Source: Diprion similis
Lineage: Eukaryota > Arthropoda > Insecta > Hymenoptera > Diprionidae
Direction: 5' to 3'
DNA: 64,000 nucleotides
Assembly: GCF_021155765.1 (NCBI RefSeq)
Contig: NC_060117.1
Coordinates: 3,231,001-3,295,000 of the forward strand
Shown in pieces: positions 1 to 64,000 of this stretch. A program made the translations under genes and the position numbers. The notes under the pieces are model-generated. The model made no database searches. It saw only the letters and a program-made list of their open reading frames with translations, and was not told the DNA's origin. Within the stretch, counting starts at the first letter, position 1. Every line of letters starts with the position of its first letter.

Positions 1-482
1 TTTTTAAACGTCAGAAATCGTCTGAAATCGAATTTTTTTTCTCGTCACGGTATAATTTTATAGACGAAAGAAAAAAAAAAAAATAAGTTTCCGAAAGTTT
101 CAGTTCAAAATTTGAATCTTGAAAGGTGGCTGATAATTTTTTTTCAATTTTTTTGGTGCATTTCTCTAGACATTTTCGAGCGACCTTTTAATATTCATAT
201 TAAAATTTCATAAATTTTTTTTCTTCAATCTAGTAAGAAAGAATCGACAACAATACACCACGACGTGAATTAAAAATCAAACAAAATACTGAAAATACAA
301 TTTTTTTAATTCAAATTTTTCATGATTTTTGACATTTTTTTTAAATTTTGAGCGACCTCTTAAAAATTTTTTTTTTGAGCTGTCCTTTGGAGTGGGCTCT
401 TATAAAACATCAAAAACTAACATTTTGTCACACGAGACTAGGGAAAAAAAAAAAAAATAGTCGGTTTTTTTGCGCCACCCTA
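1..482 (-). mobile_element. MITE, 5' truncated by window edge (TAGGGTGGC family)
   Basis: The right end is GCGCCACCCTA, the inverse of the terminus TAGGGTGGCG of the complete copy at 29483-30111. Long internal stretches match that copy in reverse complement, for example the blocks around 240-300 and 370-450 (the latter includes TTTGTCACACGAGACT). No transposase reading frame is present. The element continues to the left of the window, so its other terminus is not visible. TA at the end suggests a TA target duplication, as in Tc1/mariner-type MITEs; that class assignment is inference. Confidence 0.8.
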
Positions 483-1539
483 CCGTATACTTTAAATGTC
501 TGAAAGGGGGGGGGGGGGGGGGGGGGCTTGTAACAAGTGACGAGGAACACGAGATGCGAAATAATTCGCGATCGACGCCGCAATGCTGCCGCTGCTACTG
601 CTGCTGCTTTACAGAGGACCTTGCAAATTTCAATTTCTATGCAAAACCACGCGCCAATTCGCAAATCGTGTTCGTTACTGTATATATATATATATATATA
701 TACTGCACACGCATTGCAATTCTCTACACGTGTTTTCGACACGTACAGCATCGTATAAAGCGAAAATAAATTTGCACGCAAACGGTGATCGATATAACGT
801 TATTACATTTACACCTTTGAATTATACATATAGAAAAACACTTGCGAACTCCGTTTAGCGATTAGCGTATATATAAATAATCCATTTGGTACCAGCTGTG
901 CGTTAAAAATTATGCCGGCAGTTTTTTTTTTTTTTTTTTGCAAATTTTTTTACCATTTCGTTTTCTTCTATTTTTTTTTTTTTTTTTTTATTTCTCTCTT
1001 CGATCCGTCTTTGAACAGTTAAATTCGATGCTCACGAAAGTTTTGCGAAATTTTTTTTTTTCACCTCCTATTCAATTGAAGAGGAAAATTGTTTAAAAAA
1101 AATTTCGATAGCGTTTTTTCTTTTTTTCAAACCCTTTCCCTGACGCACGTGTGAGAGAGAAATTTACGATCCACCGAAAGTAAGAAAATATTCCAGAATC
1201 TCGAATGAAAATAGAAGCGCAAATTTTTCTACCGTCTTACGAATTTCGACTTTTTTTTCAACTGTAGGTATAATAGATCTGGATAATAATTCTGAGTTGG
1301 ACGAAATTTTTTTTCATTTTTTTTTTTTATTTTTTTTTTTGAAACTTGACGTTACAACGATTGCAAAAATAGTACCAGAGTATAAGATTAGGAAAAAATT
1401 ACTGCTTCCGGTACAGCGAACAACAGCGAACATTGGAAAATTGCCAGAATTCGATTTCGTTGAACGTTGACGGTGACATATTATAATTCACATTAATTCA
1501 CAGGCGTATAATTCAAGTAATTATAAATAATAATAATAA

Positions 1540-1575
<36 letters not shown>

Positions 1576-1693
1576 TAATGAAGAAACGCAGAGATTCGTC
1601 TGTGCGAAATGAATCACACAACGATCTGAAACAAAAAGGACAAGAAGGAAAACGTGACACCAGAAAGAAGAAGAAGAAGAAGAAGAAGAAGAA

Positions 1694-1725
<32 letters not shown>

Positions 1726-1947
1726 AGAGAAAAATAAAAAAATTAATATCAACTGGCGAGAAAAAAGAGAAAAAACTAACTAACGAAGGAAAAAAAAATG
1801 TAAAAAAGAAAAAATCGTGAAAACGAAAGGACGAATAAATTTCAAGGAATTACGGAGAATTACAAGGATTAAGGATTAGAGAGATATTCTGGGGCTGCAG
1901 TGGCTCCTGTTGTAATATCTTCAGGAATCTATTTATCATTCTCATTT

Positions 1948-1978
<31 letters not shown>

Positions 1979-2365
1979 TTATATGTGAATCTATATACCA
2001 ACGAATAGATACGTCAGATATGTGCTATACATAGAATGCATAGATATAATCCTAAGCCTGAACCTCGAGAGAAAAAAAAAAGAATTTCTTGTCGGTTGAA
2101 ACGCGAGTTTGTCGGTGAAAAAAAAAGTTAGAGAATCTAAAATTCGCCCCAATTTTTCAAAAATTTTTTTTATTTGTCCGTCCTTCTTTATTTGTCTCAA
2201 TCTTTCTTCAACATCGTCGGCAAGAGAAACGAATTGTTATCTTATTATTTTTGGAATGAAATGATCGTTTTTCATATTTAAAAATATGGGAGACGATTTT
2301 GAAAAAAAAAAAAAAAACGAGTAGAAATGAAAGAGAGAATAAAAACTGTATTACAAATCAACATT

Positions 2366-2402
<37 letters not shown>

Positions 2403-2773
2403 AGCGAATTTAACCGAGCATACAGAGTATGAAAATAAATAAACCGAGCTTTTGTTGCAATGCAATATTAAAACTGACCGAATGAATTCTTTCTTTAATA
2501 ATCAAAAACGCTGGAATTCAAAGCGGGGGAGAAATTTTTTTTCACTCTTTATCACAGGTGTAATAACAATAATAACAATGACATATCAGTCTAGAATAAT
2601 CATTAAAATAATGATGATGATGATGATGATGACGATAACGTAATACAAAAATACACGCTGACGTGTGGATAAAATTAAAGTAGAACGATCGAATCGCTCA
2701 ACAGTGATAATAAGTAGATCTATAATAATAATAAAGATTGTTGAAACAAGTGTATATTAATTAGTAAGAAAGA

Positions 2774-2808
<35 letters not shown>

Positions 2809-3485
2809 GGCAAACGTCGTATTGACCAACGAAACGTGAAAATTAATGATAAAATTTCGTAGAAAAATCCTGCAGCCAGAACGAAACTCGAAACCAAAAC
2901 TCAACGATGACGAAGCCTTAATATAAACGTTGCACACAAAAGTGTAGAATGTGCATATATATATATATATATATATATGCAGATATAGATGGACCCTCCA
3001 AATCGAACGGAAAGACAGAATTAGGTTGAATTAATCATAAGTTCCTAACACGTTAGAGTTAATAATTCTCAACTCTCATCTCTCTACGTTGTACATACAT
3101 GCTATATACATGCTGGAGCGTATAGTTTTGTAAATGTAACGAACGCCTCTTTCTATACAGTTCTAAACTCACGCGCGACGAGATTACAAAAATGTACGAA
3201 CGTACAAAGTGCGAGTAAAGTGTGAACAAATTGATTTATTATCCGAAGTTGGTGGTAGCGAAAGGGAAAAAAAAAAAGAAAAGAAGATGAAGTCAAAGTC
3301 AAAATCAATTAATAAAATTTCAGTATATAATATCGCGCAAATAATTACGCAGAACTATAAATTCGCGATAAATGATTCCAAAAAAAAAAAAAAAAAAAAA
3401 AGGGGGGAAGAGGAGGAAAAATAGAAAAAGAAACTACAAGTTAAAATACACAGGCAATTAAAAATAGGTAAAAATCAAGTATAAA
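483..3485. other. AT-rich gene-free stretch with microsatellites
   Basis: I see no supportable gene. Contents include a run of about 20 G near 507-526, a CTG-rich stretch near 584-609, TA repeats near 682-703, 1951-1982, 2364-2399 and 2957-2978, an ATT/AAT tract near 1527-1574, a GAA/AAG tract near 1666-1718 and a long A run near 2779-2806. Open frames here translate to poly-Lys, poly-Ser or Ile-Tyr repeats, which is what simple repeats give. It could be intron, 3' UTR or intergenic DNA of a gene outside the window. Confidence 0.7.
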
Positions 3486-4151
3486 TATTAGACGGTATCA
3501 AAAAAATTGACTATTTTTTTTTTTTTTTTTTTCTAATGTTGTACTGAAAATATTGTTCAAGATGACGAAAAAAAAATACAATCAAAATTTCAGATTTTAA
3601 TATTGATATTTAGAGGTGCCTCGTCGCGATTTTCTACTTTCCATAAGAATAACATGGCAAAAATGCTACTTGCTCCTTGCGATTTTTATAACTAGATAAC
3701 GACGCGTTGTAAAGAAAATTCATAAACATGTTGTTGTAGAAAATTGAACGTTCTACAAAAAAGGTCTCTTGTCATTTTACGATAAATTTATTCTTTCAAA
3801 AGTTATTTGAGGTTAAACATCGACAAAGGACCTCAAATAACTTTTGAAGGAGTAGATTTATCGTAAAATGACAAGAGATCTTATTTGTAGAACGTTCAAT
3901 TTCCTACAAAAACATGCTTATGAATTTTCCGTACAACGCGTCGTTATCTAGTTATAAAAATCGCAAGGAACAAGAACCATTTTTGCCATGTTATTCTTAT
4001 GGAAAGTAGAAAATCGCGACGAGGCACCTTTAAATATCAATATTAAAATCTGAAATTTTGATGGTATTTTTTTTTTTTCGTCATCTTGAAAAATATTTTC
4101 AGTATAACATTAAAAAAAAAAATTAGTCAATTTTTTTCATACAGTCTAATA
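3486..4151. mobile_element. Near-perfect 666-bp palindrome (fold-back element)
   Basis: The left arm (3486-3813) and the right arm (3830-4151) are reverse complements over about 320 bp with few mismatches, around a 16-nt centre. Matching landmarks are TATTAGACGGTAT against ATACAGTCTAATA at the tips, and GTTATTTGAGGT against ACCTCAAATAAC at the centre. There is no coding capacity. It resembles a fold-back MITE or a recent inverted duplication and would fold into one long hairpin if transcribed. Confidence 0.85.
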
Positions 4152-7100
4152 AATATATATATAAGGAAATAAAATTTTATCCGAGATAAAATATGGCAAC
4201 GAAGGGGGAGGGGGGATGGATAATAAGTCTTAGATCCGAGAAGATGTTACCCGCAGGATCCTATCTGTGTATCGGTGATGAAGGTGTCGACGTCACGTCG
4301 GTTAGCAGCTGCGAGAAATAAAGTATCATCAGGCTTAAAACAGTGCCTACACTTCTCGCCTCTGACAAGGAAGATACGAAGAGAATATACATATATATGT
4401 GCATACATGTATGTATGTATGTATGTATGTATGTATGTATAAGCGGCGAAGTCTGGTCGACGAGTCTGGCGCCTCGGAAGAGGGAAGATAAAATAAAAGT
4501 CTGGTTAGTCTATGAAATGGCGTGTAGGAGAAGAAACGAGGTACGATCGGTAGAAAGAAAAAAAAAACAGAAAAAGAAAGATAGAAAGATAGATAGAAAG
4601 AAAGAAAGAAAGAAATAAAGGAGAAAAAGAAAAGCCGTCCGAGCGGCTGTTCTGCTATACGATTCTAAGCCGTACGGATTATTCAGGCGAGAGAAAACTC
4701 CGTTTGGATGGTATAAAAATAGATTTAAGATGCACCGATTTAGATATATCCCTAACGAACCGTAGCGCCGTATTTTCTTTCTTTCTTTCTTTCCCAAGTT
4801 GTTTCGTTTTTATTTATTTTTTTTCATTTTTTCATTTTTTCATCGTTGTTATTATTGTTCCTTTTTTATTCTCTTTCCCTCTTTTCTGCTCTGTGTTTAC
4901 AATACCGAAGAAGAAGAAGAAGAAGAAGAAGAAGAAGAAGAAGAAGAAGAAGAAGAAGAGGAAGAGGAAGAAGAATACGAGGTCCGACCCACTGCGGGGA
5001 TTTTCCACTTAGAATCTGTACAAACAAATGTGCAGCTGTAATGCGAGCAGCAGCAGCAGCCGATATTTTAGAAAAATTTTTATACACTCAAGATTTTAAA
5101 TTTATTCATTTCCATCAGGTTTTTATCACGCACGGTTAAACCGACGAGCGAGCGATGATAAAAAAGAAAGAAAGACAGAGAGAAAAAAAAAAAAAACGAA
5201 TCAATTCTCATCATCGATTTTTGAAACTTGAAGAACGAAAGGAAAAAGGAGATGAAAAAAGAATAAAGAAAATTCGTCACCATTTTTCGGTTATAACCTG
5301 TTTAATTATTCATCGTCGAGTAGATTTGCGTTGATGATAATTGTACTGATTTATTTAGTTTTTTTCGTCTATCCGAGAAACGTTTGACGTAAAAAAATTT
5401 TATTTATTAGTTTGTTTGTTATTTTTTTTATTTTATTTTTTTTTTTTTTTTTCTAATTTTCCCTTACTTTCTTTTTTCTCTTCTCGGATACAAAAAAAAA
5501 AAAAAAAACCGAACAACCAAACGTGTGATTAAAATGTGATCTTATTTTTTGGATGCATTGATTTTAAAAGAAACTTTCTACTTCATTTTTCACCAAGCTT
5601 AGTCAGACTTATTAGAAGCTGGTTTAATGAGACCAAACATGATCGTTGACACGACGAAATTATCAACATTTCACGATGCGAGCCGGATGATCGGTTGACA
5701 AACGTTTGTCATTTGAATGTACATATCGTGTATGTAACGTGCCAGTTGTTGATCAACACAGCATGTACAGCTGTATATAAATATACATATATATAAACGT
5801 ATAAACATATATATATATATATATATATATATGAAAATTTATGTACCACGGTTTATAGGAGACTCTATTTCAGCTGCATAATACAATTGCCAACTGTTTA
5901 AATAAAGTCTTTTTTTTTTTTTTTTTTTTTCTTATAAACCATAAGGTAATTCACCCGATGGCAAATATTATTGAGAATGAGTTAATTTTTCGGTGTAAAG
6001 ATAGTTATTTAGGGTAGATGAAAAAGAAAAAAAAAAAAAAAAAAAAAAAAAAGCCAGTATCAACCGGAAACTGTCTAAGCGTGATAGTTTTTTAAACGAA
6101 TAGATCGCCACTCGGTATACATATATATGTATAAATTTTTTTGTTTCTTTATCACTAGATGTTGAGTTTTTTTTTCTTAAATTCTACCAGTCCATAGTAT
6201 TCTTACTAGTGAGTTGGGAAGAATTTTTAATCGAACAGAACGATTTTGCATCTAACTAGTGTAGAACAGGCAAAATTGTCCGTAAATTGACGATTTATCA
6301 GAAAAATTTTGACAGGAATTGCGATCATTTAGTTTCATCGTGATATTAATTAAGAAATGAGAAAAAAAAAAAGGTGATAAAAATCTGCAAAGTTATTACA
6401 CAAATGATGTCAGACTCATTGGAGACTATATAATTTTGTTTATGTATATATATATACATTATAATCGTTTGAGTATTTTTCCATTTTGTAATCTAAATAA
6501 TACAAATATATTGACGCAAGTTTAAAATCTTTACAACACGACTTATAATTCGAAAACATTTTTCTCATTTAATAGTGATATATTGTAGAGACAGACGATG
6601 ATGACGTATTATGTATGTATGTACCTATATAATGCGTGTATAATACGACGAGTGAGAGGGAATCGATGTTGGTGACAAGCAGTCTACCCGGCTCGAAGAG
6701 CTGTTTAGTTTTGTGTAAATAACTAAATACACATAATACAGTACTGTAATACGGTATTTGAGTAGGAGGCCATTACCGAGTTAAGATATAGATAAGCTGA
6801 GCTATGTGCGATGGATGGACGTACGTATGTACGTACGTATATACGCGTTGCAATTATACCCTGTGAACCTTAACCCCGTCGGTTGATCGAGCTTTTATCT
6901 CGGTGACCGTGTATAACGGAAGAGAGAAGAAGAAGAAGAAAAAAAAGAAAAAAAGAAAAACGAGCGTTGAAAAACACGGACGCGAAAATCGTTCGCCTTT
7001 TCATTAAGTAACCAACCGGAGAGATGTAATACGGACATTGAATGACACCGTGCGTAGTTGGGAAGTAAAGGAAGGAAGCCGAGGGATGGAGCCGGTCAGT

Positions 7101-7254
7101 CTCACTCCGTCCGCTCAACCTCGCGCCGTTCTTTATTCCATCGCACTAATTGAGCGCGAGATTCTACCGAGTCTCTTGGCGGGACATTTTATAGTTTGGT
7201 ACATAAAAAGCGAGAGGAAATCACGCACTTGTGATACTCGGACAGGGTTGTTAA
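4152..7254. other. Gene-free stretch, microsatellites, possible promoter-like GC-richer patch
   Basis: Simple repeats dominate: (ATGT)n near 4405-4440, AAAG repeats near 4590-4620, a GAA tract near 4906-4972, TA repeats near 5809-5832 and long A or T runs near 5912-5931 and 6029-6053. About 6880-7230 is richer in GC and contains GGTCAGTCTCACT near 7094, which fits the arthropod initiator word TCAGT. This could be a promoter or 5' exon, but no coding exon is attached, so I do not call one. Confidence 0.5.
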
Positions 7255-7490
7255 CACGTGGGTGATATTTCACGTGCCGAAAAATACATCGTGGATTCGA
7301 TTTGAGCGCAACTATACGCGTGGTTAACGAAATAGTTGCAACTATAACGCAATAAACACCACGTGGGTTCGTTTTGAGGACAACTGTACGCGTGGTTAAC
7401 GAAATAGTTGCAACTATAACGGAAAAAACGACACGTGTGTTAATTTGAAGACTAGTTTATCCGTGGTTAACGAAATAGTTGCAACTATCA
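7255..7490. repeat. 71-72 bp tandem repeat with four CACGTG E-boxes
   Basis: The word CGTGGTTAACGAAATAGTTG begins at 7319, 7391 and 7462, giving periods of 72 and 71 bp. Perfect CACGTG hexamers lie at 7255, 7271, 7360 and 7432; the last two sit at matching positions in successive repeat units. CACGTG is the canonical E-box for bHLH factors such as CLK/CYC or MYC/MAX. Whether this is an enhancer is inference, because no gene is tied to it in this window. Confidence 0.75.
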
Positions 7491-9790
7491 CACAGCTGTT
7501 GAGTGAATAAACATATAATAGTGGTACGGAAATGGATCGGATACGTTGCAGAGTTTAAATTATCGTCCAGTAATTCATCTACTGTATTCTACCTGTGAAA
7601 TTGCTCAACATTATTGAGTGAGTAATGGTTCTTTAACTAATGTGTAGTAGTTCTTTAGTTCACGTCAAGTTTATTATTGCCGAGCATAGACGTGGGAATA
7701 AATTCGAGAAATTTGAAAAACTAGACACGCGTAACGAGAATAAATTTAGTGGCAACTATTACCGAGTAACATGAAAATAACGTTGCTGAAAAAAAATCAG
7801 AGGCATTATAAACAAAGAATACACTTAAATAAGTATTTCACTAAATGCGGTTTGCCGCGAGATTGATCTAAAAAAAATTTACTACTATTTTATTAGTGTT
7901 CAATAAGTAACCCAAAGGCTGAGAAAAATTACACTTAATCAACTAAGTTTTAAAAATATTTAAAATGTACTCTCAAGTTACCGATAACACAGTTTTCAAA
8001 GCAAATAGTAGATAGATGGATGTAAAGTGTGTAACTATTATGATAGGACAATACATCCAATCCGCGAAATGTATTCCCTTATATATTTATTTATAAACAA
8101 GTGTATACTGTACATGCAACGTGAAAGCGAGCTGTTTATTGACCGTGTGTAAATTTGCCATTGAAATCGAACTATAGTGTGTACTATTAGTTCGATAAGA
8201 AGTCGATCTTTCCCTCCATCAGTTATCACGCATATCTATATTATTACTCGTGTATGCGAGTGCAAATTTGAGCAACTAAACGTGTCTATTTTATTCATAG
8301 TTATACAGAATTTTGCTGTTCCTTTGTGTTTTTCATCGATATCCTTATATCTCTGATTTTTTTTTTCCGCATTGAATTAAGAAACCCGAGGTCGAAAAGT
8401 GATCTTACGTCAGCTTCATGGAAAAGCCAATAATTATCCGGCCCGCAAAGTTAGATTTTCTAACCTCAATTTAGATTATTCGATATCAGTTTATACGTGG
8501 AAATGGAAATATGGTATTTAGAAAAAAAAAAAAAAAAAAAAAAAAAACCAATCGATTTTTTAACGCGTTGAGAAAATCTCTTTACCATTGAATACTATAA
8601 ATCCAATTTCAATTTATTCGTAGTAACTTTAATTACTGCGCAATTCCAATACACCATCGACTACTGCGAAATGTTTAACTACAACTTCAGACAATAATCG
8701 CGATTTCATACTGCTAAAAAATCATATTACAACTCCATTTTTCATCATTCATCGAGTTGATCGAACCATTATATATAAAAATACTAAAGTACTACTTCTG
8801 CCCAATTCAGACCAGTTTCAAGCTATAAAACTGATGAACGCGAACGAACACAACACACATATTGACGAACTATTCTCTCGATTGTACATACAATCTACGC
8901 GTGTTTGTCTCAAAGTTTTCCTGTTGCCCGCAGCAGCTACGATTGACATCTATTGACCCCTCCATGTAGGTTGATTAAGAGCGAATCTCGCACTGCATAC
9001 TCTCGCCTTACTAAACCCGGACAATGAAAATTAGTTCACAACCAAATTCCCGACTGATTTCTATTTTTTTTTTTTTTTTTTTTTTTTACAGAATTATGAA
9101 TGAATTTCTCGACAAATAAAACGAATCGCTAGAGTTAGGTTATCGATTAGAAATTTATTTTTAGTCATTTTAGAACTAAGGATTAAAACAGATCGAACCA
9201 AAAAAGATCAGCGATTGAGACAGGGTCGAAAAACTGTTACACTTAGACGTTACGTTTCAATCGAAAATTCAACTCTAATCGTGAATAGAGATAAAAGTCG
9301 GGCAGTGAGGAAAAAAAAAAAGTGGCAAATCGTCGAGCCTAAATACAGCCTCAGACACGACCTAGCGGTAAATAAAGTGGCGAAATATTGCGCATCGAGT
9401 GCGTGGCCGAGGTGATGTGTGTAGTTTGCAAACTGTTTGCAACAGACAACCTCGTTGGCAATTTGCCAAAGAAAAACGTATGTTAGAAGTAGTTTCATAT
9501 ACGTTTAGGTAAGTAAGCAGCATACACGTGTAGCAATATAACTCCACCACCACTACGGTTATTCTTTTTCCCCGTAGATATATATATATATATATAAATA
9601 TATACATAAGGCATGATGTGGGGATTCCCCAAAGCCTTGCGTGACCAGTTCTAGACTTTGTATATTACACCTATTTGTATTTGCAATTTCACCCCGTTTC
9701 TCGAAATCCCGTCACATTCTGTGCATCTGAAGAAAAGAATATTCTTGACTCATTTTTTAATGTATTATTGAGTAAAAAAAATAAAAAATA
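7491..9790. other. Gene-free AT-rich DNA
   Basis: I find no coding exon or structured element here. Long A or T runs occur near 8521-8547 and 9066-9087 and a TA repeat near 9579-9595. Short open frames such as those near 9215-9500 have no protein-like composition and overlap on both strands. Confidence 0.6.
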
Positions 9791-9794
9791 ATAA

Positions 9795-10226
9795 TTTGTG
9801 TCCGACCACTTTTGAATCCGACCCCTTTCGATTTCGTTGAAAATTTTTCATCATTTTCTACCTCGTGAAAGACGTCTCTCAGAATTTTTTCAAATTTTTT
9901 ATTCTTCAAATGAGTCAAATTTGAAAAAAATTTTTTTTTTTTTTTTTTTGGAATAATAACGAAAAAAAAAATAGAAAATGAAATAATCCCACTCCGAAAA
10001 AAATTTGAGAATCTATAACAAGTGATTAAGTTTTTTATAAAAATTAAATGAATAAAAATTAAAAGTGACAATCATCAAAAAATTCGCGATTTTTTTCCGA
10101 AAATCTAAAAATAAACATCGAAGATGGATTTTGATCATTCTAGTCTATTTGTTTTTTTTTTCTAAAAAGTACATTAAAATGCAAAAAATTTCAACGAAAA
10201 AAAAAAACATTTTCTTTCAAAAAATC

Positions 10227-10257
<31 letters not shown>

Positions 10258-10386
10258 GGGTAAAAAAATTTGAAAAAATTCTGAGAGACGTCTTTCATGA
10301 GGTAGAAAATGATAGAAAGAAAAATTTTCAACGAAATCGAAAGGGGTCGGGTTCAAAAGTGGTCGATTTGGCATGGAATGACCCAT
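9795..10386. mobile_element. Fold-back MITE with long inverted arms
   Basis: The left arm (about 9800-9930) starts GACCACTTTTGAATCCGACC and runs through GAAAGACGTCTCTCAG. The right arm (about 10258-10372) holds the reverse complement, including CTGAGAGACGTCTTTCATGA and AAAAGTGGTCGATTTGGCAT. The right end continues to a GACCCA terminus that the left end lacks, so the left tip looks eroded. The right tip resembles that of the element at 31326-31712. No transposase is encoded; both overlapping open frames are arm sequence. Confidence 0.75.
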
Positions 10387-11788
10387 ATATAAAATGGAGT
10401 TACAACGATTACGGTCATTGATAAAAATGATACTGTTTTCGAAATTTCTCTACGAAAATTTCTATACTTACGATGTAATAACGTATGATATGTGTACATA
10501 CCTAGAATTGTACTCAAACAAGCTTTACCAAAAACACTTTTGTTTATGTAATTGAAGAAGATATTTTCGACACGGTTAGGGTATGAAGGTATACGAACTT
10601 ATGAACGCATATGTGTATGAGGACGCGTTGGGTTCTTTGTTTGAACGGTCTGATGTGGGCATCAGGTATACAGAGAGAGATATCTTACATCCAGACTTTC
10701 AACACCGAGTGCGGTAGTCTTGAGTCTCTCACCTGAGTCGAGTCACCTTCGACGAATTCGCGGTATTTACACACTTCTCTCTGTGTGTTACAATAATATC
10801 TGAGTTGTGCATAGTTGGAACGAATCTGAAAATCGTTGTAATAAAAAGAAAAAAAAAAAACAAAAACAAAAACAAAAAAAAAGGCACTGGATTATAAAAA
10901 TCCACATGCAAAATGGATCTCTTTCACTCACACACAAGTGATGAACAACGATTCTCTTGTCTACAATAAATTAGACTTACATCTTGTGAAAATAATGAAA
11001 TAGAAGTACAAAAAGGGATGAGATAATTTACTGTAGTATAAGGTTCATGGAAACATTCTTCGTCGTTGCGAGTGTCTATTGTTTGAAAAATGGATCAAGA
11101 CTTAGACTTTCCAGAACATTATTTCGGTGCTTCAATCTTCAATAATTATTGTGTGAACACTTGATGATCATAGAACTGAGAAAAGTCCTAAAGTACCAGA
11201 AACTGGTGTCAACATCAATTGCTATGAACCAGTCGTCGACTCTGTTCACTAATTTCCGCTTTCAGTTTGACGTATTTGATTCTAAACTTGAACCAATGCG
11301 GACAATCACAGTCGAATTAGTTTATAATAATATATAATAATCGATCGTACTATCAACGAAACGTTAGACACAAACTCTGAATCGAAGGGGCTGAATATCG
11401 ACTTAAACTCTCGTCCATTCGAATGGGGTCAAGGGATCTCTGCGGTCGTTGGCAGTGGGTTATGGATCTGCATAAGGTCCCGGCGGAATTCGGGAATCCA
11501 GGAGTCCTTGGAGACTGACTAGCCGCGAGGTGGCTGAATTTGGAATTTCAGAGGCGTAAAGCTTCTCCGGAATGCGGAGAGCAGCAGTTCGCGTTCTCTG
11601 TATGATATTCCAGTTCTCACTCTCTCCTTTACCCGCTTCTTCATCTCAAGTCGTGGATGCTGCGTCGTCGAAAGAAAGTGAGCGCCACGCACTGCAGTTC
11701 TCTTCTTCTTATACCGATTCATCGCTCCTTCATCGGCATCCGGGTGGCCCTCTGGAGCTGATTTTCCAACACCTGAGGTTCTCGTGGT

Positions 11789-11837
<49 letters not shown>

Positions 11838-13360
11838 CTGAGTCTTAGTGGGAACAAGGGTGGAAAAAAATTCTAAACGGAAAAAATGGTGAACGGTTCA
11901 GGGTGATGAACAGCTGCAGTTATAACAATCGGAGACATTTTATATACGAGTCATTAAATGCTACTGCGTTCTTACCATCGGCGACGACACGAGGAAGAAA
12001 GATAAGATTCCGTAACTCCGGTGAATCATATTGCGACATTGCGATTTGTTTTTGATCTTTAATAATAAGTTCTATGCAGTTCATACTTAGCTACATAGCA
12101 GTAGGTAAAAAGGCGATACGTTGTACGATTGTCGTGTTATACTTTACAATAATGCGACGCATTTCTATGCGATTAGTATCGTTCACAGTCAGTCAAGTTC
12201 ATAATTGTTTAAACATTACAGAATCGTGAGTGTGTGTACTTATTCAAGACACTGATTTGCGATTAGAAAGAGATACTCACCAGTTGCAATATCGATGATC
12301 GTTAGTCATTCGGTAGAGGGGTAGAGACTAAAGGTTGTCCCAAGAGCACCTGTAAAAGTAAAAGTAAGACATTATAATCCATAAATGATGGTTTCGTAAA
12401 AGTGAAACGAGTTATAGATCTAGATCCGAATCTGACTTTCCTTTCTTCTTTTTTCGTTATCGATGAAATTGTCAATTTTGCATGTGACGGTGCTTAATCG
12501 TCGTACAAAAAACAATTCTAGATTCAAATGCATTTCATTATATAGGTGTTAAATCATTAAATTCAGATAACGTATCACGGTATAGTCTTGAGACACATCG
12601 AATGGTCGGCCGTGAAGAAAGTTTAACCTTCGAGAAGACGAAGAGGTTGCATATTGGTATGGAAGACATGAAGTACGAAAGTAACGCGCGTGTGAAGTAT
12701 CGTTACATATACTTGAACAACTATACGATGAGTTAAATGTTGATTGCGAAACGGAGCGAAGCACCAAAGTAAAGAGAGCGATCGGAGAGAAGGAACCTGC
12801 TGGGAACCGTTAAAATTCAAATTTATTATATACACAGACCGAAAGCGAAGAAGAAGAAAACGAAAACGAAGAAGAAACCTGCTGGCTGTTAATGTCATAT
12901 TGGCCTGGCAGAATTGGACAAACTCTAATATATCATGTATTTGCACGCCCGTCTGACACGATCAAACAAACTATACTGTCGATAAATTCGCACAGCTGTT
13001 TAAAATCCCGATGATAATTATTCTTCGCAGCTTTTACGTGTTTAATGTATTTTTGGTACACGCTACACGTTTTCGAAAGATTCGCACGTCTCACCTTATT
13101 ATATATATATATATATATATATGTATATGTATATACATAAAACTCTTTGTACAACCGGGGTGATCGGTATCAATTCGTTCGTCGTCAAATAAATGTGAAC
13201 TTATTACTATTTGAGCGAGAGAGAGAGAGAGAGAGAGAGAGAAAAAATAAAAAAATTGCGCAGTTACATCAATTCTATTAATACACTTCAAAGTGGTGGA
13301 ACCTCTGACGTCAATTTTAATTCTTGGTAAATTAGCGTACAATTCTTGTTGCCAAAGAGT

Positions 13361-13391
<31 letters not shown>

Positions 13392-15104
13392 ATGTCATAC
13401 TGAAAAATGGATTACACGTTGCGTACACGATAATAGTTGTAAAAACAACCCAATGAAAAGAAAAACGCACGTTTTTCATGATATCCTAGTCAATTTTCTC
13501 ATCTTCCGTTAGTTTCTTGTTAGTCTGAAAAAAATGTCAGATAAAAAAGACAAAAAAATGATTTATCATGGGAAGAACTTTTAGTTGAAGATGTCCACGA
13601 GTTCCGATGAGTTTGATACGAACAAGGTAACTGTGTACGTGGTAACCTAACCAGGACTCGCAAAGTCGTCAAGTGAAGAAGGAGACCTGCCTCTTAACAT
13701 TCTTCTGACAAAGTCGGTCGCAAAGTCCCATAAGACATGCTGACACTGTGCTCTCCGTGACCCTAAGAACAAACCGCAAGGTACCTACTGTGTAAGAAGA
13801 CACCATAAGTGCATACTAGACTGCAGGTATAAGGTGCCTGCTCATGAGCTCGGTGTGGCGGGTATAAAAGATGGAGGAATCGCCCAGGTTTTCCTTATAC
13901 AGCTGCTACCAAGTATTAACTGTAAATTGTGGTATACAGACCGCACGATGGTTCTACCCTGCTCTTACAGTAGACATGTATACGTACTTAATTATGCTAA
14001 TCATACAACCACCGGAAGTAGCGTTATAGGCGTTGGGTGCGCGCGTACAACGCGATAGGGACTTGTATGAATGGATGAATGAATGGATGAATGGATGGAT
14101 GTATATCGACTCTTTCTCGAGATACGTATAGAAAAATCCCGTCAAGTTAAATGGATGTAATGTTTGTTTTCTTGCCCCGTGAAACAAGATTTTAGAGACT
14201 TGACGTAAAGGACGACCGCAGAGTTCCCGACATGGTCATTAGTATTCCGGACTCGGAATACTGTATGGAGTGGGTCTTTCGAAAGATAACGCGAGCAAAT
14301 AACTTGAGGCGTATTTTCTATCCCGAATTACTTGTACAGGATGATTCAGAGTTGATGAAAATTTTCCTCTCGGTGTATACAGGGATTAGCGAGTTGAAAT
14401 ATGGAATGAAAATTTCAAATTGGACTTGAAGTTTATTTCAGGAATTTTGCGCGCGAAATTTAAATACCACTGATTGTGAAAAGTCTGTAGGAACTCTATA
14501 TTGTTCAAGAAATTGAATTTGAAATAGTTATACCGGCAAGTTAGATCATAGTTAAATTTGACCTATCAGCCGTGCTTTTTTCAGCTTTCTAACGTACTAA
14601 GAAACACTATTTTTCCTTATATTACATTCGATTCTGAGAAGAATGAAAAAAAAAACGTGACTCTGGGATCGTTTCTGTAGAGAAAAAAAAAATTTCGGCA
14701 ATAGTTTTCATTCGTATCTGAACCTGAATCACCCAGTACGATGAGCCACCTTCGGAATAACTGTTTGTCCCTTGGGATGGGTCACCGTGTTCAAGGGCTG
14801 AGTCACTTATACGGGTCGGAGGACAATACGGGGACAAGGATAATCCGAGTGGAAGCAAAAAAGAGATAGAAACACCTCAAGCAAACCTTTCCTTTTCCAG
14901 CACATTACATTCCATACTAGCTTATAATCCAGCAATATATTATTGTACCCTACAGAGCATTAATGACGTTTTTCTTTTTCTGATATCAGGTAGACTCGAT
15001 GATCGAGTGCTGGGTGTTAAATCCAGACTGCATCTGGTCACCGGAATAAATATCATCAAGGGATAAATATCGGCGAGGAAGAAACGGTCCCAGAGCGTCA
15101 AAAG
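10387..15104. other. Gene-free stretch upstream of the secreted-protein gene
   Basis: No protein gene can be supported. A T run of about 47 lies near 11791-11837, GA repeats near 13214-13243 and 13361-13389, a TA repeat near 13101-13122 and ATGG/ATGA repeats near 14066-14103. TATAAAA occurs near 13863. Acceptor-like sequences precede 14900 and 14991, so untranslated exons of the downstream gene may lie here, but none can be fixed by eye. Confidence 0.5.
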
Positions 15105-18100
15105 ATGAGGTACTGCTGGTTTAAAGTCGCCTTCAGCGCCCTCAGCGGGCTCTCCTTGTACTTTTGCAACGCTGCGCCGATCGGTTCGACACTCCCGGAA
15201 GCCAAGGACACGGCATATTCGCATCCTGCGCGGACGCTGGACACTGACCAGGGTCTGGGTCAGCCGATTGACATGGCATGGGAGGCGTGGATTGTGACTG
15301 ACAAGAAGCTGTCTGAGGATGGATCGAACTTTGAAGCGTCGACGGCTCCACGACGGATCACCAGTAAAAGTGTCTTCCTTCCTCCGTCGGTGAACAAAAC
15401 TTGTGACGATGGTTACCGCTTGGAAAGCAATATGACATGTGTCCCGATCACCATCAGTTTCAACCCCCACAGCCACTTCGAAAACTTTATTCTATCACGT
15501 CTGAGGAATCGTACATTCGCAAATTCCACCAGCGTCACTAAATTAACGATGTATGGCCCTGTTCAGGTATGATCTATATCGACTACGAATATTTAAAATA
15601 TCGATCATAAAATCTGACACATCGGATGTATAACACACTTGGACACTTTGTACCATTGATCGGATCATCAGACCGATCAATTACCGCGACATCGGTTTTC
15701 CTTATCGGTTAAAGTAAACTTATAGTTCTGGTTCGCCCTGCACGTGACAATAGCTGCTAAATCCACCGATATCGACATCGAATCGAACCACCGAGTGCAA
15801 TATCGGTAACCATTAAAGTAAAAGTTGGCGCCCGATCACGTGGTTAGACAGTGGAGTAAAAGGTTGGCCAGGTCTCACTGTCTACCAAAGTGGTGTGGAA
15901 ACGTTCTTCCTCTCATCCAGCGTGGATGAGGTGCATGGGGTGAAAGAATTTCAGGGATCAAGCTTCGCTGTCGTTGCAGACCGGTCGAGTAGCTAAAAAT
16001 GGCGTGCTTTTTTTAGGTAGGCTTACCGCTTAGTATAGAAGACAAGAGGCCACCCCCATCGTCGAGTGAGAAGCCAGAACGCGACGAAGATTCGGTCGAG
16101 ATTGCGGTCGTCCATCCAATCCAGGAGGACAAGAAGTCGGAGATCGATATGGAGGCGGGGTTGACTGTCTACCTCCTTGGAAACGGGACGACAAAGAGCG
16201 CCAACTCTTCGGGGGCTTTTGAAGATCAAGGGACAGGCGGTGAGCCATCCATTGCAGACTTCGTCGAGGATGGGAGCCAGGATTTTACCGAGATGATAAA
16301 CTACCGGATTCCCATCGACCTTGGACACCTTCTGAACGGTTCAAAGCTCAGCGAAAACTCGGAGAGTTATGAGTCGGGGAAAAACGTCACGACGAACGAG
16401 ACCCAGACGTTTGTGCTGCTTCTCGCACCGGCTGTAGTGACGACCTTGACATCCGAAGAACCAACGACGACGTTGTCCAATGATGAGAGTTTCCTCAGGA
16501 ATCACAAAAATGGCACGGTCAACTCGACGGACAGCCACGGGGTACCGGTCAAAATTGATGGACCGGATTCTCCGTACGTATTTTTAATTGTATGTTCTTC
16601 ACCTTTTCTCTATCTTCCTACTACGTTCAGAAACCTCGACGATCTTCTTGAGTTATTGGGTATTCAGAAGCCTGACCGAGAGCCGAGACCTTCGTAATCG
16701 CGATTTACATCCAGCTCTGCGCAATGTCTAAATAATTATTGTCATTCGAACGTTGATTGGGATTGTTCGGTTATGGCTTCCGCGATGATTCGCCGATCGG
16801 ATCCTCACTGGCTGGTGTCGACTGAAGTTTTTTGAAAATTGATTTTATGGTTTTGTTTCCCGAAACACCGTATAGCTAATCGTCATATTTGGCAGCCTAG
16901 GTGGATCCTGATCGCGTAGACGACGAATCAAGATAAAAAGCGTTTCTTGAAAGCGGTAAAAGTAACGGTCATTTGGTGTACTTATACATAGGTAACGTAC
17001 GTATGTACATACATAAATGAGACCAAGATCCAGCATTACGTGGATTAGCATGCGTGCAGGGCCTAGCGGAACGAACTAAGCAAGATTACAATCCGTAGTG
17101 TCAAGTTAGGAAAATTCGACTTTGGTGTTGACTCAGCGTGAATATAGCCTTCACTTGAATCAGGACTCTACCTCACCTTTGAGGGTCGATTCGCCACTTA
17201 TTTTCAAAATGTATGTAAACTTAAGATCGAAAAACTTCCTCGACAACAAATTGCTAACCGTCATTACCGATTTTCATCAACAGCTCCGTGGGTACCGTAG
17301 AAGAGGAGGCAACAACACAGTCCGAGTTCACCACCGCAAAAGAGGAGGAGGAGGAGGTGGTGGAGGAGGAAAAAGAGGCAACTACATCAGGCGACGACGC
17401 GACTGAGTCCTCGACGATATCTTTCGAGGATGAAGAGAGCCTGATCTGGACGACACTTGACCCCGAAGACCAGGAGGAACTGCTGACGCACAGTGAAGCC
17501 GGAATGCTGGTCTCACCAGGCAACTTGAGACCATTGATATCGGACCCTATAAAGCAGGAGCCACCGATGAACGAAGAGGAGGAAGTCAGCCAGATATCAA
17601 GCGAATCGAGCATCCGGGGCGACATGATCATGGAAACGACGCTTCTGGGTCTCCACGCAACCCCGAAGAAGCCCGACGCGCTGTCCGAGCTCTTCGAGTC
17701 TAATCCCGAGGTCGTCTTCTCACCACAGGACGATCGTCGCCCTGACAGAGCGAGCACTAAGGAGTCAAAGGACGACTCTTCAACAGTCCCTCAAGGATCG
17801 CTACTCGCCAATGATGCCGAGGTGATTCCGACGCTGAGAAGGACCATCTCGAGTGCGAATCAAGGTCGGGTTAGGTTCCCCGAGGACCCAACGAACCCTT
17901 CGTCAAGCTACGTTCTCTTCCCGGGTGACAACAATTCGAACAGTGTAAACGAAAACCTGGCCTACAAGAAGCGGCGGGAACGGATCTCATCACCCTTCGA
18001 GGACGCTACCACCGGAGTTACTTCGGATCAACTCGACCAGAGAAACACCCAATGGATCGGCCTACCCGCCGGACATGAAACCGGAAGTAGTCGACGCTCT

Positions 18101-18370
18101 CCCCCGCAGACCGGAAGTCCCGGTTCTCAACGACAGACACCAATGCTGTTCAGGTTTTGGAAAAGGATGCCATTGATCAGAGACCCCGCCATGATCCATA
18201 GATCGAGAGGTCCTTCTTCGGATATTTCACAAATCAGGGGTCTCCCACCACCACCTTCCAGCAGCAGTATTTACAGGGATGTTTTGCCTCGAGCTTATCC
18301 CGGCCAGCGTGTATTCAACCGAAATTTCCGAGGTACAGGATCGCCCAGTACGGTACAACGGATCGGTTAG
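15105..18370 (+). CDS. Unrecognised secreted acidic glycoprotein, three exons, 701 aa
   Basis: Exons are 15105-15566, 16017-16573 and 17284-18370 (phases 0 and 2; donors GTATGA and GTACGT; all acceptors AG). The N-terminus MRYCWFKVAFSALSG leads a hydrophobic signal peptide, probably cut near CNA/APIG. Residues 1-154 carry the only evident conserved-looking block: WEAWIVTDKK and a two-cysteine CDDGYRLESNMTC motif. Many N-glycosylation sequons follow (NKT, NMT, NRT, NGT, NVT, NET). The third exon opens with a Glu-rich run (about residues 359-371), is Ser/Thr/Pro-rich, and has a KKRR dibasic cluster near 568-571 that could be a furin site before a basic C-terminal tail. No transmembrane segment follows the signal. 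I do not recognise the family. Size and layout recall fast-evolving secreted ligands such as Folded gastrulation, but nothing diagnostic is seen. Confidence 0.85.
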
Positions 18371-20058
18371 ATACAATCTACACTTGACTTGTTCGAAGCT
18401 AGTGAAATTTTCAGAGCGGTGCCAAATATATGTATGCATATATATATCAATATCACGATAATATTATATAGGTATATAAAAATTGATTCGTTATTGTATG
18501 TATGAGACGATGATTTTAGTTGTGTGTGTGCGTGTGTGTGTGTGTGTGAAGAAGTGAATGGATGTATGTAGGAAAAAAATGAGCCGCTAGAAATTCTCAA
18601 GTGAGACTTTTTTCCACCATTATTATACATCTATTAACATTGAGCAGAGTTAGTATGGTGTCTGTGGAAAAATTTGAAGGGTATTAAACTATATATTGAG
18701 AAAAATCTTTCTAATACCTAATAGTTCGTTTGCATGTAGAGATAGTAGTGATTAGCTTGCCAAAATTCTCTTATCCTTCCCGCATTGTAGAAGAAGAAAC
18801 AAAAAAAAAATAAAAAATAAAAAAACAAAAACAAAAAAAACCACATAAACAAATTGAAAAATAATTGACGTCTATAAAGTAATGGCACGATTTATATGCA
18901 AATAATTTTACGCAGGGTCTATCATTTTTTAGTCAGCTGCGCCAATGATGAGCGAATTATTATAATTTATGAAATAACGACAGAGTGATACATATATACA
19001 TGCAGGAAAAAAAAAAAAAAGAAGAAGATATTTCATATTTTCCAAAGAATATCTTTAAATAGTAATATCAAAACCATTTCACCTATCCAAATCTTTAAGT
19101 CAATATTTGAAATGTTTCCTGATTATATTTTCCAATCGAGGGAATGAAAAAATTCACACAAGAATAGATACAAAGAAAGTAGTAACGCGTAATGCAATTA
19201 CAAAAACAAGAAAAAAAAAAAAAAAAAAGAAAGAAAGAAAGAAGGAAAAAAATAGAAAAACTATCAATAAAAACTTTACAGAGATCGACGAAGTCAGATT
19301 CTTATTGACTCGGTTCCTCAATTTAAAGATAGACACTTCTCCAAAACACAGACTGATCGATAGTATCGTATTGTAAAGATTATAAAAGTGTATTTTTGTT
19401 GTTGTTGTTGTTGTTGTTATTATTATTATTATTATGATTATTATAATTAAGTTTAATTTATAAAGAAAATTAATTTACCGTTTTGAAATCAGTTTCAGGA
19501 CAACCGTGTTTAATTGTACAATAGATAATTATGATATATATATATATATATATATATAAATTATTCTTGACTTGATCGCGAATTTTTTCATTCTATGCAC
19601 AAGATGGAATATTATAAATATATATATCTATATATGTATATTATACAGACGTAGTATAATCATGATAATTATTATAATATAATACGATGTGTGTGTGTGT
19701 GATATAAATGCATGGAACGTATTGATGCATGTATGTATGTATGTATGTATGTATATGTGTATGTGTATGTATAGGTGTGTGCGTTCGCAATTTTTACCAA
19801 CGAAAGTATATATATATATATATAAAAAAAAATGTACGTATTAATTGTATTATGTATGTGTGTATTGTTAGGTACCTATAACGGTATTTCTATATATATG
19901 TAGTTTACGTACCTATGTATTATCAGCTGTTTAAATTTAAATTATATACCTATGTATAGTACCATAGGTACATAGAGGCATCGAACCTAATTACCTATGT
20001 GGACACGTGTAACGTAATTCTGAGACGTATGTATCAACGAGGAGAAAAAAAAACGAAA

Positions 20059-20090
<32 letters not shown>

Positions 20091-21495
20091 CAAAGCATGG
20101 AAAGTACGAATTATACGATTAGACCGTTTCGATAATTTTTTCGGTTATATTATCACCGAATGATATGGAAATTATCGTACAGCCGAAATGAAGAAGAAAA
20201 AAAAATTAACGGCCATAGTATACGTAAAAATTTATTTTGACAAATTGTTTTTCTCCTTCACGTACTTGAGACAAATTTTCTAAGTTCGCGGAATGAAACT
20301 TTTAAGTAATCACATCTCATTATACCCCGGCATGGAATTTACCCAGTTTTCTCATTATTCGTTTGAATATTATATTCTTAGATTTATGAATTTCTTTCTA
20401 TTATATCTCGGTAAACGTACTTCATAGTTGATTATTATATATAAAAAAAAAAAAAAAAAAAAAAAAAAACACACACTATATTGTAAACAATATTGTTCGA
20501 AATTTTACCGTCAAGAGACAAGCTAGGGGGGGAAAAAAAAAAAAACGAAAAGTAAAAAAGGATTGCGGCCAGTAACAATCTGTCTATACCTATATATGTA
20601 TACGTATGTGTCTGTTTATGTATATGTCATGTGTATATGTATGTATAAGCCTGTGTTGTATTTCTGTGTCTATTTAAATAATGATTGATGGATTTTTGTC
20701 GTAACGTCCAATTTTGTGTATATATTTAATTTTATTAAAAAAAGAGCGAGAAAGAGAGAGAGAGAGCGAGAGATAGAGATAGAGAGAGAGAGAGAGAAAA
20801 AAGAAAACGAGAGCAAGAAAATAAACACAAATAATTGTATATACAATATATATTATGATATTCAAAATAATGGAAACTTTCGTGTTGTTATTGTATTAAA
20901 TATGAACGGTATTAATTACTTATTATCATAATTATTTTCATTACTATTATTATTATTGTCATCATTATTATGATTATTATTATTATTATACAGTTGTACA
21001 GCAACTTTATCAAGTCTATTATATATATATGTATATACTGCCTTATCTCAAATGTTCCCAAATTCTCCCAAACCGTACTCAAAGTATCAACGTTATAACT
21101 GACTCAAAAAAATAAACAAATAGAACTTTGTGTTTATGAAAAAGTGGGTCGACTTTATAATAATCAGATTATTGTGCGGTCACGAATTAGTTTAGCAAAG
21201 CAGGAAAACGTTAATTACTTGGTGCAAAACGGAAGGCTGTGGTTTGGTTTTGTTTTATTTATTTATTTATTTATTTTTTTTTTTTTTGCGATAAGTTGAC
21301 ATAATCTACAAGCTATCCAATCAATGGTGCCCTATGATAAATTTGATGCTAATCAAGGAAAAGATAAGACTATACTTATATATATGATAGAAAATGCAAC
21401 CCTATAACTATATTTCAGAGTCTAAAGTGCAGTTCGTTAATCCAACCAACTTCTCGTCAAATTCGAATGACAAAATTTTAGAACGTCAACTGTTA
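18371..21495. other. 3' flank or long 3' UTR, AT-rich, microsatellites
   Basis: No gene is seen. It holds GT repeats near 18520-18549, GTT/ATT repeats near 19398-19434, TA repeats near 19536-19558, GTAT repeats near 19730-19755, a GA tract near 20755-20797 and long A runs near 20061-20087 and 20444-20469. The word ACCTATGT or its near variants recurs several times between about 19870 and 20005. Part of this is probably the 3' UTR of the secreted-protein gene. Confidence 0.5.
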
Positions 21496-22242
21496 TCAAC
21501 CGACTTTGAGACCCTTGAATCCCTTGGCAAGAAGGAACTTTTCTGAAGATTCGGTTCTGGTAGCATCGGGCCTGAGAACTTTGACGGTTTTGTAAAATTT
21601 CCTGATATCGTCCTCGACGTTTTTGGCCGCACCGCCGTCCCAAAGTTTGACGATAAACGACGCCTCGGGCTTCGATACGACGAGGGCAAATTTGAGCGCG
21701 ACGTAGGCTAGAGCGACGATGTTTTGGTGATCCATTTCCTTCACGCCGGTCGCGTTTGGCGCCATATCCGACATGACAAGGTCGACGGAACTGCCAGCGA
21801 GATGTTCCCTGATCTTGTCCTGAGCTTGGGGCGTCGTGAAGTCCATGTTGCCTATAACGAAGGCTCCGTCGATAGGGTAAATCGGCAACTTGTCTATAGC
21901 CACTACTTTACCGACCGGTTTACCGTCCTGCTTGCCCTTGGCGTTGGTCAAATGGACCGCCACTTGCGTCCAACTTCCGGGCGAAGCACCACAGTCTACA
22001 ACCGTCATACCCGGCGAAAGTATGCCGCACCTTTCGTCCATCTCGAGCAATTTAAATGCACTTCTACATCTGTACTTCTCAATTTTTGCTTTCTCGACAT
22101 AAGGATCGGCCAATTGTCTGCGAAGCCATAACTGCGAACTCGTTTTACGACCCTTCAAATTATTCGGCGTCTCGCGCCGGGCTATTCCACTCGTGCACAC
22201 GCCTCTGGCAATTATCGATAATCGCGCGCGCGCCGACGCCAT
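21496..22242 (-). CDS. MRM2: MRM2, mitochondrial rRNA 2'-O-ribose methyltransferase (FtsJ/RrmJ family)
   Basis: A single uninterrupted exon encodes 248 aa. The family methylates a uridine 2'-OH in the A-loop of mitochondrial large-subunit rRNA using S-adenosylmethionine. The FtsJ fold is clear: FKLLEMD near residues 63-69, the SAM-binding loop VVDCGASPGSWTQVA at 81-95, VMSDMAPNATG at 156-166 and SFIVKLWDG at 195-203. The K-D-K-E catalytic tetrad can be placed at K64, D159, K199 and E234. The N-terminus (MASARARLSIIARGVC) is basic and hydroxylated, as expected of a mitochondrial targeting peptide. Length suits the mitochondrial paralogue rather than the longer cytosolic or nucleolar FTSJ1/FTSJ3. 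The 5' flank holds AGGTTAGGTT near 22281. Confidence 0.96.
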   Translation of the reverse strand: MASARARLSIIARGVCTSGIARRETPNNLKGRKTSSQLWLRRQLADPYVEKAKIEKYRCRSAFKLLEMDERCGILSPGMTVVDCGASPGSWTQVAVHLTNAKGKQDGKPVGKVVAIDKLPIYPIDGAFVIGNMDFTTPQAQDKIREHLAGSSVDLVMSDMAPNATGVKEMDHQNIVALAYVALKFALVVSKPEASFIVKLWDGGAAKNVEDDIRKFYKTVKVLRPDATRTESSEKFLLAKGFKGLKVG

Positions 22243-23425
22243 GTTTTATCTCAAGGTCACAGTTGCAAACTCGAACCGATAGGTTAGGTTATGTTACGTT
22301 AAGTTTAGTTTGCTGCACACCTCGCGCACTGTGATTGCAGGTTATGTCCTTTCCGACGACATAGCGCTGGATAATTGAACAACAGTAATTACGATGTTGA
22401 TGTAGATTCTAAGAAAACGGTTTAGCTCGAATAGCAGTGTCTGTATTCTTTTTCACTCTTTAGTTCTCTTGTGAAGCAGAAGTTTTTTTTTTGCTAGGAA
22501 CACGTTACGTTGTATTATTTATTTATATCAATTTACATGTATATCCTTACCGCGCACTGGCGCCATCTTGACATAATTTCTGCAGCTCAATTTAGTCAAG
22601 GTTCTAAATAGAAGCTTGCAACACCCGGCGGACAATCCTGAGGCGCTATAAAGTCTCAAAAAATGCCTACAATATTTTTATACATATTTAGAAAGATTGA
22701 TTTCTCATTTTGAATCCTGTTAGAATAGACGCAAACCCTAAGAGTAAATCTACCAAACTTTATACAGAGATGACTTACAGTTTCATCGTTTACTGGGTTC
22801 CTGCCGATAAAGAAGTTACCGGATCGCCAACACGCTTTCTTATGGCCCTAACTCCACCCAGACCCACTTACCCGCCGAGTAATGTTCACATAGTCTTACC
22901 AAGATATTTATTTTTAAATTCTTCGATCAAAGCTTTCATCAAACTCGTGCTAGCAAGTCCTTAGAAAAAAAAAATAGCGCAATTAAAAAATGTAATCAAC
23001 TCTATATTCAACCGCTCACAATCAGTGGCACTAACCGCAGCGCTTCCATTTGTTATTCAGGGACTACAGCTAACGAATTGGTCGTTCTTCATAAGAATTC
23101 ATTAGTCTATGGCGCGTTTGGCACATGCGCAATAATGGCATCAGAGCGACGGTCGTGTCAGCAGAGCAATAGCAAGAGCAGTTCGGATTTCGGTGTACGC
23201 AATGGACCTCGGATGACAAGAGTAGTAAACGCGGAACCGGTCATAAAACATGATCGGTAAAAGGTGTTCTAGTACTTCTAGTGCGTACTGATAAAAATAC
23301 AATAAAAAAAAAAAAAAAAAAGAAGAACAACGATTCGAACATTGTGTCATTGAATAAATTCGATACATAGACGGTACAAAAACGAATAAAAAAAAAAAAA
23401 TATATATATATATAATTTCACTGCG
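22243..23425. promoter_or_regulatory. Intergenic region between divergent MRM2 (-) and WDR45B (+)
   Basis: About 1.2 kb separates two genes transcribed away from each other, so promoters of both must lie here. AGGTTAGGTTATGTTACGTT sits just upstream of the MRM2 start. An 84-codon open frame near 22710-22964 has no recognisable motif and I do not call it a gene. An A run and a TA repeat lie shortly before the WDR45B start. Confidence 0.5.
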
Positions 23426-23720
23426 ATGAACCTAACCGCGGGTAATCCCCACTCGAACGGTTTGCTCTACGCTGGTTTCAACCAGGATCAAGGTACGTGA
23501 ATTAAAAAATGACCAAAACGTGCGCCTGTTCCAAAAAATCCGGCTCCTATCGCCTCGATCCTGCCGCCCCTCGCAACCTGACAGCGGCGACACAGATTTT
23601 GGACTCCGATTCGCAAATCACCATTAAATTCTCAAACGCAATATTGTCATATTGCGTTTTATCATAATAAAAATTTATTTTTAAGATTATATATATACAT
23701 GTATGTTACATAGTATATAA

Positions 23721-23767
<47 letters not shown>

Positions 23768-25679
23768 AATACGTATTGTTTGTCAACCTGTCATCCAAAC
23801 GTCTCCAAATAAATAATTGGAAAGAAAAGAAATGGAAGAAAAAAAATTCCTCTCACCCAAACAACAACTCCCAACACCTCTTGTTTTCCCTATCGTTTCT
23901 CCTGCACAAAAACTACGCCAAATATATATCCTCGATGATATTCGTTTAGGGCGCAAGGTTGATTCAATGAGACGATAAGTAAACTAAGAGAATAACAACG
24001 TTGGAAATAAATAAGCAAACAATAAAACGACTCTCTCGACGACAAAAATAAAACTTGTACGCGCGTAGTCGTAATGTGTTGTAAACAGACGATAAGATGG
24101 ATATACACAACGTTGTTAATTATCTAGTTTGATAAATTGACGTGCGCAGATCGTCGTCGATCTGATGTTTTTTTGTTTTTGTTTTTTGTTTTTTTTTTTT
24201 AATATCTTTTTTGCCAATTCGTAGGTTGCTTCGCCTGTGGAATGGAGAACGGATACAGGGTTTACAACTGCGATCCGTTGAAGGAAACCGAACGTCACGT
24301 TTTCAGCGACGGAGGTCTTGGTCATGTGGAAATGCTCTTTAGATGCAATTACTTGGCCCTTGTCGGCGGCGGCGCGAAACCCATGTACCCAACGAACAAA
24401 GGTGAAAGAGAAGGGACGGAAATCTGGACGCGTCGTTCAAGCACAGTTTATTCGAAAGACGACTCTCGACTCGACTCTCATCGTCTTTTTATTAATTTTT
24501 CAGTCATGATATGGGACGATCTGAAGAAAAATCCTGCCATAACACTCGAGTTCAACGCACCGGTCAAGGGGGTCAAACTACGAAGGGATCGAATAGTCGT
24601 TATACTCGAAGGGGTGATAAAAGTCTACACGTTTACGCAAAATCCCCAACAGTTACACGTCTTCGAAACAAATCCAAACCCTAGAGGATTGTGCGTCCTA
24701 TGTCCAAATAGCAACAATTCACTCTTAGCTTTTCCTGGCAGAAAAAACGGCCACGTTCAAGGTAAGATCGTCGCCGAGATTCTTTCGATTCTTATCGCCT
24801 CGTTTCAAAGACAAAAAGAGCGAACAATTTTTATTCTCAGTCTAAAAACAATTCTCGACGAACTAAATAAAGAATATCTCCTTCGCTCCTCCGAACAAAA
24901 ACGCCAAACTGAAATTATTTTCTCGCAGTGATAGACCTGGCGAACACGGAAAAACAGCCGTTGAACATAGAAGCGCACGAAACGCCGTTATCCTGCATAT
25001 CTCTGAATCTGCAAGGTACGAGGTTGGCGACGGCGTCAGAAAAGGGAACGTTGATCAGGGTATTCGACACCCAGAACGGAAACATGATAAACGAATTAAG
25101 AAGAGGGGCGAATCACGCCAACATTTACTGGTGAGAACGACGTTCGAACAATCGCCCAGACTCTATTGAATATCGCTTAACATATTTTCATTTCACCTTT
25201 AATTCCCTTGATTCTTTCAGTATAAATTTCAACCATGACTCGACGTGGCTTTGCGTAGCGAGCGACCACGGAACTGTCCATGTCTTTGCTGTGGAGGATC
25301 AGAAATTGAATCGCCAGTCGAGTCTTGCGTCTGCGACTTTCTTGCCAAAGTATTTCAGCTCCAATTGGAGCTTTTGTAAATTTCAAGTACCCAGTGGACC
25401 GCAGTGTATGTGCGCGTTTGGCAAAAACAACAACACCATAATCGGTAAGTTCCTATCAAATTGTATTTATAAATTTCAAATTTGATATGCGGATCGCCTA
25501 ATCTATTTAGACAGAAAAAAAATTCTTTCTCATTTTCTATTTTCCCCCCCGTCGTTCTGCCCGCAATAAAAGTTATATGTGCGGACGGTAGCTATCACAA
25601 ATTTTTATTCAACAACAAAGGAGAATGCAGCAGAGATTTCTACGCACAATTTTTGGAAATGACAGACGACAAGATGTGA
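23426..25679 (+). CDS. WDR45B: WDR45B/WIPI3, PROPPIN autophagy WD-repeat protein, six exons, 344 aa
   Basis: Exons are 23426-23492, 24225-24401, 24504-24761, 24929-25130, 25221-25444 and 25573-25679, all GT-AG and phase-consistent. The product is 344 aa, the length I recall for the human protein. It starts [20 protein letters not shown] and ends [11 protein letters not shown], both hallmark ends of WIPI3. The seven-bladed propeller carries the LRRG phosphoinositide-binding motif at residues 224-227 ([14 protein letters not shown]). Family members bind PI3P and PI(3,5)P2 on forming autophagosomes and endolysosomes. Other signatures are [19 protein letters not shown] and [21 protein letters not shown]45/WIPI4 is the nearest alternative, but the length and both ends favour WDR45B. 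Confidence 0.97.
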
Positions 25680-25889
25680 CTGTAAAATTTATCGTAGCGT
25701 GTTAATAATAATAATTATTATTATTATTAACATTATTATTATTGTAACTTTAGTCTTAGTATTAAAAGTTCCGAGGTTACTTTTTATTTAACATACCAAC
25801 GATGATAATAATAATAATAACAATAGAAATAATCATCTTGCTAATAATGATATATTGAACGAATAGTGTCGATTACGTTTGTCTATAAC

Positions 25890-25929
<40 letters not shown>

Positions 25930-26561
25930 TGAAAATTATGTTATCACTAATGTAATTATATTATTATTACTATTATTACCAGCGAACTACTTGTGTTCGA
26001 AGACATTTTTTTTCTTTTCTTTCTCTTGTCATTGAGCTAATATAACATCACTCGGATTTTTTTTAGCGAGTTATCTTGCAAAAGAAATCTCAAGTTTTGT
26101 GTAAAATTATCGACACGACTTTCTAGTCATAATTTTCGTATGAATTGAATAAAAATCATGAATAAAATATTTTTTTTTTTTACAAAATTCTTAGTATACA
26201 TCCGAACAGTCGATATTTGAATTTGAACAATTATTAACGGCCAATGTGGCGAATGAAAGAATATATTTTATGTCTCAAAGTAAAAAACGTGCATGTGTGT
26301 AATACGCTTGTGAAAGAAAAAAAAAAAAAAAAAAAAAAAACAGAAGTCACACAAGTAACGATCGTTCGTTGAATTCGACCAAACAATTCAAATAAACAAA
26401 CAAATATGTTGTAAAAATACATTAATAAAAGTTAATAATTAATAGATAGATAGATGTATCGATGACGCGGCCTATGCAAGCAAGGCTTTAAAAATATTTT
26501 CTCCAGTAATCTTTCTATAATCTATTGTTACAAAAGAATCATATAAATTATACAAATTTGT

Positions 26562-26592
<31 letters not shown>

Positions 26593-26860
26593 GGTGTGAA
26601 TAGTTGAAACGAAACAAAAGAAAATAAATAAAGAAAATAAATCCATAAAGAATTTACGTATAAAGAAAGTACTGTATAAAAAAAAAAAAAAAATCCCAAA
26701 ACAATCGTCGAAAATTTTTTTCTTCTTCACATGTATCAATCAATAAATTTCGTCGTTTAATTTTTTTTCACCCACAAATGGCAAAGAGTAGCACGATTTA
26801 ATATTGCTGTTTTCCTAGAATTCTTATATTACGCGCTGTTTACCGCACAAGGTGTAAAAG

Positions 26861-26894
<34 letters not shown>

Positions 26895-27841
26895 GTAGTA
26901 GTAGTAATAATCATAATAATAATAACAATGCCAATACGATCTTGAGTTATAATAAAGAAGCTAAGATGAAAGGAAAAAAAAATACGTCAATACTTTGAGA
27001 AACCGAGTCATTCGTTAACTCGTTATTCTGACGGTTTACTTGGCAAATAAAAGAAAATTAAATAAAGTAAAAGGAAAGAAAAATCGAGACGAATATGAAA
27101 AGGTCTCGAAGAAATTGATCGGAATGAGAGAAAAAAAAAAAAGAAAAAACATTTACAACGTCATCCTGCGACTTATTCTTACATATTTAATTAACCATTG
27201 AAAAAACCCCTTCGCCGAATCTTGCGATTCAACTTTTAATTATTTTCACACTCATTCGAGCTTATTCTTTGTAATATTGTACATAAACCTATTATTCCTT
27301 ATTCGATTTCCTAATTTCTTTCATCTTCGTACGTATCGCGGTATGACAAAGGAGCAAAATTAACGAAAACAGAATAGCTCAAAAAAAAATTAAATCTAAA
27401 TTCATATAATGAGTTAAGCTTTGTATTTATTTATTTATTTATTTATTTTTTTTTTTTTTTGCTTTATATCTTGCGCGTGATTTTAAAATTACCATTACCA
27501 TTATTATTATTGTTATTATTACCATTGCTTTCGTTGTTCTCTTGATTATTATACATATAAATCAGCAGCAACAAATGCGATTAATTAAACAAAACACATA
27601 TTAATTAACAGCAACGATTGTGTGTCTATATGAGAAATCTACCGAGAACAAAGAAAACAAAAAACAAGATTTTCGCACGTGATTTGTAGAAGTTTATTTT
27701 TTTCAATTTCATTTTAATGTTGAATTAATGATTAATTATTATTTTACTATTACTGCGAATGTACATAATATCATATAAATATTGTATGTTTAGAAATAGA
27801 TAGTTTATTAATACAATCCTATAATTAATGGAATTACTCGG

Positions 27842-27890
<49 letters not shown>

Positions 27891-29050
27891 AACAAATATA
27901 TACATACATGTATAAATTATTTTTTTTCTTCACGAAAGAATGTTTTTTCTTATTCCTTTCCACCCTGTTTTGTACACTTGAAATGTAAGAAAAAAAGATA
28001 CGAGTAGAAGAGAAAATAAAAAATGAAAAAAAAACAAGCGTAATTCGTACGGTGATGCGTACAAAGTTGAATAAATAAAGTGAAAAACTTCGGTCGAATA
28101 TTTTATTTTCATCCCAATTGTTCACGTCACTGAAAACATTGTTTGCCCAAATTTTGTTAATTTTTTTTTTTTCATTTTCGCTTCTTCTTTCGTTTTTCGG
28201 GGTCGAAAAACTATTTCGTTTCAGAATCGATTTGTCGCCCGTGTCGTTATTATTATTATCATACCGTTTAATTTCCCGTCACGAAAGAGAGTGAAAAAGC
28301 TTGCCAAAAAAAAAAAAAATGAGAACAACTTCTCTTGTTTCTCAACATCGTTTATTATTCATTTTTTCATCAGCTTCATAAATTAATTATTTATACTTAA
28401 AATTATTATAATTTTTATTCTTTCACATAGTTTTTTTTTTTTTTTTATATATATATATTTCATAAATAAATACATTATTCACGGATTAGTACATGTAACG
28501 TAGTAGTTTTAAAAACTACACGTTTTATCATTAAATATTTAGTACCGTCTCTTTTTTTTTCCATGCTACTTATATAATATATATATATATATATATATTA
28601 TATTATAACGGTTTTTTTTTTGTTTCTTTTTTTTTTTCACCACCGAACAGATCTTCGCAACCGATAATATAAATTTATAACAACAACCTATAATCGCATC
28701 GATAATAATAATAATAATAATTGTACAAAAGAAATATACATTTTGGATGAAAAAAAAAAAAAAAAAATTTTTCCTCTCCAGCTCTTCTCCTTCTTTGAAT
28801 GAAATTCGTTTTCTTTGTTTATCAATTTTCCTTTCCTTTCATTTTTTTTTTTTTTTTCTCTTTTTTCCACTCACTCTCACCCTCTCTTTTGAGTTACCAT
28901 TTCAATACAGGTATTAAACAATACGTAAAGCAATTTTTTTTCTCCCGCTCAATTCGACAACAAAACAATTTGATTAATGATATTGTATAATCATAATCAT
29001 TATATGCATGTGCAATTTCAATACATATATGTGTGTGTTTGCACACCTAT
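25680..29050. other. AT-rich intergenic DNA between convergent genes
   Basis: WDR45B (+) and the four-TM gene (-) converge here, so both 3' UTRs lie at the edges; AATAAA words near 26145-26165 could serve WDR45B. The rest is simple sequence: ATT repeats near 25888-25928, AAT repeats near 26862-26895, a T run of about 48 near 27843-27889 and TA repeats near 26566-26588 and 28578-28598. No gene is seen. Confidence 0.6.
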
Positions 29051-32000
29051 TTAAACGTCAATCGGTTGCGAACCGCTGTTTTGAGTTTTGGTATTTTCAC
29101 CAACAACGGATCCGTTTGCAGTTGCGTTTTGTTTTTTAAAGAAATAAACCTCGTGTGTCAAACCCTTATTTTTACCCTCCAAAGTCTTGTAGGTACTGTA
29201 GACAACGAACCATATGTAAAAGTTGATTATCGTGATGAACAGAACGAACAGACCTGCGATTCGGAATATACATATATGAGGGTGAAAATTTTTGCCCATT
29301 ATTAGAAAAAGAAAATTTTTAAAAGTTTCACTTCAGATAAACAAAAGGAGAATAAATTGTGACCAGCTGTCGCAAAAAACTTCTCTAGACTCAAGTACGT
29401 GTGTTTTGTATCTATAATTTATTTTTCTCTTTTCTTTCGGGTGATAGAAATTTTTCTTTTTTTTTTATATATATATATATATTAGGGTGGCGTAAATAAA
29501 CCGACTGTAATTATTTTTTTTTTTTTTTTTGAGTCTCGTGTGACAAAATGTTAGTTTTTGATTTTTTAAGAGACCACTCCAAAGGACAGCTCAAAAAAAA
29601 AATTTAAGAGGTCGCTCCAAATTTTTTTAAATCTCAAAAATCGTCAAATAATTAAATGAAAAAAATTGTATTTTCAGTATTTTGTTTGATTTTTAATTCA
29701 TGTCGTGGTGTACTGTTATCGATTCTTTCTTACTAAATTAAAGAAAGAAAATTTATGAAATTTTAATATGACTATTAAAAGGTCTCTCGAAAAGATCTAA
29801 AGAGATGCACCAAAAAATTGAAACAAAATTATGAGCGACCTTTCAAAATTCAAATTTTGAACTGAAACTTTCGGAAACTTATTTTTTTTTTTGTCTATAA
29901 AATTATACCGTAACGAGAAAAACATGAAGAAAAAAAAATCGATTTTTGACGATTTCTGACGTATTAAAAAATGTGGAGCGACCTCTTAAAATTTTTTTTT
30001 TTTTAACTGTACTTTGGAGTGGGCTCTTAAAACATCAAACTCTAACATTTTGTCACTCGAGACTCGAAAAAAAAAAAAAAAAAAAAACAGTCGCTTTTTT
30101 TGGCCACCCTAATATATAATCTCATATTTTTTTTATTTGTTTCTGCATGAAAACAAATTTTGAAATTGCATCTGAATATAATTCGGAAACTCGATATCCT
30201 CCTTCTTCCATCTGAACTTCACTTTCCGTAATTCAGTTCTTTCGTAACTAATTTTCCAAATTTGAATACTAACGTTCGCCAATGTCCGCACTTCCGCCTA
30301 AAATCGCGATAAATGGACAATCCTGCTGGACGAGGAACAACGACATTATTCCGACAACGATCTCGGTCATCATAACCGTAATCCATGGAGCCATGAAATG
30401 ACGATTATTCTAAAAAGTGACATATTATTATATGAATAATTTATGTTCAAGTCATCGTGAAAATATTCGAATTTCAAAGGAAAAGAAAAAAAAAAAAATA
30501 GAAAAAAAAAACTTTCAACAAAGTTGAAATCCAACAAATTTATTTTTAGCGTATATAAGTATTTTTTCGCAACGTTACGATTCCAAAATATTTTTTATAT
30601 CGTCTTATTTTTGACTGTCCGAAGAGAAAAAAAAAAAAAAAACAACAATAATTTCAACGATCAACTATTCTATGCAATAAATTAATTCTCCGGACATCTG
30701 ATAAATTTTGAAAATCAATTTTGTTTCGTTTTTATTTGATTGTATTTTCATTTTTTTTTTTTTTTCTTCCTTTTGTTCTCTTGCAATTACTTTAAACGGA
30801 ATAAAAAAACCATTTCAATTAAATTGTTGAAGAAAAAGAAAAAGAAGAAAAATTACGTCACCATTAGAGATCCGTAGAGAAGAAGTATCGAGGAGACGAA
30901 ATGTATGATGGTAATAACAAGACCGCTGTACAAGGAGTACAATACCTCTGAGAAATGGAAAAAAAAAAAAACAGATAAATTTATATTACATTGAAAAATG
31001 TATTGTTATTGTTTATCGCGTTATTCACGATACCTTAACAAAAAAAATTCTGATTCATCTGAATAACCATTAATTATTTTAAACCGTATTATTAATTTAT
31101 TCATACGAGATATGCTGAACGGATAAAAATTTCTTCCTCGAAAATTTTACTGTAACAATTTTTTAAACAATATTTCGAAACTCAATCCATTCGATTTTTC
31201 CTACGTTATACTGTACAGGCTTGATTTCCATTTTTTTTTTTTCTTCTTACGATTTTTGTTTTTTTTTTAATTTTTGAAATTTTCCGCCAAATAGATTGCC
31301 GCGCTATTTATTTTTCATATATATATGGGGTATTCCACGCCAATTCAACCAGTGTTAAACCCCGACCATCTCAAAATCGTTTCATGTTACATTCTACTCG
31401 GTAAAAAACGTGACTTTTTGAAATTTTTAAACCCAAAATTATCTTTATATTAATAATTAGAAAAACCGAACATTTACGAGTAAATTGACCCTCATTCGAC
31501 GCTTACGATTTAATTCTGTGTTATATTTGGGTTTAAAAATTCTTCGCAATCGACTTCGAATATTCATAAAAAAAATAAACGGATTGATGAGAAATATTGA
31601 AAAAAATTCAGGCCGCGTTTTTTTTACCGAGTAGAATGTTAGAAAAAAACGTGAAACGATTTTGAGATGGTCGGGGTTTAACACTGATCGATTTGACGTG
31701 ACGAATACCCCATATACACACATATATATATGTATAATTATTCTCAAATTGCGAGAAAAACGCTAAATTTGAAGTATAATTTAAAAAAAAAAAAAAAAAA
31801 AAAAACCAATTACTAAGAATCGTCCGTAAAGTATTTCTTTACTCAATTTAAAGGCGTTTTGAGTGAATATTTTTTATTTCAAAACGAACTGGTTTTAGAT
31901 AATCGTAGATTATTGATGGATAGAATGCGGGCAAAAAGAATTTTTTTTTTTCAAAACTTTCACCGGTAGCGAGGTGATGAGCAACGTCCATTCTCTTTGT

Positions 32001-32379
32001 ATTCATATGCTTCGGTGATATTTCCTCCATCGCTTCTCTCTCCAACGCATCTTCGGTATCCCTTGCGACAAGCTCGCCTATCTCTTTAGCGTGTGCCAGA
32101 GCAAGAACCATTAACATCATAGTAAATCCGGACAAAATCTGTAGATACAGATAAATATTTATCTTTGTATTGTTTTTTTTTATTCATTAATTATTATTAT
32201 TATTATTATTTTTTTTCTTTCTTCTTCTTCTTCTTTTATATATTTTCGATTTTATACCGATTATAATTCAACATTGTTACGATTTTTTTCATATTCACCA
32301 GTTGGGTTATCGCGATGAGGATTGTCCCCTGCCTCAGGTTGAAAATGTGCATACAACCCTGGAGTAACCGCATTTTCAT
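29051..32379 (-). CDS. Four-transmembrane insect membrane protein, five exons, 226 aa
   Basis: In transcription order the exons are 32379-32299, 32138-31964, 30947-30862, 30409-30274 and 29253-29051; all junctions are GT-AG and phases agree. The start MKMRLLQGCMHIFNLRQG leads into TM1 (about 18-43). An acidic loop with ELVARDTEDALEREAMEE follows, then TM2 (91-113), TM3 (119-141) and TM4 (160-182, LFVLFITIINFYIWFVVYST). The tail is hydrophilic. Layout and N-terminus resemble the arthropod-specific four-TM family often labelled DUF4728, which to my recollection is related to the Pasiflora septate-junction proteins; I hold the fold with confidence and the family name loosely. TAGGGTGGC and TGGGGTATTC MITEs sit in introns 4 and 2. 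Confidence 0.85.
29483..30111 (+). mobile_element. Complete MITE, TAGGGTGGC terminal inverted repeats
   Basis: The ends are TAGGGTGGCG and GGCCACCCTA. Subterminal arms also match in inverse (TCGTGTGACAAAATGTTAG against CTAACATTTTGTCACTCGAG). TA flanks on both sides fit a TA target duplication. Internal sequence matches the truncated copy at 1-482 in opposite orientation. It lies in intron 4 of the four-TM gene and has no reading frame of its own. Confidence 0.88.
31326..31712. mobile_element. MITE, TGGGGTATTC terminal inverted repeats
   Basis: The left end TGGGGTATTCCACGCCAATT is mirrored by the right end, which reads ATTTGACGTGACGAATACCC then CA. Inner arm landmarks are GGTTTAACACTG and ACTCGGTAAAAAACGTGA with their inverses. 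TA flanks both sides. It sits in intron 2 of the four-TM gene. The right tip resembles that of the 9795-10386 element, so both may belong to one non-autonomous superfamily. Confidence 0.82.
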
Positions 32380-33486
32380 CGTTTTTTTTTTTTTTTTTTT
32401 TTTTGCCTTCCCTCGTTCCCTTTTTTTTACTCGTCGTCTCTTTTTCTTCTTTCTATTAATATTTTTATTACGATAATATAGAAGAATTATTATTATTATT
32501 ATTTTTTTTTTTCTCACATATCGGCGTGTATAACGTAATTCTAATAATACTAATAATAATAATCGATCTGAAACGAGATTAAGACTATAGGATAAACAAG
32601 TTTCAACGAAAAATTTAGGTATTTTATATTGAAAATTGGGGGGAAAAAAAAAAAAAAAAATTAACAAAATTTGAAAAAACATTTACTGATTGTTTACCTT
32701 GATTATTATTATTATTATTATTTATTTATTTATTTTTCTGACAGATTTATGGCTGTAGAGTTGGATAGAGACAATTGAGGATCAATGTTCAATATTTACC
32801 TGTGAATTTGACAATTGTTTTTTTTTTTTTCTTTTTCTTTTTTTTGCCTATTGTAAATTTTTATTCCAATTCGTCGTTCTAATTATATCCAGTTCCGTTT
32901 CCGTTCAACCGATTACGACTCTTTCACGTTTACGTACGGCAAAAACAGTCGGTCTCTGACACCTATAGAATTAAATCAATAACTTTCCCCTTTCGGGTTC
33001 AGTTATACCGGTGAAATGGTACGCCATACACGATACACCCTGTAAAACGAGCTGCGATGCAGTTCAAAAGTGTGTGTGTGTGTGTGTGTGTGTATGCAGT
33101 TGACGAATGCAGAAATACTGCAATTCTATCGAATATATGTAATTGAGTTACGTCGATACCTTCGATGTCTGAAATCTCAATTATTTACGCGTGATAATGA
33201 GACACAAACAAACGTTTATCGTATTTCGAAACTTCACACAATTTTATAGACGACTAAATAATGGCGTCTTCCTCCCGCTGCTGCTATGTTCAAACCTATA
33301 CTATTCCTAATTCTTTTCCTCTTGTGGATATAAGTGGAGATACGCGAAGCGCCTGTCGACAGGCAGCCGGACATGCGCATTGCGATATCTGCAAAGGCGT
33401 AACTCTAGAGTATTAACTCGGTTGAAAAAATTTTTTTTTACATGTAATATTTTGGCCTCAATTTTCTTACTCGGGGATTTTTAGGG
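32380..33486. other. Upstream flank of the four-TM gene
   Basis: This should contain the promoter of the minus-strand four-TM gene. A TG repeat lies near 33071-33094 and ATT repeats near 32700-32720. On the plus strand, 33261-33416 is an open frame of 51 codons beginning MASSSRCCYVQTYT with a good start context; it has no recognised homologue and no intron evidence, so I do not call it a gene. Confidence 0.45.
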
Positions 33487-33850
33487 ATACTGATCACGAA
33501 TCTGAAGTCAGAATTAGGGTGTGTCGCCATTTTGGGTCCGCCATCTTGGACTTAGAAATTGTCAAATTCTGACTTCAGATTCGTGATCAGCGACCCCGAA
33601 AACTTCCGAGTAATATGTTTCAGCCGGAATCATCGAATTGTGATGGTTTTTTTGATTTTACATCCGCCATATTGGATCCGCCATCTTGGATTTAGAAACT
33701 GTCAAATTCTGACTTTAGATTCCTGATCAGCAATCCCGAAAACTCCCGATTAACAAGTTTCGGCCAGAATCATCGAATTGTGATGGTTTTTTCGATTTTA
33801 CATCCGCCATATTGGATCCGCCATCATGGATTTAGAAATTTTCAAATTAC
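33487..33850. repeat. 140-bp tandem repeat rich in GCCAT cores
   Basis: CCATCTTGGA or CCATCATGGA begins at 33541, 33681 and 33821, an exact 140-bp period. Each junction carries paired CCGCCATATTGGATCCGCCA words. The left edge forms a perfect inverted repeat: CTGATCACGAATCTGAAG at 33490 onward is the inverse of CTTCAGATTCGTGATCAG near 33573-33590. GCCAT followed by NTTG matches the PHO/YY1 core. A further inverse copy (AAAATGGCGGA) lies near 33973. Confidence 0.75.
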
Positions 33851-34779
33851 GATTACGACTGACTTACGAAATGGCTATAAGTTAGTGTGTTAAAACAGTT
33901 CGTGGGATGATTTTTTTTTTTTTTTTTTTTATCTTTTTTACTACGAATTATAACCTCTGAAAACGGAATTTCAAAATGGCGGATTCAGATTATCGATCGT
34001 TTTTAACGCTTTGTTCTCAAACCAGCTTTTGTCCGTCATATGCGATTCACCGTTTTGAATTAAAAAATTTTAAACACGAGATTCGTAATCAGTGCGGAAA
34101 TAATTGCAGCGTCGTTTAAAATCTTCAATTAATTAATTTTCCATGAATCTAGATTTTCCCAATTTTCGTTCATCGAAAATATAATCGACTGTATAAATTT
34201 TGATCACCTGACTTACTTTTTGAAATCACTTTTTTCTTTATTCTTTTGCAGTTGTTGATCGGTTGATTTTCGTATTACATGAAATTTTTTTTCATTGGTG
34301 AGTTTTCATTAGTTCAATTAGTTCACCTTTCCATGTAATTGTTAATCACGTAATTTCGACTTTGGATTATTGCCAATATTATAAAAAAAAAAAAAAAAAA
34401 AAATTGCCTCTATAAACGATATTCTTTCCCCGAGTAAAATTTCAAACTATTGCAATAGTGTATCAATCAAAGTATCTGATGATAAAAATTCTGAATCAAT
34501 CGGTTTTCAAAAACACGTTTAACAATCCATCCCTAATAGTCATGGAAAAAAATTATTATTAGAAAATGTTTTTTATGGGAAATAAAATTCCCTCACTTTT
34601 CCCCCGACTATTCCTGATCGTTTTTCGGAATTACCTGACAGTTCCTTACTTTCAAATTTTCCCTAACCAATGGTCACCATGAACAATAACAATAATAGTA
34701 TACCCAACGATCGATCATTTAGGAGGTTGAACAGATGTAGGAAAAATATATAGTATATTCCTGCGATACATTAAAGGTT

Positions 34780-34793
34780 GTTGCCTTAGCAAC
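34780..34793. promoter_or_regulatory. RFX X-box, GTTGCCTTAGCAAC
   Basis: The 14-mer is two perfect half-sites (GTTGCC and AGCAAC, two-base spacer) and fits the RFX-factor X-box consensus that marks promoters of ciliary genes. It lies about 0.9 kb upstream of the first coding exon I can place for the C22orf23/EVG1 homologue, on the gene's 5' side. Function is inferred. Confidence 0.6.
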
Positions 34794-35179
34794 GAGTTTA
34801 AACAATGTCGTTCATTTCCTGCCGCATCAGGAAGAAAGAAAGGAAGAAAGGAAGGAAGGAAGAACGGAAAGGATAAGAAACGGTTTAAAACGTAAAAATT
34901 CCACACCCTGCAGCGCCCTTCGATTTTTTACTCCATGAACAATCAAATATACCTCTAGGTAAGTTTTTGCAAACAGACCTATCCTCGCTCTACGATCGCA
35001 TTGACAGTTCTGCTATATTTATATGTATGGAGAATTCCATGGAAACCCAACGAACGTCTGACCTTCACGATTTTTGATTCGATTCAAAAAAATTTCTGCA
35101 ATTTGTTCCACCTATGAACAAGTAGCCTGATTTTTTTCTAAAATTTTATGATCAACTCTTTACTTATTTACCAATATTG

Positions 35180-35512
35180 ACAGTGATTTTGAAAAAGACC
35201 TTTGTTATAGAATTATCAAAAACTGTATTTTTAATACACGAACCCATGATGGGTCATTTTATTTCAATTTTTTCTTCCACCACCGTTAATTTTTCTTAGT
35301 CAATTAAAACATTGTCTAAACGGATTCCCAAAAAATTCTCAACACTTTGATTTTTCGCTTAGAATATTCCAAGATCGGTTTTTAAGCAATGTTTTAGTTG
35401 GTCAAAAAGTTTATAAGTGTTTAAAAAAATTAGAAAAATAAACGGAAAAAAAGGAAATACAGTTTTTGAGAATTCAAAAGAAAAACAGATCCTCTTCAAA
35501 ATCAGTCTCATC
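35180..35512. repeat. Imperfect fold-back sequence upstream of the EVG1 homologue
   Basis: CAAAAACTGTATTT near 35217 is the inverse of AAATACAGTTTTTG near 35455. GTGATTTTGAAAAAG near 35182 mirrors CTTCAAAATCA near 35493, and TTAAAACATTG mirrors CAATGTTTTAG nearer the centre. Arms are diverged, so this is probably an old MITE. No gene is present from 33851 to 35600 apart from the X-box. Confidence 0.5.
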
Positions 35513-35713
35513 ATTTATAAATAATTAACCAAACGAATAAGAAATCAAAGTGCTGTTTCAGAGTTGTGACGATAGCGGAAAATTTTTGAAAAAACAATCG
35601 AAAATGGTGAGGATATGACGTTTGTCGGGTTTCCGTGGAATTGCCGACGAATGCGCTTTGTTTTGCTGCAGATCCTTTTGACACATCGAGAGGCAAGTTT
35701 AAAACTGCAAGCC

Positions 35714-37674
35714 ATGGAACCAAGGACCGAAAGGGTCGCCATTGGCGTCGGAGCGATCCACAATCCAGCGAGAGCGCAATACAGCGAGGAAACGCGAGAT
35801 TTAATCAAGAGTACGAAATCCAGAAACAAATATGAATGTTTTTACAGTATGGGCATTAAAAAGTCCACTTTTTGTGGCAGTTTTCGTTCCGTAAAGTGAC
35901 GCTTTATACGGCAGCGAACAAAGTTGCGGAATAAAGTCTTTATTCCGCAGTTTTGACGCGCAGTTCGAAGTGCGCATCCCAAACTGGCGAATAAAGTAGC
36001 TTCGTCGAACAGATCGCGACATAACCTCACTCTTCGTTTTGCTTTTCAATGCCCATAGCGTAAAAAATATTGTATGTGGCATGCCCGTAAACCGTTTTTT
36101 GGCTCGGATAATTTCAGTACTCGCTTCCGGCTCGCCTTCAGCTCGTCCTGAAATCTTTATCCTTGCCAAAAAAAAAAAAAAAAAAAAAAAACAGGCGGTT
36201 TACGGGCATGCCACATAAATAGCTATTATTGAGTCGATCGATAATAAGGATTTATCTGTTTATTTGTTTCTTTTTTTTCTTTTCCTAATTTGTCAATTTT
36301 TCATAATCCTTATCGCGTTCGATTTTTTTTTCCTTCTTTCTTCTTCGTTCGCTAATATCTGTGGCATAAATTATATGATCAGTTCTTATGGAGGAGGCTA
36401 GACTCACTATGATGCAGAGGAAATCTATACAAGACGCTGTCGACAGAGGTGAATCACTGCCCCCACCTTCTTCGGCTACGAAAACCGCAAAAACGAAGAA
36501 CGAAAAATTTGCCGAAGCTCAGGTATCCTTAAACAACGCTGTGTTATTATGCTCAATTCAATTTCATCTATCTATCTATCTATCTATTTATTTATTTATT
36601 TATTTACTCTACTCATTTTTTTCTTATCCAATTAAACATCGACGAGGAAAATTTTATCCATTCAAGGGGTTGCTCTTATGAAATTATCAAAATCCACATG
36701 CCTCAAACGAAAAAAATGGTCAAATGGATTCCAAAGAATTACCATTCGACGCAGAAATGAAGAAATGACAGTAAATTCGTAAAATTCATGCCATTTCTTT
36801 ATTTCTACATCAAACGAACATACATTGGAGTGTTTTCGTTCGGTATTGCTTATAGTTAAAGACAATATTATTTACACAGGTCATGTTTCCATGCGTATGG
36901 AAGAAACGATCGCAGGATATAATTACAAAAAGCGGTGCCTACGAAAGGGAACAGTTTAGACGGACGGCGCCATTGCGTAAGGATTTTTTTATTACATTTT
37001 TACAATCTGCTCCTCAATATTTCGTGTAATAAGTTTACCAGAGAATATTTCAAAAATTCGTAGTAGTTTTTTTGTTTTTTTTATTTCTTTCTTTCTTTCT
37101 TTCTTTCTTTATTTATTCTTCCACAGTTACTTTATAGCTTCAAAGTGATTTTCTATTTCAATCCTCGGTTTTTCCCCCCAGTTAACAAAGAGAAACAAAA
37201 ACGTCATCTCGCATGCATGATGGCATTTGGTAAAGACATGCCGCCCACTCCACACGGTCCAAAACTACTTCACAGAGGTCGAAAAACAATGCGTAAAATA
37301 CCAGATGACGTCGATCCGTTGAACGAAAGTGAGTTATTCTTTTCTAAATTTCTTGTTTCTTTGAAAAAAGAAAAAAAAAAAAAAAAAAAAAAAATTTAAA
37401 ACTTGATTTAAACTTATTTTGGCTTAAAAATTATAATTTTACCACAGTTGTCAAATCGATCGAGGAAAGAATCGAGTTCGTTCGCGAAATGGAAAGCTTG
37501 GGTCAGGGTAAAAAGTATCGCCCTATAATACAGCAGGAAATAGCTCAGAAATTGAGACTATTAGAAACGATCGATAAGCAGAGATCAGCCGATGTTAAAA
37601 AAATCATACAAAGATTCGAGGGAGATAGATCGTCACCAAAACCTCCCTTTCCTCTCGGCGAGTTGGACTGCTGA
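35714..37674 (+). CDS. C22orf23: UPF0193 / EVG1 (C22orf23) homologue, five exons, about 235 aa
   Basis: Exons are 35714-35810, 36383-36522, 36880-36976, 37182-37328 and 37448-37674, phase-consistent. The protein has the UPF0193 blocks in order: YSEETRDLIKILMEEARLT, GAYEREQFRR, EKQKRHLACMMAFGKDM and the C-terminal IEERIEFVREMESLGQGKKY then IIQQEIAQKLRLLETID. Human C22orf23 is close in length. The molecular role is not established; expression of the family in ciliated tissue is my recollection, and the upstream X-box fits it. The start is uncertain: ATG 35714 is the conservative choice, but an ATG followed by a GT donor at 35602-35604 could splice to 35673 and extend the N-terminus. Intron 1 holds a two-module MITE. 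Confidence 0.9.
35848..36217 (+). mobile_element. Two-module MITE (A then B), copy 1
   Basis: Module A (35848-36057, 210 bp) runs from TATGGGCATT to AATGCCCATA. A 15-bp linker near GCGTAAAAAATATTG follows. Module B (36073-36217) runs from TATGTGGCATGCCCGTAAAC to its inverse ending GGGCATGCCACATA, with an A run before the right arm. Both modules have TA at their tips. The same A-linker-B unit is at 41515-41888 in reverse order. It sits in intron 1 of the EVG1 homologue. Confidence 0.88.
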
Positions 37675-38748
37675 TAATTAATTCGCTCTCTCATAATTCA
37701 TGATAAAAAAAAAAAAAAAAAAAAAAAAAACGGAGACGAAGAGGCGAAAGTAAAGTATTTAAACTAATCATCGAGTAATGACATTGTTTTTTTTTTTTTT
37801 TTCTCATCAAGACGTGGAAACGTTAGAATAAATAAATAATAATTTCAAAGTATGTATCGAGAATTGTCCAGAATTTCAACTGTGTAACGATTATTTGAAA
37901 CCGATTTTTCGGCAAGTTTCATATGTGAATGAATAAAATAAAGAAAGAAACACAATTTATAGAACAATAAAAGAAAAATTTATCACCTTAACGATCGCCG
38001 ATTTTAAATAATCATTTGTAACGTTCTTTTTCTCAACTATTTCGTTTCTCAATTTTCAAATTATTCACATTCGAAGCATAATACGATGCGTCATATATAT
38101 ATATATATATATATTCGATGAATATATTCTAGTAGGTGACAATCAATATTTGAGCCCAAATTCCGAATTCCCTAGCCGAGCGGTAATTTCCTAGAATTTA
38201 TGCCGTTCATTCTTCACGTAGCCCGACTTTCTTTTACCGATAAATTGAAATTCAACGTTAAATCAGACCCACATTGACGTAGTTTTAATTAATCAAATTA
38301 ATTTTCCTGTACATTCATGAACGCTTGCAGTCACATATATTTATTGGCAAATAAAATATCCCATTCTGGCCAAAATCATGCATTTGCATCAGCTGACCGG
38401 TACAACTTTTCATGGTAACGGGCTACGACGAGAAATCATCAGGATTATCCATCATAATATATTAATCATGAATTGACGAAATCGATGATCGAAATTTTGT
38501 TTATTAAATCAGTTACTCTCTGTCTTTCTTTCACTGATAATTCAATTCTTGAATAAAATTTGCACCATTCTAAAAGCCGGAACTGTAATTGTGGATGAAA
38601 AAATCCGTACGTATATATATATATATATAATAACAAAAAAATGACCACGACCATCTTTATTTTTGTATGAGGGATATGATATCACTAATAATCTAAAATC
38701 TAAAAATAACCGGATTACGGACAGGAAGAGAGAAAGAGAAAGGGAGAG

Positions 38749-38806
<58 letters not shown>

Positions 38807-39305
38807 TGATTGTAGGTATAGAGTCCGTCAGTCATATTAAATCCCTCCTTTCCAACTTGAGCCTGAGGGTACGAAAAGCAGGTATTTCATAGCCAGTTAG
38901 TCTTGTAACTTGTTGCCTGGCTTCAAGTGTGTTTGTATTTTTTCCATGCGCGCGCACATTGTGGCAAACATTAATCCCGAGAAGATTATTTATCTAATCT
39001 TGTTACGCTGTGACGTTCTTTTACGCAACTACACCGCGACGACGCTACAGTCGATTCATTTCATTATTGGTATTCACATTGCTCAGTGTGTTTTCCAACA
39101 GATAGTGAAGTAGAAGTGCAGACCGCAAAGTCTATTTGCATGTTGAATGTAAAATTTTATTGTAACCGAACGCCGCGTCGTTTCGACGTTTCGGGAGTAT
39201 GTATTAATGTTACCACGTGAAAGTGATGGAGTAATTGGTTAATTAATATATACATATATATGATTTGAAAGTGAAGTTTAGGAAAAACACCGATGTGATC
39301 AAGTG
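37675..39305. other. Intergenic DNA with GA microsatellite
   Basis: AATAAA words near 37830 and 37930 can serve as poly(A) signals for the EVG1 homologue. A GA repeat of roughly 75 bp lies near 38731-38806 and a TA repeat near 38095-38114. The last 300 bases before 39306 should hold the promoter of the first BRAT1 copy. No other gene is seen. Confidence 0.55.
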
Positions 39306-42300
39306 ATGATGAAACCATCGAACAGAAACGCGAAGCTCAAAGAACTTCTCGGCATTATTTTACGACCGGATTACAACGCAGCGTCGGAATCGACCTTCGA
39401 CGATCTAATTTCACACATCGAGAAGAGCATTTCAAACAGATGTAAGATACCGCGCACGCTATGCGTGTGACCACTTTTTGTATTAACGATATTCCGTAAA
39501 ACTTGTTTATCAAGAATGTTTTTTTTTTTTTTTATGACGTTGGACAGGTTGCAAAAGCTGCGACATCGACAAATCGATTCTCCAAAAATGGGTCCTGAGT
39601 GCACTGGCAGCTTGGACTTTGACGAAGAAGAAGCCGGACCAGTCAGTGATAGTGTTCACCGTAAAATTGGTGGAACTTCTCAGCCAGGACGAGTTCGACT
39701 TCCTCTTCTGGTACCGCGAGGATGTGTTCAAAAAAATGAGCGCAGCTTTTGGACTAAAGAAAGACGACGACATTCAGACGTCTGTGAAAGTTGCCTACGT
39801 AGGAATGTTCCTTCAATTTGTTAATCACAAGAGCGGACGACATTGGATCATCGAGTCTGGTGAGCGTGATTACAGAGATTTGTGAGAACCAAGAACCAAA
39901 GACGATATCTAACACGGTATGAAATTAATTTCACAGGTGCGTGGAAAGAAGTTGTCAAACTAACGGATTCGAGTAAACAGCCACAGGCGGTGACAAGAGA
40001 GAGTAAAAAAATCGTCTGCAAATTACTACTGGCCGAATCGTTAAACACAACATTTTGCGAACAAGTCATTTCAGCGATCGCCAAGCCCCTGATCAGCCGC
40101 AATATCGCTACTCCGGTTCAACCTGATCTTGAAGATCCCAGCAAACGGGATGAAAATGCCGAGTTTTTCATCGCCTTGGAGGTGCTCACTGAGGTAATGG
40201 AGAACACAGTGTTCGCCACCATGGACAACACGATACCGCTTCTTGTGGCGACGATAACGACTCTAGACTTGCGGCTGCAAATCTTGTTCGAAACATGCAC
40301 AAAGCAAAGTTTCTACTCTCACATTATGAACCTGATGTATCTGATTGTGTTCACAAGACTGAAGGATGGAATGAGTGTACCGGACGGAACGGTCGAGAAA
40401 GATGTTTGGAGGGTGTTCAGGGATAGCTTAAGGTACATCGAATCGGTACTGATAGTCAAGAAGCACATCGAGAACATCGTCAAGGGCGAAAAGATATTCT
40501 TAACCTACCTCAACAGGATGAACAAGTTGTGCAAAATCAAAGAACCCGGGGATATAAAGATCGAGCATCATGCAGTTCTGATGATGGTAAGAGAAGACGG
40601 CATTTCATCTTATTCGTGTTAGAACAAAAGAACAACAAACAAACAAAACAAGAAACACAATTTACAGATAATACCGATGTCATCGTGCGTCGCGAGAGGC
40701 GAGGTTGATGTGGACATACTTGAAACTTTGGCGTACAAAATTATGTCAATGACCGACCCCGCTACTCAGAGATTGGGCTACATGGTGCGGAGTATAGTTC
40801 TTAACGACGATGCCTTACCAGCGGAAGATATTGCCAAAACAGCCGCCCGGGTGTCAACCGATGTCCTCGACATTGTTGACAGAGTAAGCTTTGATTCAAC
40901 CGAGGAAATTTATGATGATTAATAGTGTTGTGATTTTGGAATATCCTCGATTTTTCATCTCATTCACAGGACAGTACGGTGGTCATATTTCAAGTGATGT
41001 CGCACACGTTGAACAACTACGTCAACTTACGGAGCAGTAAAAAGTGTCCGAACGAACTGAGCTGCACCGGTTTTGCAGATATCAAGCAAGACGACATTAC
41101 AAACATGAGAATGAATAACCAAAAATGGCGCGTTCGCGGTGACCCGATACTCAAATTTCCACACCTCTTGTCTACATTGATGGACGGTATCGCCACGATT
41201 CTGACCAAGTATCAACTCAAGTGGCAAGATTGTTTGGAAACCATAAGCATTCTCAACCTGGCAGAGGACATCATCAATCATCCAAAAATCACTTCGAAGG
41301 TCAGTCTATACATAGTTTTTGAAACTTTGAGATACGAACGGTCTGCCAATGATATATGGTCATTTGAAGGGCTTATCATTGATCAATCAGAGTGCCAACT
41401 CACTCAAATTATCTTGAAACCTTGACATAAAAATTTTACGAATTTAGGTTTTTAAAACAGTTTTAGATTATGTGATACGGTCAGCAACGATGTCCTTGAC
41501 TTACAATAGCTATTTATGTGGCATGCCCGTAAACCGCCTGTTTTTTTTTTTTTTTTTGGCAAGGATAAAGATTTCAGGACGAGCTGAAGGCGAGCCGGAA
41601 GCGAGCCGGAAGCGAGTACTGAAATTATCCGACCCAAAAAACAGTTTACAGGCATGCCACATACAATATTTTTTACGGTATGGGCATTGAAAAGCAAAAC
41701 GAAGAGTGAGGTTATGTCGCGATCTGTTCGACAAAGCTACTTTATTCGCCAGTTTGGGATGCGCACTTCGAACAGCGCGTCAAAACTGCGGAATAAAAAC
41801 TTTATTCCGCAACTTTATTCGCTGCCGTATAAAGCGTCACTTTACGGAACGAAAACTGCCACAAAAAGTGGACTTTTCAATGCCCATAATGCGACTAAAT
41901 ATGAAGAATTCATGTTTTCTTACCCTAATATCATTTAAGATATGTGTCCAAGCACTGACGCTGTGCAAATTGGCAGTAGAAAATTTTATGGCACCGAACT
42001 TGGCATTGCTGGTGCAATCCGACTGTCGCGAGGATGAAATGGGATGCATTTTGTACAAAAGAATGCACGATCCTAACTGGAAGGTCAGAGCTAGCACTTT
42101 GGACGTGATTAGAACGATTGCGACGATATCCGAACACAGTAAGACCTCCTCGGAACGAGAATAAAATAATGAAATATTATGTAAACAAAGCTCAATCCTG
42201 TGAATTTAATCCCTACGTTGTAAAATCATTGTTTCAGAATATCCAGCTTATCAAGATTTGTTAATTGTGAATGGATTCCCAGAGCTAATAATCGACATGG

Positions 42301-43673
42301 CCTCAAACGACGAGAATCGTTACGTTCGATCATTGGCGCTTATGTGCCTCATGATTTTTGTAAAAATAAACAGAATATGGAACGAAAAATTTCTCGATCT
42401 TGATTTACCGGTAAGTTGATCAGTTTTGACGTTGTTTTATTGAATAGTGTGAAAAATTCACTTGTTTCTGAATGAAAAGTAGAAAAAAAAAAAAAAAACA
42501 GAAAAAAGAAATGCAGTCTCATGCATGACGTAACACCATGATTTCTTACTTTCAGAAATTGGCCATTAACCTAATGACTAACGAAAACGAAGCGATGGTA
42601 CGCAGGGATGCGGTTATGCTTGTCAAAGAGTTGTACGTTCATAGAAAATGGCCGTAAGTTTCAAATATTCCCTTATTTTAACGATGTAAATAAAAAATGA
42701 TGAAACAATGTTTCGATGAGAATTAGAATCGTTCCCTGACCTACGCTTTGCGTTCATGATTTTTTTTTTCAGAAGATCAACGATTAATGAAATGACACAT
42801 GCCATGTGCGTGGTGGTCATTTCTGATCCTGACTGGGAAGTCAAAGTGAACGCGATTCTGTTCTGGCAACAAGTAATAAAGTCACATCTCTGCGACCAGG
42901 GTATGCTAGACGGAACATTTCCAACCCACACCTTTTCCAAGGAACATAGAAAAATAGTTTCCCTTGACGAACGGGAAATAAGAAAACGGATTCTGAAGGC
43001 TCTCGACAAATTGGCCAGTGACAGTTGCCTCGGTGTAAGTTTTTTATTTCATTTTATGCCTTTACGATAATCGATTACACTGAAAATTCTTTAAGAAAAT
43101 TTTGCCCTACAGGTACTACTTGCTACATTAGAAGACGAAAGTGATTTTCAAGTCCGCAAAGCATCAGGTGAAATAGTAAAGAGACTTAAAAAAGTTTTTG
43201 TAACTTACAAGATAAGCCCATCTTGTAGCATGGAAACAGCTTATCGTAATGAAGACTGTATTACTACTACCGACAATTTATCGCCGGACAACAAAAGTCC
43301 GGACCGTCGGAGTGCGGATCTGCAAAGCGAAACTGGAGAGTCCGAAGATCATCAGGAATCGCAGGCGAGACTTAGAAACTCGTCTACGGACGCTGAGGAA
43401 GCGAATTTTCTCTCATTGGTCAACGAAGGAATGCATCAGATGAGCATGAATGCCAACAGAAATTTAACCAATGAGGAGAAGTTGGAACATGCGTCTAAAG
43501 TCGGAAGAAATGAATTCATACAATCCGTTCTAACTTGTGACGTCGACAGTTACATAAACGAAAAAAATCGCTCCCTACGGAAGATCTGCGTCAGTAATTT
43601 CGAATCTGTCGTTGAAGAGATTATCAGTGCTCACAAAGAAGGAAATAGCACAACTGACATGGATTGTCATTGA
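39306..43673 (+). CDS. BRAT1: BRAT1-like HEAT-repeat protein, copy A, ten exons, 978 aa
   Basis: Exons are 39306-39441, 39548-39859, 39937-40586, 40668-40883, 40970-41299, 41940-42138, 42238-42410, 42556-42653, 42773-43034 and 43113-43673; all are GT-AG with matching phase and no stops. The protein is all-helical HEAT/ARM, with repeat cores such as HDPNWKVRASTLDVI (from 591) and SDPDWEVKVNAILFW (from 722). Helical architecture, the DPxWEVR-type repeats and the C-terminal SYINEKN...TDMDCH tail fit BRAT1, a BRCA1/ATM-associated protein that binds INTS9-INTS11 of Integrator; insect CG7044 is the counterpart I recall. Family identity is from memory of those features, not from a search. The start could be either of two adjacent Met codons. 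AATAAA lies at 43685. Intron 5 contains a two-module MITE. Confidence 0.8.
41515..41888 (-). mobile_element. Two-module MITE (B then A), copy 2, inverted
   Basis: Module B (41515-41663) and module A (41679-41888, 210 bp) repeat the unit at 35848-36217 in reverse complement, including the linker and the flank AATAGCTATTTATG beyond the B tip. A short tandem duplication (GAGCCGGAAGC twice) distinguishes module B here. It lies in intron 5 of BRAT1 copy A, with its right end about 50 bp before the exon 6 acceptor. Long open frames across it are arm sequence, not a gene. Confidence 0.88.
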
Positions 43674-43982
43674 TCGATTTATCGAATAAAGATCGATCAG
43701 TTTTAAATTTGAGAACCATGCAAGTAAATAAGCTTGGTTTCTGTACTTTATTGTATGTCCACAACAATTTTAACCGTCTACAACCGTGTAGACGTGATAT
43801 TTATAAATCAACAGACATCGCATTCTGTTTGACTAACCTGATATTTGTGCGGTTATGAAAACGCAATCATAAACGTAAGCATAACATCAAATACAATTTT
43901 CATTTTACACTCAGTTATTGTATATACACAGTGAATTCCTAACGACTGCATCGTCCTTCGTCTGCTAAAATTTAATGCGCAC

Positions 43983-44123
43983 ATGCCACAATGCGAGAGC
44001 AACTGTCTGCCAGTGCAACCAACCGTCAGAAATGTAACCTCAAAAATAGTAGTTGTAGAAATATTTTTGAGGTTAAGGGCAGTTGGTAACCCTCGCAAAC
44101 AGTTACTCTCGGATATAATGGCG
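43983..44123. repeat. Imperfect hairpin element
   Basis: TAACCTCAAAAATA at 44034 is the exact inverse of TATTTTTGAGGTTA near 44062. The arms extend outward with mismatches: GCGAGAGCAACTGT mirrors ACAGTTACTCTCG and ATGCCACAAT mirrors ATAATGGCG. It could be a short MITE or a transcribed stem-loop. Confidence 0.55.
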
Positions 44124-45286
44124 CGATGCTTACACGTCTAGTAAAATCATGCATAATGGGGATTTGATGATAACTTACCATCCGCTCATCGGATAAACTT
44201 TGTCAACTGCATGGTGGCAGCAATCCGTAGGTCGATTCTGATCAGCATGTCACTCACTTGATCACCACTTCACATGCACTTCACATAACTTAAGTTTTTA
44301 CACGAAGAACTGACCATTCCGCAATCAATCGCGCAACTGATTTTGAGACGGCAAAACTTAAAGCGACTTCGCTGCACTACCGACGCAGCTGCAACTCTTT
44401 CAAGTTCGAATAACAAATTAATTTACAACTAACCTCACGTCGTTCAAAGTACCTAATTCGAATAAATTGATATTAATTCAAATGATTTCTCAATGAGATG
44501 ATCAATTGAGAAAAGTCGGAAGATAAATTATTCGTATCAGTAGGTGGTAAAGCCGTTGACTGCGAATGAAAATTTTAGATAGTTTTCAAAACTGAACTAC
44601 GAAAATCTCTGTAAATAAATATATATATATATATATATATATATTCTTGCAATCTAGATAAAATTTTTCATGTGCATGTGTACAGAATTAATCACTCCTT
44701 CACAAATTTTCCAAAACTAGATCGCAAGCGATTTTAAAAATTGCATCAAATCTAGGTGTGGACCCCCCCTCCCCCTCCCCTTCCCCCCTATTTCCCCGAA
44801 AATCTGTCGCGGATCCGCATCTGCTAATTATCCGAGAGAAACGATTTGATAAACATCGCGAAATCTGATAATTTTTTTCCATCGTGCGGAGCGTGAGGTC
44901 TCAAGCGACGCAATGGAGATTACAGAAGACCCGAGTAAAGTCGGCAATACCGACGATTGGTAACTCCACTTCAATTCGTACAGAACGCGGCGACCGTGAT
45001 GCTCGAATCACGGCTCGAATCGAAGTGCCGCTGGGCAGAGAAGTTTCTAGGGAAACTCCATTTCGCGTCGCGAGTGGCGCTGTAGGCAGCGTAAGCGCAA
45101 GGAATTCTGGGAAGCTTCTTTCGTTTCCGCTATCTCTGGGTATGGAATGTATTTATGTATGTACAAAATTTCGCGGAACTAAACTTCTCCTGCTGTGGCA
45201 AACAAACACGTGGCATTTTCAGGAGTTAGGAAACAACACCATAGACTTTATATATGAGAATAGACCGCGGGTAGTGAACGAAAAAT

Positions 45287-45425
45287 GCGATATTCTCGTG
45301 AAAAGAGAGAGCTGCAGTTGAGTCATAGGCATCCTTGTCTAGCTTGCAAGACTAGACAAAGATGCCCATAGTTCCAACGCAGCTCTCTCTCTCTCTCTCT
45401 CTCTCTTTTTACGCAAGAAAATCGC
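45287..45425. repeat. Long hairpin, MITE or microRNA-precursor-like
   Basis: The core 45305-45389 pairs GAGAGAGCTGC with GCAGCTCTCTC, then ATAGGCATCCTTGTCTAG with CTAGACAAAGATGCCCATAG, around a loop of about 9 nt (CTTGCAAGA). The stem extends outward through GCGATATTCTCGTG and its near-inverse ending AAGAAAATCGC. Small bulges and a tight loop resemble a pri-miRNA, but a MITE is equally possible. Confidence 0.65.
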
Positions 45426-46466
45426 GTATGGAATTCTGTGATCGCAAACCGTCGCCATGACAGTAGGCAGGTCTGATGTGCGATATGCGCATGCTCAGTC
45501 CTTGGCAGTAGGCTTTACACACAATCGCCATCATAACACAGCGCAATAGTGGCTACATACCATCGCAAAAACATCATAACATTGAAATATAGTAAAACTT
45601 GAACGCTCGTCTCTTGTCTCTTTTTTCAGATACTTGTTGTTGATTGGCAACAACAGATGACTCCATCTTTCTTTTAATAATGGAAAGCTTATTTCTATCT
45701 TTGTTCAACCAAATGCGTTCCATTATTACTATATTTCGTTGCATCATAATCACCATGTGTTCGCTGGAAGCGTATTCGACGAACGCAACAAACTGAAGTA
45801 ACTAACTACACGGAGGAGAGTGAAGGGCGCATCGTTATCATTAGTGTGATATAATTCCATACATATATATGTATTTCTAACCTCATTAAATGCGCAATGG
45901 TATCTGATTACCAACATAGTCTGTCTCCATAAGTCTTTTTTTATTTCCCTGTTGTTAAAATTTAAGATCTACGAGTGGGGAAGAACTCGAGTATGCAAAT
46001 AAATTGTGCAAAATAAGTCTGTTGGACGCAGTAACTTGAATTAACAACGTTACGCGGTGAAGCCAACGACGACATGCACCTGTGACCCATACAAATCATA
46101 ACCAATGAAAATTATTTGTTAAAAAGAAAAATAAGAGAATAAAGAAATACATAATCAATCTAAAGAAAAAAAAAAAGAATTTATAAAAAAAAAAAAAAAA
46201 AAAAAAACAAATTTGTCCAATGTCTTCTTTATATAACTGAACACACGCACATATGCAAATAATTTATGCATAAAGTACCGAACACAGTTATACACATGCC
46301 TTGACGAGAGATGTGTAGAACTTGACACTGACCACAGAGAGAGTTTTTGTCCAAGATTCCATTTACATGGCTGAGGTTGACAATCTTTTTACAGTAAACG
46401 AGTAATCATTTGCAAAAATTGCCGTTTAAACGTATACATCACACTCAGGCTATCTTGCAACACAAA

Positions 46467-49400
46467 ATGTTCTCGAAAAAGTCTTCCGATAGATTAGACA
46501 AGCTCAAAGAAGTTCTTGAACTTCTGCTGCTGCCAGATTACTACATCGCTTCGGCCACTTACTTCGACATACTGTTGAGCCACATCGAGAAGGATATTTC
46601 CAACAGATGTAAGTTGTGGAGAATATTAGTAATTACTTACCTGCACGGAGATAATTTTGCAGAAAGAACTTGGACTATGAACGTTTGTAATTCTTTCAGG
46701 TTGCCCAAACGAAAATATCGACAAATCAGTTTTGCAGAAATGGGTTTTGAAAGCTCTGGACACTTGGACCGCGGAAAAGAAGCCCTGCCAGGCTGTGACT
46801 GTGTTCACCGTCAAGCTTGTTGGACTCTTGGGTCGCGATGAATTCAACTTCCTCTTCTGGTATCGGGAAGATGTATTCAAGAAACTGAACGCCGTTTTTG
46901 CTCTTAAGGATGCGAACCTTCAGGCCTCCGTCAAAATGGCCTACACGGGCATGCTGCTCGAGTTTGTTAATCACAAAAGCGGACGGCAGTGGATCGTTGA
47001 GACTGGTAAAACGTTGATTAACATTTTATATGCATTTATAGCGGTAAACGAGAGTTGCAACTTGTAGCGTTTCCAAATAGAAAACGTAGCCTTGTTGTTA
47101 TAGTTCGTTTATTCAATTTCACGTTTTACGCGGCTCGACTGAATTCTCATATATACATTATACACGTTATTATTAATTCCGCAGAAACCTGGAGAGACGT
47201 GGTGAGGTTTTGCCATTCTAATCACACGCTGTACGTAACAAGAGAGAGTCAAATTTTTGTTTGGAAATTATTGCTGGCCGAATCTGAGAACGAGACATTC
47301 TGTAAACAGGTGATTTCCATCGCTGTAGAGCCTTTGGTCAGGAACAATTTCAGTTCTCAGGTTCACCCGTCGCTGGAAGAAAATTATCTCGAGCAAAATT
47401 CAGAGCTTCTTACAACGCTAGCTCTGCTCACAGCAATAATGGAAAACACGTTATTCGCCAGTATGAATAACACGATACCTCGAATCCTGGAGTCGATAGG
47501 GAATCTCGAATGCAGGATAAAAGGATTATTCGAAACCTGCATAAGCACAAACTTTTATGCACATATTATGAAACTATTGTACTTACTGTTGTTCATGAGA
47601 CTGAAAGAGGGAGTCAATGAAACGGAAGGGACCGCCGACTCCGAAACGTGGAAAGTTTTCGGGACCAATTTACGATACATAGACTCTATGCTGGTTGCTA
47701 AGAAACTCATTATCGACATGGCGAGAGGCGGAAAACTCGTTTTAACTTACTGGAAGAAGATTAATAATTTATGCGCTTTGAAAGAACCCAGTGAATTCAA
47801 AATGGAAATTCACGCAGTGATTCAAATGGTAAAATCTTCAGAATTTTACAATTCAAAATTCATATCGCTAAGCATCGATTCTGATCTTAAGTATGAACGG
47901 AAAAACAATTTTAATAAATGCGTTACACAGATCATTCCACTGACCGTTTGTATGCGGCTTCCCGACTTGGCCGAAGACGTATTGGAAGTCTTTATACACA
48001 AACTCTTTGCTCTAACGACTACTTACACCCAGAGGCTAAGCTATATGAGCCGCGACACTTTGATACGAGGAGATTTGCCGGCTGAGTTAATCGCCAAAAC
48101 GTCGATTCAAATAGCGCTGGACACCATAGACATCATAGACAGGGTGAGTAAAAGCGTGAATCTTATTTTTCCGAACATTTCATGTTGTTTTTTTGTTTTT
48201 TATTTTATTGCAGAACAGCGCCGTTATCATATTTCAATTGATGTCGCACGTTTTGAAGCAGTACGTAATTGCGACAAACGAAGATGCGACGAGCAAAATT
48301 GCAACTCCGCCTCAGGAGCAGAAAAAAGAGAATCAAAGTTGCCGAGTACCAAGATACAAGGGACTCCTTTATGGCGATCCGATAGTGCAATGTCCGCACC
48401 TCTTGATCGCGCTGCTTGACGGTCTCACAATAATTCTACAGAAGTACAAACTCAAGTGGCAAGAATGTTTGGAAACTATTGGCATTCTTTCGATGGCTCA
48501 AACTATCCTCAATCATCCAAACGCCATACCTAAGGTACACATAAAGTTACCTTTTGAATAGAAATGAGTTGCCAAGAAAAATTAAGGGGCGGGAGGGAGG
48601 GGGGTAAGGGTTTCAGCGTAAAAAAAAACACTTTATTTGTGAATTTTTTTTGAAATTATGGTTTGAGCAAATTCATTGAAACCTTTTGTACATTATTAAG
48701 CATACTTTTAACAATATTCTGTAATTTTTTCATGCAGAAATATTGCAAAACAAGCCGGTGACAGAGCTTGCCCCAGAACGTCTTAGAAAAAAAACCATTT
48801 GCGGTGTTCACGATATCTCGGTCGGAAATTATCTGAATTCAAAATCCATTAAAATTTAGTCAAAGTATTATCAAATCCTCTCCCCAACGTTCTACGATTA
48901 TTTTTTTTTTCATTTAAAAATTTTTGGAGGCCATCTAAAGTGTGAATTGCTATTTTCCACGACAAATTCCGCCATTTTGTGGGTGGGAAACCCCCTTAAT
49001 GTTAAAAAAAAAATTTCAACTAAACGTCGGGGGGAGGTATTTTATATGTAGAAAATGTGTACCAAGTTTGGAATGAATCGGTCAAGTAGTTTGTAAATGG
49101 CAGTGAACACGGACTTTGAAAAAGTAGTTTTGAGAAAATCGCGTTTAAAGTTTATTGAGCTAAAAAAGTGAAGAAAGAAAGCTCTTTCACCGGCCTGTTT
49201 TGCAATATTTCTACATAAAAAAATTACAGAATATTGTTAAAAGTATGCTTAATAATGTACAAAAGGTTTCAATAAATTTGCTCAATCCATACTTTCAAAA
49301 AAAATTCACGAAAAAAGTGTTTTTTTTTTACGCTGAAACCCTTACCCCCCCCCCCCCCCCCCCTTCAAGAGTTCTGCTCAGATCGACTTAAAATTTTGTG

Positions 49401-51310
49401 AATATAGTCTTGAAATGTTTAACAATAAGATGAGACAAAAAAAAAATTCAATTTTTGCCCCCGTAAAAGGAAGCGAGCGAGTTAGGAAGATAAGAACTCA
49501 CGGAGGTAAAAAGCTGCGAAATGTGTATGAATTCTTTTCAATTAGTTTTCTCTCGATGTCTGGGTAACTCGTTGGACATTGCGAAATCAATTTATATCAC
49601 TAACTCTTGGCTGAACGCTCGTTTGAATGCAATTTGATATTGTTTAGGTGTGTATCCAAGCACTTTCGCTTTGCAAACTAGCGATTCAGAATTTTATGGC
49701 ACCAAATTTGGCGCTGCTGGTACAATCGGACAGTCTGACGAACGAAATGCAGCCCGTATTGTACAAGAGGGTACACGATCCAAACTGGGAAGTTAGAGAC
49801 AGCGTTTTGGAAGTAATTAACACAATCGCGACGATATCGGAAGACAGTAAGCCCGCGTCAAGTGTTCAATAAAAATCTAAACAACGAAGGTTGGGATTTT
49901 GAAACTAATCGTCGTGTTTATCGTGTCTTTTGTTCCAGAATATCCAGCCTTTCAAGATTTACTTCTTGGTAATGAATTCCCAGAACTAATCGTCGACGTT
50001 GCGACAAAGGATGGCGAGAGCTACGTTAGAGCAACGGCACTTACCTGTATCGTAACATTTGTCAGGATAAACCGAATATGGGATGAAAAATTGCGTCATC
50101 TTGATCTGCCGGTAAGATTATCGTTGGGCATAATTCCGTTGAAATGATGAAGCATTGAATGTGATTTCTGAATTAAAAGAAATCAGTCTTAAATGTAAAT
50201 CATAAATTACTCTGTTTTGTTACTTTCAGCGAATGGCCATTGATTTGATAGCGAATGAAAGCGAAGCAATAGTGAGAAGAGAAGCGGTCATGCTTGTCAA
50301 AGAGTTATACGTTCATAGAAAATGGCCGTAAGTTTAAAGATTTTATTTTTAAAAAGTTTAAACGATTAAGAAGAAATATTTAGCGAATTAATTGAAATTC
50401 AATAATTTTTGCACAGAAAATCAACAATCAATGAAATGGCGAAGGCTATGTCTGTCGCGGCAGTCTTGGATCTTCACTGGGAAGTCAAAGTAAACGCACT
50501 TCAGTTCTGGACTCAATTTATTAGGTCGCATTTGAGCGACCAGGGAATGCTCGACGGAACATTTCCAACTCATACATTTTCCAAAGAACATAAGAAAATA
50601 GTTTCCCTTAACGAGTACGAAATAAGAAGACGAATTTTAAAGGCTCTCGACGAGTTGGCGCACCAAAATTGTCTCGGGGTAAACTAAACTCCGTTTAAAC
50701 ATTACGAAATTGTGGTTTCATTCTTCGATTCACCGTCTAGAAAATTAATTGAATTATATCTACGTAGGTACTTTTAGCTACGCTGGCAGACGACAGTGAT
50801 TTTCAAGTCTGCAAAGCATCTGGAGAAATAGTAAAGAAGTTACAAGAAATATTCGTCAAATACAAGATAACTGCGTCTTGTAGTACAGAAGACGACGTCC
50901 CTCGGAATGGTAACAAGAAAAAAATTAATTTCCAAGTGTTTCCGGAAGCTGAGAATCAGACGCGTGTTAACACTCAAAGTGAAACCGGGGAGTTCGATGG
51001 TCAGTCGGCGATACCTAAAGAAATAATCGACTTGATTGTAAATGCCGACGACATGAGTCTCCTGGGTTCTGTTTACAAACGTTCGAATATAAGCGTCAAC
51101 GAAGAATCATCGGAATGTGAGAAACTCCAGTACATATCCAAAGTTAGAACCGACGAATTTCTTCACTCGGTTCTCAGCTTTGACGTCGATGCTTATATAG
51201 AGGAAAAAAATCGATGGCTAAAAACTTATACAAACAGTTTTAGCTCCGTCGTCGAAGATATCATCGTCGCTCACGAGAGACACAATGTCAACGATATGGA
51301 TTGTTATTAG
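46467..51310 (+). CDS. BRAT1: BRAT1-like HEAT-repeat protein, copy B, ten exons, 966 aa
   Basis: Exons are 46467-46608, 46700-47005, 47185-47828, 47931-48143, 48214-48534, 49648-49846, 49939-50111, 50230-50327, 50417-50678 and 50768-51310. Every splice phase equals that of copy A, and exons 6-9 have identical lengths (199, 173, 98, 262 bp), so this is a tandem duplicate on the same strand. Shared blocks include LLWYRED-type FWYREDVFKKL, FVNHKSGRQWI, HDPNWEVRDSVLEVI and SDQGMLDGTFPTHTFSKEH. Most divergence lies in exons 1, 3 and 10. It ends NDMDCY. As for copy A, the proposed role is support of the INTS9-INTS11 endonuclease and of ATM signalling. No frameshift or stop is visible, so both copies appear functional. 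Intron 5 carries a fold-back element unrelated to that in copy A. Confidence 0.8.
48586..49363. mobile_element. Fold-back MITE with about 180-bp inverted arms
   Basis: The left arm (48586-48768) starts in a G-rich tip (GGGGTAAGGGTTTCAGCGTA) and passes GTACATTATTAAGCATACTT and GCAAAACAAGCCGGTGA. The right arm (about 49185-49363) is its inverse and ends in a run of about 19 C. The loop is about 415 bp. No transposase frame is seen. It lies in intron 5 of BRAT1 copy B. Confidence 0.85.
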
Positions 51311-52634
51311 CGCTACAGTTATGGAAGAATAAGATGTAATCGAGAAAGAATTTACTTTTTGTATATGGATATATTATTTTTCTCAATTAAGTTTTCTACG
51401 TTTACAAGATGCTACAGCTGATGTAATTGTGATTATTTTTACATATTTCGTATCTGTGTTCCAGAAACTAAATGGTTAGAATGATATTATCATTTATTAA
51501 GAAGAAAGAAAGGAAAAAAAAATAATTTTTACTACACGTAATAACTCGTTCTAAAACAATTTTCTATCGTAATCATAATTCTAGAATGGAAAAATGAAGG
51601 GAAGAAATATAAAATTGAAACTATTACTCAATTTGTTTGTTTTTTTTCTTTTTTGTTAAAGCTTTGAAGCGATCAAATATTATCACAAATCAAAAGAAAA
51701 CATAATTTATAGCTACGTTTATCATTTATATCTAGTTTAAACTTAATCTTATATTTTAATCAGTCTCTTGTGTTATTTCTTGATCTTAGAAAAGGTAAAA
51801 GAAAAAAAAAAAAAATTCTTCCGCATGATTTAACTATCGATTGAAACTAGTTTTAAAAATTGTTGAATATATATTTTTTTTTTTCCAGTTTTTTTTTTTC
51901 CCCCCCGCTGGTGATAATAATACTCTTATTAATATTATTTTACTATCATAAGGTAAATTGTATAGATGTTGTTCGAAACTGTTTCATCTTGTATTAGATT
52001 GAACGTTACTACGTTTGTATCTTTATTGATTGTTAATCGGTAATATTAAAGCTGGGATACTTGTTTTGAAAAAAAAAATAAAAAAAAAAAAAAAAAAAAA
52101 AAAAAACCCAAAAGCTTTTATTTCTCTGAAGCTGCCCTTACATTTACCGATAAAAAAAAACAAATCTCAAAACTTTACGAAACTATATATATTCGTATGA
52201 ATAGAAATTGAGGTAAACCAAAAAAATTGCTATAAAAGACAAATAAGAAACAAAACGATCGCGAAAGATGACAAATAAATTTGTTCGTGTAAGTAAAAAA
52301 CTTAAACAAAATCCGACTTGTTGCTTGCTCTTTGCCAAATCTGTCAGGATATACTTTACCAAATATTATTAACAATAATTGTAATATTTTTTAATCACAG
52401 ACTAACGATTATTAATGATAAAAAATAAAATCATATAATTAAAAAAAAAATGAAGATAAAAATAATAAACGAAAAGAAAGATTCTGTATTCAATAATTCT
52501 GTTTTAAAATCTGAAATCTTTTCTTTGACCAGAGAAATTAACTCTTCTATCACGATAGGTAAAGATTTTGTTTCTTCAAAGCTCGCAAGTCTCGATTGAC
52601 TCGGAACGTTCGAACTTTCATTGCCTCTTGAGCT
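51311..52634. other. 3' flank between convergent BRAT1 copy B and zinc-finger gene
   Basis: AT-rich sequence with an A run near 52080-52106 and no supportable gene. It must include the 3' UTR of copy B at the left edge and that of the minus-strand zinc-finger gene at the right. Confidence 0.55.
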
Positions 52635-53246
52635 TTAGTCTGTCGTTACATTTTGCAAGAAATCACGATTCGCTTTCTCTTCCTGCCGAATCAAAGTTTT
52701 GGAATGATTTTTGTCATCATTTTTGCGAGTAACTGCAGTTCTCGCGCTAACTTTTCTGGATCTACATTTTATAGGCGTCGTTTTAGGTCCTTTAAATTTA
52801 TCACAGTTTTTTCTTTCCCTATCCATGATATTCACCAAATCGCGGCAAATGCCGTTTACGCTATTGAAAAAAGTCTCGTCGCTGATTTCCTCTACCTTTC
52901 CAAACTCAATTTCCCACTTGTTAGGGACAATTAACGAGCTATTCTCTTCGCTACAACGCAGTTGCAATGGGGTTTGGCCATTTTCATTGGGTACGTAAGC
53001 AGGACAAGAGTTACGATCAACGTTGGCACAGTTTTGCTGCAGCGTAAGAGAATAGTTTGGAATTTCAAAAAGTTGTCTTACGCTCATCAAATTTCTTTCC
53101 ATGCACATATAATGCACAAGATGTATAACGGACATCGATAACTCTTCAGATGTGTGTAAGTATTTCTGATGATTATGAAGATCGCTTATTGAATTTGTCA
53201 ACTGCTGACATATAATGCAAGGATATTTAGCATCATCCGACGACAT
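52635..53246 (-). CDS. Small C2H2 zinc-finger protein, single exon, 203 aa
   Basis: An intronless frame begins MSSDDAKYPCIICQQLTNSI. It contains one canonical C2H2 finger, C10-x2-C13-x12-H26-x4-H31. The rest has no second finger. The C-terminal third is strongly basic (TPIKCRSRKVSARTAVTRKN) and could bind nucleic acid or act as a nuclear localisation signal. I do not recognise the protein. It faces BRAT1 copy B tail to tail, and survivin head to head about 1.5 kb away. A retrocopy origin is possible because it has no introns, but no flanking repeat was seen. Confidence 0.7.
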   Translation of the reverse strand: MSSDDAKYPCIICQQLTNSISDLHNHQKYLHTSEELSMSVIHLVHYMCMERNLMSVRQLFEIPNYSLTLQQNCANVDRNSCPAYVPNENGQTPLQLRCSEENSSLIVPNKWEIEFGKVEEISDETFFNSVNGICRDLVNIMDRERKNCDKFKGPKTTPIKCRSRKVSARTAVTRKNDDKNHSKTLIRQEEKANRDFLQNVTTD

Positions 53247-54775
53247 CTTTTATTCTTAATTCACTATTCTTCTTCTTAATTTTCAAAACGACGCTGCCGC
53301 CTTCTAATTTTTTTTCTCAGTTGGGCCTGAAGAATCGTAAACATACCGAAGTAAAAACAATACGTCAGTATAGTATTCTCCATATCCTTGATTTCTATGT
53401 ACTTTTATTTTTACTTTTAATTTTTTACTATCTAATTCGTCAAGTCATTTAATTTTCCTAAAGTTCAATTTTCAAAAATTGTCCAAGATATTAGAATAAG
53501 ATAAGTTCTAAAGAAATTACAAAAACGATTCGAGGTTTTTTCATTCCAACTCCCTTTTTAGAACGTTAAAATCCAATTGTCAAGAGCTCGATAAAATTAT
53601 CTTCAGAGCGTTTGAATCAACAGATTTCAATTAACGTTGAACCACAAATGTGTATCAGATGGCTTATAATTTTCGCAAGTAAAGTTAGAAATAATAAATT
53701 TATCTTATGAAAATGTGCCAAGTGTTATAGGAATTCAGCGAAAGAATGAAAAATTCATGAAATTTTACAAAAAAAATTTTTTATCCAATTTTGTATAGAA
53801 CTTTTGCTGGTCTTAAATTGCTGGGTTAAGTTTTTGCCAAGTTTCGAGGAATTTTAAACGACTAATAACATTAAGAATTAATTGAACATGCACGTGTGGT
53901 AACCTTGCACGTTATTGTTTTGTGTGAAAATCATAAAAAAAACGCTGAACGCGTGTTCAACGTACGAAAATGGCTGCATAAAACGCCTGTCGACATTCTG
54001 CAGTTGTTTATTATTCAATTGTTTAAAATCAGCAACGATTTCTGCATATTTCTATCGCATAAAATGTCTACAAAGTAACAATTGCGACGGTTATTGACGT
54101 GTGTAATATAATTACATACCTTGGTTGTGTGATTTGTGATGCTGTTTTTCTAACTCATCGGGTCTATCGATGTATTATAATATCAGATAATTAACCCCAA
54201 GCGACGGATAATCGTGATATTACGTATCTCGACGATCGTTCGCGTTGTTTAAAATCCAATAACCGTGACTATATAGAGAAGAAATGAAACAACGGCGCCA
54301 ATTTTTGCGAGGATTATCGGCAGTCGACCGTTAAAATCGCAAGGAATCATGGGTAAAGTAAAAAGTTGAATACAGAGACAAAAGACGCGCGGCGACGTTC
54401 GACTCGAAGGGAATGAATCTGATTGGCTCTAATTTTACGCTAAATTCGAATAAATATTTGTAGAAGAAAATTTTACTTCGGAGGAAAAATTTCACGCACG
54501 AATATGACCAAGTTTTTAGTTTATTAGGTAGAGAGAGAGAGATTTTTTTTTCTAAGAATATCAGTTGTCGATGGATCAAAGAACCGTTGATGAGTTTTAT
54601 TTTTCAGTTCGAAATCACGTTGCAATTTGTTGCAGTTTCAGACGTTCGATTGTTTGTGATCCAACGGAATTCGAATCGATACATCGAATTTTCAAATTAA
54701 CGTCAAAAGCCCAGCAGCGGTGTTCGTGTATTCGAAAAAGTAAACAAATCGTAATAGTTATTAAATAATTTCGAT
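53247..54775. promoter_or_regulatory. Intergenic region between zinc-finger gene (-) and survivin (+)
   Basis: Both flanking genes start here, so their promoters lie in this 1.5 kb. About 54180-54420 has more GC and CpG than the rest. No conserved element can be named with confidence, and short open frames near 53896-54097 and 54565-54768 are not convincing. Confidence 0.4.
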
Positions 54776-57184
54776 ATGGAGATATTACAGTAAGTGAATA
54801 GAAAATTTTTTTTTAACCGCTGATTCGATTGCCGCTTATTCATAAGTTCCAAAAGCATACCGCGATTATCAGCAGCAGCGGAAACTGTTTCCGAATAGCT
54901 ACTCTAACCTAACTTAACCTCACTTATGATTCTAATTGATTGTTTTTCAACCGATCAGTTATCCATGACTTAATCATTTTATTGTGTCTGAACTGAACCG
55001 ACAAAAAATCCTGATTTGAATCTCTGAATGAAAAGCTTTTTATTTTATTTCAGACGCAAATTAGTTGGAAAATTAGGCACAAATTTTATTAACGCACTTT
55101 GTATGTTTCCTATCTCCTTCACAGTTCGCTGCAAGGTATCCATCCACAATTCTGGAAAAAAAACAGACTCGAGTCGTTCGAAAACTGGCCATTTCAATCT
55201 AACTGCGTATGCACTCCAGAACGAATGGCTGCCGCTGGTTTTGTCTTGATCGGTGGTAGAAACGATCCAGATTTGGTCGAGTGTTTCGTTTGCAGCAAGC
55301 AGCTCGATGAGTGGGATTCCGAAGACGATCCCTGGTACGTTTAAATCCTTGAAATACCGCTTGTTTAATTTTTGCGTTAATTCTTCTTCTTTGGTTTATT
55401 TTATTTGCATAGAGTAGAAATTTATTTTTAAACAAAAAAATTCCCGAGTTATTACTTGTTTCCCGTTCACCCAAAATCACCTTCGATTCAAAGTTTTAAT
55501 CTCAGTTTTGATTTCTTTTACAGGAACGAACATTTGAAGCACATGCCATCCTGTCCTTACATCAAAATCGGAAAGCAAGATGAGCTTGATTGGACGGTTC
55601 CAGAGCTATTCACGTTAATAAAAGAATTCAGCAAGAAATCATTGGTGAGTGTCTGATTTTTTCGAAATTTCGTCTCGAATAGCATGGAAAACAGAAATTT
55701 GTTTTTCAAAGTCAGACGTTCTGCGTATTGGAAGTTCAAAAAATTATTTGCAACGTAATCAATCAATCGCAAAGATTCAATCAATCAACATTCTTCATCA
55801 TTATGCAAATGTTTTGAAAGAAATTCATAATTTATAAGCAAAACAAAAAGAACTGAGTTAAAAAACCGTTCAATTTATGGAAATTATTATCTAAATTTTT
55901 CTTAACTTTATTCGATGTTTCTAAGTCCTTTAACAATATTTTAACGCAATTTGGCCGTTTTTTTTAATGAGAAACTGCTGATCGATCGAAAAAATGACAA
56001 AAAAAACCAGTTTAAAATCCTTTTACAGGTATTTTATAGAATCTTTAATCGCTCAAGTACCGCATTACAAATTCTAAAAAGCACACATGCTTTTTTCCTC
56101 ACACCTGTTTCCCCTACCATAATTCATTCTCGACATTTATACTCTAAAACCCTGCTTGACAGGCATTTGACATTGAACAAGCTGTGGAATTACCTCCGTC
56201 TAGATAAAAGAAGAAGTATCGTAGACACGTGACGCGGACAATATACTTCCAAAGATATTAATCTTCGTCCAGATTCTCCTTGTATATCGATACTATTAAT
56301 CATTTGTAACATTGACCAATTTATTGACGAGCTTTTGCCAGTGATCCGGCGGGAGTTAAGATTGTCGTTTTCAGCATGTATTGTCGGGCAAGATCGCAAA
56401 GCGTATTAAATTCTGTACACACGCTATCGCGATAGGCAAACATGCCGCAGGCTTTTATCATCGCTAACAGATGTAATTGATAATTCTCTATTGACTTATT
56501 GCCTCTTTAACACAACTCAGATATCATCTGGTTCGTTTTTCTTTTCTCTTTATCTTCGACACATTTACCAATTCACAGTAAATTCTTATACGCCTCGATC
56601 TACACAGTGTCTGATTTCAATCGACCAGATCGTAACAAAGCTGAAATTGTCGGAGAATGCGATTCAACGATATTTACTCTTCTTCTTCGAAACTACGAAG
56701 TTTTTTTTCTACGAATCTAGATCAGTTTCTGAAACGTTTTTTTTCAAATTCGATATTCTGTGCAGATTGTTTGTGAATAACGGAGTAGCACTGAGAAACA
56801 CCGAGTCTTTATCTTTAAATTTTTTAATCTCGTATCCGACAAGTTTATATTACACTCGTTACATACTGGTCCAAGTTTTATCGCATAATAAGTTGAAAAA
56901 TATCGGGTCCTGAGCTCTTTATCAATCTGGTTAAGTGCTTTATTGTCGTCGTACGCTTTTCGAGGATAGACTAAAACCTGTAATTCAAGTTACCTGAATT
57001 CCTTCCACTAATTTACGACCAGCTCAATATACCTAGTGGCTCTCGATCTCCTCTATTCTTACAGACACGAAAACACGAGGCTGCAATTTCCGAGATAAAG
57101 CAAGAGGTGGCGGAGCTGTCGAAGGTGATTCCGAAGAGAAAGCGAAGTCGAAAGCCTTCGAATCGCAGCACTAATTTAAATTAA
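54776..57184 (+). CDS. BIRC5: Survivin (BIRC5/deterin), single-BIR chromosomal passenger protein, four exons, 154 aa
   Basis: Exons are 54776-54789, 55125-55334, 55524-55644 and 57065-57184, GT-AG and in phase; the first encodes only MEIL plus two bases. One BIR domain spans about residues 12-90, with zinc ligands C58-x2-C61-x16-H78-x6-C85 and the ECFVCSKQLDEWDSEDDPW core. A long C-terminal helix follows (LDWTVPELFTLIKEFSKKSL, then HEAAISEIKQEVAELSKV) and a basic KRKRSRK tail. There is no RING or CARD, and the length matches survivin (human 142, fly deterin 153, from memory). In the chromosomal passenger complex it binds phosphorylated histone H3 and supports Aurora B and INCENP in mitosis. 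The stop codon overlaps an AATAAA word at 57183. Intron 3 is large (1.4 kb). Confidence 0.96.
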
Positions 57185-58471
57185 TAAATCGATTGATCGA
57201 TCGTCGATTCTTGTTACATAATTATAAAGTCTTTTAATCCAATTTTAAGTTGCCAATCTCTGTACCATACTTTTTACTCTTTTATACTTATCGCAGCCTT
57301 TTTATCATCTCGTCTATTCCCTACGTTTACATGTTACGGTATTGCATTCTGAAAATAAAACTTGCTTCATTCGAAGATATCGAAAACATGATCATCCGTC
57401 ACTTTGTCTCGTTATTCGCCTTCAGTTTTTCCCCGTCGAGTATCGTCTTAGAAAAATGTCCAATTAAATTTTCAATCCGAACATAATGAATAATTTATAG
57501 AGAAAAAGATAGCGAGACTTCCATGGAAAATTATACCCGACGGCTTGATCCGCATATCTTCATTGCAATTTATTGTTTTCTTTTTTTTTTCTTTTTTTTT
57601 TTTATACATATATTTGTTTTACTTTCTTTTATTCCTGTTCAGTCCATGCTTGACGAGTCGTTCGTCTGATATGTAATGAGTTATAATAGCAAGTGCTTTT
57701 TTATCGCTATCGTTAACCTTAGATTGAAATAGTCATCGGCAATTATTATAAATTGTTATTAAGAAATTACTTTCTTATGCGAAGAAAGATTAAATCAACG
57801 GAAGTTGAAAAAAAAATCGGAAAATAAGCAAGGAATTCCTGAGTCGATAAAGAAGAAACAAAGAACAAAAACATTCGTTGATATTTAATTTCTAAAATTT
57901 TAAATTTCGAACGCTGCCGTTGCAATAAAGCATAATTTTTTTCAAATCAAATTCACGATCTTGTTGGCAAATGTTTTTCTCTCATTTCATTCTAGTTCAT
58001 GGTTGAATAGACGAAACGAAAAAACATTAATGAAAACGAGGAAAACAAAAACCAATTGACGTTCTTTCAAACAAAAAAATATTCTAAATATAGATAAAAT
58101 CTGAGATTCCGCGATTCGCGTACGATTTTTCATCTTTTTGCGTTTCATCGTTCCCTTTTTTTTTTTCTTGTCTTACAGAAATCTCAGGGTGAATCAAAAA
58201 TACATTGAAATATGTATTATACTGTTATAATTTTGCTCCAATAGTTTATAAATTGTTTTTATTACACGCAGGTGTCGACAATGCGTTTTTAATAAAAATC
58301 GGGAATGATTAAAAATAATTTCAACGTCTCGTTCAATTTTTCATTTCCAAATTCATAAATTACGAAAAATCATCATCGCGCGCATAATTTGATTAAAAGA
58401 TTTGAAGAACAAGATAGAAAAAAAAGAAGGAATTGAGAGAAGAAAAGAAAACAAGAAACGTTTCGCGTCAA

Positions 58472-58508
<37 letters not shown>

Positions 58509-60237
58509 AATTCAAGAAGTTGGAGATAAGTTATCAAGATAAAAAAAATAAAGAAACGGGGAAAAAAACGAAGAAAAAAAATATCTGCTCAACTATTTCT
58601 CATTACACATGTATATATATATATATCTATATATTATTATGATATTATACTATACAGTCGAAGATAAATGACAGACGTCGAATGAGATAAAACGGGAGAG
58701 AAGAGTGGAATCTATCTCTCATTATTAATTACACACACACACACACGCACATCTTTTTTTCTGAAAAACGTTAGTCGTTGCGCCTGCTCACGTGCCTCGG
58801 TCATTGTACCGCAAGAGTTCGAAATATCTTGTATGAACTTTTCATCTTGAAACGATCCAAGACGTCGATTTGGCTATCAAAAAAAAAGAAAAGAAAAAAA
58901 AAAACAAATTCAAAACTAAAATTACAAAAATTTCATCGTACAGTGTAAATGCGATGAGTAATTAAAAAAAACCAAAAATGAAATTTACCTTTTCGGACTA
59001 AATTTTCTCCATTCGAATCGCGATGAATTTCCGTGAGATCCGTCTATAAAGAAGAATAAGATAAAATAAGAAAAGAAAAAAGCGAAATCTTGGATGGTTA
59101 GAAAAAATTTACAGTCGATAAGGTAGAATGCGTACAAAAGTGATATGCGTCGATAATTTATTATCTCTGTTCTCTGACTCATTATGCTTTCATATTATAT
59201 GCTCTACAGTAGCTAGTATGTATGTATAAAGTACGGGGTCTGTCTAATCTGAGACGCAAGTTTAATTTAATGTATTCAGTGCTCATCGTCTCCAGCAGTG
59301 GTAATTTAAAATCGGTCGTTTGTCGAGTATAAAATTAATAATAATTGATCGGTATGAATAATGAAACGATAGTGATGATAAAGATAATTATCGGAACGAA
59401 ATTGTGAGAGTTAAATATTTTGAAAGGAGGAAGAGAAAAAAGTTAATAACTTCGATTGAGAATTTATTGAGAAGTATTTTAACGTTTGAATAATAATAAT
59501 AACAATAAATTTTTAGTCCGATTTTAATTATAACGTGACGGTTTTTAATTGACTGTAAAATTTTTCTCTACTCAAGTTCACCAAATGATATAATCGAGGT
59601 GATAAAAAAATTAATCGCAAACAAACTGGTCAAAATTTATCGCTGATATTATTAGAGCAGTGACTTTTTTTTTTCTCTCTCACTTTATCAGTTTTCTGTG
59701 ATACTTTTTTTTTTTTTTTTTTTCTCTTCTTTTCTTTCATCCGATTTTCAATTTCTCTGCCAAATGAAGAGCGAAAAACGATTTACATATAACGATTTGT
59801 CAGATTTTGTCATTCCTTGGTAAAGATTCGAAATGAAATAGTAAAAGATAAAGTAATACGATAGAAAAGAGTCAATTATCTTTTAATGTGGTTTTTTTTT
59901 TTTTTAATTTCATTTTTTGGTTGCTTTAATTTTCATAAATTCGCAGATAATATTTCATTTGTGGAAACATATCGTTGGTTGACAAAATATTAGGGAAAAA
60001 AAAACAAACTATCAAACGTTGCAAAGAATTGAAGAAAAACGCGAGTCTCTGAAGCAGAAAAGAAAAAAAAAAAAAAAATAAACAATTCGAAACGTACAAC
60101 GCCGAAAATTTCTAAAAACTTCGTACGAATGAGGAAAAAATTTATCTCGCGAAGATTTTAAGGCGAGAGAAGAAAAAAAAAAGAGAGAAAAAATACAGCA
60201 GGTTCAATATTTCCGAAAACATTTTTTTATTCAAATG

Positions 60238-60313
<76 letters not shown>

Positions 60314-61081
60314 GATCCAACGATCTTCAGTACAAGAATAAAACATTGCGAATAATAGAAGAAGTGAAAATTGAATTTTAGAAACATGAAAATAAACGTT
60401 GAACGTATATGAGATGTGAATTTGTTTAAATAAAAATTTCTTTGTCTCTTAACTTAATCTTCTCTTTGTGAAATTAGACAATGTATTTATAGACCGATCA
60501 ATGAACCGTTCGATTGCTTAGTTGTTTTGTTTTTCGAAAATCATCACGTAATGTTTACATTCCATATATACATATATGTATTTATATACGAATCAACAAT
60601 GGCGGCGAAGAAGATAACCGCAGGGCGCGATTACGTCGATCGTCGTTCCTTCGTCAGAACCCGTGTTAAAGCCGTGTAATTCATACCTTATCCGAGATTT
60701 TCAATATTAATCCTCTATACATTGGAAAGAGAATTAGAATTTCATCCGTATTGCGGAAAATCGTTGTAGAAAATTTGCGCAACAATTTTTGCTAATTTTT
60801 TTTTTTTTTTTTTTTCTTGCCATTAGTTACCAAATAAATCATTTTCAAAATTTTAGGAATGGACGCGGTTTAATCCTGCAGTGTGTGTGTGTGTGTGTGT
60901 GTCTGTGTTTGTTTGTTTTTGGTGAAAGTGTCCGTCCCTCGCTAATTTGTTATACCTATATACATGAAAGCAGTTTAATTAAACGTTGAAACGAACTTCT
61001 GTGATTTTCAGTTGACGAGAGTTTACCGATATAAAAATAACACAAGTGAAAAAAAAAACCGAGAGAGAGTGATATTTAACA
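57185..61081. other. AT-rich intergenic DNA, with a 70-base poly(A) run
   Basis: Contents are simple repeats and homopolymers, notably an uninterrupted run of about 70 A at 60242-60311, a T run of about 29 near 58474-58502, a CA tract near 58733-58747 and a TG tract near 60881-60902. Two weak gene candidates, a minus-strand spliced frame at 58801-59182 and a 26-codon frame at 60599-60679, are described as findings. Nothing else is supportable. Confidence 0.55.
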
Positions 61082-61199
61082 ATGATGAAAGAATCATCGA
61101 CACCGATTATAGATGAAAAAAGTTGGCTACTCGCTGAATTCAACAAATTCGAACCTATACGTCAGCGAAAAATCGACAAGATCTACAAATTCCTTAAAG
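61082..61199 (+). CDS. First coding exon of an unrecognised gene (partial)
   Basis: The exon encodes 39 codons plus one base, beginning MMKESSTPIIDEKSWLLAEF and ending KIDKIYKFLK, then a strong donor G/GTAAGTG. The charged, helix-forming composition is protein-like, and no in-frame stop occurs. Downstream phase-compatible candidates are 61539-61577 (39 bp, DCPPDDASQSDIT), 63175-63183 (a 9-bp microexon, EID) and a terminal piece at 63889-63908 (EENLGM then stop). I cannot tell which are used or whether the gene runs beyond the window. I do not recognise the product. Confidence 0.55.
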
Positions 61200-61859
61200 G
61201 TAAGTGATCTCGATTTTGATATAGATTTTTGCAATTGTTTTTGCAAATTTTTTATGTACATATTTGAAAATCTCTTTTCTCTCTGCAACTATTCGTCGCT
61301 GTTGTTCCGTTTATTCGTATGAAACATAATTGACGAGCTATTCGTAATCTCTCTCTCTCTCTCTATGTCTCTCCTTTTGTCTTTTGTTAGTTTGTTTTTT
61401 TTCTCACGGTAAAACTAAGTACATACATACAGAAATTTTTTTAAGTATCATGGAAAATGTCCTCATGACGTCAGAGCCTGGTTGTCGGCGCCATTTTATC
61501 ATCACATAACCTAAGTTTTTGATTTTAACGGATGGCAGATTGTCCACCAGATGACGCATCGCAAAGCGACATTACCAGTAAAAATTTATCCTGATCGCAG
61601 GTCTCGGTAAAGTTCGAAAGCTTCTATCAATACGACGATGACGAGACTCCGGAGATGCGAGAATGTCGCGACCTCTGTACGTGGCTTTTGAACTACACCC
61701 GAGATTGTCGAAAAAAATTCAGATTGAGTTACGTTTATAATAATAATAATAATAATAATCGTTTCGTTTTAATATTAAACGAAATTATTATTATTATATT
61801 ATCGTTACGTTGATAGACGTTGTAAAAGTGTCTTTGTGTATTTATTTATTTGTTTGTTT

Positions 61860-61891
<32 letters not shown>

Positions 61892-62354
61892 TCAAATCAA
61901 TTTATTTTGCCTGTCGACGGAATAGATGAATCGGAAAAAAAAAAAACAACTCGAATTTGATTTTTTAATTGTGCCTCAGAGACTTGGTAGAAAAATTCGA
62001 TTTTTCTTGATTGGGGAAAAAAAAAAAAACAAAAATCGTTAAAAATGGCGTAATTCGTTTGATCTTAATACTGTTGGGAAAAAATTAATGCATCGCAATA
62101 TGCACTGCGGAAAAATCTCGACAAATAATCGTTGTACTATTCTTGGTATTGAATTTATTAAACCTGAGAGATAAGATATGAGATCGCACACGTTTCATGT
62201 GCGAAACTTGTAAAAGTGTTTTGTCAATGACTGTACGCTTGTGTATGTATGTATTTGCATTATATTCCGCAGGTAAACAGTGCAGAACACACACCTTAAG
62301 CTATCAACGTCGATCATTTGATTTTTATCTTCCCCCGCGGATACACTCGTAAAG

Positions 62355-62388
<34 letters not shown>

Positions 62389-62594
62389 AAGAATAGAGGC
62401 GTTAAAGTAACAATCGTATATATAACAATAAAAGTAACAAGAATAATAATAATAATAATAATAACAATAATAACAATGATATTTCTTCAAGGCAGGCGAA
62501 AGTTATACTTTGCAACAAGTATGATAGAGAAAAAGATTCCACGATTTTAAATTAGCCACACGGTATTTCTTTATCGCCTATGACATTATACTGT

Positions 62595-62654
<60 letters not shown>

Positions 62655-64000
62655 GAGATAATATACGATGTTAATGTTTCGAATGTTGCTCAATTCATAG
62701 TTTATTACGAATGGAAGGTTAAGAAACGCATTCTTGATATAAATACTATTTGAAACAATGTATATATATATATATATATATATGTATACAATAATTTTCA
62801 TCGAGATTTCTATGGTTTGAGTGTATCGGCGTTAAGGTTTTTTTTTTTTATTTTTTCGAATTTTTTTGAGTCTCTTTTTGTTTTGGATTTTCTTTGTTTT
62901 ATGAATTAAAGAATCATCAAATATCAGATCTCGTCATTTTAAAACACGTTTTTTAGAGTCTTCGGACCGAATCGTTCCGGAGTGAATTCGGATAAAAAGA
63001 AAAAAATCAATAATATTACAGAAAATTTGTTGTAATCGTCGAAGTTCGGCGATTGATTTTCGTGGTAAAATAAAATCGAGGGTAATTGAATGAAAAGAAA
63101 GAAAATGAAAAAAAAAAAAAAAAAAAACTTGTAACGTGTATTATTTTATTTTTATTTTTCTTCCGATTCCGCAGAAATCGATGGTAAGTTAGAGATGAAA
63201 TTGCTCTGATGGTAAATAAATCGATCACGCTTTCTTGGACGTATTTTTATCGTAAACGATACTTGATACTCTATCGTCTGATACAGCTGCTGTTATGTTA
63301 TATTATTTTTAAGATCGAAAACAGCTTGAAATATTCAAAATTCCCTGTTTGAGTGATCGAAACGTTCAGACAGAAAAAGAAGTAAATTGTATAAAAAAAA
63401 AAAAAAAAAAAAAAGAGAAAAACAAAATAGATAAATATGTTAATCGATCATTTTCGATTTGGAACAAAAAAAAAAAACAAAAAATAATCAATAAATAAAA
63501 TAAAGAAAATGATCGATTACTCAAAAACAATATTGTTTTCGATTTATTACCGACATATAATAATCATCACATCACCGCATTGAATGAATTGAAAAAATTT
63601 TTTTTAGAGAGTATAAATATTCATGTTAAGATAATTATTACAAGTAGCACGTGTAGAATTTGCAAAAGAATTTTTTACTATCCAAATTATAGGGTGATTA
63701 TGAAAAATGAGAAAGATTTTTATCGATCTGCTAATCGTATATAATGAAAGCAGCGCGTTAATTTATCGTTGTGTAATTACGCGGTAATTAGTTTATAATC
63801 AAAGCATGTTGCAAAATTAATATCCATATCCATGATCGCAAATTTAAAAATCATCAAATAAATAAGCAATTGTACATTCTAATCACAGAGGAAAATCTCG
63901 GCATGTAGACACCGATCGTTAACCCGTGTCGATATAGAATATAGATTGTCCACATCTAGATGGTCAACGATAAATTGTTGCCCAGCACAACTGTGAAATA
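61200..64000. other. AT-rich sequence, probably introns of the gene starting at 61082
   Basis: It holds AAT repeats near 61738-61760 and 62443-62463, long TA repeats near 62597-62650 and 62760-62782, and T runs near 61870-61886. A frame near 61606-61720 reads like protein (ECRDLCTWLLNYTRDCRKKF) but cannot be joined in phase to 61199 by a visible splice. The candidate small exons are listed with the preceding feature. Confidence 0.45.

Follow-up and report, generated by a model that had tools for sequence, protein, structure and literature searches.

BRAT1 is a partner of the RNA-cutting enzyme INTS11 and helps in its maturation, and neurons are harmed by the loss of BRAT1. BRAT1 is usually known as a single-copy gene. 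For Drosophila, a solved structure is available for FI02071p (PDB 8uic chain T), which we take to be CG7044, the fly BRAT1. In work by Lin et al. 2024 (Mol Cell), the C terminus, which is conserved in BRAT1/CG7044, reportedly lies in the active site of INTS11, with a cysteine touching the metals. According to PMC9418311, BRAT1 has been proposed as a factor in the stability or incorporation of INTS11. A comparable arrangement is given in PMC11904178, with reference to Lin et al. 2024, for UBE3D, whose conserved Cys144 occupies the catalytic centre of CPSF3, also named CPSF73. As described, UBE3D works like BRAT1 in that a beta-CASP nuclease receives a conserved cysteine in its active site, but it belongs to another family (Pfam HECT_2) and is a separate gene in the genome studied here.

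BRAT1 copies in the window and on a second contig

The window, i.e. the whole stretch of 64,000 nucleotides that was analysed (C13:3231001-3295000), is part of a 269 Mb genome of 60 contigs. From the raw window sequence, two gene models were built by hand: copy A (39306-43673, 978 aa) and copy B (46467-51310, 966 aa), adjacent on the plus strand and spaced by 2793 bp. Both have ten exons with GT...AG at nine out of nine introns, the same cumulative intron phases (1,1,0,0,0,1,0,2,0), equal lengths of exons 6-9 (199, 173, 98 and 262 nt) and neither frameshifts nor internal stops. The models agree with the pair described in an earlier note on this DNA, including its protein lengths, matching phases and intact frames. 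In a two-sequence alignment, A and B are identical at 527 of 960 aligned residues. The positions of all exons and of the two intron repeats are listed in Table 1.

Table 1. Exons of the two window copies and repeats in their fifth introns (window positions)
Feature	Position	Strand	Basis
A exon 1 (start codon)	39306..39441	+	gene model
A exon 2	39548..39859	+	gene model
A exon 3	39937..40586	+	gene model
A exon 4	40668..40883	+	gene model
A exon 5	40970..41299	+	gene model
Repeat in A intron 5	41505..41891	.	blastn, 93% to window copy, 90% to C14 copy
A exon 6 (199 nt, as in B and C)	41940..42138	+	gene models
A exon 7 (173 nt, as in B and C)	42238..42410	+	gene models
A exon 8 (98 nt, as in B and C)	42556..42653	+	gene models
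A exon 9 (262 nt, as in B and C)	42773..43034	+	gene models
A exon 10 (tail DMDCH and stop)	43113..43673	+	gene model
B exon 1 (start codon)	46467..46608	+	gene model
B exon 2	46700..47005	+	gene model
B exon 3	47185..47828	+	gene model
B exon 4	47931..48143	+	gene model
B exon 5	48214..48534	+	gene model
Element-like stretch in B intron 5, about 780 bp	48584..49365	.	self blastn
B exon 6	49648..49846	+	gene model
B exon 7	49939..50111	+	gene model
B exon 8	50230..50327	+	gene model
B exon 9	50417..50678	+	gene model
B exon 10 (tail DMDCY and stop; last 3 residues as in fly)	50768..51310	+	gene model, tail comparison

A single-sequence search of solved structures aligned Drosophila FI02071p (8uic) over approximately its full length with both B (1.3e-95) and A (4.7e-71). 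Human BRAT1 (PDB 8uib, 8r22) differs in that its similarity to B is confined to residues 496-663 (8uib, 7.6e-9 over 165 residues), with no significant alignment elsewhere. In the same solved-structure search, A gave no match to human BRAT1 up to E 1. A separate search with just the tail piece of B did not hit BRAT1. When the three copies were combined into a profile, the E value was 1.4e-106 for the fly chain and 2.6e-5 for human BRAT1; a profile of B and the fly chain reached human BRAT1 at 2.3e-10. Both A and B, the copies scanned, contain Pfam HEAT above the cut-off, and A clears the Pfam Cnd1 cut-off too, by about 1 bit. Judged from these alignments, A, B and, through the profile, C are similar to BRAT1 over their full length. 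The earlier description of A and B as BRAT1-like HEAT-repeat proteins is hereby supported, on the one hand by the near end-to-end fly alignment and on the other by the Pfam result.

Searching the genome with B returned 33 matching stretches, which belonged either to the window pair (contig C13) or to contig C14. With C as the query, 34 stretches were found; 33 fell within these two loci, and the remaining one, on C2, was weak (E 0.07). Each of these searches scores the best candidates only, and very diverged extra copies are possible. Copy C (C14:4338545-4347422) has ten exons, the intron phases of A and B, exons 6-9 of equal length to theirs and 962 residues without a stop. In the protein alignment, every intron (9/9) stands at the same column in the three copies. 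Downstream of C (C14, about 4348731-4351434), there is a fragment, D, made up of matches to exons 2, 3, 4 and 5, the majority of which contain stops. In the three-sequence alignment, identity is 524/962 for A-B, 572/961 for B-C and 462/958 for A-C, i.e. 48-60%.

The genome consequently holds at least three intact BRAT1 copies on two contigs, together with the decayed fragment D, which makes BRAT1 a small gene family in this insect. The single-copy state that the earlier note expected of BRAT1 in animals does not apply to this genome, although that was an expectation and not a definition of the family. Likewise, of the 'complete tandem duplication' proposed for the window, the same-strand tandem pair stands, but as a description it falls short, given copy C and fragment D on C14. 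A literature search for BRAT1 copies in insects gave nothing relevant among the titles listed; most subscription papers lie outside its reach, which makes this weak evidence of absence.

Origin and age of the copies

As judged from the sequences, A, B and C arose by duplication at the DNA level, since their introns were kept; all nine are common to the three copies, which rules out a retrocopy origin. A haplotype or assembly duplicate is ruled out by the 48-60% protein identity. A recent duplication or gene conversion was also rejected: the longest identical run between A and B is 22 nt, a length that was matched in 174 of 1000 codon shuffles. At codons that are fourfold degenerate in all three copies, the third bases are identical in 52/131 cases for A and B, 55/131 for B and C and 51/131 for A and C. 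With an agreement this low, synonymous divergence is near saturation and the duplications therefore look old. The pairwise dN and dS of A and B are 0.34 and 1.79, respectively. Compared to fly over 928 ungapped columns, identity is 24% for A, 28% for B and 25% for C. Because the copies are much more alike among themselves than any of them is to fly, the duplications most likely postdate the split from the fly lineage.

A tree was constructed from four sequences, i.e. A, B, C and fly as the sole outgroup. The best tree groups A with C (SH-aLRT 84.6, bootstrap 84), with AU p values of 0.87 for A+C, 0.18 for B+C and 0.06 for A+B. The grouping of A and C joins the two fast copies and may reflect long-branch attraction. 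Among the three topologies, the one that joins A and B has the lowest support, although with an AU p of 0.06 it is not rejected. As these four sequences do not settle the branching order, the two window copies need not stem from the most recent duplication, nor need they have arisen from each other in one tandem event.

An origin of C and D by block duplication of a two-gene unit is unsupported, since the pieces of D are at least as similar to C as to B or A. Leaving aside the exons of BRAT1 and the sequence at their borders, what the 28 kb surrounding C has in common with the window is limited to short segments at 31-36 kb and the intron-5 repeat, all of which we read as repeats. The intron-5 repeat, about 390 bp and 86-93% alike between its occurrences, is also present at 35836-36227 of the window and at C14:4336769-4337143, upstream of C, and looks like a mobile element. 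The stretch in intron 5 of B carries 187-bp terminal inverted repeats (48584-48769 and 49179-49365) that are 93% alike.

Constraint and unequal rates

A three-branch codon model, written for the purpose and applied to 957 codons, gave a branch omega of 0.25 for A, 0.15 for B and 0.28 for C. Fixing omega to 1 was rejected on each branch (2dlnL of 64.7, 45.7 and 23.4, respectively). Synonymous change is about 0.6-1.0 per site per branch, and when neutral drift of this extent (0.6-1.0 changes per site) was simulated with B as the starting sequence, a mean of 33-39 stops resulted (500 simulations each). Based on these two results, A, B and C all look like maintained genes under purifying selection. 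The view that the window holds two maintained, diverged copies thus agrees with our results, A and B being intact and each branch having an omega below 1. Taken together with the fly matches, the simulated stops exclude chance for A and B.

One explanation on which these values bear is birth-and-death turnover, in which most of the copies' function would overlap, with dose or mere chance accounting for their retention and occasional losses occurring. The decayed fragment adjoining C would agree with this, and with INTS11 found once in the genome, an extra chaperone may only add dose. Nevertheless, constraint is significant on every branch, and the copies have been retained over the synonymous change given above with no stop at all, against the 33-39 under neutrality, so we regard turnover as somewhat unlikely.

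When one omega was compared to three, no significant difference was found (2dlnL 5.79, 2 df), and any asymmetry between the copies therefore rests on relative-rate tests against fly. In these tests, a shared residue was lost in A 76 times and in B 43 times (chi2 9.15), with corresponding counts of 71:45 for C against B (chi2 5.83) and 72:65 for A against C (chi2 0.36). Within exons 6-9, the counts are 15:14 for A against B and 17:10 for C against B, while outside these exons they are 61:29 and 54:35, which places the asymmetry mostly outside exons 6-9. With one very distant species, fly, as the outgroup, B looks to be the slowest-evolving copy, and A and C the faster ones.

With a probability of roughly one half, we propose that B keeps the role of INTS11 chaperone and that A and C are specialised paralogues. 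B would then perform the ancestral job of binding and stabilising newly made INTS11 until the latter enters Integrator. A and C would most likely act on that one INTS11 as well, but in a limited context such as a tissue, a stage or the germ line. The earlier note had suggested subfunctionalisation, and its maintained divergence of A and B is indeed observed; an even split fits less well, as A and C look faster than B. An even split, in which A and B each keep a different part of the ancestral function (Integrator versus ATM, or two tissues), would be compatible with both copies being intact and constrained and with the lack of a significant difference among the branch omegas. Yet there are three intact copies and not two, the rates against fly are uneven, and patient cells with p.V62E BRAT1 have no ATM activation defect according to PMC9418311. 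Even subfunctionalisation is thus unlikely, and the uneven rates would be better explained by a conserved original with derived copies. Gene duplication with subsequent uneven divergence is familiar as such; what is of note in the present case is that the chaperone is usually known as single and that the tails have diverged.

Tails and client enzymes

The fly chain, read directly from 8uic, ends in NMISDCY. The corresponding ends are NDMDCY in B, TDMDCH in A and NHMEYC in C. A cysteine is therefore found within the last two residues of all three copies, its position being shifted in C, and B alone among them retains the fly residue order DCY. Fly FI02071p resembles A and B nearly end to end and shares its last three residues with B, but it differs in its low overall identity to the copies (24-28%) and in the DCH and EYC endings of A and C.

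In the proposed role for B, its tail ending in Cys-Tyr would sit at the metal site of INTS11, and the altered tails of A (Cys-His) and C (Tyr-Cys) may alter the strength or the duration of the hold on INTS11. It is doubtful that the endings CY, CH and YC represent a natural set of altered INTS11 plugs that differ in strength or in the hand-over step and give cell-type-specific control of Integrator cleavage, or that A and C have moved to another metal-dependent nuclease. As each of the copies has a cysteine at one of its two final positions, the change of tail may be neutral.

Using a beta-CASP model or an INTS11 query, single loci were found for INTS11 (frame C13:4835594-4837099) and CPSF73 (C1), along with one CPSF100-like gene (C4); these three names come from reading the sequences and not from a family search. 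Neither a second INTS11 nor an extra beta-CASP nuclease was found in the genome with the beta-CASP model and the INTS11 query. The beta-CASP model did not recover any INTS9 gene. There is no sign that INTS11 was duplicated alongside its chaperone. A UBE3D-type gene was found once (C14:5006399, Pfam HECT_2 4.7e-41), which rules out a loss of UBE3D, and there is no indication of its replacement by a BRAT1 copy.

These findings also bear on a change of client, in which A or C would hold another metal-dependent nuclease of the MBL/beta-CASP type, e.g., CPSF73. The tails of A and C depart from the fly tail while that of B does not, and the position of UBE3D Cys144 in CPSF3, as described in PMC11904178, indicates that plugging by a cysteine is also possible with a different client. 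However, the UBE3D-type gene is still there, the genome yielded no extra beta-CASP nuclease, and A and C retain their terminal cysteine, making such a change very improbable. Three old, constrained BRAT1 copies versus the one INTS11 found suggest that the chaperone is able to diversify without a matching increase in its client. A division of the copies by tissue or sex would, if it exists, constitute a layer of Integrator control that is hidden in single-copy animals. The diverged tails are also ready-made variants for probing the last residues at the INTS11 metal site.

The CpG observed/expected ratio was considered as a housekeeping mark and dropped, as B (1.22) is not separable from A (1.18) or C (1.08). 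The ratio is 0.80 for INTS11, 0.79 for CPSF73, 1.50 for the whole window and 1.42 for a neighbouring FtsJ frame. Rfam and tRNA scans of the 64-kb window gave no hits. The FtsJ-like methyltransferase frame lies at 21496-22245 on the minus strand (8.7e-50), and two matches under the cut-off were seen on the plus strand, a PROPPIN-like frame (24203-24931) and a weak match to a Folded gastrulation N-terminus (15021-15572). Elsewhere in the genome, COX1 on C45:19821-21131 seems short of a few N-terminal residues compared to the usual insect COX1, and a second, broken COX1 piece at C7:8182164-8182700 probably represents mitochondrial DNA that was inserted into a nuclear chromosome.
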